This document shows, piece by piece, positions 1 through 62,897 of a stretch of 62,897 bases of DNA (the first letter of the stretch is position 1; the number at the start of each line of letters is the position of its first letter). The DNA lies in contig NZ_AUFZ01000006.1 of the NCBI RefSeq assembly GCF_000426765.1, positions 1 to 62,897 of the forward strand. The letters are read 5' to 3'. The DNA comes from Vibrio litoralis DSM 17657 (GTDB taxonomy: Bacteria; Pseudomonadota; Gammaproteobacteria; Enterobacterales; Vibrionaceae). The notes beneath the pieces were generated by a model, which was given only the letters and a program-made list of their open reading frames with translations, did not search any database and was not told the DNA's origin. The position numbers and the translations under genes were made by a program.

Positions 1-484
1 TGCCATTGGCTTTCAATTTACCAAGTAGTGTGAATAACTGCTCACGACCTTGCTCAGTCAAAATAGCTAATGTGATACCACTTAAATAAACCGCATCGAA
101 GGTTGATAATGTTTCGATCAGTTGAGCGCTTTCCGCTTGATCAAACATATATTTCGCAGCGGCATCATTACGCCAGTAGTAGAAGCTACGCTCACCAGTG
201 TCATCGGTTTCGATGTAATACATACCTGGTTGCTTGTTTTCAAAACGAAGGATGTGTTGAGTATCAATCGCTTCTTTTGACCAGCTATCAATCATGTTTT
301 GGCTAAAGCCTTCACGACCAAGTGCGGTAATGTAGCTTGTTTTAATAGCAGTATGTTTGGTTAGGCGAGCAAGATACAACGCAGTATTAAGCGTATCACC
401 ACCAAATTTTTGCGTTAGGAATTCGCCTGATTTTTGCAGTTCAATCATACATTCGCCAATGACTGCAATATTGAAATTTTTCAT
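1..484 (-). CDS. kdgK: 2-keto-3-deoxygluconate kinase, 3' part beyond window edge
   Basis: About 161 N-terminal residues of a PfkB-family sugar kinase are present; the rest lies left of the window. The start ATG is at 484-482, and the protein opens MKNFNIAVIGECMIEL, followed by a GGDTLNTALYLARL stretch typical of the PfkB substrate/lid region and of KdgK proteins. KdgK phosphorylates 2-keto-3-deoxy-D-gluconate to the 6-phosphate in the cytoplasm. It follows dgoA by 24 bp on the same strand and is the last visible gene of the leftward operon, so it fits as the kinase that feeds the aldolase. The call rests on N-terminal similarity and context. Other PfkB kinases such as fructokinase are less likely beside a KDPG-type aldolase. 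Confidence 0.85.
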   Translation of the reverse strand, partial: MKNFNIAVIGECMIELQKSGEFLTQKFGGDTLNTALYLARLTKHTAIKTSYITALGREGFSQNMIDSWSKEAIDTQHILRFENKQPGMYYIETDDTGERSFYYWRNDAAAKYMFDQAESAQLIETLSTFDAVYLSGITLAILTEQGREQLFTLLGKLKANG

Positions 485-508
485 TGCATTTCCAACATTA
501 GATATTAT

Positions 509-1141
509 TTATAGCGAGCCTTTAAATACCGACACAAAATCTTTCGCTTTCACGACGATTTCTTCATCGGACATCGTCGGTTTATAAAGTGCCGAGCCCA
601 AACCAAATCCAACCGCACCTGCTTCCATAAATGGGCGCATACTTTCTTCTGTCGCATCAATCCCACCAACTGGCATACAAGGTGTTTCTTTAGGTAAAAC
701 AGATAGTAATGCTTTAAAGCCATCCAAACCTAAGGCTGAAACTGGGAATAATTTTAAACCTGTTGCACCAGCGGCTAAGGCATTAAAGGCCTCGGTTGGC
801 GTAACAACACCGGGGAATACCGCACAACCCGCTGCTCGACCGATTTTGATAACATCAGCATTCATGTTAGGCGTAACCACTAAGTTAGCACCAGTGGCTA
901 CCACAGCTCGTGCTTGCTCTTCGGTAGTTACCGTTCCCGCTCCAACCATCATTTCATTAAGATCAAAATGCTCAACTAAGCGTCGAATACTTTCCAATGC
1001 ATCAGGGCTATTTAGCGGCACCTCAATCATAGTAAAACCTTGATCTTTCAACAGGGTCGCTATACGGATAATGTCATTAGGCTCAATGCCTCTTAAGATA
1101 GCAATTAAGGGTAAGTGCTTAGATAAATCAAACTGTTTCAT
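509..1141 (-). CDS. dgoA: 2-dehydro-3-deoxy-6-phosphogalactonate/gluconate aldolase (KDPG aldolase family)
   Basis: A 210-residue class I aldolase of the KDPG/KDPGal family. It opens with LPLIAILRGIEP, and has Glu40 in MIEVPLNSP, the VGAGTV and VTPN motifs, and the Schiff-base lysine at about residue 130 in GLKLFPVS. The length matches E. coli DgoA (about 205). It cleaves 2-keto-3-deoxy-6-phospho sugar acids to pyruvate and glyceraldehyde 3-phosphate. Enzymes of this type often accept both the gluco and galacto substrates, which suits its position between a DgoK-type and a KdgK-type kinase. Its start overlaps the end of dgoK by 14 bp, implying translational coupling. It looks closer to DgoA than to Eda. 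Confidence 0.9.
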   Translation of the reverse strand: MKQFDLSKHLPLIAILRGIEPNDIIRIATLLKDQGFTMIEVPLNSPDALESIRRLVEHFDLNEMMVGAGTVTTEEQARAVVATGANLVVTPNMNADVIKIGRAAGCAVFPGVVTPTEAFNALAAGATGLKLFPVSALGLDGFKALLSVLPKETPCMPVGGIDATEESMRPFMEAGAVGFGLGSALYKPTMSDEEIVVKAKDFVSVFKGSL

Positions 1142-2027
1142 TAATACTTTCCTTTATCATTTGAATACCTGAGATAAAACAGCTATCTCCATCGAATATT
1201 TGCGCATCAATGCCTAATAATTGACAAGCACTTAAGTAACGCTTCGCCAACGCTTCGCCCCCAACGATATAAACACGCTCTTTTACTTGTGATAACTCAT
1301 GGCCGATAAGTAGCCCAGAAACAAAGCTATGTACATGAGAAGGAGAAATATTCTTAAACAACAAGTTAGTACGCGCAGAAAATAGTTGAGTTAATAAAGA
1401 GCGATCTTGCTGAGCTTGAAAAACACCTCTTTCAAAGGTTTCTCTATCTTCTACCTGCTCAGGCAAGCCTTTGCCTAAAATCGAATGATTAACGAGTAAA
1501 GAAAAAACCTCACCTGTCATATAGGTTGAAAATTGACTGATGTGTTTTTGAGTAACAGCGACGTGCTTACTATGAGTACCCGGCAATAGCGCGCAAAAGT
1601 CACCATTCGCACATAGACCTTGCAGACCTAAAACCTGAACTTCTTCACCTCGCATTACATCGGTAATTCCCGGTGGTTCGAGATGACTCACCCCAGGAAC
1701 AATATAAGCAGGCGCTCCCCAAGGAAGTGCAAAGTGATGAATTTTTGCAGCCAGTGATAAGATAGACGCCTGAGTTTCTACATACCCTGCATCAAGCCAA
1801 CCATTAGCTGAGCCTACCATTCCAGCCATAAAGATAGGATGTTGCTGATAGTCAGTTAACCAATTAGATAAAGTATCAGCAAGAACATGAGAGAATTGGC
1901 CATCAGCCACACTCAATAAACCCATCTTGCGTTCTATTTTATCGATGCACTGGCCAGAGCCGTCTATCGCAAAAGCGCGGAAATTGGTGGTACCCCAATC
2001 AATGATTAAATATTCAATTTGACTCAT
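1128..2027 (-). CDS. dgoK: 2-dehydro-3-deoxygalactonokinase
   Basis: A 299-residue protein of the DgoK family (E. coli about 292). The N-terminal phosphate-binding loop IDWGTTNFRAF is typical of this ASKHA-fold kinase, and LLPGTHSKHV and the C-terminal IVGGEALAKRY are further family motifs. DgoK phosphorylates 2-keto-3-deoxygalactonate in the De Ley-Doudoroff pathway. The ATG at 2027 is preceded by AAGG with proper spacing. It lies between the symporter and dgoA in the leftward operon. Odd point: a second, unrelated keto-deoxy-sugar kinase (KdgK) is encoded two genes downstream. The cluster may therefore handle both C4 epimers, or DgoK may work on a different substrate here. Confidence 0.9.
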   Translation of the reverse strand: MSQIEYLIIDWGTTNFRAFAIDGSGQCIDKIERKMGLLSVADGQFSHVLADTLSNWLTDYQQHPIFMAGMVGSANGWLDAGYVETQASILSLAAKIHHFALPWGAPAYIVPGVSHLEPPGITDVMRGEEVQVLGLQGLCANGDFCALLPGTHSKHVAVTQKHISQFSTYMTGEVFSLLVNHSILGKGLPEQVEDRETFERGVFQAQQDRSLLTQLFSARTNLLFKNISPSHVHSFVSGLLIGHELSQVKERVYIVGGEALAKRYLSACQLLGIDAQIFDGDSCFISGIQMIKESINETV

Positions 2028-2052
2028 ATAATAACCTTAAAAGGCCACGACT

Positions 2053-2076
2053 ATACCTTTCGTACTTGAAGGGTAT
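2053..2076. repeat. Short palindrome with CAAGTACGAA core
   Basis: ATACC(T)TTC and GAA(G)GGTAT arms surround GTACTT. The reverse complement carries CAAGTACGAA, the same core as the palindrome at 46813-46833 beside hemE. It lies in the 69-bp gap between the symporter gene and dgoK and can fold into a hairpin in the operon mRNA. The function is unknown. Confidence 0.5.
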
Positions 2077-2096
2077 GTGTGGCCTAAATAATATCG

Positions 2097-3584
2097 TTAC
2101 GCTTGTTTAGTCGATAACTCAGCCTCAGTTGTTGAGTCTGACTCCATTGCTCGGCGCTGTTCGTTAATAATCGCCAACGCTTCTTCATCAGAAACCGTAT
2201 TTGCCGGCGTTAGTAACGTCACAATCACACCACCAATCAAAGCTGCAATCACAGAAGGAATTGATGGGTTCCCCCAGTAAGTATTCCAGTCAGCATGTAG
2301 CATTACAGAAATTGAACCTACCGATGCACACAATAATGTCGCTAACGCACCCTGCCAGTTATAACGTTTCCAAAATTTACCTAGAAGGCCAACCACACAC
2401 ATACCCGACATTACAGTCGCAATCATCTTAGTGATATAGCTGATAATGTCATTCGATGTTAAAGCAAACAGCAAAGCAATACCGATTACCGCAATCAGAG
2501 CAAAACGAGAGTACTTAACTGCTTTATCTTTTGGTGGGACTTTACCTGTCACCATGCTCCAAACATCACATAATAAAATTGATACACCAGCAATCGCATC
2601 AGAACTTGCACTCGACATGGTTGCTGATAGACCTGCAATCAAAACAATCAGTGCAATACCTGCCGGTAAAACCGTTGCTGCTAAAAATGGGAAAGCAAAG
2701 TTACTGTTTTCTAGATCAGGGTTAATCACATGTGCCGCCATACCAATAATGGCAGGAACAATTGAAAACAATAAATATAATCCACCAGATAAGATGAAGG
2801 ATTTTTTAACCGTAGACACATCTTTACCTGAGTATATACGCTGGCGATAAGATGGCGTTGCCAACACACCGACAGCAACAACAAATGCAAGGGATAACGC
2901 AGGAAGTAGACCTAACTTATCAATAGCCAAGAAACTCACAGAAGCCGAGTCCATACCATTATAAAGGTTCTCAAGACCACCAATATGATCAACGGCAAAT
3001 ACTGCCATCAAAATAAAACCAAAAAATAAAATTAATGCTTGGATGGTATCAGTCCAAACAACTGCGGTATAACCACCGATCACAACATAAATCGCAAATG
3101 CTACTGCAATTAAAATTTTTGCCGTATTTAAATCAATATCCGCAATCCAAGCTAAATATAGACCACCACCTAAAATATGTGCACCAAGCCAGCCAATAGA
3201 GGCAATAAAGATCAATACACCTACAATATTTTTAACTAACTTATTACCACCAACATAATAAGAAAGCTCTTCACTCATTGTCATAAACTTAAGTTTACGC
3301 ACTGGAGCAAAAATAAAGGCTAGTAACAAAATACCGATTGCACCACCCACTCCATATAGAGCACCAGCCCAACCATTAGAGTAACCAAAGCCTACCGCCC
3401 CCATACTAGAACCGGTGCCTACCATAGTTGCAACAGTTGTACCTAATACCAAGAATAACGGTAACCCTCGACCACCAAGTAAAAAATCCTCGCCTGTTTT
3501 TTGTTTTCGAGAGACAAACCAGCCCAACCAAATACAAAAAACCACATATAAGCCAAACCCAGAAAGAAACAGTGTACTATGCAT
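2097..3584 (-). CDS. Sodium/solute symporter (SSS/SLC5 family), putative amino-sugar-acid transporter
   Basis: A 495-residue inner-membrane protein with about 13 hydrophobic segments and the SSS hallmarks: GRGLPLFLVLGTTVATMVG near the N terminus, a GGYTAVVWTDTIQ loop and SATMSSASSDAIAGVS. This family couples inward Na+ flow to solute uptake. The gene starts at an ATG with an AAGGG Shine-Dalgarno sequence and lies between ridA and dgoK. The transported solute is not readable from sequence. The neighbours point to a sugar acid, most likely N-acetyl-D-glucosaminate or D-glucosaminate (inference). A hairpin terminator between ridA and this gene may lower its expression or mark a second promoter. 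Confidence 0.85.
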   Translation of the reverse strand: MHSTLFLSGFGLYVVFCIWLGWFVSRKQKTGEDFLLGGRGLPLFLVLGTTVATMVGTGSSMGAVGFGYSNGWAGALYGVGGAIGILLLAFIFAPVRKLKFMTMSEELSYYVGGNKLVKNIVGVLIFIASIGWLGAHILGGGLYLAWIADIDLNTAKILIAVAFAIYVVIGGYTAVVWTDTIQALILFFGFILMAVFAVDHIGGLENLYNGMDSASVSFLAIDKLGLLPALSLAFVVAVGVLATPSYRQRIYSGKDVSTVKKSFILSGGLYLLFSIVPAIIGMAAHVINPDLENSNFAFPFLAATVLPAGIALIVLIAGLSATMSSASSDAIAGVSILLCDVWSMVTGKVPPKDKAVKYSRFALIAVIGIALLFALTSNDIISYITKMIATVMSGMCVVGLLGKFWKRYNWQGALATLLCASVGSISVMLHADWNTYWGNPSIPSVIAALIGGVIVTLLTPANTVSDEEALAIINEQRRAMESDSTTEAELSTKQA

Positions 3585-3667
3585 ATTAATCCCTTATTTT
3601 ATATTTCACGCTAATGACGTTATATTTTTATTTTATTTAGATAAAAACTTCAGGGTGCAGAAAACTA

Positions 3668-3688
3668 AAGGCTCACAGCATGAGCCTT
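3668..3688 (-). terminator. Hairpin terminator/attenuator between ridA and the symporter gene
   Basis: AAGGCTCA and TGAGCCTT form a perfect 8-bp stem with a 5-nt loop. On the minus strand it is followed by TTTAGTTTTC, a moderate U tract. It would stop or attenuate transcripts coming from ridA before the symporter-dgoK-dgoA-kdgK genes. The 196-bp gap also leaves room for an internal promoter. Confidence 0.6.
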
Positions 3689-3780
3689 GATTTTATTATT
3701 TAAATTTAATAATTGAGAATTATAAAGCCATTCATCTAAATTGAACCTTTGGCGTTATAAAACCATTTGGATTTATAAAA

Positions 3781-4167
3781 TTATTGTGCTTTATAACAAG
3801 TCAAATCAACTTCAACTTTCACATCAACGACAAGATCAGCCACCATACAAATACGTGCAGGTGGGTGTTCAGCAAAATATTCTTTAAATACTTTGTTAAA
3901 AGATTGGAAATAACGAGAGTCTGTTAATACCACTTTCATATGAACAATATCTTCTTTGTTATAACCTGCATTATGCATAATGGCTAAACAGTTATCGATC
4001 GCCAGTTTAGATTGCTCAATAATGCCACCTTCAACCACTTCGCCATCTGTCATTGGCGTTTGACCTGAAACATATAACCAACCACCGGCTTCTACTGCGT
4101 TAGAGAATGGTAAGTGTTGACCACCTGTTCCTGATTTACCTTCTGGGCCAAAACGTTTAATTGACAT
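3781..4167 (-). CDS. RidA family enamine/imine deaminase
   Basis: A 128-residue RidA/YjgF/YER057c-family protein. It shows the family pattern of GGWLYVSGQTPMTDG near residue 30 and a conserved arginine in PARICMVADL near residue 104, which in RidA binds the substrate carboxylate. RidA proteins hydrolyse reactive 2-aminoacrylate-type enamines/imines released by PLP enzymes. It is 22 bp downstream of the deacylase gene and near a PLP dehydratase gene, so it probably helps complete deamination of the keto-deoxy acid precursor. Start ATG has AAGG 7-8 nt upstream. The name ridA is usually kept for the housekeeping copy, so no symbol is given. Confidence 0.88.
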   Translation of the reverse strand: MSIKRFGPEGKSGTGGQHLPFSNAVEAGGWLYVSGQTPMTDGEVVEGGIIEQSKLAIDNCLAIMHNAGYNKEDIVHMKVVLTDSRYFQSFNKVFKEYFAEHPPARICMVADLVVDVKVEVDLTCYKAQ

Positions 4168-4189
4168 AACAATTACCTTTATTGTGTTT

Positions 4190-5626
4190 TTAAAATGAAG
4201 CGCGACGAATAAATTGTCCGTAACGCTGTGATTGAATATTTTTGTTTTGGTAAGCTAAGCCACCATTAACAAAAACACTATAAATACCTTCTGCTTTTCT
4301 TTTAGGTTCAGAAAAAGTTGCCACATCTTTAATTGTATTAGCATCAAATAAAACAATATCAGCAAATGCTCCAGCTTTAATGACACCTCGATTTAATAAA
4401 TTAAAGCGTTGTGCAGATTTACCCGTCATTTTATGAACCGCTTCTTCTAAAGAAAATAATTGCTTTTCTCTTGAGTAAAAACCTAATACTCGAGGGAAAG
4501 CGCCCCATAAACGAGGGTGTGGATGTGGATCATTAGGTAAACCATCTGAACCAATAACCGAATGTTTAGATTGTAGAACTCGCTCAACGTCTTCAGCGCA
4601 CATATTGTGATAAACCGCACCAGCTGGCTGTAGCATTTTTGCTGCTTCTAACAATGTTTGGTTCGTTTCATCCGCGATTTGCTGCAATGTTTTTTGAGCA
4701 TGTTCTGGACAAGATTCTGACCAAGTAATAAAAATCTCAAACTCATCGGTAACTTGCTTTAAATCTAAAGTCGAAGAGCTCGCTGAATAAGGGTAGCAAT
4801 CACAACCTACGGTTTGCTCTTTCGATGTCTCATCAAGCAATTGCAATGTTTCGGTTGTTCTACCCCAGTTACCCGCGCCTGCACATTTTAAATGTGAAAT
4901 CACAACGGGAACTTTATTAATACGCCCCACTTTAAAAGCCTCTTCCATTGCATCAAGAATGGGTTCAAACTCCGAGCGCATGTGAGTAGTATAAATCGCG
5001 CTCTGGTTTGTTAATTCAGCAGCCAGTTGCTCCACCTCATCCGAAGAAGAATCAAATGCGGAAGCGTAAGCGAGTCCAGTACTTAAACCCAATGCCCCTT
5101 CTTTTAAAGCTTGCTTAAGTTGTTCGCGCATTCCTGCAATTTCTTGTGGGTTAGCCGGACGATATAAATCATCCATCACATTATTGCGTAATGTTGTGTG
5201 ACCAACTAACGCAGCCACATTTACCGCAGGCTGTGCTTGTTCAACCGCTTGAGCATAATCTTGAAAAGTTGGGTATTTAAAATCTTCTTTATTCCCCAAT
5301 AAATTCATTGGATCTGGCGGCACATCTTGCAACATTGCAGGGGTGGCACTAATGCCACAATTGCCAACAATAACCGTGGTAATACCTTGAGTGATTTTAG
5401 GCTCACACTCAGGCTCACGAATCACATTGGTATCATCATGGGTATGCACATCAATAAAACCTGGTGCTGCTGTTAAACCGTCCCCATCAATGAGTACCGC
5501 GTTTTCATTTTGTAAATCTTGACCAACTCGCGTAATTTTATCTTCAACAATTTCAATATCAGAAAAAAACCTTGGCTTTGAAGTGCCATCTACAATCGAT
5601 ACATTCTTGATTAAATACGTCGTCAT
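4190..5626 (-). CDS. N-acyl-D-amino acid deacylase (D-aminoacylase family), putative N-acetyl-D-glucosaminate deacetylase
   Basis: A 478-residue amidohydrolase of the D-aminoacylase family. All expected metal ligands are visible: the HTH pair at His61/His63, Cys90 in GNCGIS, His215 in TTHMRSE, His245 in ISHLK and Asp361 in GSDGLPND. The family removes acyl groups from N-acyl-D-amino acids. With a keto-deoxy acid kinase/aldolase set and a D-amino-acid dehydratase around it, the likely substrate is an N-acetylated D-amino sugar acid such as N-acetyl-D-glucosaminate, giving D-glucosaminate plus acetate (inference). It is cytoplasmic, with no signal peptide. It lies 17 bp after rpiR and 22 bp before ridA, the core of the operon. 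Confidence 0.85.
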   Translation of the reverse strand: MTTYLIKNVSIVDGTSKPRFFSDIEIVEDKITRVGQDLQNENAVLIDGDGLTAAPGFIDVHTHDDTNVIREPECEPKITQGITTVIVGNCGISATPAMLQDVPPDPMNLLGNKEDFKYPTFQDYAQAVEQAQPAVNVAALVGHTTLRNNVMDDLYRPANPQEIAGMREQLKQALKEGALGLSTGLAYASAFDSSSDEVEQLAAELTNQSAIYTTHMRSEFEPILDAMEEAFKVGRINKVPVVISHLKCAGAGNWGRTTETLQLLDETSKEQTVGCDCYPYSASSSTLDLKQVTDEFEIFITWSESCPEHAQKTLQQIADETNQTLLEAAKMLQPAGAVYHNMCAEDVERVLQSKHSVIGSDGLPNDPHPHPRLWGAFPRVLGFYSREKQLFSLEEAVHKMTGKSAQRFNLLNRGVIKAGAFADIVLFDANTIKDVATFSEPKRKAEGIYSVFVNGGLAYQNKNIQSQRYGQFIRRASF

Positions 5627-5643
5627 TCCAATGCTCTTATTTT

Positions 5644-6507
5644 CTAATCACCTAGAGGTTGGCGATCCCCTCCTGATCGATGATTATCAAGGTTAATTTT
5701 GATTCGCCTTAACTTGTCTCTTGATCTTTGCTTTTGAATCACAGCTAACCGATAAGCTAAAATATCGATTGCTACCATCATGGCGTAACGAGAAGCTGAT
5801 GGCTTATAAATGTAATCCGTTTCTTCAGTTAAAATGGGTAACGTAAAATCACTAATCTCAGCTAATTCCGAATCAGGGTTGGTAATCGCTATCACCTTTG
5901 CTCCGTACTGTTTCGCAATACTCGCCGCTTCTGTGACCTCTCGAGTAAACCCTGATACCGACATCACAACAAATACATCATTCTTATCTATGGTCGATGC
6001 TACCATTCGGCTTAACAGGCCATCGTTATAAGCAGTAACCACAAAACCCAAACGAAATAATCGATATTGCAGCTCTTGTGCCATGATGGTTGAGCCACCG
6101 CCCATCCCCACACTTAACACTTGCCTTGAGCCAATGATCACGTCACAAACTTGATTTAACACGTCATCCGAAATGGCGTTGCGATTTTTATGAATCATGT
6201 TTTTGGCACTTTCATAAATACCGCCGATGCCACTTTCATCCGGCTTTTCATAAATAAAGCGCTGACCAATCGCTAATGATTTTGCGATCTTCATCTTCAG
6301 CTCACGAATATTTCGACAGCCTAGTGTTTTACTAAATCGAGTCACCGATGCTTCACTGACTTCCGCTTGAGCCGCTAACTCAGTAATGCTCGCACTAGAA
6401 GCAAACTCCAAGTCATCAATAATGGCATTAGCGACTTTTTTCTCCGTACCTTTTAATTCCGGATAAACTTCATTTATGCGCGAAACAATATCTATTTCAA
6501 TATTCAT
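5644..6507 (-). CDS. MurR/RpiR family transcriptional regulator of the cluster
   Basis: A 287-residue RpiR-type regulator. An N-terminal helix-turn-helix (roughly residues 30-70, AEVSEASVTRFSKTLGC) is followed by a SIS sugar-phosphate-binding domain (roughly 115-250; GMGGGSTIMAQELQ, VMSVSGFTREV). The ATG at 6507 has GGAA 6-7 nt upstream and is preferred over the in-frame TTG at 6519. The SIS domain suggests that a phosphorylated intermediate, such as KDPG or a related sugar-acid phosphate, is the effector. It heads the leftward operon and faces the dehydratase gene across a short divergent promoter region, so it probably controls both directions. Whether it represses or activates cannot be read. 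Confidence 0.88.
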   Translation of the reverse strand: MNIEIDIVSRINEVYPELKGTEKKVANAIIDDLEFASSASITELAAQAEVSEASVTRFSKTLGCRNIRELKMKIAKSLAIGQRFIYEKPDESGIGGIYESAKNMIHKNRNAISDDVLNQVCDVIIGSRQVLSVGMGGGSTIMAQELQYRLFRLGFVVTAYNDGLLSRMVASTIDKNDVFVVMSVSGFTREVTEAASIAKQYGAKVIAITNPDSELAEISDFTLPILTEETDYIYKPSASRYAMMVAIDILAYRLAVIQKQRSRDKLRRIKINLDNHRSGGDRQPLGD

Positions 6508-6524
6508 ATTGAGTTCCAAATTAT

Positions 6525-6538
6525 GGGATCAGTATCCC
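6525..6538. promoter_or_regulatory. GGGAT-N4-ATCCC palindrome, candidate RpiR operator
   Basis: A perfect inverted repeat GGGATCAGTATCCC lies just upstream of the rpiR start in the AT-rich divergent region 6508-6682. It is the only strong GC palindrome there, so it is a reasonable operator candidate for the cluster regulator. A second weaker dyad, TGAGATAAAACTCA, lies about 25 bp further on. Inference only. Confidence 0.4.
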
Positions 6539-6682
6539 TTTACTTTAAGTCTAATTCTGTGAGATAAAACTCATTAACCAAAACAATTTATGAAAATTTC
6601 AAACAGAAAAAATGAAAAAACAAAAATTAAAACCTTAAATACAACAGCTTAACCAATGATTGGAATAATAGGAAATAAAATA

Positions 6683-7945
6683 ATGCACCACAAAAATGAA
6701 AATAACAATCATAGTGAATTTTTAAAAACCCAAAAAGGTATGCCTGCGATCCAACAAAACAGTGGTCGCTATAACTTGATAAATGAAGAAGTTAGCTTAC
6801 CTTGTGCAACCTTAAAAATGAGTGCAGTCGACAATAACATTGCCTGGATGAAACACTTCGCGGAGCTCTTTAATGTTCAGCTAGCACCTCATGGTAAAAC
6901 CAGCTTAACGCCAGCCATCATCAGCAAGCAACTCGCTGCGGGAGCATGGGGGATGACCATGGCAACCATTCAACAAGCCTTTGTTGCCTATCAATGCGGT
7001 GCGAGAAATGTCATTTTAGCCAATCAATTAATCGGTAAATCAAATTTTGAACTGGCTCATCAACTCATCACACAAAGCGACTGCCAACTTTATGTCTGTG
7101 TTGATTCATTAAAAAATGCTCAAGCGCTGGCCGATTTTTTTGCAGATAAGAAAAGCACTCTTAATGTATTGATTGAATTTGGAGTCGAAGGCGGCCGTTG
7201 CGGAGTCCGAACAGCAGAACAAGCAATGGAACTAGCCACCTTCATCAAAAACACTGATTCCCTTTCTCTACAAGGCATCGAATTCTACGAAGGTGTGATT
7301 CATGGAGAAAATGAAGAACAAGAAATCCGGGACTTTTTACTCGAAGTGTCACAATTAGCCCTAGAGTTCCAGCAACAAACACTATTTGATACTAAGCAGC
7401 CAATTTTAACTGGCGCAGGCTCTGCATTTTACGATCTAGTCACTGAGATGATGGCCTGTATCCCGGATTCATTTACTAAAATCATTCGCCCTGGTTGCTA
7501 CATATCTCATGACCGTGGTATCTATCAAACTGCCCAAAATCTGGTCCGTGAACGCTTACGTCGCTCTGAAGTCTTAACCGAAGCCCTACCTGGCGATCTG
7601 GTGTCGGCTATTGAAGTATGGGCTTATGTACAATCTCGCCCAGAACCAAATAAAGTCATCGTCAATGTAGGTAAACGCGATGTGGCATTTGATGCTGATT
7701 TGCCAATGCTTGAACGAGCTTATCGCGACGGCCAATTGCTCTCCGTTGATACCTCGAACATCACAACAACGGCGGTAATGGATCAGCATATGTTCATGCA
7801 AGTGGACACTGATTGCCCATTAGAAGTGGGGGATGTACTGGTGCTCTCTACTTCCCACCCATGTATTACCTTTGATAAATGGCGCTACATTGGCCTCACT
7901 GACGACCAAGATCAGATAACAGAATGGGTTAAGACAGAGTTCTAA
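6683..7945 (+). CDS. PLP- and metal-dependent D-amino acid dehydratase (D-threonine aldolase/D-serine dehydratase fold), putative D-glucosaminate dehydratase
   Basis: A 420-residue protein with an alanine-racemase-like N-terminal PLP barrel and the D-serine-dehydratase-like C-terminal domain. The PLP lysine is Lys72 in LAPHGKTSL. The C-terminal zinc motif of this family is present as His392-Pro-Cys394, and another conserved His369 lies in MDQHMF. From memory, Pseudomonas D-glucosaminate dehydratase belongs to this fold and makes 2-keto-3-deoxygluconate plus ammonia, exactly the substrate of the neighbouring kinase. Start 6683 is chosen because AGGAA lies 9 nt upstream; an in-frame ATG at 6656 has no ribosome-binding site. 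It is transcribed away from rpiR. Alternatives are D-threonine aldolase or D-serine ammonia-lyase. Confidence 0.8.
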   Translation: MHHKNENNNHSEFLKTQKGMPAIQQNSGRYNLINEEVSLPCATLKMSAVDNNIAWMKHFAELFNVQLAPHGKTSLTPAIISKQLAAGAWGMTMATIQQAFVAYQCGARNVILANQLIGKSNFELAHQLITQSDCQLYVCVDSLKNAQALADFFADKKSTLNVLIEFGVEGGRCGVRTAEQAMELATFIKNTDSLSLQGIEFYEGVIHGENEEQEIRDFLLEVSQLALEFQQQTLFDTKQPILTGAGSAFYDLVTEMMACIPDSFTKIIRPGCYISHDRGIYQTAQNLVRERLRRSEVLTEALPGDLVSAIEVWAYVQSRPEPNKVIVNVGKRDVAFDADLPMLERAYRDGQLLSVDTSNITTTAVMDQHMFMQVDTDCPLEVGDVLVLSTSHPCITFDKWRYIGLTDDQDQITEWVKTEF

Positions 7946-7955
7946 CCCGAGTTAA

Positions 7956-7987
7956 AATACCCTCGCAAAAAGTTTTGCGAGGGTATT
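7956..7987. terminator. Bidirectional terminator between convergent genes
   Basis: AATACCCTCGCAAAA pairs perfectly with TTTTGCGAGGGTATT around a 2-nt spacer. The hairpin sits between the convergent dehydratase gene and crbS and has A/T tracts in both arms, so it can act in both directions. Confidence 0.75.
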
Positions 7988-7989
7988 CA

Positions 7990-10900
7990 CTACAACCGAT
8001 TCAATACTGCTCTTAACTTCAACGGTTTAACTGGCTTAGTTAAAAATTGGAAACCACCCGCTTTAATGGCTTGGTTCACTTCTTCTGAGCGATCGGCGCT
8101 GATCACAACCCCGACAAAGCTATCACCTATTTGTTCTCTCAATGCATCTAACACTTCTAAACCGGTGCGGCCATTATCTAAGTGGTAGTCAGAAAATACT
8201 ACTTCTGGGTTCCAGTCGTGTTCTAACGCACTGATGCTTTGTTTGAGATCGAGCGCGGTACGGACTTCACAACCCCAACGTTCAAGTAAGGTTTTCATGC
8301 CTAACAAGATATCCGGCTCATTATCGACACACAGTACTTTGATATTAGCTAGCGGTGCATGCTCGATAACTTTGGCTTTCACGGGTTCTACTGGTAACTG
8401 ATGACAGCGCTTCAAGCTCACAGAAAATACCGTGCCTTGTTGTGGCCATGAGCGCAGATCTAAATGATGCCCAAGCAATCGAGTGATCCCGCGAGCGATG
8501 GCCAAACCTAGCCCCAGCCCTTGATCGGCGCGGTTTTCATCGACTCGGGTAAATTCATCGAAAATTTCACCCTGCTTTTCCAGTGGAATGCCAATGCCGT
8601 TGTCCCACACTTCAATGCGAATATCATCCTGCATACGTCGCACACCAAGCAGTACTTTGCCTCGACGACCTTCTTGCTGACTATAACGAAACGCATTAGT
8701 GAGCAAGTTTTGCAGTACTCGGCGGAGTAATTTAGGATCGGACTCGACAATCAGTTGCGTTGGCACTCGCTCAAATTCAACATTTTGCTCTGCCGCTAAT
8801 ACGCTAAATTCTGCATCCAATTTGTCTAGCACTTCTCGCAATTCAAAACAGCGAATATCGGTCGGCACTTTGCCTGACTCTAAGCGAGAAATATCCAGTA
8901 GATCGCCAATTAAATCTTCGGCTGCCCCTAAAGCACTTTCGATATGGGCAGAAAACTGCTTGGTATTATCATCACTAGCGGTTTCGTTGAGCGATGAAGC
9001 AAACAAACGTGCAGCATTGAGCGGTTGCATTAAGTCATGGCTAACCGCGGCCAATAGTCGGCTTTTCGATTGAGAGGCTTGCTGCGCATCTCGAGTTGCA
9101 CTCACCAGTTTAGTGTTTAACTTTTCTAATTCGTAGGTACGCTCTTGTACTCGGTCTTCCAAAGTTTCATTGGCTTCTTTTAATGCTTGCTCGGCGCGGC
9201 GGAAAGCGGTGATATCAGAAAAACTCATGACAAAGCCGCCACCAGGCATTGGGTTACCTTGCACTTCAATTACTTGGCCATCTTCACGGATTCGAGAAGA
9301 GGTATGTTGGGTGCCGCGCTCCAAATGCTCAACCCGACGGCGAACATGTATTTCCGGATCGCCCGGCCCACATAAGCCTTGCTGGGCATTATGACGAATA
9401 ATATCGGCAATCGGTCGCCCTACCTGAATTAAGCCCGGAGGAAAGTCGAATAATTCTAAATAACGTTGATTCCAAGCCACCAGCCGCAGCTGTTTATCAA
9501 CGACTGCAATGCCTTGGCTAACGTGTTCAATCGCCCCTTGCAATAAACCTCGGCTAAAGTCATACAGCTCAGAGGCTTCATCGACTATTGCCGCCACTTC
9601 TTCGAGCTGCATATTACGACCTTGCAGCGCTGAAGTCAGCACTAAACGCGCCGAAGAGGCACCAAATACCCCAGCCAGTACTCGCTCGGTATGACGAATC
9701 AATGGGGCAGAAGCTTGTTGTTGAGGTGGTAGCGTTTCTGGTTGTTGTGACCAAAAAAGTTGGAACGCATTACGCGCTCGCTTACGGCCAACAAAACGGG
9801 AAGCCAGCATTTCTAGCTCAGCCACACTGACTCTACTTTGATACAAGCTGACATCTTCACTTTCTGGAAATGGCGTGCCGACAAACGAAGCAGCTTGCAG
9901 GCGCTCACTTAAACTCGAACGTGTCACTAAGGAAACAAAAACGTAAGCTAAGCTGTTTACCACAAGGCTCAACGCCATCCCCCAATCGGAAGACTGTAAA
10001 TTCAAGCTTTGTAACCATTCAGGAGGTGTCAGGAACCAGACTAAAAAGTTGGTATCTTCGCTGCCCGCCAACATATTAGTTTGCAGCATTAAGGTGGCTA
10101 GCCACACTACAAAACCGAGAATTAACCCAACATACACACCTTTACGATTACCCTTGCGCCAATACAAACCGCCAAGTAATGCGGGAGCAAATTGCGCGAT
10201 GGCCGCGAAAGACAATAAGCCAATCACCGCGAGTGAAGGCACGCGATCGAGTATTTGGTAAAAGCCCCATGCCCCTGTTAATAACAGAGCAATCAAAGCA
10301 CGCCGCACATTGAGTAATAGTCCAGAAATTTGCCTTGGTTTGGCTTTAGATAACTTCATTCGACGCAGTAACATCGGCCAAACTAGGTCATTAGACACCA
10401 TAATCGTAAGCGCAATAGTCGAGACAATCACCATGCCACTGGCCGCTGAAGTACCGCCTAAATAAGCCAGCAAAGCAATAGTATCGGCGCCAAACGACAA
10501 CGGCAGGTTAATCACATAAGCATCGGCGCTTGAACCGCCCAGTAAATATTGACCAGCCCAGGCAACAGGCAATACAAACAAGCCCATCAGTACTAAATAG
10601 ATCGGAAAAACACGTCTTGCGACATGCAAATCACGCGCTTGGTCGTTTTCTACTATGGTGGTGTGGAACTGACGCGGCAAACAAATGATCGCCGCCATAG
10701 TCAGCAGCATGTGAATCACTAAAGTAGGAATATTAGGCGCTTGGTAATACTGTTGTGATAGCTGGTTTAAACTGATATCCGGCGTTTGATAAATCAAATA
10801 CACCACAAATACGCCAACCACTAAAAAGGCAAATAGTTTGACTACCGATTCAAACGCCACCGCCATCATAATGCCGCGATGATGCTCGGTGTTGTCGATA

Positions 10901-11430
10901 TGGCGAGTACCAAACAACATGGTAAACACCGCCAACACGCCGACCACAAACCACGAGACTTGCATATCTTGATAGCCAAGTTGCTGCATTAAATTAGGCG
11001 CAACTAACTCCAACCCCATGGTAATACCACGTAATTGCAACGCGATATAAGGCAAAATACCAATCACCGCAATTAAGGTGACGGTAATGGCTAGACCTTG
11101 AGATTTGCCATAACGCGCCGCGATAAAATCAGCAATCGAGGTGATATGTTCACGCTTGGTGATCAGAACTAAACGCGCGAGAATGCGCCACCCCAAAGTA
11201 AAAACCACAATGGGGGCGAGATAAATCGGTAAGAAAGACCACATATCAGCACTGGCTTGACCGACCGTACCGTAGAAGGTCCAAGAGGTACAATAGACCG
11301 CAATAGATAAACTATAGATCCACGGTCGCCAACGAAATAACCAACTTTTTTGCCTATCGCCATACCAGGCAATTAAAAACAGTATCCCTAAATACGCCAG
11401 TGATACTGGGATCACTATCCATCCTTGCAT
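7990..11430 (-). CDS. crbS: CrbS-like sensor: SLC5 transporter-PAS-histidine kinase-receiver
   Basis: A 1146-residue membrane hybrid kinase. Residues about 1-500 form an SSS/SLC5 transporter-like domain with about 13 membrane segments. A linker and a PAS domain follow (about 625-730), then a coiled-coil, a HisKA domain with His798 in AVSHDLMQPLN, an HATPase domain (NLLTNAFRYS, DNGIGIP, GLGLGLAIARG) and a C-terminal receiver with phospho-acceptor Asp1081 in FSDYHL and Lys near 1132. This matches CrbS of Vibrio (CbrA in Pseudomonas), which with CrbR activates acs and the acetate switch. The acs gene lies about 4 kb away. No LuxR-type CrbR gene occurs in the window. Direction and spacing to the MFS gene (125 bp) allow its own promoter. 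Confidence 0.85.
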   Translation of the reverse strand: MQGWIVIPVSLAYLGILFLIAWYGDRQKSWLFRWRPWIYSLSIAVYCTSWTFYGTVGQASADMWSFLPIYLAPIVVFTLGWRILARLVLITKREHITSIADFIAARYGKSQGLAITVTLIAVIGILPYIALQLRGITMGLELVAPNLMQQLGYQDMQVSWFVVGVLAVFTMLFGTRHIDNTEHHRGIMMAVAFESVVKLFAFLVVGVFVVYLIYQTPDISLNQLSQQYYQAPNIPTLVIHMLLTMAAIICLPRQFHTTIVENDQARDLHVARRVFPIYLVLMGLFVLPVAWAGQYLLGGSSADAYVINLPLSFGADTIALLAYLGGTSAASGMVIVSTIALTIMVSNDLVWPMLLRRMKLSKAKPRQISGLLLNVRRALIALLLTGAWGFYQILDRVPSLAVIGLLSFAAIAQFAPALLGGLYWRKGNRKGVYVGLILGFVVWLATLMLQTNMLAGSEDTNFLVWFLTPPEWLQSLNLQSSDWGMALSLVVNSLAYVFVSLVTRSSLSERLQAASFVGTPFPESEDVSLYQSRVSVAELEMLASRFVGRKRARNAFQLFWSQQPETLPPQQQASAPLIRHTERVLAGVFGASSARLVLTSALQGRNMQLEEVAAIVDEASELYDFSRGLLQGAIEHVSQGIAVVDKQLRLVAWNQRYLELFDFPPGLIQVGRPIADIIRHNAQQGLCGPGDPEIHVRRRVEHLERGTQHTSSRIREDGQVIEVQGNPMPGGGFVMSFSDITAFRRAEQALKEANETLEDRVQERTYELEKLNTKLVSATRDAQQASQSKSRLLAAVSHDLMQPLNAARLFASSLNETASDDNTKQFSAHIESALGAAEDLIGDLLDISRLESGKVPTDIRCFELREVLDKLDAEFSVLAAEQNVEFERVPTQLIVESDPKLLRRVLQNLLTNAFRYSQQEGRRGKVLLGVRRMQDDIRIEVWDNGIGIPLEKQGEIFDEFTRVDENRADQGLGLGLAIARGITRLLGHHLDLRSWPQQGTVFSVSLKRCHQLPVEPVKAKVIEHAPLANIKVLCVDNEPDILLGMKTLLERWGCEVRTALDLKQSISALEHDWNPEVVFSDYHLDNGRTGLEVLDALREQIGDSFVGVVISADRSEEVNQAIKAGGFQFLTKPVKPLKLRAVLNRL

Positions 11431-11555
11431 ATCGCCTCAATCTACCATCCATGTATATTGATTTGATTGTGCTATGGCGAGCCTTTCCCCTCAATCGATT
11501 TGCGCCTAATTTGTGGGCTCAGTGCGAAATTACTGGATTATAAATTCTCATCAAA

Positions 11556-12716
11556 TCAAGCGGATGATTTTAAGCTTTGCGGATCATCTAATTTAACCAG
11601 CAGAGCGAGTACGCCCATTGCCGCCATTACCCAAAAAACGCCGGCGCCCCATGCTTGGTAGCCCCAGCCACTTAACGCCGTCATCAAGGCAACAAACGCA
11701 CCTAACGGAATCGCATTATACAAACCTTGCAATGGCACCATATGACGATCATCGGCCTGCTGGATATAGCGAATCGTAGCAAAATGAGTCAGCGCAAAAG
11801 TCAAACCATGCAACGTCTGTAAGCCTGCCAACAGCCAAATATCATGGGTAAGTGCAAGACCACTCCAACGGGCAATTGCCGCGACAGAAGCCACCAAAAA
11901 CATAGCACGCAGTGACCAACCTCCGAATAATCGCGCGCTAAACGCAAATAACAACACTTCGGAAACCACCGAAAAACTCCACAAATAGCCAATCACCGAT
12001 TCGGAAATCCCTACTTCCTTCCAATGAATGGCGCTAAAACTGTAGTAGGCGGCGTGAGAACCTTGGATCAGCGCAATTAAGCAAAGGAATTTCACGACAG
12101 GCCATTGCTTGACTAGCCCAATAAGTTTTGGTCGTTCTTGGTGCTGCTCGGCGGCTTGAGTCACCGGCAGTTGAGTTGGATTACGCAGAGAAAGCAGCGT
12201 GGCCACCAATAAACCCGCCATCGCCGTATAGACAATCATATCCGTGCCGAAACCATTGGCTAAATAACCCACCAAGGTTGAACCGACGATAAAGGACACC
12301 GAGCCCCATAAACGACTACGGCCATAATCAATCACTTTCAATTTACTGTAATAGTTAGCAACTGCATCGGACAACGGCATACCGGGGCCAAAGCTGGCAT
12401 TAAAACCGACCGTCGTTAACGCCAACCACCAGAAATTGCCGCCGGTTAATACGTGCAAACTACAGAAAATTAACGAGATAAACGTCAGTATGCGCAGAGC
12501 CGGTAATAAGTACTCGACTTTATGCAGCCTTGGGGTAAGCAATAAATTGGTCACACAGCGAGTAGCAAAACCAAGCCCAATTAACAGGCCAATATCCGCT
12601 GAAGAAACGCCTTGTTGTGAAAGCCATAACCCCCAAAAAGGCAAGTACACGCCGTAAACAAAAAAGAAACCGAAAAAGTATTGCGATATCCAACCAAAAG
12701 GCGCGGGCTTGAGCAT
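11556..12716 (-). CDS. MFS transporter, HcaT/3-phenylpropionate permease family
   Basis: A 386-residue protein with about 12 membrane segments. The opening MLKPAPFGWISQYFFGFFF and YGVYLPFWGLWL are characteristic of the HcaT/LacY-like (nucleoside:H+ symporter related) MFS group, and E. coli HcaT has a similar length. The start at 12716 is chosen because GGATGGAATC precedes it with good spacing and it gives the family-typical N terminus; an upstream in-frame ATG at 12746 would add ten polar residues. The substrate is unknown: vibrios commonly carry this gene without an hca pathway, so phenylpropionate transport should not be assumed. It is upstream of crbS on the same strand. Confidence 0.75.
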   Translation of the reverse strand: MLKPAPFGWISQYFFGFFFVYGVYLPFWGLWLSQQGVSSADIGLLIGLGFATRCVTNLLLTPRLHKVEYLLPALRILTFISLIFCSLHVLTGGNFWWLALTTVGFNASFGPGMPLSDAVANYYSKLKVIDYGRSRLWGSVSFIVGSTLVGYLANGFGTDMIVYTAMAGLLVATLLSLRNPTQLPVTQAAEQHQERPKLIGLVKQWPVVKFLCLIALIQGSHAAYYSFSAIHWKEVGISESVIGYLWSFSVVSEVLLFAFSARLFGGWSLRAMFLVASVAAIARWSGLALTHDIWLLAGLQTLHGLTFALTHFATIRYIQQADDRHMVPLQGLYNAIPLGAFVALMTALSGWGYQAWGAGVFWVMAAMGVLALLVKLDDPQSLKSSA

Positions 12717-12899
12717 GATTCCATCCAAGGGTTTGTTGAAAAACAAAAATCAGGCGTCATTATGCCTGTAATCCCGCGGAGTGACTATTCTAGTAATGCT
12801 AAAAATACAAAGTTAACAACGCTCTAGTTAAGCTATATAGACCAAAGTCGTCTAGCGAAACACCTACAAAATAGCCACACTGAAATCTCCCATTTTTGT

Positions 12900-14765
12900 A
12901 TGAGTATGAGTGTGGTTGCCATGCCTGATAAATTTAATATGACATTAGCACCTTTTGATCGCTTGTCAGAACAGCAACAGGCACAGCTGCGCTCGAATCT
13001 TGATGTGGCTTATTTTCGCCACTCCGACACCATACTCACTCCGGGAAAATGCGATGAAAACCTGTATGTATTAATTAAAGGTGCGGTAGAAGAAACCAGT
13101 GATGATGGTCGAGAAGTGTTTGCTCACTACGGCCATGAAGACATGTTTGATGTGCGATCGCTACTTGATGGCAGCATAAAGCATCGTTATACCGCACTAG
13201 AAGATACACTTACCTACCTACTTCCTCGACGTATTTTCTTAGCCTTATATGAAGAAAATGAAGACTTTGCCGCTTATTTTGATAACAACTTATCCGCTCG
13301 CCAACAACGAATTGAGCAAGCGCATAACCAACAAAATCTAGCAGAATTTATTCTGACCAAAGTCGATTCGGCTATCTACACCCCAGCGCTAATACTTAAA
13401 GAAGATGCCAATTTAAAACAAGCCTCTGAACAGATGCAGCAACATGGTAGTGATGCGGCGTTAATTGCCCTTCCCACTCACCGACATACCAATCAACAAC
13501 ATGCTAATCAGCAACATACCGATTCACAATTGCCGTTTGGCATTATTACTCGCACCGATTTATTGCACGCGATTGCTCTAGATCAGCAGCCGCTTGATTA
13601 CCCTGCGCAACAAGTGGCGAATTCTCCGGTTCTGCATGTGCCAGAAGGTGATTATTTATTTGATGCCATGATCATGATGACCCGTTACAAGTGCAAACGC
13701 CTTGCGGTGACTCAAGGGCAACAAATTGTCGGCATGCTTAATCTCACCCAAGTGTTGAGCGCGTTTTCGACCCATTCACACGTATTAACCTTGAGAATTG
13801 CTAACGCCAATAATCTAGAAGAACTGATCGATGCAGCCAGCCGACAACGGGAATTAGTACACACCCTGCAACATAACGGTATTCGTACTCGATTTATTAT
13901 GGAGCTTATTTCTGCGGTCAATGAACAGATCATAGAGAAAGCTTTTGAACTTATCGTGCCAGCACATTTACATGATCATTGCTGCTTATTGGTACTAGGC
14001 TCGGAAGGACGTGGCGAACAAATTCTCAAAACCGATCAAGACAATGCGCTGATCACTAAAGATGGTCTGCATTGGCATCAATTTGGCCCTTTGATGGACA
14101 GTTTCAGTGAGACTTTGCAACGGCTTGGTTATCCACCTTGCCCAGGTAAAGTGATGGTCAACAACCCAGAATGGGTCAAAAGCCAACTTGATTGGAAAAA
14201 ATGCTTACAACAATGGGCCAAAGAAAGTTCATCATCTTCGGTAATGAAGCTGGCGATTTTTTCTGATGCTCAAGCCATTGCCGGCAATAAAAGCCTACTC
14301 GGACCGCTGAAACAACAGCTACACACCTTAATGCACAATAATGGGCTTGGCTTAATGGAATTCGCTCGTCCGGCGCTAGGCTTTGCGGTGCCATTAACCT
14401 TTTTTGGTCAAGTGAAACAAAGCAAACAAGGCATTGATATTAAACAAGGTGGGATTTTCCCTATCGTACACGGCATTCGCACTTTGGCACTAGAGCATCA
14501 AATTCTCGCCAGCAATACTTTTGAGCGAATTGAACAACTGCAAAAACAAAATATTCTAGAAAGCTTAACCGCTGATAATTTATCGGAAGCGCTCAAACTG
14601 TTTATTAAATGGCGACTGTCGCAGCAGCTAACCTGCCAACATAGTCACAATCAATTGGATGTTCAAAGCCTCAACCGTAGTGAGCGCGATCTACTACGTC
14701 ATAGCCTACATGTAGTCAAAAAATTCAAGCAATGGCTTGGCTATCATTATCAAATTAGGGAGTAA
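12900..14765 (+). CDS. CNMP-binding/CBS/DUF294 nucleotidyltransferase-like protein
   Basis: A 621-residue cytoplasmic signalling protein. Domains in order: a cyclic-nucleotide-binding-like fold (about 20-140), a CBS pair (about 160-300), a DUF294 nucleotidyltransferase-like domain (about 325-470) with GSEGRGEQILKTDQDNALI, the GSxGR and DxD signature of GlnD-like transferases, and a DUF294 C-terminal helical domain. Proteins of this build are widely found next to acs or crbS/actP in gamma-proteobacteria and are thought to sense nucleotides, but the modified target is not established. It is directly followed, 4 bp later, by the DEDDh exonuclease gene, so the two form an operon. The true start may be the ATG at 12921, as no clear ribosome-binding site precedes 12900. 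Confidence 0.82.
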   Translation: MSMSVVAMPDKFNMTLAPFDRLSEQQQAQLRSNLDVAYFRHSDTILTPGKCDENLYVLIKGAVEETSDDGREVFAHYGHEDMFDVRSLLDGSIKHRYTALEDTLTYLLPRRIFLALYEENEDFAAYFDNNLSARQQRIEQAHNQQNLAEFILTKVDSAIYTPALILKEDANLKQASEQMQQHGSDAALIALPTHRHTNQQHANQQHTDSQLPFGIITRTDLLHAIALDQQPLDYPAQQVANSPVLHVPEGDYLFDAMIMMTRYKCKRLAVTQGQQIVGMLNLTQVLSAFSTHSHVLTLRIANANNLEELIDAASRQRELVHTLQHNGIRTRFIMELISAVNEQIIEKAFELIVPAHLHDHCCLLVLGSEGRGEQILKTDQDNALITKDGLHWHQFGPLMDSFSETLQRLGYPPCPGKVMVNNPEWVKSQLDWKKCLQQWAKESSSSSVMKLAIFSDAQAIAGNKSLLGPLKQQLHTLMHNNGLGLMEFARPALGFAVPLTFFGQVKQSKQGIDIKQGGIFPIVHGIRTLALEHQILASNTFERIEQLQKQNILESLTADNLSEALKLFIKWRLSQQLTCQHSHNQLDVQSLNRSERDLLRHSLHVVKKFKQWLGYHYQIRE

Positions 14766-14769
14766 GCGT

Positions 14770-15405
14770 ATGAACACTCTGCAGCGTTTATATTGGTTTT
14801 ATCGCCTCAAAGGTTCCCCGTATCAACCGTTATTTGGCATGATCCCCAAAGGCGAGTTTGTGTCTCTAGATTGCGAAACCACCAGCTTAAATCCACAACA
14901 AGCGGAATTGGTCACCATTGCCGCCACCAAAATCATCAACAATAAAATCATTACTAGTGAGCCGTTTCATATCAAGCTGAAAGCACCGCAATCTTTATGC
15001 TCCAACTCAGTGAAAATTCATCATATTCGTCACAATGATTTAGCGGAAGGCTACTCAGAAGCTGAAGGATTAGAGAAGTTACTGGCGTTTATCGGTAATC
15101 GTCCATTAGTGGGATATCACATCCGTTACGACAAAACGATACTCGATCGCGCTTATAAAAAGCACTTTGGCTTTCCGCTACCCAATCCATTAATTGAAGT
15201 TAGCCACCTTTATCATCAACAACTAGAACGTCTACTGCCCAACGCTTATTGCGATTTAAGTTTAGAGGCGATTTGTCGACATTTAGAACTGCCGATTCAA
15301 CAACGCCATGATGCGCTACAAGATGCAATTACCGCGGCATTGATTTATGTTCGGCTTACTTACGGCAGCATGCCAAACCCCAGCCTTGCCTATCGAAAAG
15401 GTTAA
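14770..15405 (+). CDS. DEDDh 3'-5' exonuclease, DnaQ/PolC-epsilon-like
   Basis: A 211-residue exonuclease of the RNase T/DnaQ superfamily. All acidic motifs are visible: FVSLDCETTSLNP (ExoI, Asp and Glu), the VGYHIRYDKTIL region (ExoII) and QQRHDALQDAITAA (ExoIIIe, His and Asp). The ATG at 14770 has GGGAG 6-8 nt upstream and is preferred to the in-frame ATG at 14737, which lies inside the preceding gene. It is coupled to the DUF294 gene. The DUF294-exonuclease pair beside acs is a conserved arrangement, but the nucleic-acid substrate is unknown. Confidence 0.85.
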   Translation: MNTLQRLYWFYRLKGSPYQPLFGMIPKGEFVSLDCETTSLNPQQAELVTIAATKIINNKIITSEPFHIKLKAPQSLCSNSVKIHHIRHNDLAEGYSEAEGLEKLLAFIGNRPLVGYHIRYDKTILDRAYKKHFGFPLPNPLIEVSHLYHQQLERLLPNAYCDLSLEAICRHLELPIQQRHDALQDAITAALIYVRLTYGSMPNPSLAYRKG

Positions 15406-15583
15406 AAACATCCGATCTAGTTCTCATTTCACCCGATAATTGGAGCTAAAAAACCTTTATTAACAACATCTAAGCCTAAAGTCTAATTGTAGAAAACACC
15501 TCATAGGCGGAAAGTAAGATAAAACAAAAAAGACGAATCCCTACAGATTAAGTATTGAGTCCGACTCAAGCAAGGAGAGCCCA

Positions 15584-17530
15584 ATGAGTGAAGTTCATAT
15601 TCATCCAGTTAAAGAAAACATCTTGCAGCAAACTCACGCCGATAATGACACCTACCTATCGATGTACCAAGAATCGGTCAATGACCCACAAGGCTTCTGG
15701 GCCAAACATGGCAAGATTGTTGATTGGATCAAACCTTTTACTCAGGTTAAAAACACGTCTTTTGAACCTGGCAACATCAGCATCAAATGGTTTGAAGATG
15801 GCCAGCTTAACGTCTCAGCTAACTGTATTGACCGCCACCTTGCAGAACGTGGTGATGAAGTGGCGATTATTTGGGAAGGTGATGATCCAAACGATGATGC
15901 GCAAATTACCTTTAACCAATTGCATGAAAAAGTGTGTCGCTTCTCCAATGTATTAAAAGCACAGGGCGTGAAAAAAGGCGACGTGGTTTGTCTTTACATG
16001 CCAATGGTGCCAGAAGCCGCCGTCGCTATGCTGGCGTGTACTCGTATCGGTGCTATCCACACTGTCGTCTTTGGCGGTTTCTCTCCTGATGCACTGGCCG
16101 GTCGTATTATTGATTCCAACGCAAAAGTTGTGATCACAGCCGATGAAGGGGTGCGCGGTGGACGCGCTGTACCACTTAAAGCAAACGTAGACCAAGCTTT
16201 GCAAAACCCAGAAACCAATATCAGTAGCGTGGTAGTTTTCCAGCGCACTGGTGGCAATGTTGAATGGAACGCTGAGCGTGATATTTGGTGGCATGAAGCA
16301 ACTGAACAAGCCTCACCAGAATGCGCCCCTGAACCAATGAATGCCGAAGATCCGCTATTTATTCTTTACACTTCAGGTTCAACCGGCAAACCAAAAGGCG
16401 TACTTCATACTACTGGCGGCTACCTAGTGTATGCCACCATGACATTCAAATATGTGTTCGATTACCAACCAAATGACGTATTCTGGTGTACCGCCGATGT
16501 CGGCTGGATCACTGGCCACACTTACCTTGTATATGGTCCACTCTCTAACGGCGCAAAAACCATCTTATTTGAAGGCGTGCCAAACTACCCAGATACCAGC
16601 CGTATGAGTGAAGTGGTTGATAAACATCAGGTCAGCATTTTATATACCGCGCCAACGGCGATTCGTGCACTCATGGCAAAAGGCGATGAAGCGATTAAAG
16701 GCACCACTCGCTCCAGCTTACGTATTATGGGCTCGGTGGGTGAACCAATTAACCCTGAAGCTTGGGAGTGGTACTACAAAACCATCGGTGATGAGCGTTG
16801 CCCAATTGTTGATACTTGGTGGCAAACTGAAACCGGCGGCATTTTGATCACCCCACTTCCAGGGGCAACTGAACTGAAATCAGGTTCAGCGACCCGCCCA
16901 TTCTTCGGCGTGCAACCAGCACTGTTTGATAATGAAGGTGGCACACTGGAAGGCGCTAATGAAGGTAACTTAGTGATCACTGACTCTTGGCCGGGACAAA
17001 TGCGCACTATTTATGGTGACCACGACCGCTTTGAGCAAACCTACTTCTCAACCTTTAAAGGCGTGTACACCACAGGTGATGGTGCACGACGTGATGAAGA
17101 TGGTTATTACTGGATCACAGGCCGTGTCGATGACGTGCTAAACGTATCAGGTCACCGCATGGGTACCGCAGAGATTGAATCGGCTCTAGTGGCATTTGAT
17201 AAAATTGCCGAGGCAGCGATTGTCGGTATTCCGCATGATATTAAAGGTCAGGCGATTTATGCTTATATCACGCTTAATGATGGTGAATTCCCATCAGCGG
17301 AGCTGCATAAAGAAGTTAAAGACTGGGTACGCAAAGAAATTGGCCCAATCGCCACGCCAGATGTACTGCACTGGACAGATTCTCTACCGAAAACTCGCTC
17401 AGGCAAAATTATGCGTCGAATCCTACGTAAAATTGCCACTGGCGATACCGGCAACCTAGGGGATACTTCTACTCTTGCTGACCCAAGCGTAGTCGATAAA
17501 TTAATCGAAGAAAAAGCGAATTTGGTGTAG
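15584..17530 (+). CDS. acs: Acetyl-CoA synthetase (AMP-forming)
   Basis: A 648-residue acyl-adenylate synthetase matching Acs over its whole length (E. coli 652). The AMP-binding motif [12 protein letters not shown] is at about residue 265, WWQTETGG and [17 protein letters not shown] follow, and the C-terminal [11 protein letters not shown] holds Lys608, the catalytic lysine that protein acetyltransferases acetylate. The enzyme turns acetate, ATP and CoA into acetyl-CoA, acetyl-AMP being the intermediate. GGAG precedes the ATG. The 178-bp upstream region probably carries CrbR and CRP control, but I could not place sites. In this window it could also recover acetate from the putative N-acetyl-sugar-acid pathway (inference). 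Confidence 0.97.
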
Positions 17531-17572
17531 ATAGCGACCGCTACACCTGAAGCGTAAAAATAGACAACAAAG

Positions 17573-17602
17573 ACCGTGGCTTAGGCTGCGGTTTTTATTT
17601 TT
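17573..17602 (+). terminator. Terminator after acs
   Basis: ACCGTGGC and GCTGCGGT pair (two G-U pairs) around a TTAG loop and are followed by TTTTTATTTTT. A second stem, GGTGTAG/CTACACC at 17524-17547, overlaps the acs stop codon. Confidence 0.75.
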
Positions 17603-17603
17603 A

Positions 17604-17668
17604 GGTTCCTGGTTCCTGGTTCCTGGTTCCTGGTTCCTGGTTCCTGGTTCCTGGTTCCTGGTTCCTGG
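17604..17668. repeat. Nine tandem copies of GGTTCCT
   Basis: Nine perfect head-to-tail heptamers (17604-17666) plus GG follow directly after the acs terminator. Perfect short tandem arrays change length by replication slippage, so this is a probable VNTR. The unit resembles half of the CTAG-type repeats nearby (GGTTCCTAG). It lies outside any gene. Confidence 0.95.
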
Positions 17669-17756
17669 AAGGCAGCTTTTTGCACCTAACAATATAAAAC
17701 AAGTAAATAAGTAATTTATTACCTATAAATATTCAGCGACAACGACCAAGGAACTA

Positions 17757-17815
17757 GGGACCAGGGCCTAGCAACCCATCCTCTAGGGACTAGGAACTCT
17801 CAACCTAGGAACTCG
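17757..17815. repeat. CTAG-rich interspersed repeat, right partner of the acs-aroQ pair
   Basis: Reads as GGAACTAGGGACCAGGGCC and CTAGGGACTAGGAACT segments, the reverse sense of the GGTTCCT array upstream. The 450-bp acs-aroQ gap holds the acs terminator, the tandem array, this repeat and the aroQ promoter region; no further gene was seen in it. Confidence 0.7.
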
Positions 17816-17980
17816 CTTTGACCTCATTAGACCAGTAAAATGCTGCGATTTGCGCTGATTTAGCTATAATCAGTCAAATCATTAGATGTAGAGTCATTTT
17901 TTTTGCTATCTTACTTAGCAAAGCATCAAAATTATGACATGATGCATTTTACATTCACTTTAATGGATATTAGCCACACA

Positions 17981-18439
17981 ATGTCAGCAAACTTACGAGT
18001 TCTAGTCTTAAATGGGCCGAATTTAAATTTGCTCGGGTTACGTGAACCGACGCATTATGGTTCTAATACATTGTCCGATATTGTTAATAACTTAGAGGCG
18101 CAAGCTAAAGAGTTAGGTATTGAACTGTCGCATTTACAATCGAATCGTGAATACGAATTGATCGAAGCGATTCATGCCGCTTACAACACTATCGACTTTA
18201 TCATCATCAACCCTGCCGCGTTTACCCACACCAGTGTGGCACTACGCGATGCATTGCTTGGGGTGAAGATTCCATTTATTGAAGTGCACCTATCGAACGT
18301 TCACGCTCGCGAAGCTTTCCGCCATCATTCTTATCTTTCAGATAAAGCGGTTGGTGTGATTTGCGGGCTCGGCGCTCAAGGTTACCAATTTGCACTCTCG
18401 GCAGCGCACTCTCATTTAAGCCAAACGCCATCGGCTTAA
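17981..18439 (+). CDS. aroQ: 3-dehydroquinate dehydratase, type II
   Basis: A 152-residue type II dehydroquinase. It shows [11 protein letters not shown] at the N terminus, the catalytic arginine/tyrosine loop region after it, [16 protein letters not shown] and [17 protein letters not shown]. It dehydrates 3-dehydroquinate to 3-dehydroshikimate in the shikimate pathway and usually forms a dodecamer. Start 17981 gives the family-typical [12 protein letters not shown]; in-frame ATGs upstream at 17963 and 17942 would add residues not seen in homologues. No strong Shine-Dalgarno is visible for any of them. It lies upstream of accB, a common vibrio order. Confidence 0.93.
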
Positions 18440-18551
18440 TGAATTCGCTACCAAGATTTCGCGCGTTCAAATTACTTGGACACGTTTACGACATTGGCAG
18501 TAGTTTTACTATTGTCGTGAAATGAATAATTAAACTAATAGAGAACACATT

Positions 18552-19010
18552 ATGGATATTCGTAAAATCAAGAAGCTTATCGAGCTAGTAGAAGAATCTG
18601 GCATCGCTGAACTTGAAATCTCTGAAGGTGAAGAATCAGTACGCATCAACCGCTATAGCAATCAAGCGGCTCCTGCGGCTCCAGTTCAATATGCGGCAGC
18701 TCCGGCTCCAGCAGCGCCTGCGGCTGCACCAGCGGCATCTGAACCAGCAGCGCCTGCGGCTGCTCCTGTAGAAACGGGTCACAAAGTACTTTCACCAATG
18801 GTTGGTACTTTCTACCGTTCTCCAAGCCCAGAAGCGAAATCTTTCATCGAGATTGGTCAAAGCGTACAAGAAGGTCAAACTCTTTGTATCGTTGAAGCAA
18901 TGAAAATGATGAACCAAATTGAAGCTGATAAAACAGGTGTTGTTAAAGCTATTCTTGTTGAAGATGGCCAACCTGTTGAATTCGATCAACCGCTTGTTGT
19001 GATTGAATAA
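18552..19010 (+). CDS. accB: Biotin carboxyl carrier protein of acetyl-CoA carboxylase
   Basis: A 152-residue BCCP. The N-terminal [17 protein letters not shown] helix is followed by a long Pro/Ala linker (about 38-75) and a biotinyl domain with the [12 protein letters not shown] motif; the biotin lysine is Lys118. It carries carboxybiotin between AccC and the AccAD transferase in the first step of fatty acid synthesis. accC follows after 55 bp in the same operon. The upstream gap (18440-18551) probably holds the promoter; AccB autoregulation is known in E. coli but no site was recognised here. Confidence 0.97.
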
Positions 19011-19065
19011 GTCTGTTGTTTCAAACAGATCTCACATCATTAACACGGTAACAAGAGGCAATAAA

Positions 19066-20409
19066 ATGCTAGATAAATTAGTCATCGCGAACCGAGGCGA
19101 AATCGCCCTACGTATTCTTCGCGCATGTAAAGAGCTAGGCATTAAAACGGTCGCCATTCACTCAACGGCTGACCGTGATTTAAAACACGTACTACTTGCT
19201 GATGAAACCATTTGTATTGGTCCTGCTCGCAGTACAGATAGCTACCTAAACGTGCCACGCATTATTTCTGCTGCAGAAGTATCGGGCGCAGTTGCTATCC
19301 ACCCAGGTTACGGTTTCTTATCTGAGAATGCCGATTTCGCTGAACAAGTTGAAAAATCTGGCTTCATCTTCGTTGGCCCGAAAGCTGAAACTATTCGCCT
19401 AATGGGTGACAAAGTTTCTGCTATCAACGCAATGAAAAAAGCTGGCGTACCTTGTGTACCGGGTTCTGATGGCCCGTTAGACGATGACGATGCGAAAAAC
19501 CGCGCCTTTGCAAAACGCATTGGTTACCCAGTTATCATCAAAGCCTCTGGTGGCGGCGGTGGTCGTGGTATGCGTGTAGTACGTAAAGATGCCGATTTGG
19601 TTGAAGCCATTGCAATGACTCGTTCTGAAGCAAAATCTTTCTTCAACAATGACATGGTTTACATGGAGAAATACCTAGAAAACCCTCGTCACATTGAAGT
19701 TCAAGTATTAGCAGATGGCCAAGGCGGCGCAATCCACCTAGGTGAGCGTGACTGTTCAATGCAACGTCGTCACCAAAAAGTAGTGGAAGAAGCTCCGGCT
19801 CCAGGTATTACTGAAGAAATGCGTCAATACATTGGTGAGCGTTGTACGCGTGCTTGTATTGAAATCGGCTACCGTGGCGCAGGTACTTTCGAGTTCCTAT
19901 ACGAAAACGGCGAGTTCTACTTCATTGAAATGAACACACGTATTCAGGTAGAACACCCAGTGACAGAAATGGTAACTGGCATTGACCTAATCAAAGAGCA
20001 ATTACGTATTGCTGCAGGTCAGCCTTTATCGTTCACGCAGAACGATATTAAGATCCGCGGCCATGCGGTTGAGTGTCGTATCAATGCGGAAGATCCAGTG
20101 CGTTTCCTACCTTGTCCGGGTAAAATCCAACACTTCCATCCACCAGGTGGCATGGGCGTTCGTTGGGAATCTCACGTGTATGCTGGCTACTCTGTACCGC
20201 CACACTACGATTCAATGATCGGCAAGCTAATCACTTTCGGTGAAAACCGTGATGTTGCGATTGCACGTATGAAGAATGCACTAGGTGAAACCATCATTGA
20301 TGGCATCAAAACCAACATTCCTCTACAGCTTGACATCATGCTGGATGAAAACTTCCAACACGGTGGTGCAAACATTCACTACCTTGAGAAGAAGTTAGGT
20401 CTGCAATAA
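19066..20409 (+). CDS. accC: Biotin carboxylase subunit of acetyl-CoA carboxylase
   Basis: A 447-residue ATP-grasp carboxylase matching E. coli AccC (449) end to end: [20 protein letters not shown] at the start, the glycine loop [27 protein letters not shown] and [16 protein letters not shown]. It carboxylates the biotin of AccB with ATP and bicarbonate. Start 19066 is chosen because AGAGG lies 8-9 nt upstream and it gives the standard N terminus; an in-frame ATG at 19003 overlaps accB. A clear terminator follows. Confidence 0.98.
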
Positions 20410-20412
20410 AAG

Positions 20413-20446
20413 CAGGTTACTAGGAGCTAGTCCCTAGTTTCTAGAA
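20413..20446. repeat. CTAG-rich interspersed repeat, left partner (accC-yhdT gap)
   Basis: TACTAGGAGCTAGTCCC and TAGTTTCTAG lie just after the accC stop and before its terminator. The opposite-sense partner is at 20711-20743. The 36681-36705 copy shares the CTAGTCCCTAGTTTCTAG string. Confidence 0.7.
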
Positions 20447-20457
20447 AAAGACACAGA

Positions 20458-20487
20458 GACCGTGGTGAAAACTGCGGTCTTTTTTTT
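20458..20487 (+). terminator. Terminator after accBC
   Basis: GACCGTGGT pairs with ACTGCGGTC around GAAA, followed by eight T. The stem closely resembles that after acs. Confidence 0.85.
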
Positions 20488-20563
20488 GTTTTCGGGGTTC
20501 GGGCGCTGCGCTGCTCGTTGCTTGAACAAGAAAGATCGTTAATAAGTGATACAAAAAGCTGTC

Positions 20564-20660
20564 ATCCTTGAGGAGCCTAGGCGACATCGAGGATCTATAT
20601 TCAACTCGCTGTAAGTAGATTCCCGCTCTCGCTAAGGCTCGGCAGGAATGACGTTTTTTT
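20564..20660. repeat. Intergenic repeat-like palindrome (GTCATCC...AATGACG type)
   Basis: Begins GCTGTCATCCTTGAGGAG and ends GGCTCGGCAGGAATGACG, with TCGAGGATCTA and TAGATTCCCGCTC in the middle, so the two halves are roughly inverted. It looks like the non-coding dispersed elements common in vibrio intergenic DNA. The accC-yhdT gap (407 bp) holds only this, the CTAG repeats, the accC terminator and the yhdT promoter region. Confidence 0.5.
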
Positions 20661-20710
20661 GTTGGGAATTGTGCGTTTCGAGTAAAAGTAAGCGATCTTG
20701 AAACTGCTCT

Positions 20711-20743
20711 TTCTAGGAACTAGGAACCAGAAACTAGGAACCT
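20711..20743. repeat. CTAG-rich interspersed repeat, right partner (accC-yhdT gap)
   Basis: TTCTAGGAACTAGGAACC followed by AGAAACTAGGAACC. It is in inverted sense to 20413-20446, so the two could pair or mark the ends of a small element. Confidence 0.7.
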
Positions 20744-20816
20744 CTTCCCATTTGTGTTTCTTTGGATTGTTTGTAAAAATGCCTCCCCTCTTTCATCTCA
20801 GTAAAGAACATTGATC

Positions 20817-21101
20817 ATGAAAACCCTACAGGCTCGTTATCGACAAGCACACAAAGAAGCTAAGTGGGCGATTGGCCTAGCCTTAGCTTATTTTGTCTGG
20901 TGGTATGTTTCCGCTTATGGTTTAGCGCCTAGCCCTGAAAACATCACCGAGATGCCGACTCTCTATTTTGGTTTTCCATTGTGGTTTTTAATGGCCTGTG
21001 TGGTCGGCCCGGTTGTCTTTACTTTACTGTGCGCCGCGATGGTGAAATGGATCTATAAAGATATGTCACTAGAAATAGAACAAGAAGATCACCATGAATA
21101 G
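20817..21101 (+). CDS. yhdT: YhdT family DUF997 membrane protein
   Basis: A 94-residue inner-membrane protein with two hydrophobic helices (about 19-38 and 58-83), a WWYVSAYGL motif and an acidic tail, matching YhdT/DUF997. The family sits upstream of the sodium/pantothenate symporter gene panF, as here, and is suspected to be an accessory subunit, but no activity is proven. The stop overlaps the panF start by 8 bp. The start is the ATG at 20817; a TTG two codons earlier is in frame. Confidence 0.9.
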   Translation: MKTLQARYRQAHKEAKWAIGLALAYFVWWYVSAYGLAPSPENITEMPTLYFGFPLWFLMACVVGPVVFTLLCAAMVKWIYKDMSLEIEQEDHHE

Positions 21102-22542
21102 CCAAATTCTTATCCCGTTAGCGTTATATCTTATTGCGGTGTTCGGCTTGGCTTTTTGGAGTAGTCGCCACAGCAACAAGCAAGGTTTTTTAAATGAATA
21201 CCTAGTTGGTGGTCGTAGCATGGGTGGCTTTGTGCTTGCTATGACACTTGCTGCTACTTATGCCAGTGCCAGTTCCTTTATTGGTGGCCCGGGCGCGGCT
21301 TATCAAATGGGACTTGGTTGGGTATTACTGGCGATGATCCAATTGCCCGCGACTTGGCTTACTCTCGGCGTGTTAGGGAAAAAGTTTGCCATTGAAGCTC
21401 GTCGTCATAATGCTCTCACATTAAACGATATTCTGTACGCGCGTTATAAAAACCGCGGTGTGGTGGTGTTTGCCTCGTTATCTTTATTGTTAGCTTTCTT
21501 TGGCACTATGGTGGTTCAGTTTGTCGGTGGTGCACGTTTGCTGCAAACCGTGACCGGACTTTCTTACACCTACGGCTTGATGATTTTTGCTATTACGGTT
21601 GGCTTGTACACGACTATTGGCGGTTTTCGCGCCGTCGTAATGACCGATACCCTGCAAGGCATCATGATGATTATTGGTACTATTGCATTGCTGGTCGGCA
21701 TCGTTCATGCCGGTGGCAGCATTGGCGAACTCGTCACCGACTTACACAGCATCGATCCGGCTTTAATTACGCCTTACGGGCCAAACCACTTTCTCACAGA
21801 ACCTTTTATGATGAGCTTTTGGGTACTAGTGTGTTTTGGGGTAATTGGCTTACCTCATGCCGCAGTGCGCTGTATGTCATATAAAGACAGCGGCTCTCTA
21901 CACAAAGGCATGGTGATCAGTACCATAATGGTCGCGCTATTAATGCTAGGCATGCACTTAGCCGGCGCTTTTGGTCGTGCTATCGTGCCGGATATCGCCA
22001 GCCCTGACCAAATTATGCCGACCTTAATGATCACGGTTTTACCGCCCGTCGTTGCCGGAGTTTTCTTAGCTGGGCCAATGGCGGCAATTATGTCGACGAT
22101 TGATTCACAATTAATTCAAGCCTCCGCGACCTTATTAAAAGACTTGTACATCAACTACATCAACCCTTCGATGGCACAAGGGGAAAAAGCGGAAAAAACA
22201 CTACCTAAATTATCATTATGGGTCACCGGTATTTTTGCTGCGTTAGTGTTTGTCGCCGCGCTTAATCCACCGGATATGATCATCTGGCTAAATCTATTGG
22301 CCTTTGGCGGCATGCAAGCGGTATTCCTATGGCCGTTGGTATTAGGGCTTTACTGGAAAAACGCTTCGGCAACCGGCGCTTTCGCGTCAATGGTGGTTGG
22401 ACTGTTTTCTTATATCGCATTCAGTACCTTCAAACCGGACATCGGCGGTGTACATGCCATCGTACCGACACTACTACTTGGGTTAATCGCCTTCATCATT
22501 GGTAGTAAGCTCAAACCCAATACTCAGCTTCAAACCGCATAA
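21094..22542 (+). CDS. panF: Sodium/pantothenate symporter
   Basis: A 482-residue SSS-family permease (E. coli PanF 483) with about 13 membrane helices, GGRSMGGFVLAMTLAATYAS near the N terminus, GGFRAVVMTDTLQG in the middle and MAAIMSTIDSQLIQASATL. It imports pantothenate with Na+ for coenzyme A synthesis. The 8-bp overlap with yhdT shows tight coupling, and prmA follows as in E. coli (yhdT-panF-prmA). Confidence 0.95.
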   Translation: MNSQILIPLALYLIAVFGLAFWSSRHSNKQGFLNEYLVGGRSMGGFVLAMTLAATYASASSFIGGPGAAYQMGLGWVLLAMIQLPATWLTLGVLGKKFAIEARRHNALTLNDILYARYKNRGVVVFASLSLLLAFFGTMVVQFVGGARLLQTVTGLSYTYGLMIFAITVGLYTTIGGFRAVVMTDTLQGIMMIIGTIALLVGIVHAGGSIGELVTDLHSIDPALITPYGPNHFLTEPFMMSFWVLVCFGVIGLPHAAVRCMSYKDSGSLHKGMVISTIMVALLMLGMHLAGAFGRAIVPDIASPDQIMPTLMITVLPPVVAGVFLAGPMAAIMSTIDSQLIQASATLLKDLYINYINPSMAQGEKAEKTLPKLSLWVTGIFAALVFVAALNPPDMIIWLNLLAFGGMQAVFLWPLVLGLYWKNASATGAFASMVVGLFSYIAFSTFKPDIGGVHAIVPTLLLGLIAFIIGSKLKPNTQLQTA

Positions 22543-22577
22543 TAAGAATACCCTAGTAATTTATATAATCTCTACAA

Positions 22578-22604
22578 GGCGAAGCGCATCTGCTAAACTT
22601 CGCC
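22578..22604. other. Hairpin between panF and prmA
   Basis: GGCGAAG and CTTCGCC form a 7-bp stem with a 13-nt loop. No T tract follows, so it is probably an mRNA processing or stability element rather than a terminator. Confidence 0.4.
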
Positions 22605-22648
22605 TCAATTCATATTTATCCAAATTAACCTAGCAAGAGGCCAATCCC

Positions 22649-23539
22649 ATGCCTTGGATTCAAATTAAACTTAATGCCACTGACACTAACGCCGAAGCTA
22701 TTGGCGACATGTTAATGGAAGAAACGGGCGCGTTATCTGTCACTTTTTTAGATGCCAAAGATACCCCAGTATTTGAACCACTACCGGGTGAAACTCGTTT
22801 ATGGGGTGAAACTGACATCCTCGCGCTTTACGATGCAGAGGTTGATACTCAACTAGTATTGAACCAAATCAAAGGCAGCCAAATGCTCAGCGACGATTTT
22901 GCTTATAAAATTGAGCAAATCGAAGATAAAGACTGGGAACGTGAATGGATGGATAACTTCCACCCAATGCAATTTGGTCAGCGTCTATGGATTTGTCCAA
23001 GCTGGCGCGAAATCCCTGATCCAAGTGCAGTTAATGTGATGCTTGATCCGGGCCTAGCATTTGGTACCGGTACTCACCCAACTACCTCAGTATGTTTAGA
23101 GTGGCTAGAAGGGTTAGATCTTGAAGGCAAAACTGTCATCGACTTTGGTTGTGGTTCTGGCATTTTAGCGATTGCTGCCATCAAACTCGGCGCTGCTAAA
23201 GTGATTGGTATTGATATCGATCCCCAAGCGATTTTGGCTTCACGCGATAATGCTGAGCGTAACGGCGTAGCAGACCAATTAGAGCTATTCCTACCTCAAG
23301 ACCAACCAGAAGGCTTAATTGCCGATGTAGTGGTTGCTAACATCCTTGCAGGGCCATTACGCGAGCTTTCAGGCGTGATCACTAGCCTAGTCAAACCAAG
23401 TGGTTTATTGGCTATGTCAGGTGTGCTTGATTCGCAAGCTGCCGATGTTGCGACTTACTACCAAGATGCTTTCGAGCTTGACCCAATTATCGAGCAACAA
23501 GAATGGTGCCGCATCTCGGGTCAAAAAAAGCCTCAATAA
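22649..23539 (+). CDS. prmA: Ribosomal protein L11 methyltransferase
   Basis: A 296-residue enzyme matching PrmA (E. coli 293). The N-terminal L11-binding domain ([12 protein letters not shown]) is followed by a linker and a Rossmann-fold methyltransferase with [14 protein letters not shown], the SAM loop [17 protein letters not shown] and [10 protein letters not shown]. It trimethylates L11; rplK, its target, is at the other end of this window. It has an AAGAGG ribosome-binding site. Confidence 0.97.
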
Positions 23540-23635
23540 CACAGCATTAAAAACTTTTTATCGCCACCCTCGGGGCTAATTGACTGAAAAGTAGACGATT
23601 TCGCAAACTATTTATGAAATGGTCAAATATTAGTC

Positions 23636-23672
23636 TTTTCACGCCCCGAAAAAATGCGTAAAATGCGCGCCC
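23636..23672 (+). promoter_or_regulatory. dusB-fis promoter with GC-rich discriminator
   Basis: TTTTCA (23636-23641), a 17-bp spacer and TAAAAT (23659-23664) are followed by GCGCGCCC. A GC-rich discriminator after the -10 is the mark of stringently controlled promoters, and the E. coli dusB-fis promoter has the same design and starts transcription with CTP. The expected start here, about 7 nt after the -10, is also a C. Confidence 0.75.
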
Positions 23673-23680
23673 TTGCCGAG

Positions 23681-24667
23681 ATGAAGTGTGATGCTGTTTT
23701 GAAAATCGGAAACTATACATTACCGAACAACCTAATCGTCGCCCCGATGGCAGGTGTGACCGATAGGCCGTTTCGTGAATTGTGTCTTCGATATGGTGCA
23801 GGAATGGCTGTCAGTGAAATGATGTCCTCCAATCCTAAAGTTTGGAACACATCCAAGTCGCTACAACGCATGGTACATGAAGGCGAATCGGGCATTCGTT
23901 CTGTACAAATTGCGGGCGCAGATCCTGATCTCGTGGCACAAGCTGCGCAAGTCAGTGTTGAAAACGGTGCTCAAATCATCGACATCAACATGGGTTGCCC
24001 AGCCAAAAAAGTGAATAAAAAACTGGCAGGTTCCGCGTTATTGCAGCACCCCGATATTATCGAACAGATATTAAAAGCGGTGGTGAAGGCAGTTGAGGTT
24101 CCAGTAACCTTAAAAACGCGCACAGGATGGGACACAGACAATAAAAACTGTGTTGAAGTTGCCAAAATGGCTGAGCAATGTGGCATACAAGCGTTGGCAC
24201 TCCACGGGAGAACGCGAGCTTGCATGTACAAAGGCGAAGCAGAATACGACAGCATTAGAGCCGTCAAACAAGCTATCTCTATTCCGGTGATCGCCAATGG
24301 TGATATTGATAGCCCAGAAAAAGCGAAATACGTATTAGATTACACTGGTGCGGATGCTCTAATGATCGGTAGGCCTGCCCAAGGTCGACCGTGGATTTTT
24401 AACCAGATCCAACATTTTTTACAAACCGGAGAACACTTGCCCCCCCTTCCACAAGAAGAAGTGCAAGATATCTTAATTGGTCATGTTCAAGCCCTTCATG
24501 AATTTTATGGAGCGTTTTTAGGCCCTCGCATCGCTCGTAAGCATGTGGGCTGGTATCTAAAAGAGCATGATAGTCAAGGTGAGTTCCGCCGTATTTTCAA
24601 TGCCATCGAGGATGCTGAAAAGCAAATTGATGTGCTAAGAAATTATTTTTATACCACGAGTATTTAA
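23681..24667 (+). CDS. dusB: tRNA-dihydrouridine synthase B
   Basis: A flavin enzyme of about 322-328 residues that reduces uridine to dihydrouridine in tRNA D-loops. It has the FMN-barrel start [15 protein letters not shown], the [12 protein letters not shown] motif with the catalytic cysteine, [15 protein letters not shown] and [11 protein letters not shown]. The in-frame ATG at 23654 lies inside the promoter, so translation must begin later: at ATG 23681, or at TTG 23699, which gives exactly the usual DusB length. It forms an operon with fis, as in E. coli. Confidence 0.93.
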
Positions 24668-24800
24668 ACACTCGCAGCAAGACGACCAGCGAATGAAGCC
24701 TAGTGATTCAGGTTAATAAGCATCGTCAACAACGCTGTCGCTTTAAATATGACGGGTATCGTTGCATTATAACTATCAAAACGAAGAGCTAAGACTAATT

Positions 24801-25097
24801 ATGTTCGAACAAAATCTGACTTCAGAACCATTCACAGTTACTACTGTTACATCACAAGACCAGATCACACAGAAGCCACTACGTGACTCTGTAAAAGCAT
24901 CTTTAAAGAACTACCTTGCTCAGTTAAATGGCCAAGACGTTAACGATCTTTACGAATTAGTATTAGCTGAAGTTGAACAACCAATGCTAGACATGGTTAT
25001 GCAGTACACTCGCGGCAACCAAACTCGCGCAGCGAACATGATGGGTATCAACCGTGGAACTCTTCGTAAGAAGCTTAAAAAATACGGTATGAACTAA
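24801..25097 (+). CDS. fis: Nucleoid protein Fis
   Basis: A 98-residue Fis, identical in length to E. coli Fis. It has the beta-hairpin N-terminal arm, a dimerisation helix and a C-terminal helix-turn-helix [26 protein letters not shown]. It bends DNA and activates rRNA and tRNA promoters during rapid growth. The ATG at 24801 gives the standard MFEQNLTSE start, and an upstream in-frame codon at 24762 is not used in the family. It is co-transcribed with dusB, with a terminator directly downstream. Confidence 0.98.
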
Positions 25098-25116
25098 AGT
25101 CATTTAATGTAAAAAC

Positions 25117-25147
25117 AAAGGCTTACATTCACTCGTAAGCCTTTTTT
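25117..25147 (+). terminator. Terminator after dusB-fis
   Basis: AAAGGCTTAC and GTAAGCCTTT form a perfect 10-bp stem followed by a run of T. Confidence 0.9.
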
Positions 25148-25359
25148 GTTATTGAACACTATCAAAATATTTCTCTCAATTTTTGATATCTTAAAAAATC
25201 ACGTTTCGTAAATTAATCACACTATCCCTCATTTTCCCATTCACTTTATTTCCCTATTCGCGAATATGTAAAATAATCAAAATCACCACTCAAAATATCA
25301 GCTATAGTTCACTATCTAAACCGTGATGATAACCATATTTCACTATTCAAGTAGAATTC

Positions 25360-26388
25360 ATGAAAAATACAGTGACGATCAAAGACATTGCCAAAAAAGC
25401 CGAAGTATCAACCACTACGGTATCGCTAGCATTAAGGAATAAGGGCAATCTTTCCCCTGAAACAAGAGATAAAGTCATTCAGATTGCTCAAGATATTGGT
25501 TATGTTCGTAACCACCTTGCCGCAAAATTACGTTCTAAATACAGTAAAACTGTTGGCATCGTGGTGGGAGATATAAGCTGCAGCTACACATCCCACACTC
25601 TAAAAAGCTTGATTGATAAACTGCAAGAACAAGATTATCTGATAAATATCTATCAATGTGATCACCAATGGAAAACGCTCACCGAACAAACTCATCAGCT
25701 CATCTCCCAAGGCGTTGACGGTATTTTTTATTGTTTATCTTTATCCGGAGGCGCTTTTTATCAAGCGGCATTAGATTCTGTTTCAAATGATTTACCCATT
25801 ATTGATTTATCAAAAAATAGCATATTTACCGATAACGTCGATTATCTCGGTGTCGACCACGCTAACTCAGGAAGAATGGCGACAGACTATTTCATCAATC
25901 AAGGTCATAGAAAAGTTGCCTATGTGGGAGGCGAAACTGGCTCTATGTGCAGAGCAGAGCGAATTTCAGGCTACTTTAAAGCACTTAATCACGCCAATTT
26001 ATCCGCAAGTACTCATTGTGTTTTGGATTCTGAAGAAGGGTTATCTGAAAGAGTTTTTCACTTATTGAAAGAAGATGCTGCAATCTCGGCCGTGATCTGC
26101 CATGACCTTGAATCTTACGCTGAAGCATGTGTTGCCATTGAACGTTTAGGCCACAAGGTTGGTTACGATCAAGTCTTCGGTAAAGTCGTTTCCTTGATCT
26201 GCTTTGTGGATACAAAACCAACCTTCTATTTTAACGATTCATCATTATTTATTTCAGCCGACTTAGGGGAAATAGGTGTTCAAGCTTGCCGACGATTTTT
26301 TGAAGTCAGTCAAGAAATAGAGGGGGCTCCCAAAGAGGAATCCCCTTCCTTTCGCCTGATGATCCCATCTAGCATTCATCATAAATAA
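25360..26388 (+). CDS. LacI family regulator, MalI-like paralogue
   Basis: A 342-residue LacI/GalR-type repressor. The N-terminal helix-turn-helix and hinge (VTIKDIAKKAEVSTTTVSLAL, residues about 3-60) are followed by a periplasmic-binding-like effector domain (about 63-335). The recognition helix is close to that of MalI, encoded at 33516. It is followed by an EIICB gene whose upstream region has two AAAACGTTT palindromes, so it probably represses that gene. The effector domain is quite divergent from the second MalI (CSYTSHTLKSL versus DPFYMGITAGL), suggesting another sugar. The Shine-Dalgarno is weak. Confidence 0.85.
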   Translation: MKNTVTIKDIAKKAEVSTTTVSLALRNKGNLSPETRDKVIQIAQDIGYVRNHLAAKLRSKYSKTVGIVVGDISCSYTSHTLKSLIDKLQEQDYLINIYQCDHQWKTLTEQTHQLISQGVDGIFYCLSLSGGAFYQAALDSVSNDLPIIDLSKNSIFTDNVDYLGVDHANSGRMATDYFINQGHRKVAYVGGETGSMCRAERISGYFKALNHANLSASTHCVLDSEEGLSERVFHLLKEDAAISAVICHDLESYAEACVAIERLGHKVGYDQVFGKVVSLICFVDTKPTFYFNDSSLFISADLGEIGVQACRRFFEVSQEIEGAPKEESPSFRLMIPSSIHHK

Positions 26389-26411
26389 GTACTTTATAAA
26401 AATTTTCGAGA

Positions 26412-26427
26412 AGTAAAACGTTTAATT
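26412..26427. promoter_or_regulatory. MalI-type operator, copy 1 upstream of EIICB
   Basis: AGTAAAACGTTTAATT has the same core as the E. coli MalI operator (GATAAAACGTTTTATC). Its start is 33 bp, about three helical turns, before that of copy 2, so two dimers would bind the same DNA face. Confidence 0.7.
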
Positions 26428-26444
26428 AAAAAGTCGATTTATAA

Positions 26445-26460
26445 AGTAAAACGTTTAATT
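26445..26460. promoter_or_regulatory. MalI-type operator, copy 2 upstream of EIICB
   Basis: Identical 16-mer to copy 1 (AGTAAAACGTTTAATT). It lies about 45 bp before a TATAAT-like hexamer near 26508. Confidence 0.7.
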
Positions 26461-26546
26461 TTTAATAAAAACATCGCTTTATTTCGCTTACTTGACTCGG
26501 CCCTTCTTATAATCTCCTTGTCATGAATTCAAGGAGGAAATGATTT

Positions 26547-28046
26547 ATGGACCTTATAAAATCACTCACTGGCGCCGTTTCCAGATTATCGTTAATTGGC
26601 CGAGCGTTAATGCTACCGATTTCACTCTTACCCGCTGCAGGCTTATTGCTCGCGTTTGGAGACAAGTTTGACCTACCATTAATGATGCACGCGGGTGGCG
26701 TAATCTTTGATAACTTACCCTTATTATTCGCGATTGGATCGGCAGTGGGCTTAGCGGGGGAATCGGGCATTGCAGCGTTATCAGCTGCGGTTTCTATTCT
26801 CATCATTAACACCACAATAGGCACGATGCTAAATATCACACCAGAAATGGCGATGTCCGGTGGAAAATACGCGTTAGTGCTTGGTATTCCTAGCCTGCAA
26901 ATGGGCGTGTTTGGTGGCTTAATTTCCGGTATTTTAGCAGCCTATTGCTACAATAAATTTCATGCAATACAGCTTCCTGAATTTCTAGGATTCTTTTCTG
27001 GAAAACGTTTTGTTCCACTCGCCACTGCGTTATTTTCCTTTTTTCTTGGTTTATTACTCCCTTATATTTGGGGGCATATTCAAGATGGTATCAATGCGTT
27101 ATCTGGCATCGTCAATGGTGGTAATCAAGCACTATCCACCTTCATTTTTGGCTTAACAGAAAGGGCGTTAATCCCTCTTGGTTTGCACCATATTTGGTAC
27201 CCTTCTTTCTGGTATTCATTTGGTGAGTACACCACAACAGCAGGGCAAGTCATTCATGGAGATCAGACTATATGGTTCAAAATGCTTGCCGAAGGTGTGA
27301 AATCTTTCTCGACCGATAGCTACCAAAATGCCGGTAAGTTTATGCAAGGCGAGTTTCCTTTGATGCTGTTTGCATTACCTGCAGCCTGTTTGGCCATGTA
27401 CCATGAAGCTCACACCAAAAACAAAAAAATCGCTGCGGGTATCTTATTTTCTGCTGCACTAACCTGTTTCTTAACAGGCATAACGGAACCGGTAGAGTTC
27501 ACTTTTATTTTTGTTGCACCTATTTTATACGTCTTTAACGCCATCATGGCGGGGCTGTCTTACATGGCGATGTATTTACTGGATGCTCATATTGCGAAGT
27601 CGTTCTCGGCGGGATTAATTGACTACATCTCATTTGGTATTGTTCCATCACTCAACGGTTTTGAAACCAATTATTTAAGCGCAGTGATTGTCGGTATCCC
27701 AATGGCAATCATCTATTATGGTGTATTCCGCTTTGTGATCAGAAAATTAGATGTAAAAACACCGGGTCGTGTCACCATCACGACTAACATCGATGACATT
27801 TCAGACAATGAATTGGCCAATAAAGTACTCGCCAGCGTGGGCGGACTTGATAACATTCAATCATCTACAGCTTGTATCACTCGATTACGATTGCAGCTTA
27901 AACAAGGTGACCTTATTGATAAAGATGGCCTCACTCAATTAGGTGCTAAGGGGGTTGTTTATGTCGGCGATACCGGAATCCAAGTAATCCTTGGCTCCAG
28001 AGCACAATTTATTTCCAATGAAATTGAAGGGCTATTAAAAGCATAA
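26547..28046 (+). CDS. PTS EIICB permease, glucose/maltose family
   Basis: A 499-residue glucose-family PTS permease: a membrane EIIC domain (about 1-400; RALMLPISLLPAAGLLLAFG, LIPLGLHHIWYPSFW, GITEPVEFTFIFVAP) and a C-terminal EIIB domain with the phospho-cysteine Cys443 in STACITRLRL. No EIIA domain is present, so it must use an EIIA encoded elsewhere, probably Crr. It imports and phosphorylates a hexose-type sugar. A very strong AAGGAGG site precedes the ATG. Similarity is to PtsG/MalX; the exact sugar cannot be told. Two operators and the LacI-type gene upstream point to specific induction. Confidence 0.87.
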   Translation: MDLIKSLTGAVSRLSLIGRALMLPISLLPAAGLLLAFGDKFDLPLMMHAGGVIFDNLPLLFAIGSAVGLAGESGIAALSAAVSILIINTTIGTMLNITPEMAMSGGKYALVLGIPSLQMGVFGGLISGILAAYCYNKFHAIQLPEFLGFFSGKRFVPLATALFSFFLGLLLPYIWGHIQDGINALSGIVNGGNQALSTFIFGLTERALIPLGLHHIWYPSFWYSFGEYTTTAGQVIHGDQTIWFKMLAEGVKSFSTDSYQNAGKFMQGEFPLMLFALPAACLAMYHEAHTKNKKIAAGILFSAALTCFLTGITEPVEFTFIFVAPILYVFNAIMAGLSYMAMYLLDAHIAKSFSAGLIDYISFGIVPSLNGFETNYLSAVIVGIPMAIIYYGVFRFVIRKLDVKTPGRVTITTNIDDISDNELANKVLASVGGLDNIQSSTACITRLRLQLKQGDLIDKDGLTQLGAKGVVYVGDTGIQVILGSRAQFISNEIEGLLKA

Positions 28047-28070
28047 CTCTTACTATTAGTTCAATATGAA

Positions 28071-28102
28071 AAGGCTTACGTAAATGCGTAAGCCTTTCTT
28101 TA
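28071..28102 (+). terminator. Terminator after EIICB gene
   Basis: AAAGGCTTACG and CGTAAGCCTTT form a perfect 11-bp stem with a 6-nt loop, followed by CTTTAT. The stem is nearly the same as that after fis. Confidence 0.85.
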
Positions 28103-28188
28103 TATAAAACAAACTCTCTCCACATTTGAAATATGCTGTTGTAATCATGCGGATAACAATCATGTCCCAACAATGTATTAACTCACAT

Positions 28189-28362
28189 TTAGTGCAACGC
28201 CCTTCTTAACAACTCCTGCTGCGCAGCATACTTTTCTGCTTTTGATTGCCCATCGGTGGTGAGACTTTGTAATTGTGCACGGTCTAAATCTTTCAGATAA
28301 CTAAAATCCTGTTGGCCTTGCATACTTGCGACAACTGTTTTTAACTTTTCAAATAAACTCAT
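28189..28362 (-). CDS. 57-residue hypothetical protein coupled to AraC regulator
   Basis: A small ORF of 57 codons, too short for most gene-calling cut-offs. Its ATG overlaps the stop codon of the AraC-type gene in an ATGA arrangement (28359-28362), the usual sign of translational coupling. The product opens MSLFEKLKTVVASMQGQQDF and ends EKYAAQQELLRRALH. It is hydrophilic and mostly predicted helical, with no signal peptide or membrane segment. I do not recognise the family. The in-frame coupling and good codon use make it more likely real than chance. A role with the AraC regulator or its target is possible but unproven. Confidence 0.6.
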   Translation of the reverse strand: MSLFEKLKTVVASMQGQQDFSYLKDLDRAQLQSLTTDGQSKAEKYAAQQELLRRALH

Positions 28363-29192
28363 TCAGCTTCCTTTTCTGAAGTTGTGGTGATTTGTTGTCG
28401 GTAGACGGCGGGAGTGAGTCCAGTATGCTTACGAAACATTTTAATAAACGCCGAAGCATCACTGTAGCCTAGCTGGTAAGCCACTTGGTTTATTGATTCT
28501 GCCTGTTTTAACAGTTGTAGTGCAGTTACTACCTTCAACCTCTGTCGCCATTCATTAAAGCTCATGCGTAAATGCTTTTGAAAACGTCGATGCAATGTTC
28601 GTTCGGTAGTAAAGGCTCGTTTGGCCCATTCAGACATTGGGCAATTGTTAGTGGGGTTGGCTTCTAGCTCTGCCAATATTGGTTGTAATAATAAATCGGT
28701 TGTTGTCGGCAGAAAATCATCTACTCGGTGAGCACTGGCTAACCGTTCAAGTAATACATCGGTTAAGCAAGTATCTTGATGGCTTTCAATTTTATCGACT
28801 TTACGGGCCACTAAGTCATCAATAATAGCCAGCACTAAGGGTGGTAAGGCGATCATGCATGCCTGACTCGGCAAATGATGAGTTCGAGAAACATCAATGT
28901 TAATCGCACAATACTCAATATCTTGTCGATTAAAGGCTCGATGAGGAACTTGAGCCGGAGTCCAAATCGCAAAACCGGCCGGTGAGACCATTTTTCGCCC
29001 ATTTACCTCCATCTCTAGCACACCTTGTTTTATCAAATGCACTTGCCCCCAATCATGCAGATGAGTCTCCGTTTCAGTACCACCTGCAATATGAAAGTAA
29101 TGCACAAAAACCGAGCTTGGTAATTGATCAACCAACTTAGGCATGAAGGTTGGGCTTACGATACCTTTACTTGTTCTATCTTTGCTTGTCAT
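28359..29192 (-). CDS. AraC family transcriptional regulator with cupin sensor domain
   Basis: A 277-residue regulator. The N-terminal part (about 15-150) is a cupin-like sensor with a THLHDWGQVHL metal/ligand motif and SPAGFAIWTPAQVPHR. The C-terminal 100 residues hold two helix-turn-helices (AFTTERTLHRRFQKHL and VAYQLGYSDASAFIKMFRKHTG). Start 29192 is chosen because GGAGGG stands 4-5 nt upstream; longer in-frame starts reach into the promoter. It is divergent from the DMT transporter gene, which it very likely regulates, a common pairing. Its stop overlaps the 57-codon ORF. The effector is unknown. Confidence 0.88.
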   Translation of the reverse strand: MTSKDRTSKGIVSPTFMPKLVDQLPSSVFVHYFHIAGGTETETHLHDWGQVHLIKQGVLEMEVNGRKMVSPAGFAIWTPAQVPHRAFNRQDIEYCAINIDVSRTHHLPSQACMIALPPLVLAIIDDLVARKVDKIESHQDTCLTDVLLERLASAHRVDDFLPTTTDLLLQPILAELEANPTNNCPMSEWAKRAFTTERTLHRRFQKHLRMSFNEWRQRLKVVTALQLLKQAESINQVAYQLGYSDASAFIKMFRKHTGLTPAVYRQQITTTSEKEAE

Positions 29193-29286
29193 TACACCCT
29201 CCCTACTAACTTGTCTGAACCTGCCAACTCTCTGTCCGATCGAGCCTATTGGTTGACCCACTTTTCGTGCCACACTCTACACTATA

Positions 29287-29302
29287 GGTAAAACGTTTTA
29301 TC
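29287..29302. promoter_or_regulatory. MalI-type operator in the AraC/DMT divergent promoter
   Basis: GGTAAAACGTTTTATC is a near-perfect match to the operators in front of malX. It lies 45 bp before the transporter start and about 95 bp before the AraC start, so a MalI-type repressor may control one or both genes. Confidence 0.65.
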
Positions 29303-29346
29303 AAAAGATTTAACCACTAGTAGATAAAGATCTCCCATAAGGAAAA

Positions 29347-30279
29347 ATGATGACCGTATTTAACCGTAAATTATTTATTCAGTGTTTATTTCCCATTGTT
29401 GCCGTTGCGATTTGGGCGACCAATGCTGTCGTGAGCAAAATGGCGACGGCGACGATTGAGCCAGGTGCGATTGCTTTTTATCGTTGGTTTGTCGCGTTAT
29501 TAGTACTCAGTCCTTTTTGTTTGTTTTCAGTCATCAAACAATGGGCAGTGGTTAAACGCCATTTAATCAAGCTGACGACATTAGCTTCATTGGGGATGGT
29601 GCTCAACCAAAGCCTAGCGTATTACGCCGCCTACACCACCAGCGCGACCAACATTGCTATCTTTCTATCTTTGATGCCGTTGATTGGCCTTTTTCTTGCC
29701 GTGCCGCTGTTAGGTTCTCAATTACGTAAAACCACATTAATCGGCGCGGTGATCTCTTTTTCGGGCTTGTTGTATATGCTGACCGAAGGAAATCCGTTGC
29801 AATTAATGGAGCAAGGCTTAAAGCAAGGCGACATGCTGATGCTCGCTTCCACTTGTGCCTATGCTTTATATTCCGTGCTGCTTAACAAATGGAAACTGCC
29901 TTTAACGACCTGGTGCGCGGTGTATTGTCAGGTAATGCTTGGAGCGTTATTACAACTACCATTACTATTTTCAAGTCAGCATTGGGGCATTGAAACCAAC
30001 GCTTGGCCAATGGTTGGTTTTGCCGCCCTAGCCGCCTCGATTATTGCCCCTTGGTGCTGGTTAAAAGGCGTTGCTTTCATTGGTGCAGAACGGGCGACGT
30101 TATTTATGAATCTCGTGCCGATCTTTACCGCCAGCATCAGCGTGTTGCTGCTTGGTGTGCATCCTACTCAGTTTCATTTAATTGGAGGTGGTTTGGTGTT
30201 TATTGGCTTAACTCTGGCGCAATACAAGCCAAAAGCTCAAGTTAAACTTCCCTCTAAGCTGGTTATCAACAAAACCTAA
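29347..30279 (+). CDS. DMT superfamily (EamA) transporter
   Basis: A 310-residue inner-membrane protein with ten hydrophobic helices in two EamA repeats (first from about 10-140, second from about 155-295). AIWATNAVVSKMA near the N terminus and FIGAERATLFMNLVPIFTA in the second repeat are typical. Such proteins mostly export amino acids or metabolites; the substrate is unknown. AAGGA precedes two adjacent ATG codons (29347 and 29350), either of which may be used. It is divergent from an AraC-type regulator, with a MalI-type operator in the shared promoter region. Confidence 0.85.
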   Translation: MMTVFNRKLFIQCLFPIVAVAIWATNAVVSKMATATIEPGAIAFYRWFVALLVLSPFCLFSVIKQWAVVKRHLIKLTTLASLGMVLNQSLAYYAAYTTSATNIAIFLSLMPLIGLFLAVPLLGSQLRKTTLIGAVISFSGLLYMLTEGNPLQLMEQGLKQGDMLMLASTCAYALYSVLLNKWKLPLTTWCAVYCQVMLGALLQLPLLFSSQHWGIETNAWPMVGFAALAASIIAPWCWLKGVAFIGAERATLFMNLVPIFTASISVLLLGVHPTQFHLIGGGLVFIGLTLAQYKPKAQVKLPSKLVINKT

Positions 30280-30309
30280 ACCTCCATATTAACCTTGCAC
30301 GATAAGGTC

Positions 30310-30337
30310 GCCCTAGGTAACTCCTCTAGGGCTTTTT
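30310..30337 (+). terminator. Terminator after DMT transporter gene
   Basis: GCCCTAG and CTAGGGC form a 7-bp stem with a 9-nt loop, followed by TTTTTC. It lies between two convergent genes. Confidence 0.8.
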
Positions 30338-30347
30338 CTTATTAACT

Positions 30348-31520
30348 TTAATGCTGTAGGCTTTTAATCGCCGCAATTAACGCCGTTAAACCCGTTTCAA
30401 CTTTACTGCGTGGACAGCCGACATTTAGGCGAATATAACCTTGCCCTTCTTTGCCATAGGTATCGCCACGCATAATTGCCACTTTATAATCTTCAATTAA
30501 AATACGTTGCAGTTCATCCATATCAATATTCAACGGATTTAAGTCTAACCATGCTAGGTAAGTACCTTGAGGAACTTGATAATTCAATTGTGGAATTTGT
30601 TGATTAAGCGTATCTGCCACGTATTTGAGATTTTCAAACAGATAAGCCTTTAATGCTTCCAACCACTCTTCACCTTGTTGATAAGCAGCAATATGCGCAA
30701 TCACCCCTAGAATAGATGGGGAGGACAAACCATGGGCGGCTTTTAACTGGGTAAGGTAGGCATCACGATGTTCTTGATTTGGGATAAATGCATAGGCGCC
30801 TGTGAGTGCCGGAATATTAAATGACTTAGAACCGGAACTGACCAATGCCCAATCTTCATCTACTGCCACTTGTGACCAAGGAATGTAACGCTCAAACGCC
30901 ATATCCATGTGAATATCATCAGAAATGACTTTTACATCATGACGCTGACAAATCTGTGCCATACGTTGTAATTCATCTAACGTCCACACTCGACCCGTTG
31001 GATTTTGCGGGCTACAAAGCAGTAAAATTTTACATTGAGGTAGTGCGGCTTGAGTTTCAAATTGTGGCCAATCAATTTCATAACAGGTGTCAGTTTTCAT
31101 TAAAGGGCTGGTCAGCATTTGACGATAATTCGCCGATAGCATATTGCCAAAGGCGTCATAGGCGGGAGTATGCACTAACACCCCTTCACCTGGCTTGCTC
31201 CACTGTAAAATAAGCTGTGAAATGATATAAATGACCGACGGTCCATACACCAGATGCTCGGTTTCTAATGTCGCCTGATAACGACGTTCAAACCAACCTG
31301 TCACCGCGGATTTAAACTCATCATGGTTCCAACGACTGTAACCCAACACTCCGTGTTCCATCCGCTGCTTTACGGCACTTAGTACACAAGGCGCCGTTTC
31401 AAAATCCATATCTGAAATAGTAAAAGGTAATAAATCGGCGTGACCAAAGCGATCTTGCACGTAATCCCATTGAGTACAAAACGTGCCGTGGCGATCCACC
31501 ACTTGCGAGAAATCAAACAT
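30348..31520 (-). CDS. malY: MalY/PatB-type cystathionine beta-lyase-like aminotransferase
   Basis: A 390-residue fold-type I PLP enzyme matching MalY/PatB (E. coli MalY 390). PLP lysine is Lys232 in SSGSKSFNIPAL; CSPQNPTGRVW and ISDDIHMDMAF are the other cofactor motifs. MalY cleaves C-S bonds of cystathionine and in E. coli also inhibits MalT. The start ATG at 31520 has GAGG 7 nt upstream; a TTG at 31532 is in frame but unlikely. It is 150 bp downstream of malX on the same strand, as in the E. coli malXY operon. Whether it touches MalT here is not visible. Confidence 0.88.
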   Translation of the reverse strand: MFDFSQVVDRHGTFCTQWDYVQDRFGHADLLPFTISDMDFETAPCVLSAVKQRMEHGVLGYSRWNHDEFKSAVTGWFERRYQATLETEHLVYGPSVIYIISQLILQWSKPGEGVLVHTPAYDAFGNMLSANYRQMLTSPLMKTDTCYEIDWPQFETQAALPQCKILLLCSPQNPTGRVWTLDELQRMAQICQRHDVKVISDDIHMDMAFERYIPWSQVAVDEDWALVSSGSKSFNIPALTGAYAFIPNQEHRDAYLTQLKAAHGLSSPSILGVIAHIAAYQQGEEWLEALKAYLFENLKYVADTLNQQIPQLNYQVPQGTYLAWLDLNPLNIDMDELQRILIEDYKVAIMRGDTYGKEGQGYIRLNVGCPRSKVETGLTALIAAIKSLQH

Positions 31521-31670
31521 AATTAACCTCAATCATCGATCCAAATACCTTTATCGCTTCACCTCAAGCGGTACAGGTATTGAGACAAACTCACTCAGAT
31601 TCAGATAGCTAATAAAAACAAAGGGAAGAGACTAATACCCTCCTCCCTTCTACCGATTCAACCTAACCCG

Positions 31671-33251
31671 TTACGCAGGAGAGTTCATCAGTGATTGCAT
31701 TTCATTTTTTACCATATGCACTTGCGGGCCGATGACAACTTGTAAGTTATGGTCATCTAATTTCACCACACCCAATGCACCATTGGCTTTTAATACCGCA
31801 TCGTTCACTAACGACATATCTTCCACCGACATACGTAGGCGAGTAATGCAGTTATCAAGTGAAGTAATGTTTTTCACACCACCTAAAGCTTCAAGAATAA
31901 TGTCGCCTTTGTAGCCAAATTTACTCTCTTTCACTTCCGCAGCAAACGCTAGCTCATCATTGGTTTCCACTTCACGACCTGGTGTTTTCAGGTTAAAGCG
32001 AGTAATCGCGAAACGGAACACGCCGTAATACATCGCAAACCAAACCGCAGCCACAAGAGGCACCAAGTACCATTCGGTTTTAGTCCCTTGCAGAACACCA
32101 AAGATTAAGAAGTCGATAATGTTGCCATCGGTATTACCAATCGTAACACCTAGTAGGCCCATCACCATAAATCCTAGACCCGTTAAAATCGCGTGCACAA
32201 AGAACAATACCGGTGCAACAAACAAGAATAAGAACTCAAGAGGTTCGGTAATACCACCAACCACACAAGCCACCACACCAGAAAGTAATAATGCTTTCAC
32301 TTTTCCACGGTTTTCAGGACGAGCACAGTGGTACATCGCAAGTGCAGCGCCAGGTAAACCACCTAAGAAAGTCGGCATTTTACCTTGAGAAAGGAACGCG
32401 GTTGCTTGTGGATCAAAATTAGTCACACTAGAACAAGACAGTTGCGCGTAGAAGATATTCAATGCACCACTGACCTCTTGCCCACAAACAGGGTACGTAC
32501 CGCCCGCTTCTGTAAAGCGAATTAACGCTACTAAAATATGATGTAAACCAAACGGTAGAAGTAAACGCTCACCTGTACCAAATAAGAACGGACCAAATGG
32601 ACCTGAGTGAGAAATTAATGAACCAATGCCATTAATGCCCATAGCAAAATAAGGCCACACAACAGGAACGATAAGCCCTACCACACCTAAGGTAACTGCA
32701 GTCACAATCGGAACAAAACGAGCACCACCAAAGAAGGCAAGTGAATCTGGCATCTTGTAGGTATAAAAACGGGCGTGTAATTTCGCCACGAGAATACCCA
32801 CAATCACCGCGCCAAGAATACCGGTATCAATTGACTGAATGCCAATGATTGACTTAACACCATAAGCAGTTTCTAACTCAGCGTTGCCAATCACACCCGC
32901 AACGGTTAAGTAGAAGTTAACCGATAAGTTCATTGCCGCAAAGCCAACGAAACCGGCAAAAGCAGCAACGCCTTTTTCTTCACGGGCTAATCCCAGTGGA
33001 ATAGCAATCGCAAACATCACGGGTAAATAAATAAAGGCAACCAAACCAATTTTGGTCATCCACATAAAGATCAGCTGAAGGATAAAATTATCAAGAAAAG
33101 GCAGGCTTTCCTTCACCGCTGAACTCGATAAAGAACTCCCCACCCCTAGAAGAATCCCCGAAAAAGCCAGCAGCGCCACAGGCAACATGAAAGTTTTTCC
33201 TAAGCTTTGAAAAAACTCCCAAATAGTGGTTTTGTTTTTTGTCTTAGACAT
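31671..33251 (-). CDS. malX: PTS EIICB permease MalX
   Basis: A 526-residue glucose-family PTS permease (E. coli MalX 530). The EIIC membrane domain has TFMLPVALLAFSGILLGVG near the start, LLPFGLHHILVALIRFT, GGITEPLEFLFLFVAPVLF and KTEWYLVPLVA. The EIIB domain ends the protein with phospho-cysteine Cys468 in LDNCITRLRM. No EIIA domain is present. E. coli MalX can move glucose and maltose when induced, but its true substrate is uncertain. The ATG at 33251 follows GGAG at 8 nt; a GTG at 33260 is in frame. Divergent malI and two operators in between point to MalI control. Confidence 0.9.
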   Translation of the reverse strand: MSKTKNKTTIWEFFQSLGKTFMLPVALLAFSGILLGVGSSLSSSAVKESLPFLDNFILQLIFMWMTKIGLVAFIYLPVMFAIAIPLGLAREEKGVAAFAGFVGFAAMNLSVNFYLTVAGVIGNAELETAYGVKSIIGIQSIDTGILGAVIVGILVAKLHARFYTYKMPDSLAFFGGARFVPIVTAVTLGVVGLIVPVVWPYFAMGINGIGSLISHSGPFGPFLFGTGERLLLPFGLHHILVALIRFTEAGGTYPVCGQEVSGALNIFYAQLSCSSVTNFDPQATAFLSQGKMPTFLGGLPGAALAMYHCARPENRGKVKALLLSGVVACVVGGITEPLEFLFLFVAPVLFFVHAILTGLGFMVMGLLGVTIGNTDGNIIDFLIFGVLQGTKTEWYLVPLVAAVWFAMYYGVFRFAITRFNLKTPGREVETNDELAFAAEVKESKFGYKGDIILEALGGVKNITSLDNCITRLRMSVEDMSLVNDAVLKANGALGVVKLDDHNLQVVIGPQVHMVKNEMQSLMNSPA

Positions 33252-33297
33252 ACTTGTCACTCCACATCATATCGATTGGTTAACCTGATAAAAGACT

Positions 33298-33313
33298 GCT
33301 AAAACGTTTTATC
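33298..33313. promoter_or_regulatory. MalI operator, malX-proximal
   Basis: GCTAAAACGTTTTATC, centred 54 bp before the malX start codon. The TTTTATC half matches the E. coli MalI operator exactly. Confidence 0.75.
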
Positions 33314-33386
33314 AAATTAGTTATAAAAAATGCCGACCAATAAATTTTAAGTAATCGTCAGCATCATTTTTAAATTCGAAATATAG

Positions 33387-33402
33387 GATAAAACGTTTTA
33401 CC
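33387..33402. promoter_or_regulatory. MalI operator, central
   Basis: GATAAAACGTTTTACC, with centre 89 bp from that of the malX-proximal site. The pair could allow DNA looping and shared control of malX and malI. Confidence 0.75.
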
Positions 33403-33515
33403 TATATTTTTTGCAAACTTGATCACGGTTATTCCCCACCAAAACACTCATTGTTTGATTTTGTGATCGCGATAAAAGAATCTATACCCATACACTTTTT
33501 ATGAATTAGCGAACA

Positions 33516-34538
33516 ATGAGCATTCCAAAACCTAAAATCACCGATGTTGCAAAGTATGCAGGCGTTTCGGTTTCAACGGTCTCGCTAGCTCTGAGCGGCA
33601 AAGGGCGCATTTCCGAAGCCACCATTAGCAAAGTAAATCAAGCAATCGAAGCCTTAGGCTATGTACGTAATACCGCCGCAGCCAACTTGCGTTCACATAC
33701 CTCCAATTTAGTTGGTTTAGTGCTCAAAGACATTACCGACCCTTTTTATATGGGCATCACCGCCGGGCTTAGTGAGCAATTAGAAAAACAAGGTTATATG
33801 TTGTTTCTTGCTCAATCGGGTAACGATAAAACTAAGCAACTTAATTGCCTTCAATCGATGATTCAACAAGGCGTTGCTGGGCTAATTTTTTGCCCAGTAA
33901 GGGAAGGTGCACAAGCCAGTTTCGAGCTTATCAAGCAAGCCAACATTCCAGCCATTAGTATCGCCCGAGCCGATATCAATGCCAATATTGACTATATCGG
34001 GCCCGATAATACTCATGCTGCAACACTAGCAACCAAGCATCTCATCGAACAAGGACATCGTCATATTGCCTATTTAGGTGGGACCGGTGATTCATTAACC
34101 CGAGCTGAACGCATTGGTGGCTATTGTTCGACACTGATGCAGTTTGGTCTACCATTTAAAAATGAATGGATTGTCGAGTGTGGAAAAACCCAGCAGCAAG
34201 CCGCCGATGCCGCGCACCAATTACTGAATAAGCACCCGAAAATCACTGCCATACTATGCCATCGTTCAGCCACTGCGATTGGGGCAATCTATGGAGCACA
34301 GAGTGCAGGTAAAACAGTCGGTAAAGATAACTACATTGGACAAGAAGTGGCGATTTTAGGTTTTGATGATACCGCTGAAGCCGAACTCACCACGCCATCG
34401 CTTAGCTTTATTAATACTTCGACTCACTACATTGGCCAACAAGCCGCATTACAAATCATACGAAAAATGCAGCAACCTAATTTGCCACCACAACGGATTA
34501 TTGTTCCACCAAAAATGATTCTGCGAGACTCCGCTTAA
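33516..34538 (+). CDS. malI: MalI transcriptional repressor
   Basis: A 340-residue LacI/GalR-family repressor most like MalI. The DNA-binding head is PKITDVAKYAGVSVSTVSL, with a GKGRIS turn, followed by the hinge and a two-lobe sugar-binding domain (LVGLVLKDITDPFYMGITAGL, AILGFDDTAEAELTTPSLSFI). It is divergent from malXY and separated by a 264-bp region with two matching palindromes, just as in E. coli malI/malX. MalI also represses its own gene in E. coli. Inducer unknown. No strong ribosome-binding site is seen. Confidence 0.9.
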   Translation: MSIPKPKITDVAKYAGVSVSTVSLALSGKGRISEATISKVNQAIEALGYVRNTAAANLRSHTSNLVGLVLKDITDPFYMGITAGLSEQLEKQGYMLFLAQSGNDKTKQLNCLQSMIQQGVAGLIFCPVREGAQASFELIKQANIPAISIARADINANIDYIGPDNTHAATLATKHLIEQGHRHIAYLGGTGDSLTRAERIGGYCSTLMQFGLPFKNEWIVECGKTQQQAADAAHQLLNKHPKITAILCHRSATAIGAIYGAQSAGKTVGKDNYIGQEVAILGFDDTAEAELTTPSLSFINTSTHYIGQQAALQIIRKMQQPNLPPQRIIVPPKMILRDSA

Positions 34539-34596
34539 CAACCCCACCACATCAGGTTATGATTTAACCACTTTTACAATGGATCAAGGATGAAAC

Positions 34597-34800
34597 ATGA
34601 AAAGTTCTACTCGCTACCCTCTCCTATTATTAGCGGCAACAACGTTACTTGGCTGTGCCAGTCAAGATAAACAAGAGTTTAAAGAGGACGCTCGCGAGGC
34701 TGCTCAGGCCACTAAAGAGGCTGGTAAAACCATAGGTCACGCCACCCGTGATGCCGCCAAAGAAACCGGCCACTTTTTCCGAGACATCTTTAAAGACTAA
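34597..34800 (+). CDS. Small lysine/alanine-rich lipoprotein
   Basis: A 67-residue protein with a type II signal peptide: basic start MKSSTRYP, a hydrophobic core and lipobox LLGC with Cys20 as the lipid-attached residue. The mature 48 residues are highly charged and predicted alpha-helical, with repeated AxxAxK-type steps (DAREAAQATKEAGKTIG, ATRDAAKETG), like LEA or apolipoprotein-type amphipathic helices. It ends FFRDIFKD. The function is unknown. AAGGA precedes the ATG, and a strong terminator follows, so it is a single-gene unit between malI and purH. Confidence 0.8.
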   Translation: MKSSTRYPLLLLAATTLLGCASQDKQEFKEDAREAAQATKEAGKTIGHATRDAAKETGHFFRDIFKD

Positions 34801-34822
34801 CCTTTTGATTTTTATTAACATA

Positions 34823-34855
34823 CCAAAAAGCCAAACGATTGCGCGGGCTTTTTGG
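34823..34855. terminator. Terminator after small lipoprotein gene
   Basis: CCAAAAAGCC and GGCTTTTTGG form a perfect 10-bp stem around a 13-nt loop, with a T tract within and after the 3' arm. Confidence 0.75.
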
Positions 34856-35041
34856 TTTGAAGTTAGTTAGAATATGCGCCATCAAATCTGGAGTTTCCGG
34901 CTAGCTTGTCACTATTGGTCAGTAGTAGGCACAAGAAGCAACAAAGGTTTTTACCAAAACGCGTGAAGTCATGTGTACTACTCAACTTTTCTCGCTTTGG
35001 CAAACATCTTTATTTGTTTTTAACTCCGTGATTTAAGGAAT

Positions 35042-36664
35042 ATGGAAGCCATGGAAAACGCTCGCCCAATTCGCCGCGCTTTAATCAGCGTATCTGACAA
35101 AACTGGTATTGTGGAATTTGCTCAAGCACTCACTCAACGTGGTGTCGAGATCCTTTCAACTGGCGGCACTTTTAAGCTGCTGCAAGATAATGCCATCACC
35201 GCCACAGAAGTGTCTGATTACACAGGTTTCCCTGAAATGATGGACGGTCGTGTTAAGACTCTTCACCCGAAAGTACATGGTGGCGTATTAGGCCGTCGTG
35301 GTACTGATGAAGCGGTAATGGAACAACACGGCATCAACCCTATCGATATTGTCGTGGTTAACCTTTACCCATTTGCTGAAACCGTCGCAAAAGAAGGCTG
35401 CACACTAGAAGATGCCGTTGAAAACATCGATATCGGTGGGCCGACTATGGTGCGTTCTGCTGCGAAAAACCATAAAGATGTCACCATTGTGGTTAACGCG
35501 CACGACTACGACCGCGTGATTGCTGAAATGGATGCGAATGACAAATCTCTAACGCTAGAAACACGCTTTGATTTAGCGATTGCAGCATTTGAGCACACTG
35601 CGGCTTACGATGGCATGATTGCTAACTACTTCGGCACCATGGTTCCTAGCTATAGCGAAAATAAAGAAGAAGGTGACGAGGCCCCTTCTCCTAAAAATAA
35701 AGTTAAATTCCCTCGCACTTTCAATCAACAATTCGAGAAGAAACAAGACATGCGCTACGGTGAGAACAGCCACCAAGCAGCGGCATTCTATGTTGAAGCT
35801 AACCCTCAAGAAGCCTCTGTTTCAACCGCTCGTCAAATCCAAGGTAAAGCTCTGTCTTACAACAACATTGCCGATACAGACTCTGCCCTTGAGTGTGTGA
35901 AAGAATTCAACGAGCCAGCTTGTGTGATCGTTAAACACGCCAACCCATGTGGTGTGGCTCTAGGTAAAGATATTCTTGAAGCCTACAACCGTGCTTACCA
36001 AACCGATCCAACATCAGCATTTGGTGGCATCATCGCCTTTAACCGTGAATTAGATGCAGTGACAGCAACCGCTATCACTGAGCGTCAATTCGTTGAAGTC
36101 ATTATTGCCCCGTCTGTTTCTGCAGAAGCGGTAGAAATCGTTGCGGCGAAGAAAAACCTTCGCCTACTAGAATGTGGTGAATGGACAAGCAAAACCACTG
36201 AGTTTGATATCAAACGCGTGAACGGTGGCCTACTAGTTCAAGACCGTGACCAAGGTATGGTAGGACTGGATGATCTTAAAGTGGTATCGAAACGTCAACC
36301 AAGCGATGAAGAATTAAAAGATGCACTATTCTGCTGGAAAGTAGCGAAATACGTGAAATCTAACGCGATTGTTTACTCAAAAGGCGATATGACCATTGGT
36401 GTAGGCGCAGGCCAAATGAGCCGCGTTTACTCAGCCAAAATTGCGGGCATTAAAGCCGCTGACGAAGGTCTACAAGTGGAAGGTTGTGTGATGGCATCGG
36501 ATGCCTTCTTCCCATTCCGTGACGGTATCGACGCTGCTGCTGAAGCAGGCATTAAATGCGTGATTCAACCAGGTGGTTCAATGCGTGATGATGAAGTCAT
36601 TGCCGCAGCCGATGAACACGGCATGGCGATGATCTTTACCGGCATGCGTCATTTCCGTCATTAG
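35042..36664 (+). CDS. purH: Bifunctional AICAR formyltransferase/IMP cyclohydrolase
   Basis: A 540-residue purine enzyme. The N-terminal IMP cyclohydrolase (MGS fold, about 1-200; [31 protein letters not shown]) is joined to the AICAR transformylase (about 205-540; [13 protein letters not shown], the Lys-His pair in [25 protein letters not shown]). It catalyses the last two steps to IMP. Compared with the 529-residue E. coli enzyme it has a slightly longer, acidic linker near residues 205-220. The start is 35042 or the ATG three codons later, at 35051; AAGGA at 35036 is rather close to the first and far from the second. Confidence 0.97.
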
Positions 36665-36680
36665 AAATAAGGAAGCGAGA

Positions 36681-36705
36681 CTCTAGTCCCTAGTTTCTAG
36701 GATTC
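36681..36705. repeat. CTAG-rich interspersed repeat, left partner (purH-purD gap)
   Basis: CTCTAGTCCCTAGTTTCTAG, 17 bp after the purH stop. It shares CTAGTCCCTAGTTTCTAG with the accC-yhdT copy; an inverted partner is at 36777-36803. Confidence 0.75.
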
Positions 36706-36776
36706 GAGCCTCATAATTTTCAAAAATTCTTAACGACTCGATACACTTGAAGATTTTAGACCCAATGAAAGCGTCT

Positions 36777-36803
36777 ACCTCTAGGGACTAGGAACTAGCA
36801 ACC
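36777..36803. repeat. CTAG-rich interspersed repeat, right partner (purH-purD gap)
   Basis: CTCTAGGGACTAGGAACTAG, inverted with respect to 36681-36705. The 71-bp spacer between the two is AT-rich with no ORF. Confidence 0.75.
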
Positions 36804-36842
36804 TAAAATGTCGAATCGATAATCTATAGAGATCAAAGCATT

Positions 36843-38144
36843 ATGAAAATACTAATCATTGGCGCTGGCGGCCGCGAACATGCACTCGGCTGGAAAGCAG
36901 CACAAAACCCAAATGTTGAAACAGTTTACGTTGCACCTGGCAATGCAGGAACGGCACTTGAGCCTAAGCTTGAAAACGTCAACATTGACGTAGAAGATAT
37001 CGAAGGTTTAGTTGAATTTGCGCAAAACAACAGTATTGAATTGACGATTGTTGGTCCTGAAGCACCGCTTGTAATTGGCGTTGTGGATGCTTTCCGCGCA
37101 GCCAAACTACCAATCTTCGGCCCAACCAAAGATGCTGCGCAACTTGAAGGCTCTAAAGCGTTCACTAAAGACTTCCTAGCACGTCATAAGATCCCAACCG
37201 CTGATTACGCTAACTTCACTGAAATCGAGCCAGCATTGGCTTATGTGCGCGAGAAAGGCGCACCTATCGTGATTAAAGCCGATGGCCTTGCAGCCGGTAA
37301 AGGCGTGATTGTTGCGATGACGCTACAAGAAGCTGAAGATGCCATTCAAGATATGTTGGCTGGTAATGCGTTTGGTGACGCTGGTAGTCGCGTGGTGGTT
37401 GAAGAATTCCTTGATGGTGAAGAAGCAAGTTTCATCGTGATGGTTGACGGCTCTAGCGTTCTACCAATGGCGACGAGTCAAGACCACAAACGTGTTGGCG
37501 ACAAAGATACCGGACCAAACACGGGCGGTATGGGTGCTTACTCTCCTGCGCCTGTAGTAACGCCTGAAATCCACCAGCGCGTATTGGAAGAAGTGATTTA
37601 CCCAACGGTTCAAGGCATGGATGCAGAAGGCTACCCATACACAGGTTTCCTGTATGCCGGCCTTATGATCATGGCAGATGGCACGCCTAAAGTAATTGAA
37701 TACAACTGCCGCTTTGGTGACCCTGAAACTCAACCTATCATGATGCGCATGCAATCTGATTTGGTTGAACTTTGCCTAATGGCGATTGATGAAAAGTTAG
37801 ATGAAGCGGAATCTCATTGGGACTCACGCGCCTCAATCGGCATCGTACTCGCTGCGGGCGGTTACCCTGGTGACTACGTGAAAGGTGATGTGATTAGCCT
37901 ACCTGCTGCTAATGATATTGAAGGTGAGAAAATCTTCCATGCTGGCACGGCTAACAATGCTGATGGCGAGGTCGTTACCGCAGGCGGGCGCGTACTATGT
38001 GCAACGGCATTAGGAGACACCGTCTCAGAGGCTCAACAACGTGCTTACCAGCTAGCCAAGCAAGTGAGCTGGAATGGTATGTTCCATCGCAATGATATCG
38101 GTTATCGTGCGATTGCTCGTGAGCAAGAGCCAGAGCAAGAATAA
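36843..38144 (+). CDS. purD: Phosphoribosylamine-glycine ligase
   Basis: A 433-residue ATP-grasp ligase (E. coli PurD 429). MKILIIGAGGREHALGWKA opens the N domain; PIVIKADGLAAGKGV, ASFIVMVDGSSVLPM, DKDTGPNTGGMGAYSPAP and EYNCRFGDPETQ mark the ATP-grasp and active site. It makes glycinamide ribonucleotide, the second step of purine synthesis. It follows purH as in E. coli purHD, but the two are separated by 178 bp holding a CTAG repeat pair. A terminator follows. Confidence 0.98.
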   Translation: MKILIIGAGGREHALGWKAAQNPNVETVYVAPGNAGTALEPKLENVNIDVEDIEGLVEFAQNNSIELTIVGPEAPLVIGVVDAFRAAKLPIFGPTKDAAQLEGSKAFTKDFLARHKIPTADYANFTEIEPALAYVREKGAPIVIKADGLAAGKGVIVAMTLQEAEDAIQDMLAGNAFGDAGSRVVVEEFLDGEEASFIVMVDGSSVLPMATSQDHKRVGDKDTGPNTGGMGAYSPAPVVTPEIHQRVLEEVIYPTVQGMDAEGYPYTGFLYAGLMIMADGTPKVIEYNCRFGDPETQPIMMRMQSDLVELCLMAIDEKLDEAESHWDSRASIGIVLAAGGYPGDYVKGDVISLPAANDIEGEKIFHAGTANNADGEVVTAGGRVLCATALGDTVSEAQQRAYQLAKQVSWNGMFHRNDIGYRAIAREQEPEQE

Positions 38145-38157
38145 ATTCTCAGTCGAG

Positions 38158-38194
38158 AAAAAAGCGCGTACTTAATAAAAGTGCGCGCTTTTTT
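38158..38194 (+). terminator. Terminator after purHD
   Basis: AAAAAAGCGCGTACTT pairs with AAGTGCGCGCTTTTTT (one G-U pair) around a 5-nt loop; the T tract ends the stem. Confidence 0.88.
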
Positions 38195-38215
38195 ATATTC
38201 GAAGACAATAATATT

Positions 38216-38232
38216 GAAGTCACTTGGGTATA
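38216..38232. repeat. Half copy of the ACTTGGGTATA repeat
   Basis: GAAGTCACTTGGGTATA is a single arm of the palindrome found complete at 46636-46692. It lies four bases beyond the end of the DUF1481 gene. Confidence 0.6.
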
Positions 38233-38235
38233 GTA

Positions 38236-38967
38236 TTAATTCATAATCAGGTGAGCTCGTTGAATGCAACCATGAACTGGCTTGTCCAATGATAATAGCT
38301 TCTCAACCGTCACGGTTTTGCTGCGTTTGTCTTTATAACCAATAAATGCAGCATAACTATTTAAGCCATTAATTCGTTCTTTAATCGATATTGGCAGATT
38401 CGCTGCTTGATCAAACTGCAGGTTGTTATATTGAACGCCATCGCATGAGTCGAAAGTACTACCATTCCATACCCCTTGAATCAGCTCAAAACCTTGATCA
38501 TGAATATCATCGACCTTTTTGACTAAGTCTTCCGCTTGTTGTGAGTAATAATCTAAATCTTTTTGGTTTAATGGCAATATTTGGTTATCTAAACGATAAC
38601 GTTGATAAATCGCCTCGCCTTCAGAGCTAAAGCGAATATGCACCAGAAAGGGTTTTAAGCTATCACTGCTTTGTTGCACTTCACCTTCACGAACAATCTC
38701 TTTAATCGTGCCATCTTGCCACTGATAGCTACTTTTATACCAAGCATTATCCGGTAATTGAACGTAATCTGATGCCACTTTAGGCTTGGATAGTGCTCGA
38801 GTATACCAATAGAAAGCTTTTGAAGTGCCTGCTAGCTCGCCACCGGATAACTCGGCGGACTCAACTGAGCCTGAAAATTTACTGCTAATATGATCGGTCC
38901 ACGAGCCAGGTGATGAGCAACCGCCAAGTAACGATAAGACAAGAATGGAAAATAAACTACGTTTCAT
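38236..38967 (-). CDS. DUF1481 (YjaH-like) lipoprotein
   Basis: A 243-residue lipoprotein: signal peptide MKRSLFSILVLSLLGGCSS with lipobox LGGC and Cys17 as the modified residue. The mature part matches the DUF1481 family, which in E. coli (YjaH) is likewise next to hupA. The function is unknown; with this signal it should be anchored in the envelope, facing the periplasm. The ATG at 38967 directly abuts the T tract of the hupA terminator, and there is no Shine-Dalgarno, so expression must come from readthrough or weak initiation. A GTG at 38991 within the hairpin is in frame but would add residues ahead of the signal peptide. Confidence 0.82.
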   Translation of the reverse strand: MKRSLFSILVLSLLGGCSSPGSWTDHISSKFSGSVESAELSGGELAGTSKAFYWYTRALSKPKVASDYVQLPDNAWYKSSYQWQDGTIKEIVREGEVQQSSDSLKPFLVHIRFSSEGEAIYQRYRLDNQILPLNQKDLDYYSQQAEDLVKKVDDIHDQGFELIQGVWNGSTFDSCDGVQYNNLQFDQAANLPISIKERINGLNSYAAFIGYKDKRSKTVTVEKLLSLDKPVHGCIQRAHLIMN

Positions 38968-39000
38968 AAAAAAACTACGCTGAGAAGACACTCAGCGTAG
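38968..39000 (-). terminator. hupA terminator abutting the DUF1481 start codon
   Basis: CTACGCTGAG and CTCAGCGTAG form a perfect 10-bp stem with a 6-nt loop, followed on the minus strand by seven T that end exactly at the next gene's ATG. Confidence 0.92.
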
Positions 39001-39055
39001 TATATACATAAACAACCGCTGGGTGCGAGTTGCAAGTTATCAGGACAAAGTAAAA

Positions 39056-39328
39056 TTATTTTACCGCGTCTTTTAGTGCTTTACCGGCTGTGAATGCTGG
39101 AACATTTGCTGCAGAAATTTGGATCTCAGCACCTGTTTTAGGGTTACGGCCAGTGCGAGCTGCACGGTGGTTAATTTTAAAGGTACCAAAACCAATTAGT
39201 TGCACTTGATCGCCATCTTTAAGAGCGCCAGTTACGCCTTCAAGTGTTGCTTCAAGAGCCGCTTTCGCTTGAGCTTTAGATAGGTCTGCTTTTTCAGCAA
39301 TGGCATCGATTAATTGAGTCTTGTTCAT
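39056..39328 (-). CDS. hupA: DNA-binding protein HU-alpha
   Basis: A 90-residue HU protein, the same length as E. coli Hup[21 protein letters not shown] starts the helical base and [21 protein letters not shown] forms the DNA-binding arm with its conserved proline. It bends and compacts DNA as a homo- or heterodimer. The gene stands alone between strong 5' spacing (264 bp) and a strong terminator, and is flanked by yjaG and the DUF1481 gene as in E. coli. Confidence 0.97.
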
Positions 39329-39592
39329 TCTAGGTTTCCCTTCTCATTATTTTTGAAGATCATATTGTTTAAGGTCTGAAGTCACTCTAAATCATAAAGG
39401 CCCCGTCTGGCAAAGGTTTGTGGCACTTCTTTTGATCTTATGACGTAATTTTGACCATAATTTGAGTCTTGACTCACATTTTGAATTTTTTCAGAAAAAT
39501 CAGATACAAAATGATGAATTTTAAGCTATTACCCCATTTTTATTTTATGCAATCAAACATTCACAAAACTTATCCATAATGGAGCAAAATGT

Positions 39593-40186
39593 TTAATGCT
39601 CGACACTAATGCCAATATTACTAATACCTTCATCACGAAGCTCAATGCGTAATTCTTTGATCAGTTCAATATCACGAACTTCAGATTCACGTAGTGGACG
39701 GAATAATGCCCATTGAACATCCCACTCTTGGCAAACCGCTTCATTTTCTTTTTGATTTTCGTTGGTGATTTCGTCACTGCCTTGCGCTTCTTCAAGCTGC
39801 GCGACCGTCTTAACCGATACTTGACTTAAGTCGATCATCGCTTCAAACATTTCTTCACGATCGAGTAAAGCATGCAGCAGAATCGATAACCCAATGCAGG
39901 CATCAATCGCAGGGTATACCGCATAGAATTGATAGTCTTCTGAGCTTGGGATCAACTCTTCTAGCTTTTCAAGTTGACGTTCGAAATTCACTTTGGCAGT
40001 TTTAACCGTTAGCACTTCCCAAACACTGTCTAGAATCTCACGATATTTTCGCGCATCGGCAAATTCAGTATTTTCACAAAACAAGGCATAGTTTGGATAC
40101 ATACGCTCACATAGGCAGGCCATGAAAGTCATTTGTTGCCAAGGGACGAATTTTTCTAGACGGACTTGAAGGGGATTCTGTAGCAT
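39593..40186 (-). CDS. yjaG: DUF416 (YjaG) family protein
   Basis: A 197-residue cytoplasmic protein of the YjaG/DUF416 family (E. coli 196), with LEKFVPWQQMTFMACLCERM and PNYALFC near the start. No catalytic motif is recognised and the function is unknown. The position upstream of hupA on the same strand is conserved with E. coli. The long 264-bp gap to hupA, AT-rich with no ORF, probably holds the hupA promoter and Fis/CRP-type control sites, none of which I can place. Confidence 0.9.
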   Translation of the reverse strand: MLQNPLQVRLEKFVPWQQMTFMACLCERMYPNYALFCENTEFADARKYREILDSVWEVLTVKTAKVNFERQLEKLEELIPSSEDYQFYAVYPAIDACIGLSILLHALLDREEMFEAMIDLSQVSVKTVAQLEEAQGSDEITNENQKENEAVCQEWDVQWALFRPLRESEVRDIELIKELRIELRDEGISNIGISVEH

Positions 40187-40304
40187 AATTACGTTAACTC
40201 ATTCCAATTAATACCAAACAAGGGAAGTGTACTTGATAACCGTATCGTTTACTTGAAAAAGCATTCGGTTTACCCAAAAAAAGCAAGGAGCGAACGACAA
40301 CGTT

Positions 40305-41258
40305 ATGAAATCGACTGCCGAAGAACCATCCACACCATTAGCCGCACCATTATTGTATATCCTTTCCAATCAGGCCGAGGCTTATCAAGCGTTATTAGTT
40401 AACTCTAATCTCTCAAATATTGAGCTAACTTGCGATGCTTCTCAAGCCACCATAGTGCTTGCCGACCCACCACTGTTATCCAAGCAATTAGATGATTTTC
40501 CGAAGCTACAGTGGGCCCAATCGACCTTTGCTGGAATCGATGCTCTGGTCACGCCATCACTGCGCCAAAATTATCAATTAACGAATGTGAAAGGGATCTT
40601 TGGGCAGCTAATCAGTGAATATGTTTTAGGTTATAGCCTGAGCTATTTTCGCCATTTTTCCGTCTACCAGCAGCAACAAAGCGAGCAGCAATGGCAACCT
40701 CATGCTTATCAATCGGTGGCGGGTAAAACACTGGTCATTCTTGGTACCGGTTCCATTGGGAGCAAATTAGCCCAAACCGCTGCAGCGCTTGGCTTTGCCT
40801 GTTTAGGTGTAAATCGAAGTGGCCAAGCCCCTTCCAATAGTGACTTCACACAATGCTATTCCATTGAGCACATTGATCGTGCATTAGAGCAAGCAGATAT
40901 CGTAGTGAATGCTCTACCAAGTACCCAGCAAACCAGACATATTCTTAACCAGCAGCACTTATCTCATTGCCAAGATGTTCTGCTATTTAATATTGGTCGG
41001 GGCGATGCCGTCGATCAACAAGGATTATTAACCGCGCTGAAAAAAGGTTGGGTGGCGCACGCCTATTTAGATGTATTTCCGATCGAGCCGCTGCCACAAG
41101 ATAGCGCTTATTGGCAGCACCCCAAAGTGACTATCACGCCACACATCGCCGCCACCAGTTTTCCTGAGCAAGTGTTTGAGATTTTTGAGCAAAACTGTCA
41201 ACGCTGGCTGGCTCAACAACCGCTACTCAATCAAGTCGATTTTGCTCTAGGGTACTAA
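40305..41258 (+). CDS. D-isomer-specific 2-hydroxyacid dehydrogenase
   Basis: A 317-residue NAD(P)-dependent dehydrogenase. Nucleotide loop VILGTGSIGSKLAQTAAALG at about 145-165, the catalytic Arg in LFNIGRGDAVDQQGLLTAL, Glu in FPIEPLP and His in ITPHIAA are all in place. The N-terminal substrate domain is short and divergent, as in glyoxylate/hydroxypyruvate reductase-like proteins (GhrA group); the substrate is not certain. It is followed 3 bp later by the uracil-DNA-glycosylase-like gene, so the two are co-transcribed. It has an AAGGAG site. Confidence 0.85.
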   Translation: MKSTAEEPSTPLAAPLLYILSNQAEAYQALLVNSNLSNIELTCDASQATIVLADPPLLSKQLDDFPKLQWAQSTFAGIDALVTPSLRQNYQLTNVKGIFGQLISEYVLGYSLSYFRHFSVYQQQQSEQQWQPHAYQSVAGKTLVILGTGSIGSKLAQTAAALGFACLGVNRSGQAPSNSDFTQCYSIEHIDRALEQADIVVNALPSTQQTRHILNQQHLSHCQDVLLFNIGRGDAVDQQGLLTALKKGWVAHAYLDVFPIEPLPQDSAYWQHPKVTITPHIAATSFPEQVFEIFEQNCQRWLAQQPLLNQVDFALGY

Positions 41259-41261
41259 GTA

Positions 41262-41843
41262 ATGGCTGGCCAATTTCATCAATTAATAGCAGAGATCGCA
41301 CAGTGCCAAATTTGTGCGCAACACCTTGAGCACGGCTGTCGGCCAGTAGTTCAAGCTCACCCAGATGCTAAGATATTGATTATTGGTCAAGCGCCAGGGT
41401 TGAAAGTACATCAAAGTGGCGTGCCATTTAATGATGCCAGTGGTGAGCGTTTACGCCAGTGGATGGGGATTGATAAAACGCTCTTTTATGATCCCCACTT
41501 TCTCGCCATTATGCCGATGGGGTTTTGTTATCCGGGAAAAGGCAAAAGTGGCGATTTACCACCACGTAAAGAATGCGCGCCGCAATGGCATGAGCAACTA
41601 CTGCAACAATTGCCAAATATTGAACTGATCTTATTGATAGGCCAATACGCGCAAGATTATTACTTAGCTAATAAACCCAAAACCTTAACCGAGACAGTAC
41701 AAGCTTGGCAGCAGTATCAACCTAAATATCTACCTTTACCGCACCCTTCACCACGCAATAATATCTGGCTCAAGAAAAACCCTTGGTTTGAACAACAGAT
41801 CGTCCCGCACCTGCAAAGCATTATTGCGAAGCTACAACCCTAG
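41262..41843 (+). CDS. Uracil-DNA glycosylase family protein
   Basis: A 193-residue protein of the UDG superfamily. Motif I ILIIGQAPGLKVHQSG and motif II LPHPSPRNNIWLKKNPWF are present, with two cysteines near the start (CQICAQHLEHGC). The family 4-type iron-sulfur cysteine set is incomplete, so it belongs to the broader UDG-like group of unknown specificity seen in many gamma-proteobacteria. It starts 3 bp after the dehydrogenase gene. Its last 23 bp overlap, tail to tail, the end of the ABC-2 permease gene. Confidence 0.8.
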   Translation: MAGQFHQLIAEIAQCQICAQHLEHGCRPVVQAHPDAKILIIGQAPGLKVHQSGVPFNDASGERLRQWMGIDKTLFYDPHFLAIMPMGFCYPGKGKSGDLPPRKECAPQWHEQLLQQLPNIELILLIGQYAQDYYLANKPKTLTETVQAWQQYQPKYLPLPHPSPRNNIWLKKNPWFEQQIVPHLQSIIAKLQP

Positions 41844-42987
41844 TCGATTTCGCTTTACGCTGCATTAACCACAGTGCTAAGCCGCCGTAGATCGCAACTT
41901 GTGCCCAGAGTTGCCACACATAAGGAAGAATCTGTTCAAAGCTTGCGCCCATTTGATTAAGACGCAAAAAGCCATTAATCGCAGGGGTAGACGGCGCTAA
42001 TTGCGCTAACCACTTAAGTAAACTTGGCAGCTCTGAAGTCGGCCAGACAAAACCGGCACAAAAAACCAAAGGCAAAGAGCTCAATACCACGATTAAAGTC
42101 GCCAATTCTTTACGCGGGATTAACTCGCCCATCACCATGCCCAAACCAATCACAGCTAATAAGAATGGAATAATTAACGCAAATAAATGGGAAATAGAAG
42201 CAAGGCGACTGATGCCATAAAACTCGAAACTAAAGCCGAAGTAGTACATCACCAATGGAATATAGGTCAGCAATAAAATCACCGCTCGTGCCGACCACAT
42301 ATCAAACGCCGAACAATCTTGCCAATATCCCGCTTGCTTGGCCTGGCGTTGCTCATTAAGACCGCCTCCTAGTAAACCCGCAGCAATCAATAGCGTTTGA
42401 TGCAAAATCAACACAAACACCGCTGGTACTATGTAGTTGATATAACCATTGGTTGGGTTAAAAACTGGCTGCATCGACAGTTTAATTGGCGCGTATTGCT
42501 GAGCCGCCAAAACTAAGTTTTCTCCCGACATAACCATTCTCGACACTTTCGCCTGTGCCGATAAAGTCCCTCCTGCCGTAGCTAAACCTTCGACTACCGT
42601 ACCGTAAATCAAGAAATAAGCCGCATCACCGGCATAGGCTAACGTCGGGCTTTCACCGAGTAATAAATCACGAGCAAAGTGGCGAGGGATCAATAAAATT
42701 CCATGCACCTTGCCTTGATTAAATAACTGCTTGGCCTCTTGTAAGCTATAGGCATGTTGAGTGATTTGAACCTGTGGCGTGGCATCAACCATTCGCTCAA
42801 GTGTTCGACTGGTTGAGGTGTTATCTAAATTGACTACCACGATTGATTGCTCACGTGGTAGTTGCTGGCTATATGGTAGAGGGTATAAAAACGAATACAT
42901 CACTACCCCGCCAAACACAGTGAGCAGTAACGCCGAGTTGGTATAAATCGACTTTAATTCACAGCGAAACACCTGCCACCAGCTCAT
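41821..42987 (-). CDS. ABC-2 type permease, second subunit
   Basis: A 388-residue ABC-2 (YhhJ/YbhR-like) permease. One N-terminal membrane helix (about 20-40) is followed by a periplasmic domain of about 140 residues and then five or six membrane helices (about 180-380). This is the second half of a probable heterodimer with the gene at 42984, with which it overlaps by 4 bp (ATGA). It would form the inner-membrane channel of a TolC-linked exporter. No ATPase gene lies in this operon. The Tail region overlaps the convergent uracil-DNA-glycosylase-like gene. Confidence 0.82.
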   Translation of the reverse strand: MSWWQVFRCELKSIYTNSALLLTVFGGVVMYSFLYPLPYSQQLPREQSIVVVNLDNTSTSRTLERMVDATPQVQITQHAYSLQEAKQLFNQGKVHGILLIPRHFARDLLLGESPTLAYAGDAAYFLIYGTVVEGLATAGGTLSAQAKVSRMVMSGENLVLAAQQYAPIKLSMQPVFNPTNGYINYIVPAVFVLILHQTLLIAAGLLGGGLNEQRQAKQAGYWQDCSAFDMWSARAVILLLTYIPLVMYYFGFSFEFYGISRLASISHLFALIIPFLLAVIGLGMVMGELIPRKELATLIVVLSSLPLVFCAGFVWPTSELPSLLKWLAQLAPSTPAINGFLRLNQMGASFEQILPYVWQLWAQVAIYGGLALWLMQRKAKSTRVVASQ

Positions 42988-44141
42988 GATACGGCATCCT
43001 GTTTATCGGCTAACACCAAAGCTCTCGCTCTTAACCACACCATCAGCAGTAGCGTTAAAAACACACTCATTGCGAGCAATGAACCCATCACTTGACCTAA
43101 ATCGACACCGTTATTGACCTGTTTTACTTGCACATCAATATAGTGACTGACTGGTAATAAACTACGCCAAATCTGGCCTAGTAACGGCATATCTGAGGTA
43201 GGAAAAGTGATCCCCATAAACGCAAAGGCTGGCGCGGTAAATGCGGCAACAAAACTCATTGAACGAGTGGCATCTAAAGTGATCATAAAAAATATCGCGC
43301 CGACACTTTGGCAAGCCAAGACCATCAATAATTGCGCCGATAATAAAATCCCCCAACTACCATGCATTGGCCAGTCTAGCCAACCGTACATTCCCCATAA
43401 AAACACCACACCTTGCGCGAGATATAACAGAGAGTAAGCCAGCAACTTAGTGACAACAGCCTGAAAAGGCGTGACGGAAAGCCAACGCTGCATGCCTTGC
43501 GTTCTTTGCTCTAATGAAAAACTCAGCACGGTCGTCGCGACAATTAAGATTTGCCATAACGCAGGAATCGCCGCCGACACCAAGAATTGGCCATAATGAC
43601 TATTACTATTAAATAACGCGGTGATTTGAGTTTGAATAGGCACTGCTTGAGCTAACGCTTGTTGCGGAACGGTATCGCCTTTACTGAGATTCTTAACCGC
43701 TTCAATTTGCGCATTAAAAGTGCCCTGAGCTTGTTGCATAGCGGCGTTGACTAACTTACCAATCAAGATAAATTGACTGTTATAGAAAGTAGTAATGGTA
43801 GGAGGATGGCCCAGTAATACATCTTGAGTAAGACTATCTGGGATCACCACTAAGGCATAAATTTTACCAGATTGCAGATCTTGCTTGCCTTCTGACACCG
43901 AAGTGTAGCTTTGAGTGACTTTTAAGGTAGGACTAGCATCGTAATAATGCACCACTCCACGCGACATACTTGAGTGTTCAAAATCAACCACCCCGATAGC
44001 GAGATCGCGGGCACTGCCAGCCGAGAATATCCACCATAGCGAAAAAAACATCAGCAGAGGTAGCCAGAACAACATCGCCTTTAACCAAGGTTGAGTTGCT
44101 ATCTGTCGCCATTCTCTAATCAATGCATGCCGATGCAACAT
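42984..44141 (-). CDS. ABC-2 type permease, first subunit
   Basis: A 385-residue ABC-2 permease with the same layout as its neighbour: N-terminal helix (LFWLPLLMFFSLWWIFSAG), a periplasmic domain of about 150 residues and a C-terminal six-helix bundle with an FAFMGITFPTSDMPL loop. It follows the HlyD gene with a one-base stop/start overlap and overlaps the next permease by 4 bp, so the four genes form one tightly coupled operon. The substrate is unknown; related systems export drugs or small toxic molecules. Confidence 0.82.
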   Translation of the reverse strand: MLHRHALIREWRQIATQPWLKAMLFWLPLLMFFSLWWIFSAGSARDLAIGVVDFEHSSMSRGVVHYYDASPTLKVTQSYTSVSEGKQDLQSGKIYALVVIPDSLTQDVLLGHPPTITTFYNSQFILIGKLVNAAMQQAQGTFNAQIEAVKNLSKGDTVPQQALAQAVPIQTQITALFNSNSHYGQFLVSAAIPALWQILIVATTVLSFSLEQRTQGMQRWLSVTPFQAVVTKLLAYSLLYLAQGVVFLWGMYGWLDWPMHGSWGILLSAQLLMVLACQSVGAIFFMITLDATRSMSFVAAFTAPAFAFMGITFPTSDMPLLGQIWRSLLPVSHYIDVQVKQVNNGVDLGQVMGSLLAMSVFLTLLLMVWLRARALVLADKQDAVS

Positions 44142-45130
44142 TAATTGTGTCCTACATTCTCAAGCAACACACTCATGCCAACTCGCAAACCTTCGATTGG
44201 CTGGGTTGGACGAGCTTCCACTTCAAAAGTACGCATATCAAAACCTTGATTGGCATCGGTAGTGCGCCAAGTGGCAAAATCGCCCATCACCGCGACATGA
44301 GAAACCACAAAGTGATATTGCTCATTACCTAGCGCAGGAATCGTTACCTTGAGCTCAGTGCCTTGTTTAAATTGTTGTAATTTGTCTTCACGAACATGGA
44401 AAATCGCCCAGGCATCCTGCATATCTAAAATCGTCACCACAGGAAAGCCTTGCGGTGCTAACTCACCTGAATGCAGCAAAATATCGCTCACTTCACCATC
44501 ATGCCAACTGGCCACTTGGGTATCGGCGACATAAGCTTCAACTTCAGCCACCGCGCCAGCAGCTTGTTTTTCTTGCTGTTGAGCGGCGCGCTTAGTCTCA
44601 TCACGAGCGCCCTCTTGCGCCATTTGGTACATTTGATAGGCCGCGCGTTCGGTATATAACGAGGCTTGCCATTGAGTGTAGGCTTCATCGCGTTTTTGCT
44701 CAGCGACCACGCCATCTTGATACAAGTTTTGTACTCGTTGGTAGGTTTTTTCCATCAAGCTAGAAGCGGCTTTGGCTTTACGCCATTGATCTTGAGCCGC
44801 CGCTATCTCTTGGTTACGCGCACCTTTTTCCGCTTGATCTGCCATCGCACCTGCCGCACCTTGAGCGGCTTTCGCTTGCGCTAATTTGGCTTCAATCTCT
44901 GGGCTTAAGATAGTGAAAATTTGCTGACCGGACTTAACTTGATCGCCTTTTTTGACCAACACTTGATCTATGCGCCCCGGCACTTTCGATGAAATCAAAT
45001 ATTGCTGCGCTTCAATCTGACCTTGAAAACGTTCTGCTTTGGGTTGATAGGCAAGCCAAAAGGTATAAGCCAACCAGACTAGAACCAAAGCCACTACACC
45101 AATAAAAATAATCGATTTACGTGAGCGCAT
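44141..45130 (-). CDS. HlyD family periplasmic adaptor (membrane fusion protein)
   Basis: A 329-residue adaptor with one N-terminal membrane anchor (IIFIGVVALVLVWLAYTFWL), a biotinyl-lipoyl half (SSKVPGRIDQVLVKKGDQV), a long alpha-helical hairpin (about 75-190, rich in Ala, Gln, Lys) and beta-barrel segments. It links the inner-membrane permeases to the outer-membrane TolC-like channel. It resembles YbhG/YhiI adaptors. It is joined to the TolC-like gene by a TAATG-type overlap at 45130. Confidence 0.88.
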   Translation of the reverse strand: MRSRKSIIFIGVVALVLVWLAYTFWLAYQPKAERFQGQIEAQQYLISSKVPGRIDQVLVKKGDQVKSGQQIFTILSPEIEAKLAQAKAAQGAAGAMADQAEKGARNQEIAAAQDQWRKAKAASSLMEKTYQRVQNLYQDGVVAEQKRDEAYTQWQASLYTERAAYQMYQMAQEGARDETKRAAQQQEKQAAGAVAEVEAYVADTQVASWHDGEVSDILLHSGELAPQGFPVVTILDMQDAWAIFHVREDKLQQFKQGTELKVTIPALGNEQYHFVVSHVAVMGDFATWRTTDANQGFDMRTFEVEARPTQPIEGLRVGMSVLLENVGHN

Positions 45131-46518
45131 TATTGAACCTCTAATCCTTGATATTGTTGGTATTGATTAAAACTGTCGACTTCGCCACTGATCGCCAATA
45201 AGCGCGATAAAGAAAGAACATATTGATAAGCCGCCGCTGAGCGTTGGGTTTTAATGCTGTTTAAATACATTTCCGCATCCACTACATCCAAAGAAGTCGC
45301 AAGCCCCTGACTAAAGGCTTTCTTCTGCAAGCTAATGTTTTCACTGGCCATGCTGACACTCGAGGCTAAGCCATTGTATTCCTCTAACGCTTGATTGGCT
45401 TCGCGATAGGTTTTTTCCACCAGCAAGGACAAATCTTGTTTGGCTTGTGCGCGTAAATAACCTACTTGCTTAATCGCACTATGAGCAACACTGACTTTTT
45501 CAGAACGACCTGAGGTATCCAGTAGCGGAATACTCACGCCAACGCCTACTAGCCAATCGGGGGTATTATCGCCTACTAAAGTGTCGTCTTGATATAAGTT
45601 GTAATTACCGTAGAGATAAACTTCTGGATAATATTTTCCTTTCTCCACATCAACCAATCCACTGGCTTGCTTTTCTTTGGCATCCAAAATGCTCAAGCCG
45701 GGGTAACTTTGCAGGGTTTTATCCATAAAGGCTTGCATCGGAGGTAGACTTTCATTAATAAAAAGATGGGTAGAAGGTTCAGCCAGTGTCGGCGCTTTAA
45801 TCAAGTTCGTCAGCGCCATTTGAGCAATTTCCAGATCGCGCTGTGCTTTTTTGGTATCAACTTGCGCCTTATGGTATGCAGTTTCTGCTTGTAGGCGCTG
45901 CACGCGAGCAATTTGTCCTTGCTCTTGCATTTTAACCGCGTGGTCGAAGTGTTCTTTCAAACCTTGTTCGACTTCTTGTCTAGTGGCGAGTACTTGTTGC
46001 GATAACACGACGCCAAAATAGTATTTCGACAAATCTTCAAATTTACCTTGCTGCTTCATCTCTAATAAATACTTCGCTTCCTCTGATTTCGCTTCGGCAA
46101 TATCTTGCGCGGCTGAAATACGTCCACCCGTAAAAATAGGCCAAATTGCACGAATCGAGCTAGTAAAGACATCTTTCTCCACCAAGGTCGAGGTCAACAT
46201 GCCATCAAAGGCTTGAGTTAAAGCACTGGAGCCTACCGAAGTACTGTCTGCTAACTCAGATGGGGACACGTCAATATCATCGTCTAAGCGGGTGTAGTTG
46301 GCACTTAAAGTAATGCTTGGTAAGTTCATCGCTCCGGCGGCTTGCTGTTTATATTCAGCTTGCTCAACACTAGCTCGCTCTGCGGCCAAGCCATCATTAT
46401 TGCTTAGTAGTGATTGCCACGCTTGATAAAAGGTCACGCTTTGCGCCCAACTCGTCGTTGGCATTAATAAGAATATCGGAAGAGTAAAAATAGCAAGATG
46501 AGATTTGAATCGATGCAT
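45130..46518 (-). CDS. TolC family outer membrane efflux protein
   Basis: A 462-residue outer-membrane factor. Signal peptide MHRFKSHLAIFTLPIFLLMP...SWA is followed by two OEP repeats rich in long coiled-coil helices (LLEMKQQGKFEDLSKYYFG, AETAYHKAQVDTKKAQ, GLATSLDVVDAEMYL). It provides the exit duct for the coupled HlyD/ABC-2 system. The start ATG at 46518 gives a proper signal peptide; a much longer in-frame start at 46644 would put 42 residues ahead of it. It is the first gene of the four-gene operon. The 318-bp gap upstream holds a palindromic repeat and the hemE terminator but no gene. Confidence 0.9.
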   Translation of the reverse strand: MHRFKSHLAIFTLPIFLLMPTTSWAQSVTFYQAWQSLLSNNDGLAAERASVEQAEYKQQAAGAMNLPSITLSANYTRLDDDIDVSPSELADSTSVGSSALTQAFDGMLTSTLVEKDVFTSSIRAIWPIFTGGRISAAQDIAEAKSEEAKYLLEMKQQGKFEDLSKYYFGVVLSQQVLATRQEVEQGLKEHFDHAVKMQEQGQIARVQRLQAETAYHKAQVDTKKAQRDLEIAQMALTNLIKAPTLAEPSTHLFINESLPPMQAFMDKTLQSYPGLSILDAKEKQASGLVDVEKGKYYPEVYLYGNYNLYQDDTLVGDNTPDWLVGVGVSIPLLDTSGRSEKVSVAHSAIKQVGYLRAQAKQDLSLLVEKTYREANQALEEYNGLASSVSMASENISLQKKAFSQGLATSLDVVDAEMYLNSIKTQRSAAAYQYVLSLSRLLAISGEVDSFNQYQQYQGLEVQ

Positions 46519-46635
46519 GTGTCTGTTACTTATCCATAGTAGGTGCTGACGACTAATTATAGGCCGTAGATTGATAGACAGATCCGAGCAGTTATTCTGC
46601 CGTAATGCGTCGGGAAAAAATGAGATATAAATCAC

Positions 46636-46692
46636 TATACCCAAGTAACTTCAAGATACAGGATTCAGAGCACCTTAAGTTACTTGGGTATA
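46636..46692. repeat. Complete ACTTGGGTATA palindromic repeat
   Basis: Perfect 16-bp arms, TATACCCAAGTAACTT and AAGTTACTTGGGTATA, surround a 25-nt loop that includes GATACAGGATTCAGAG. This is the long form of a dispersed vibrio-type repeat; shorter relatives are at 38216 and 49183. Confidence 0.9.
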
Positions 46693-46765
46693 TCACATTA
46701 ACAGTATCAATGAATAATCACTACTTACCATTGAAATAAATAACTTAAAATACAAACAAATAAAA

Positions 46766-46787
46766 CGCAGCCTAGGTTAAGGCTGCG
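46766..46787 (-). terminator. Terminator after hemE
   Basis: CGCAGCC and GGCTGCG form a 7-bp stem with an 8-nt loop, followed on the minus strand by TTTTATTTG. Confidence 0.8.
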
Positions 46788-46812
46788 CTCTCGTTATTTA
46801 TAACCAAATTAT

Positions 46813-46833
46813 ATACTCAAGTACGAAGAGTAT
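46813..46833. repeat. Short palindrome with CAAGTACGAA core (copy 2)
   Basis: ATACTC and GAGTAT arms around AAGTACGAA, three bases past the hemE stop codon. Shares CAAGTACGAA with 2053-2076. Confidence 0.5.
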
Positions 46834-46836
46834 AGG

Positions 46837-47904
46837 CTATTTATGATACGGCTTAGATAACTCATGTACCGCATCAACAAACACACCAGCGTTTTCTGGC
46901 GGTACATCTAAATGAATACCGTGACCTAGGTTGAATACATGACCAGTACCAGCATCACCAAAACCTTCTAGAATCGAAGCGACTTCTTGACGAATACGCT
47001 CTGGCTGAGCATACAGCATTGATGGATCCATATTGCCTTGTAGTGCCACTTTATCGCCTACGCGAGCCACGGCATCTTGAATATTAATCGTCCAATCAAG
47101 GCCAACCGCATCACAACCTGTGGCGGCGATTTTCTCAAGCCACATACCACCATTTTTAGTGAATAGCGTAACCGGTACGCGACGACCGTCATTTTCACGA
47201 ATTAAGCCATCAACGATTTTGTGCATGTACTGCAAAGAGAAATCATTGTAATCGCGTGACGTTAATACACCGCCCCAAGTATCAAATATCATTACAGACT
47301 GAGCGCCGGCTTTGATTTGGGCATTTAAGTATTCAATGACACTATCAGCTAGCTTATCTAAAAGTGCATGCAGAATAGCGGGATCGGCGTACATCATTTT
47401 TTTGATTTTAGTGAACGCTTTAGAACTTCCACCTTCCACCATGTAAGTCGCTAGCGTCCAAGGGCTGCCCGAGAAACCAATCAGCGGCACTTCACCTTGC
47501 AAGTCTTTGCGAATTTGGCGAACCGCATTCATTACATATTGCAATTCACCTTCTGGATCAGGCAAACCAATTTTATCGACATCAGCTTTGCAAGTAATCG
47601 GGCGCTCAAATTTAGGGCCTTCACCGGCTTCAAAGTATAAGCCTAGTCCCATGGCATCTGGGATGGTCAAAATATCAGAAAACAGAATCGCCGCATCAAG
47701 CGGAAAACGACGTAGTGGTTGAAGCGTCACTTCTGAAGCTAACTCGGCATTTTTGCATAAAGACATAAAGTCGCCCGCAACACTGCGCGTTTGACGATAT
47801 TCAGGCAAATAACGACCGGCTTGGCGCATCATCCATACTGGCGTGTAATCTACTGGCTGTTTTAATAAAGCTCGTAGATAACGGTCATTTTTCAATTCAG
47901 TCAT
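46837..47904 (-). CDS. hemE: Uroporphyrinogen decarboxylase
   Basis: A 355-residue enzyme (E. coli HemE 354). [18 protein letters not shown] holds the conserved substrate-binding arginines, [17 protein letters not shown] the catalytic Asp, and the C-terminal [15 protein letters not shown] is the family signature. It removes four carboxyl groups from uroporphyrinogen III on the way to haem. It lies downstream of nudC on the same strand, but with a 409-bp gap holding its own promoter region and a possible small RNA. Confidence 0.98.
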
Positions 47905-48058
47905 TTTTCTATCCTAAAAATTTGGGGCAGTCTTTATTTGCCGCTTATTCTAACATTACACAGCGCACATTTTGCTAATGGTTTGTAATACAGATCATGT
48001 TATTGAACATTAAAATCTATCGCAATTTGCTTCAATTGAGCCATTTGTTAATACTTCG

Positions 48059-48155
48059 TGTGCTAGCACAATTATAACGAGCTGAAACACATGAATGTTC
48101 AGCATCTCATAACGACATCTTACTTACCCCTCCGGCAATCCCGGAGGTTTTTTTT
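48059..48155 (+). ncRNA. Candidate small RNA between hemE and nudC
   Basis: A strong rho-independent terminator (CCTCCGG/CCGGAGG stem at 48129-48147, then eight T) points rightwards, although no gene on this strand lies upstream. About 55 bp earlier is TATAAC (48073-48078), directly preceded by a perfect 12-bp palindrome TGTGCTAGCACA (48059-48070) that could be an operator. A transcript of about 70 nt starting near 48085 would fit. The -35 is poor and I know no named vibrio sRNA here. The rest of the 409-bp gap shows nothing else. Confidence 0.35.
48129..48155 (+). terminator. Orphan rho-independent terminator
   Basis: 7-bp GC stem, CCTCCGG/CCGGAGG, with a short loop and eight T. No annotated gene on the plus strand leads into it. 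Confidence 0.85.
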
Positions 48156-48313
48156 ATTCCCTTCGCAATTGAAGCTTCATCGTCGTTGACGGTGTTCATT
48201 CGCCCCAATCATTTAGACAGGCTAAACTCATGGGGCCTCACTCACTTGTCGCCTAGCTGCAACTCCAATTTCTTTGGGAATAATCGTTAAGTATATGAAA
48301 TAAAACTATGCTG

Positions 48314-49078
48314 TTATTCAATGTCACAACCTAGTGTATGTTCTATCAAGGCGCGTGCAATCGTTCCCTTCGGAGCAATCGGCGGTAATTCGCTAGCAGT
48401 AAACCAATCTGCCGATGACAATTCAAATTTATCCACTCGAATGTCACCACTGTCGTAATCCGCTAAAAAAGCCATCATCATACTAGATGGAAATGCCCAT
48501 GGTTGACTGCCAAAGTAACGAATATTGGTGACATTAATACCGGTCTCTTCTTTCACTTCACGCGCCACACATTGCTCTAACGTTTCTCCGACTTCGACAA
48601 AACCGGCAATCACGGTATGCATGCCACTTTTATGGCGAGCATGATGCGCCAGTAGAATTTTATCGTCTTTACGAATCGCGACGATGATGCAAGGAAAAAT
48701 TCTCGGGTAATGCAAAGTGCGGCAATCATTACATTGCATTGCCAGTTGATTATGGTTAAGGCGATTACGCCCACCACAATGCGAACAAAAGCGTTGTGAA
48801 ACAGACATGTAACCATATTGAACGGCGCGACTAGCCATCAAAAATATTGCTTCAGGAAAAGACAATAAGTCTCGTAACGGGGTCATTTCGAGCTCATACT
48901 CAAGCTCGCTAGCATTCAACCAAGCACACGGGACGCCATCTAATTCACCAATAATAACCGCATGTTCTGTCGGTAAATTGAGTGCTTCAGCAGATCCATA
49001 AGGCAATGTTTTGTCTTGCAAATGTAACGTACTACCATCAACGATACACCAGTTTACTTTTTGATCTTTTTTTAGCAT
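48314..49078 (-). CDS. nudC: NADH pyrophosphatase / RNA NAD-decapping hydrolase
   Basis: A 254-residue NudC (E. coli 257). A four-cysteine zinc site (CSHCGG and CNDCRT, about residues 97-117) is followed by the Nudix box [20 protein letters not shown] (with TG after it) and the NudC-specific [12 protein letters not shown]. It splits NAD(H) and removes NAD caps from RNA 5' ends. It is divergent from rsd, as in E. coli. Confidence 0.96.
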
Positions 49079-49182
49079 CTGCCCATCTCATTGCTTGAAG
49101 TTCCACCATTTTACTGGCAATCTAATTTCATACCAGTGCTTATCGATTTGCTGTCTATAACCACTCATATCACTACATGATA

Positions 49183-49205
49183 TATATCCAAGTGACTTGG
49201 GTATA
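49183..49205. repeat. Short-form ACTTGGGTATA palindrome
   Basis: TATATCCAAGT and ACTTGGGTATA meet around a single G, i.e. the arms of the 46636-46692 element without its loop. It lies in the rsd/nudC divergent promoter region. Confidence 0.8.
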
Positions 49206-49288
49206 CACTATCAAAAAGGACCCTCTATTAATAAAAAAGTAGAGCGGCTAAACGCCAATAACGCGTTAGCTATTATGAGGATACAGCC

Positions 49289-49780
49289 ATGCTAAATAAA
49301 CTAAAACAGACTCAAGCACAATTTGGCGGTTCCAGTGAAGTCATCGACCATTGGCTCGACACTAGACAAAACTTGATTGTTGAATATTGGAAATTGGCGG
49401 CACTAAAGCCAAGTCATCATAAAAAAACGGCCATCGAAAAACTTCCTTCCCCTGAAGAGCTACAAGATTTCTGCCAACATGTGGTGGATTATATTTCTGA
49501 AGGGCATTTCAAAATCTACGACATGGTGATGCAACAGTGGGAATCAACTGGCTTTTCACCAACCGAAGACATCAACACCACGTATTTTAAAATTGTTGAA
49601 ACCACTGACCCTCTACTGAATTACACCGACAAATATGCCGATGTTGCGGTCGAAGATGAACTGGAAGACTTTGATTTCGATCTATCAAAAATTGGTGAAG
49701 TATTGGAAGATCGCTTCGAGTTAGAAGATCAGCTGATCCAGATGATCGCTGAAAGCTTGGAAATCCCACCAGGCGCATAA
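49289..49780 (+). CDS. rsd: Regulator of sigma D (anti-sigma-70 factor)
   Basis: A 163-residue protein of the Rsd/AlgQ family (E. coli Rsd 158), mainly helical, with FGGSSEVIDHWLDTRQNLIVEY near the start and an acidic C-terminal region. Rsd binds sigma-70 in stationary phase and frees core RNA polymerase for other sigma factors. It is divergent from nudC, as in E. coli, and lies close to rpoBC, whose product is its functional partner. GAGG precedes the start and a terminator follows. Confidence 0.95.
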   Translation: MLNKLKQTQAQFGGSSEVIDHWLDTRQNLIVEYWKLAALKPSHHKKTAIEKLPSPEELQDFCQHVVDYISEGHFKIYDMVMQQWESTGFSPTEDINTTYFKIVETTDPLLNYTDKYADVAVEDELEDFDFDLSKIGEVLEDRFELEDQLIQMIAESLEIPPGA

Positions 49781-49790
49781 ATCATTTTTC

Positions 49791-49819
49791 AGGTTACCTT
49801 ATGTAAGGTAGCCTTTTTC
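49791..49819 (+). terminator. Terminator after rsd
   Basis: AGGTTACCTT pairs with AAGGTAGCCT (one G-U pair) around ATGT and runs into five T. Confidence 0.85.
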
Positions 49820-49924
49820 TTGTGGCTCATTGGAATCCGTGGATTATAACCCGAACCAATATGGCAACACATACTCACCACCTTATTCCACATTAAATTA
49901 ATACATAAACATTTTCTATTAGAA

Positions 49925-49952
49925 ACAAAAAAGGCACCCGAAGGTGCCTTTT
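49925..49952 (-). terminator. Terminator after rpoC
   Basis: AAGGCACC and GGTGCCTT around CGAA (TTCG on the transcript, a very stable tetraloop), followed on the minus strand by TTTTTTGTTT. Confidence 0.92.
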
Positions 49953-49985
49953 AACAGTCTTGACTTACGTCTGTCTCTTTAAAGA

Positions 49986-54185
<4,200 letters not shown>

Positions 54186-54300
54186 AATCAGCTCCTGTAA
54201 GGAGTTAAGAGACGCTCAAATTGAACGCCTCTTTTCTACCGGGTTAAATCCGAGAGTTCTTTATCATTAATCGCAGCATTTGCTGAATAAATAACAAGGA

Positions 54301-57300
54301 TTACTCTTCGTCTTCTAGCTCGATGTTAATACCTAGCGAGCGAATCTCTTTCAACAATACGTTGAACGATTCTGGCATGCCAGGCTCCATGCTGTGGTCG
54401 CCATCGACGATGTTTTTGTACATCTTCGTACGGCCATTCACGTCATCAGACTTAACAGTTAGCATTTCTTGTAGCGTGTAAGCAGCACCGTATGCTTCTA
54501 GTGCCCATACTTCCATCTCACCGAAACGCTGGCCACCGAACTGAGCTTTACCACCAAGTGGTTGCTGAGTTACTAGGCTGTAAGAGCCCGTCGAACGTGC
54601 GTGCATCTTGTCATCAACCAAGTGGTTCAGTTTCAGCATGTACATGTAACCTACCGTTACAGGACGCTCAAACTTATCACCCGTACGACCATCGTATAGG
54701 TCTAATTGACCTGACGTTGGAAGATCAGCAAGCGCAAGCAATTCTTTAATTGCTGGTTCGTTTGCACCATCGAATACAGGTGTAGCAATCGGTAGACCAC
54801 CACGCAAGTTTCCGATTAGAGTACGGACTTCATCATCAGACAGTTCAGCAATGTTCACTTCTTGGCGAGTATCGCCTAAGTCATAAACTTTCTGTAAGAA
54901 CTCACGGAACTTAGCCAGTTCTTGTTGCTCTTTCACCATCTGGTTAATCTTGTCGCCAATACCTTTCGCTGCAAGACCTAAGTGAACTTCAAGGATCTGA
55001 CCGATGTTCATACGTGATGGTACACCCAGTGGGTTCAACACGATGTCAACAGGTTGACCTTTTTCATCATAAGGCATGTCTTCAACAGGGTTGATCTTAG
55101 AGATTACACCCTTGTTACCGTGACGACCCGCCATCTTATCACCAGGCTGAATGCGACGTTTAACTGCAAGGTAAACCTTAACAATCTTCAGTACGCCCGG
55201 TGCAAGATCATCACCTTGAGTGATCTTACGACGCTTAGTTTCAAACTTCTTATCAAAGTCAGCTTTTAGCTCATCCCACTGCTCAGCAAGTTGCTCAAGC
55301 TGAGACTGCAGTGCATCGTCTTCTAGTGTTTGTACTAACCACTGCTTACGATCCATTGAGTCTAGTTTCGCTTCAGAGAAGCCACCAGAAATCAGCAGAG
55401 AACGAACACGCGCTAATAGACCACCTTCAAGAATTTGGAACTCTTCAGTTAAGTCTTTCTTCGCGTCTTTCAGCTGCATTTGTTCAATTTCAAGCGCACG
55501 CTTGTCTTTTTCTACGCCATCGCGAGTAAAGACTTGAACATCAATGATGGTACCTGAGATAGAGTTAGGCACACGTAGTGACGTATCTTTAACATCAGAT
55601 GCTTTTTCACCGAAGATTGCACGTAGTAGTTTCTCTTCAGGAGTCAGTTGCGTTTCACCTTTAGGCGTTACTTTACCAACTAGGATGTCGCCACCCTTCA
55701 CTTCAGCACCAATGTAAACAATACCTGACTCATCTAGTTTAGATAGAGCAGACTCACCTACGTTTGGAATATCAGCTGTAATTTCTTCGCTACCAAGCTT
55801 GGTATCACGAGCCACACAAGAAAGTTCTTGGATGTGAATCGTTGTGAAACGGTCTTCTTGAACTACGCGCTCAGATACTAAGATTGAGTCTTCGAAGTTG
55901 TAACCATTCCAAGGCATGAATGCGATACGCATGTTTTGGCCAAGTGCCAGCTCACCAAGGTCGGTGGAAGGACCATCAGCAAGAACGTCACCACGTGAAA
56001 CAGGTTCACCCGGTAGTACGGTTGGACGTTGGTTAATACATGTGTTTTGGTTTGAACGGGTGTACTTAGTTAAGTTGTAGATGTCGATACCAGCTTCACC
56101 TGGAACCAACTCATCTTCGTTAACTTTAATTACGATACGAGAAGCATCAACAGATTGAACTGTACCGCCACGTTTCGCAACTGCTGTTACACCTGAGTCA
56201 ACCGCTACATTACGCTCAATACCAGTACCGACTAGAGGCTTATCAGCTTTTAGTGTTGGTACCGCTTGACGTTGCATGTTTGCACCCATCAATGCACGGT
56301 TCGCATCATCGTGTTCTAGGAACGGGATAAGCGAGGCAGCGATAGATACAACTTGGTTTGTTGCCACGTCCATGTAGTTAACATGATCACGTGGGTGAAG
56401 ACCAGATTCACCTTTCTGACGAGCAGTGATTAGCTCATCGGCAAAACGACCTTCGTCAGTCAAGTGTGCGTTCGCCTGAGCGATAACAAACTGACCTTCT
56501 TCAATAGCAGAAAGGTAATCCACTTCTTCAGTTACAACACCATCAACAACGCGACGGTACGGAGTCTCTAGGAAACCGTATTCATTACAACGAGCAAACG
56601 CTGATAATGAGTTGATCAAACCGATGTTTGGACCTTCTGGCGTTTCGATCGGACATAGACGACCGTAGTGAGTTACGTGAACGTCACGTACTTCAAAGCC
56701 GGCACGCTCACGTGTCAAACCGCCAGGACCTAATGCAGAAATACGACGCTTGTGCGTCACTTCTGACAACGGGTTGTTCTGATCCATAAATTGAGAAAGC
56801 TGTGATGAGCCAAAGAACTCTTTCACTGCTGCCGAAATCGGCTTAGCATTGATAAGATCTTGAGGCATGATAGCATCTAAATCACCAAGACTTAGGCGCT
56901 CTTTCACTGCGCGTTCAACACGGACTAGACCAACACGGAATTGGTTTTCAGCCATTTCACCAACAGAACGGATACGACGGTTGCCAAGGTGGTCAATATC
57001 ATCCACTTCGCCAATACCGTTACGGATACCGATCAGTTTCTTCATTACCGCAATGATATCCGTTTCATCAAGGATACCTTGGTCTTGCGCATCTTCGCGG
57101 CCGATAGAGCTGTTAAACTTCATACGACCAACAGTCGATAGGTCATAACGCTCTTCAGAGAAGAATAAGCTTTGGAATAAAGATTCTGCTGCTTCTTTAG
57201 TTGGTGGCTCACCAGGGCGCATCATACGGTAGATTTCTACAAGTGCAGAAATACGATCCGTTGTGCTGTCAACACGTACTGTGTCTGACATAAATGGGCC

Positions 57301-58329
57301 ATGGTCTAAATCATTAGTAAACAGAACTTCAAGCTGTTTGTAACCCGCTTGAGAAAGGTTCGCTAATGCTTCTAATGAAATTTCTTGGTTCGCTGCAACG
57401 ATCAATTCGCCAGTTGATTCATTAACGTAATCTTTAGACGCAACTTTACCGACGATGTACTCAACCGGTACTTCGATAAATTCAACGCCATCTTTTTCAA
57501 GATTACGGATATGACGAGCCGTTACGCGACGACCAGCTTCTACGTAAACCGTACCATTTGCTTCAATATCAAATGATGCAGTTTCACCACGTAGACGATC
57601 TGGTACCAACTCCATTAATAGAGTTTGGTCTTTTACTTCAAAGCGCACTTTTTCAAAGAAGATATCTAGGATCTCTTCTGTTGTTTTACCTAGTGCACGT
57701 AAAATAATTGATGCAGGAAGCTTACGACGACGGTCGATACGTACGTATAAGTTATCTTTCGGGTCGAACTCAAAGTCCAACCACGAACCACGGTAAGGAA
57801 TAACACGTGCGTTATAAAGCACTTTTCCTGACGAATGGGTTTTACCCTTATCGCTGTCGAAGAACACGCCTGGGCTTCGGTGCAACTGGGATACGATAAC
57901 CCTCTCAGTACCATTAATGACGAAGGTACCGTTGTCTGTCATGAGTGGAATTTCACCCATGTAGACTTCTTGTTCTTTAATGTCTTTTACAGTACCTGCT
58001 GGTGCGTCTCTATCAAATACAACTAAACGCAGTTTAACGCGTAGTGGTTTTGAATAAGTGACACCTCGAATTTGACATTCTTTTACGTCAAATACTGGTT
58101 CACCAAGACGGTAGCTAACGTATTGCAGCTCAGAATTGCCGTTATAGCTCTGAATCGGAAAAACAGAACGGAAAGCAGCTTCAAGACCGTATTGACCTTC
58201 AGGATCTTGTTCAATGAACTTGTCGAATGAATCGAGCTGGATCGATAGCAAATATGGAACGTCCAATACTTGTGGACGCTTACCAAAATCCTTACGGATG
58301 CGCTTTTTCTCGGTATAAGAGTAAACCAT
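54301..58329 (-). CDS. rpoB: RNA polymerase subunit beta
   Basis: A 1342-residue beta subunit, the same length as E. coli RpoB. The rifampicin-binding cluster reads [20 protein letters not shown] then [12 protein letters not shown], all wild-type residues at the usual resistance positions. [17 protein letters not shown] and [14 protein letters not shown] are near the C terminus, as expected. It is preceded by a 279-bp gap from rplL with an attenuator hairpin, so its level is set by readthrough from the ribosomal-protein genes. Confidence 0.99.
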
Positions 58330-58545
58330 GGGGTTCCTCAGCTAGCTGATAAGTGACCCAAACTGCCCAAGACACGTTTCATATCAAATTAATTGATAAA
58401 ACGGGGACAGTGACTAACAACACTGTTTATGTGGATACATCCTAATCTCATCTGAACGTTTTTATTTCAGCAGAGCCTTAGTGATGTTTTTTGCCGGGTC
58501 ATAGATGCCTAAACAGCGGGAAAATTAATCTATGCCCTACAGCGC

Positions 58546-58576
58546 AAAAAGGCTGGTGGTTAATTAACCACCAGCC
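58546..58576 (-). terminator. rplL-rpoB transcription attenuator hairpin
   Basis: GGCTGGTGGTT and AACCACCAGCC form a perfect 11-bp stem around AATT, followed on the minus strand by TTTTT. It lies 33 bp after the rplL stop, where E. coli has the partial terminator that sets the ratio of r-protein to polymerase transcripts. A smaller stem (AGCC/GGCT around GAAA) precedes it. Confidence 0.88.
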
Positions 58577-58608
58577 ATTAGCCTTTCGGCTAAGAAATTA
58601 AGTATAAA

Positions 58609-58974
58609 TTACTTAATTTCAACAGAAGCACCAGCTTCTTCTAGTTGTGCTTTAAGAGCTTCAGCTTCTTCTTTAGAAATGCCTTCTTTAAGCGGAGCTG
58701 GAGCACCGTCAACTAGACCTTTAGCTTCTTTAAGACCTAGGCCAGTTGCGCCACGTACTGCTTTGATAACAGAAACTTTGTTACCGCCAGCAGCAGTAAG
58801 GATTACGTCAAATTCAGTTTGCTCTTCAGCCGCTTCAGCAGTAGCACCGCCAGCAACAACAGCCGCTGCAGCAGAAACGCCGAATTTTTCTTCCATAGCT
58901 TCGATAAGCTCAACAACTTGCATTACAGACATTTCTGCAACTGCGTCTAGGATTTGCTCGTTAGTAATAGACAT
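58609..58974 (-). CDS. rplL: 50S ribosomal protein L7/L12
   Basis: A 121-residue protein (E. coli 121). The N-terminal dimerisation helix [19 protein letters not shown] is followed by an alanine-rich hinge and a C-terminal domain with [19 protein letters not shown]. It forms the ribosomal stalk that recruits translation factors. It lies 59 bp after rplJ. Confidence 0.99.
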
Positions 58975-59033
58975 AACAATTCTCTTTTAAAGTTAACAAT
59001 AAGTTTATATGGTAATCAAAGTTAAAGTAGGGC

Positions 59034-59528
59034 TTATGCCGCAACTTCTTCTTTTTGATCACGAACAGCAGCGATAGTACGTACCAACTTGGCAGCAGAA
59101 GCTTCTTTCATGCACATCATTAGGCGTGCTATAGCTTCATCGTAAGTAGGTAGTGTCGCTAGTACATCAGCGTCAGTAACTGCGCCTTCAAATGCAGCAG
59201 CTTTGATTTCAAATGCTTTGTTCTCTTTAGCGAAGTCTTTAAAAAGACGGGCTGCAGCACCTGGGTGCTCGTTAGAGAAAGCGATCAAAGTTGGACCAAC
59301 GAATACGTCTTTTAGACATTCGTAGTCTGTACCGTCTACAGCACGGCGAGCTAGTGTGTTACGAACAACTTTCATGTAAACACCCGCTTCACGCGCTTGT
59401 TTACGTAGAGAAGTCATTGCGCCAACAGCAACGCCACGTGAGTCAGCAATAACTGCAGAAAGTGCACCACTGGCTGCTTCGTTAACTTCAGCAACAATTG
59501 CTTGTTTGTCTTGAAGGTTTAAAGCCAT
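59034..59528 (-). CDS. rplJ: 50S ribosomal protein L10
   Basis: A 164-residue L10 (E. coli 165), starting [19 protein letters not shown] and with the [14 protein letters not shown] motif that binds 23S rRNA. It anchors L7/L12 dimers to the ribosome. In E. coli the L10-L12 complex binds its own mRNA leader to stop translation; the 286-bp leader here is long enough for that and carries its own promoter. Confidence 0.98.
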
Positions 59529-59775
59529 TTGGATTTACTCCTGGTTGTAGTTACACCACTCACTGATAATTCAATGAGTGTTCTTTCGGTGCATTCCCAA
59601 ATGAATATTTTTACAAAATACGACCATCAGTTCGGGCACCATCTACGTAGGTATTATTAAGTTAAGCTAATATTGCTATTCGTTAACGCCTACGGTCTTG
59701 GATGGAAGCATCATTTGCTCTGCCTTTTCCTAAAAAGAATTAGACAAAATAAGCAACACTCCAACCATAATTAGG
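59529..59775 (-). promoter_or_regulatory. rplJ leader, probable L10-L12 autoregulatory region
   Basis: About 240 nt of non-coding leader between the promoter and rplJ, with several complementary segments (for example CACTCATTGAATTATC followed by GTGAGTG near the start codon). Position and length match the L10 leader of enteric bacteria. I have not folded it, so the exact operator is inferred from context. Confidence 0.6.
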
Positions 59776-59809
59776 CGCAAAATTATACACAAATTCTGCG
59801 CCTAAGCAA
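59772..59809 (-). promoter_or_regulatory. rplJ promoter inside an inverted repeat
   Basis: On the minus strand TTGCTT (59809-59804), a 16-bp spacer and a perfect TATAAT (59787-59782) are followed by TTTGCGCC. Perfect 8-bp arms TAGGCGCA and TGCGCCTA (59772-59779 and 59797-59804) flank the -10 box. It lies 5 bp beyond the rplA stop codon. It corresponds to the E. coli L10 promoter. Confidence 0.82.
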
Positions 59810-59814
59810 ATTAA

Positions 59815-60519
59815 TTAAGCAACTGTAGTATTAAGAGTCGCTTGATCAACTGCAACACCAGCACCCATAGTGGTAGAGATGCTTACTTTCTTCAGGAAAG
59901 TACCTTTCGCAGAAGAAGGTTTTGCTTTCTTAAGCGCCACTAGAAGAGCTTCTAAGTTCTCTTGTAGTTGGTTTGCTTCGAAAGATGCTTTACCAATAGT
60001 AGTGTGGATGATGCCGTTTTTGTCGTTACGGTAACGAACCTGACCCGCTTTAGCATTTTTAACTGCTTCAGCAACGTTAGGAGTTACAGTACCAACTTTA
60101 GGGTTTGGCATAAGGCCACGTGGACCTAAGATAGTACCTAGTTGACCAACAACACGCATTGCATCAGGAGAAGCAACTACTACGTCGAAGTTCATTTCGC
60201 CTTTTTTCACTAGCTCAGCTAGATCTTCCATACCAACGATATCTGCGCCAGCTTCTTTAGCTGCTTCAGCGTTTGCACCTTGAGTGAACACTGCAACGCG
60301 GATGTCACGGCCAGTACCATGTGGAAGTACAGTTGCGCCACGAACGTTTTGGTCTGATTTACGAGCATCAATGCCTAGGTTTACAGCAACGTCTACGCTT
60401 TCTACGAATTTAGCAGTCGCTAACTCTTTTAGAAGAGCAACAGCTTCGTTGATTTCGTATTCTTTAGTCACATCCACTTTTTCGCGGATTGTTTTCATAC
60501 GCTTAGTAAGTTTTGCCAT
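59815..60519 (-). CDS. rplA: 50S ribosomal protein L1
   Basis: A 234-residue L1 (E. coli 234). [20 protein letters not shown] and the signature [15 protein letters not shown] are present. It binds 23S rRNA at the E site and in E. coli represses translation of the rplKA mRNA. It starts 4 bp after the rplK stop, so the two are coupled. Confidence 0.99.
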
Positions 60520-60523
60520 GATC

Positions 60524-60952
60524 TTATCCCTCTACCACTAGGCCCATTGAACGAGCAGTACCCGCGATAGAACGCTTCATCGCTTCGATGTCTGCGCCAG
60601 TCATATCTGCAGCTTTAGTTTCAGCAATCTCTTGTAGCTGAGCGTCAGTAATAGTACCAACTTTCTCAGTGTTTGGACGGCCAGAACCAGACTTAACGCC
60701 AGCAGCTTTCTTAAGAAGAACAGCAGCAGGTGGTGTCTTAGTTACAAATGTGAAAGAACGGTCGTTGTATACAGAGATAACAACTGGGATTGGAAGACCT
60801 TTCTCAACAGATTCTGTTTTTGCGTTGAACGCTTTACAGAATTCCATGATGTTTACGCCGTGTTGACCTAGTGCAGGACCAACCGGTGGACTTGGGTTTG
60901 CCATACCAGCTGCAACTTGCAGTTTGATATAAGCTTCTACTTTCTTAGCCAT
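60524..60952 (-). CDS. rplK: 50S ribosomal protein L11
   Basis: A 142-residue L11 (E. coli 142). [20 protein letters not shown] opens the protein and [13 protein letters not shown] lies in the C-terminal rRNA-binding domain. It forms the base of the GTPase-associated centre, is needed for RelA activation, and is the target of PrmA, encoded in this window. Confidence 0.99.
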
Positions 60953-61031
60953 TTTAATTCCTAAATTTTGGGTACAAACGCTAATCGCTTGATCAGCTCC
61001 CCGCTAGCTTTACATGAATACCTGTAAAAAG

Positions 61032-61067
61032 GCGCGAAATTATAGTCAAAACTCACGCCTGAAACAA
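61032..61067 (-). promoter_or_regulatory. rplKA promoter
   Basis: On the minus strand TTGTTT (61067-61062), 17-bp spacer, TATAAT (61044-61039), then TTCGCGCC. The layout, with AGGCG after the -35 and GCGCC after the -10, closely copies the rplJ promoter. The GC-rich start region suggests stringent control. The leader between here and rplK (about 80 nt) probably holds the L1 translational operator. Confidence 0.85.
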
Positions 61068-61096
61068 GTCTTTTGATGCTTTATTAAGCAAATTTA

Positions 61097-61645
61097 TTAG
61101 TCCGATTTTTCAACCTGACTGAATTCAAGCTCAACCGGTGTTGCACGACCAAAGATCGATACAGACACTTTTAGGCGACTCTTTTCATAATCAACTTGCT
61201 CAACCGTACCATTGAAGTCAGCAAATGGCCCTTCAGTAACACGAACCACTTCACCTGCTTCAAATAATGTTTTCGGTCTTGGGGCTTCACTCGCCTGCTC
61301 TAAACGATTTAAGATAGCATCCGCTTCTTTATCCGTAATAGGAGCGGGACGGTCAGAGGTGCCACCAATAAAGCCCATAACACGCGGAATACTACGTACT
61401 AAGTGCCATGATTCATCATTCATTACCATTTGGACTAGCACGTAGCCTGGAAAGAATTTACGCTCACTCTTACGACGTTGACCAGCGCGCATTTCCACCA
61501 CTTCTTCAGTAGGTACTAATACGTCACCGAAAAACTCTTCCATAGCGTGCATTTTGATATGTTCGCGAAGAGATTGTGCAACACGGCCTTCAAACCCGGA
61601 AAAGGCTTGAACCACATACCAGCGTTTTTTTGGTGCTTCACTCAT
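61097..61645 (-). CDS. nusG: Transcription antitermination factor NusG
   Basis: A 182-residue NusG (E. coli 181). The NGN domain starts [20 protein letters not shown] and the KOW domain is in [20 protein letters not shown]. It travels with RNA polymerase and links it to Rho or ribosomes. It is 12 bp after secE, the usual pair. Confidence 0.98.
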
Positions 61646-61657
61646 GTTTAAAACCCC

Positions 61658-62041
61658 TTACACTCCAGTTGCTAGAGCAATTAGACGAACCATGATGCCG
61701 TCAATTCCCCATAGCAATAGAGCCATTACAATACTTACAGCTAATACGATAAATGTTGTTTGCATTGTTTCTTGGCGTGTAGGCCAAACCACTTTGCGCA
61801 CTTCAAGTTTTGCTTCGCGAGCAAATACAATCGTAGCTTTACCTTTCGTTGTCAGAGCCGCTACACCAAGGGCAGCGGCAATTAAAATAACAACGGCTGC
61901 TGCACGAATCGCAACAGACATTTCACCATACAGGTAATTTCCCACAACAGCAGCAGCTAGCAGTGCAAAAGTGATAAACCACTTAAAAGCATCTGCCGCT
62001 TTTGAGCTCTCATGAGTTTCAGCTTTGGCTTTCATAAACAA
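61658..62041 (-). CDS. secE: Preprotein translocase subunit SecE
   Basis: A 127-residue protein (E. coli SecE 127) with three membrane helices (about 20-38, 43-61 and 93-116) and the conserved amphipathic segment [19 protein letters not shown]. It is part of the SecYEG channel. It forms an operon with nusG. The 247-bp region between tuf and secE holds the tuf terminator and an AT-rich promoter region (a possible TTGTAT-17-TATTTA), but no tRNA gene. Confidence 0.97.
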
Positions 62042-62210
62042 ACCTGTGAAAAGTTTTACTTAAAAACGACAATAACCCCGCAACTGGCAGGGCTAACTCA
62101 TTAGTTTAGGACAAGCCATCAACTAAATAAATTAGATATAAATCTAATACAATTCTTTGCTGAGTCAGTTACAAAACGACCAATTTATGCCTTCATTTTG
62201 TTCAGCGTAG

Positions 62211-62238
62211 AAAAAGGGCATCAAATGATGCCCTTTTT
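62211..62238 (-). terminator. Terminator after tuf
   Basis: AAAAAGGGCATCA and TGATGCCCTTTTT form a perfect 13-bp stem around AA; it is symmetrical, with the T tract inside the arm. Confidence 0.9.
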
Positions 62239-62288
62239 GATAGTCGTTAGTCAAATACAATTCGTATTTAAACTTAAAGTTTGGCTAA

Positions 62289-62897
62289 TTAAGCGATAAC
62301 TTTCGCTACAACACCAGCACCAACTGTACGGCCACCTTCACGGATTGCGAAACGTAGACCTTCGTCCATCGCGATTGGTGCGATTAGAGTTACGATCATT
62401 TGTACGTTATCGCCAGGCATTACCATTTCAACACCTTCAGGTAGTTGAATGTCGCCAGTTACGTCAGTTGTACGGAAGTAGAACTGTGGACGGTAACCTT
62501 TGAAGAATGGAGTATGACGACCACCTTCATCTTTCGAAAGTACGTATACTTCTGATTCGAAAGTTGTGTGTGGGTTGATTGAACCTTTCGCTGCCAATAC
62601 TTGACCACGTTCAACGTCATCACGCTTAGTACCACGTAGAAGTGCACCAACGTTCTCACCCGCACGACCTTCGTCAAGCAGCTTACGGAACATTTCAACA
62701 CCAGTACAAGTAGTAAGAGTAGTATCTTTGATACCAACGATTTCTACTTCGTCACCTACGCGTAGGATACCGCGCTCGATACGACCTGTTACAACAGTAC
62801 CACGACCTTGGATTGAGAATACATCTTCAATTGGTAGTAGGAACGGTTGGTCTACAGCACGCTCTGGTTCTGGGATGTAGTTGTCTAGTGCTTCTGC
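62289..62897 (-). CDS. tuf: Elongation factor Tu, 5' part beyond window edge
   Basis: The C-terminal 202 residues of EF-Tu run to the right edge of the window, beginning in [20 protein letters not shown]. Domain 2 ([16 protein letters not shown]) and domain 3 ([35 protein letters not shown]) are intact. EF-Tu carries aminoacyl-tRNA to the ribosome. The gene position upstream of secE marks it as the tufB-type copy. The GTPase domain lies outside the window. Confidence 0.98.

Follow-up and report, generated by a model that had tools for sequence, protein, structure and literature searches.

A Vibrio ong-type cluster with a DgoK-DgoA pair and a possible second branch for an epimeric amino sugar acid

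The eight-gene cluster at one end of the 62,897-base stretch of Vibrio litoralis DNA analysed here (the window, which is one entire contig, C15) is, judging from its sequence, almost certainly an ong cluster, i.e., one for the breakdown of N-acetyl-D-glucosaminate. What sets it apart from the known ong clusters is its DgoK-DgoA pair. Once the ong assignment is granted, the chances that this pair forms a galacto branch, handling the C4 epimer, are nearly balanced. At somewhat less than even chances, we put forward the fuller reading of a two-branch ong variant, in which one OngB and one OngC would act on two epimeric sugar acids and be followed by KdgK in the gluco branch and by DgoK-DgoA in the galacto branch.

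In the proposed route, OngIT would take in both N-acetyl-D-glucosaminate and N-acetyl-D-galactosaminate, and OngB would strip the acetate from either acid. OngC would then remove ammonia to give 2-keto-3-deoxygluconate (KDG) or 2-keto-3-deoxygalactonate (KDGal), probably requiring OngD, a RidA protein, alongside it as in the published pathway. Pyruvate and glyceraldehyde 3-phosphate would arise from KDG via KdgK and an Eda aldolase, and from KDGal via DgoK and DgoA; OngR may act as the repressor of the cluster (Table 1). Since OngC acts at C2-C3, only OngB, the kinases and the aldolases would need to distinguish the two configurations at C4.

Table 1. Positions and predicted products of the cluster features in the window.
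Feature	Position	Strand	Assignment
kdgK, first 161 codons	2..484	-	2-keto-3-deoxygluconate kinase, PfkB family; NF052444
dgoA	509..1141	-	2-keto-3-deoxy-6-phosphogalactonate (KDPGal) aldolase type; PRK09140 244 bits, cut-off 207
dgoK	1128..2027	-	2-keto-3-deoxygalactonate kinase family; PF05035 273 bits
ongIT	2097..3584	-	SSS symporter, predicted sugar-acid importer; PF00474
ongD	3781..4167	-	RidA family; PF01042
ongB	4190..5626	-	D-aminoacylase-type amidohydrolase; predicted to deacetylate N-acetyl aldonic amino sugars
ongR	5644..6519	-	RpiR/SIS regulator; PF01418 + PF01380; synteny with OngR
15-base box	6556..6570		in ongC-ongR gap
ongC	6656..7945	+	PLP enzyme, predicted amino-sugar-acid ammonia-lyase; PF14031 + PF01168

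The core genes and the identity of OngB

The first-pass annotation had described the eight genes as a complete route for an N-acetyl amino sugar acid. Their positions and families match; the route in the window is not complete, however, as the contig end truncates kdgK, leaving 161 of about 309 residues. The half that is present scores 247 bits against its family model, whose cut-off of 400 applies to the full length. The remainder falls in a repeat common to another contig, and the final 475 nt at the kdgK end match those at the end of contig C8 almost perfectly.

OngB scores 539 bits against the PpOngB structure 9kb1, while two D-aminoacylases give 423 and 337 bits. The zinc and catalytic set of this family of GlcNAc1A deacetylases (Cys97, His222, His252, Asp368, His68 and His70; PMC12017989) is retained in full as His61, His63, Cys90, His215, His245 and Asp361, so the metal ligands earlier claimed for the deacylase are all present. 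The substrate residues of the family include Glu226, Ser290, Ser291, Ser292, Gln298, Ala193, Ala256 and Gly348 (PMC12017989), and all on this list are kept except Gly348, which is Asn341 here; over zinc/catalytic and substrate-binding residues together, 19 of the 20 checkable active-site residues of PpOngB are retained. What separates OngB from D-aminoacylases is the GlcNAc1A-specific pair Ser285 and Gln291 (the Ser292 and Gln298 sites). D-aminoacylases of the AfDam or BbDam type have Thr at the first site and Leu or Arg at the second, a signature that OngB lacks. All five D-aminoacylase-type loci in our neighbourhood table combine Thr with either Phe or Arg at these sites, carry Met at 341 and lack ong neighbours. 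On residues Ser285 and Gln291, a D-aminoacylase identity of OngB was rejected.

Public annotations nevertheless read D-aminoacylase and amino acid deaminase, and the closest solved relative of OngB, 9g5m from K. pneumoniae (655 bits), bears the PDB title N-acyl-D-amino-acid deacylase. It is very improbable, though, that the cluster serves D-amino acids by means of an N-acyl-D-amino acid deacylase and a deaminase of the D-serine/D-threonine type, given the Ser/Gln pair and the fact that amino acid use offers no role for KdgK, DgoK and DgoA. The literature search turned up no paper accompanying 9g5m; titles of solved relatives were taken from an AlphaFold run with 37 sequences (pLDDT 85), a run with four sequences having given a pLDDT of 43.

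OngC matches the D-serine deaminase 3gwq with 319 bits. The Lys72 and HPC motif noted previously for this PLP enzyme are both found, the PLP-site lysine of the HGK motif being residue 72 when counted from Met10, an alternative start at position 6683, and residue 81 in the longest ORF. In relatives, OngC homologues with 39-62% identity adjoin OngB, as do symporters sharing 53-82% with OngIT, and OngD is 73-91% identical to its relatives from ong clusters. A column scan, run without locus L018, found one column separating the locus types in OngC, three in OngIT and none in OngD or OngR. The symporter and the regulator, which had been thought to be the cluster's own, both belong to the kinds present in the published ong cluster (SSS and RpiR). 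The substrate class and route first proposed are well supported by the OngB bit scores, the Ser/Gln pair and a gene set that equals the published ong core.

Comparison with known clusters

An ong cluster together with an LPMO has been reported for 221 marine Vibrio strains (Jiang et al. 2022, PMC9537276); features of such clusters are at least four co-occurring homologues of ACAM 620 genes at more than 30% identity and, in the genome, a chitin-active LPMO (PMC9537276). The first-pass annotation was right that the core matches the chitin-oxidation cluster, but a Vibrio version of it is not new. With the cluster of Pseudoalteromonas prydzensis ACAM 620 and its Vibrio form, the window has the OngC, OngR, OngB, OngD, OngIT and KdgK kinds in common. 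The gene order, for which a comparison had been suggested, agrees as to the kinds of core genes but departs in that ongC is divergent from ongR, DgoK-DgoA are inserted between OngIT and KdgK, and OngA is missing. Four relatives of one family (L174-L177) have their genes arranged as C R B D IT KdgK OngA. Compared with six loci of published order (L172-L177, four of them with KdgK), OngC, OngR, OngB and OngIT of the window show 39-61% identity and OngD, where listed, 73-81%; ACAM 620 itself was compared directly through OngB (PpOngB), the other window genes through these six loci.

A K. pneumoniae cluster with a deacylase of the 9g5m type (CP125156) shares OngC, OngB, OngD, OngIT, DgoK, DgoA and an RpiR regulator with the window, as well as Asn at the 341 site, but differs in that KdgK does not adjoin, ongR lies at the far end and OngB is in two pieces. 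The lower branch of the DeLey-Doudoroff pathway for D-galactonate employs the same kinase and aldolase families as the window's DgoK and DgoA, with the same KDPGal-type residues. In contrast to that pathway, the window cluster contains no galactonate dehydratase (DgoD), and KDGal would derive from an amino sugar acid via OngB and OngC.

DgoK, DgoA and their stereocontrol residues

DgoK and DgoA had been correctly identified from the start but given no role of their own, though they distinguish this cluster. Among solved structures, DgoA scores best against 2v81, the KDPGal aldolase of E. coli (148 bits), and DgoK scores 137 bits against the 2-oxo-3-deoxygalactonate kinase 3r1x. At both stereocontrol sites (V154; A11-I12), KDPGal-type residues are found in the window DgoA and in all six other ong-linked DgoA proteins aligned; the Eda proteins aligned have KDPG-type residues (14/14). 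Free-standing Vibrio DgoA proteins carry Thr at the V154 site in 6 of 12 cases, hence this site is variable within the DgoA family.

DgoK is the sole PF05035 match of the genome (G000), and none of its three MR_MLE proteins lies above the NF010624 galactonate dehydratase cut-off, the dehydratase search being limited to MR_MLE. Both observations support the galacto branch, and the second speaks against DgoK-DgoA being functionally unrelated neighbours, e.g., for KDGal from another sugar acid. We regard this as unlikely: the pair is indeed found apart from OngB in other Vibrio, in some cases by enolase-superfamily and TRAP genes (judged by eye) and in V. sinensis at another genome location, but it recurs near OngB in Vibrio and Enterobacteriaceae, on the same strand and with tight spacing. 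A TRAP transporter as galacto importer was dropped as a candidate, since close TRAP homologues also adjoin Cys-type KdgK-Eda clusters (L196, L205).

Cluster forms among relatives

In the commonest Vibrio form, OngR and OngC are followed by OngB, OngD and OngIT and then by a KdgK-Eda-OngA end. In the window, DgoK-DgoA adjoin KdgK, and no ongA lies within 8.5 kb on the cluster side present in the contig, the other side being the contig end. One relative (G022) has a single cluster, containing one OngB and one OngC, in which KdgK-Eda and DgoK-DgoA are adjacent; its Eda scores 293 bits (cut-off 241) and its DgoA 246 bits (cut-off 207). A further Vibrio (G088) has DgoK-DgoA by themselves, without KdgK or Eda nearby. 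DgoK lies at most 4 kb from OngB in 3 of 80 OngB-positive Vibrio genomes sampled. Among 25 Asn-type enterobacterial loci, 13 have DgoK near OngB; no kinase adjoins OngB in 12 of these 25, nor in V. sinensis. Enterobacterial-family matches numbered 45, with neighbourhoods examined for 35. Our suggestion of a second branch draws on the DgoA residues, on G022 with both pairs, and on DgoK-DgoA alone in G088 and in half of the enterobacterial clusters of this kind examined.

None of the 22 clusters with DgoA contains OngA; of the 65 Cys/Gly-type clusters whose flanks are long, 48 do, a count that leaves out 23 short-flank Cys loci. The tally comprises 137 aligned loci minus 7 second copies from genomes already counted; four loci with broken or partial OngB (L070, L071, L211, L212) were left out of the alignment. 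In the DgoK tree, the DgoK proteins of G088, of the window with G022, and of the enterobacteria occupy separate places, which, like the lack of OngA, supports the galacto branch. OngA is a GH20 enzyme for oxidised oligomers, and growth on GlcNAc1A is retained when ongA is mutated (PMC9537276). Over about 272 residues, the genome's one GH20 shares 30-33% identity with the GH20 proteins of ong clusters in Vibrio relatives, and one LPMO_10 protein lies above cut-off. LPMO action on chitin gives the gluco acid only, which counts against the galacto branch.

It is quite conceivable, if rather doubtful, that this is a single-substrate ong cluster for N-acetyl-D-glucosaminate, DgoK and DgoA being replacement or spare enzymes that act on KDG and KDPG. 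The remaining cluster genes are plain ong; G088 and the enterobacterial clusters hold DgoK-DgoA in the place of KdgK-Eda; Asn341 also accompanies other lower-pathway genes (see below); and an added kdgA is mentioned for Klebsiella and Serratia clusters (Jiang et al., PMC9537276). A single substrate fits poorly, on the other hand, with a DgoA of KDPGal type at both stereocontrol sites, with the lack of OngA in DgoA-bearing clusters, and with KdgK being kept beside DgoK in the window and G022, needless if DgoK were a replacement.

Position 341 of OngB

OngB has N or Q at position 341 in 22 of 22 DgoA-bearing loci. A Pseudomonas locus (L018) combines Asn at this site with KdgK, and in a blind test on three loci of a sister genus, G848 (L281) had Asn with KdgK-Eda, the other two having Cys and no kinase within the 5.8 kb examined. 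The idea that Asn341 strictly marks DgoK-DgoA was rejected on the strength of L018 and of G848, the one informative blind test. Independent 341/DgoA pairs number just 2-3, and a sign test was not significant. AU tests rejected neither alternative (p 0.38 and 0.46), the former value being that for a single Asn clade in Vibrio, and the phylogenetic replication of the association is thin. The galacto branch is weakened by the lack of a strict marker at 341, by the small number of independent pairs and by the kinase-less Asn-type loci.

A possible route for oxidised GalNAc

With due reserve, we propose that N-acetyl-D-galactosaminate (oxidised GalNAc) may be broken down by a two-epimer form of the cluster in some Vibrio and by a galacto-only form in Enterobacteriaceae, including Klebsiella. 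Such a route would amount to the chitin-oxidation pathway with a galacto-specific kinase and aldolase added, one deacetylase and one ammonia-lyase supplying two epimer-specific lower branches in the Vibrio form. Our literature search found neither a description of an N-acetylgalactosaminate pathway nor this acid in the assay panels consulted. The ong pathway is taken to indicate oxidative chitin use. Should clusters with DgoK-DgoA serve the galacto epimer, some of those counted as chitin oxidation, above all the enterobacterial ones, would have a different function, and oxidised GalNAc would be being consumed from a pool not on record.

Gene starts and the ongC-ongR gap

A long palindrome was sought in the ongC-ongR gap and none was found. 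The 15-base box is kept across the corresponding gaps of three Vibrio in the window's clade, and a regulatory role for it is only a guess. The start of ongR is a TTG at 6519, with an ATG in frame at 6507, and dgoK and dgoA overlap by 14 bases.

Gene content and relation to the ong cluster

Eight genes occupy the first 7.9 kb of the window, and NCBIfam and Pfam agree on the families that the first-pass annotation had assigned to them. Its further claim that the route is complete within the window does not hold, because kdgK runs off the edge of contig C15, which is the whole window, after 161 residues.

The ong cluster has been described for N-acetyl-D-glucosaminate (GlcNAc1A), which is imported by OngIT, deacetylated by OngB and deaminated to KDG by OngC; KDG is phosphorylated by KdgK, OngD (RidA) is required, OngR is the repressor, and oxidised oligomers are trimmed by the GH20 enzyme OngA (Jiang et al. 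2022, PMC9537276). According to the same report, 298 marine strains out of 2,455 have both the cluster and an LPMO, Vibrio accounting for 221 of these, and clusters of Vibrio, Klebsiella and Serratia carry an extra kdgA. The window holds the same core. It is an ong cluster, a kind already known, but its form is uncommon, a kinase and an aldolase of galacto type having been added. In Vibrio the genes most commonly run R C / B D IT KdgK Eda OngA; in the window they run C / R B D IT DgoK DgoA KdgK.

Location of features
Feature	Location	Strand
kdgK (cut)	window	minus
dgoA	window	minus
dgoK	window	minus
SSS symporter gene	window	minus
RidA gene	window	minus
D-aminoacylase-type amidohydrolase gene	window	minus
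RpiR gene	window	minus
PLP enzyme gene	window	plus
15-base box, ongC-ongR gap	window 6556-6570	
kdgK-eda repeat	window 2-484	
kdgK-eda repeat	L019 12659-13142	
kdgK-eda repeat	3′ ends of L020 and L021	
ong-type stretch, E. coli EC416	L280 4179-9885	

The missing part of kdgK appears to lie in a repeat. The last 475 nt of C15, in the direction of kdgK, match the last 475 nt of contig C8 except at 2 places, and the sequences diverge at the gene start; the eda ends of contigs C7 and C13 show 2 differences over 352 places and diverge close to the 3′ end of the gene. C8 encodes a cupin and two proteins that carry alginate-lyase and heparinase domains; C13 encodes two PF08787 alginate lyases. On a plain reading, a near-identical kdgK-eda pair seems to be present both in the ong cluster and in an alginate cluster and to have been collapsed in the assembly, the near-identity reaching, it seems, roughly from the beginning of kdgK almost to the end of eda. 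Recent copying or gene conversion of this near-identical pair is likely. We infer that C15 joins C7. A third, diverged pair lies on C3.

The window, V. sinensis and the Vibrio relative G022 share the 15-base box between ongC and ongR; it resembles half of a CRP site.

DgoK-DgoA beside OngB

Of 196 Vibrio genomes sampled, OngB is present in 80 and DgoK in 34, the two lying less than 4 kb apart in three: the window's genome, G022 and G088. G022 shows C / R B D IT KdgK Eda DgoK DgoA, after which come a further RpiR gene and TRAP genes; G088 shows R C / B D TRAP DgoK DgoA, with neither KdgK nor Eda nearby. The V. sinensis cluster reads C / R B D IT, and its DgoK-DgoA lie elsewhere. One further family was taken as Enterobacteriaceae because Klebsiella-like clusters sit in it; DgoK-DgoA adjoin OngB at 13 of its 25 loci with Asn at OngB site 341 (see below), and no kinase is found there at the other 12. 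A K. pneumoniae record names the pair 2-dehydro-3-deoxygalactonokinase and 2-dehydro-3-deoxy-6-phosphogalactonate aldolase.

In the DgoK tree, the enterobacterial ong proteins form one group (98). The G088 protein clusters with Vibrio DgoK that are free-standing (94); the window and G022 proteins fall at other points of the larger Vibrio group (95) that also contains the G088 protein. This hints that DgoK was recruited more than once, which we keep tentative because the window and G022 branches are long.

A relative of an enterobacterial ong-type stretch, 60-80% identical, was seen in 185 complete E. coli genomes out of 5,426; EC416 carries it between btsT and tsr, with no DgoK-DgoA.

OngB and site 341

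The window deacylase scores 539 bits against Pseudoalteromonas prydzensis OngB (PpOngB, 9kb1) and 655 against the K. pneumoniae protein 9g5m, versus 423 against AfDam and 337 against BbDam. Of the residues that the structure paper on PpOngB (PMC12017989) names, 20 could be checked by mapping onto this deacylase, and 19 were identical, including Ser292 and Gln298; Cys79, as printed there, was left out of the count, being Pro in the solved sequence too. The single mismatch, Asn341 for PpOngB Gly348, falls on a tail-cavity position, of which that paper names four.

We tallied residue and gene neighbourhood across an alignment of 137 OngB-like proteins, leaving out seven second copies. Asn occupies site 341 in 31, of which 16 have DgoA, one KdgK alone and 14 neither nearby. 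Cys (76) and Gly (12) never occur with DgoA, though 23 Cys loci have flanks too short to reveal a distant DgoA; 21 of these 23 are in genomes where a separate screen found no DgoK near OngB. All six Gln proteins have DgoA (in the one case examined, the adjoining kinase belongs to PF05035), and the five Met proteins are of D-aminoacylase type without ong neighbours. OngA is found in 0 of 22 DgoA-bearing clusters versus 48 of 65 Cys or Gly clusters with long flanks. With L018, an exception to the split, set aside, column 341 alone out of 477 separated the 22 DgoA-bearing clusters from 54 bearing KdgK or OngA.

A tree of 75 OngB rows minus column 341 places G088 among Cys-type Vibrio (supports 82 and 94); a single Asn clade in Vibrio is compatible with the data (p-AU 0.38), and independent pairs number just two or three. 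Among 120 database relatives, 21 have Asn and 99 Cys. A blind test on a sister genus gave two Cys loci, where the stretch read contained no kinase, and one Asn locus, which has KdgK-Eda. The latter rules out Asn341 alone as a galacto marker; Asn may therefore be permissive or ancestral.

The Gln proteins belong to a further enterobacterial form (L267-L270, L272, L273), with DgoA, OngB, OngD, OngIT and OngC on one strand; in their OngB, Ser replaces Ala186 and Gly replaces Ser283, and the substrate may be different again. The Vibrio locus L210 (G135) combines an Asn-type OngB with the TRAP genes of G088 and has no adjoining kinase or aldolase. Four Vibrio relatives (L070, L071, L211, L212) have a broken or partial OngB, through decay or assembly faults.

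One epimer or two

What distinguishes KDPG from KDPGal aldolases is the V154/T161 site and strand 1 (PMC4915726). The window DgoA and six other aligned ong-linked DgoA have KDPGal-type residues at both sites, all 14 aligned Eda have KDPG-type residues, and Thr stands at the first site in 6 of 12 free-standing Vibrio DgoA. In G022, Eda (293 bits) and DgoA (246 bits) each exceed their own cut-off, and KdgK reaches 338 bits, below its cut-off of 400. The window's genome has one DgoK, and none of its three MR_MLE proteins (a ManD-like protein, DgcA and MenC) exceeds the cut-off for galactonate dehydratase, as sought within that family.

Because two stereochemically different kinase/aldolase sets surround one OngB and one OngC, the arrangement is most simply explained, judging from sequence, by two products that differ at C4. 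The window cluster would then be a two-epimer pathway, which we tentatively rank as the most likely reading. A cluster serving the gluco epimer only ranks a close second and is a real possibility. The OngC panel in PMC9537276 comprised GlcN1A, three hexosamines and D-amino acids, and a literature search for N-acetylgalactosaminate and its synonyms returned no paper on such a pathway by title.
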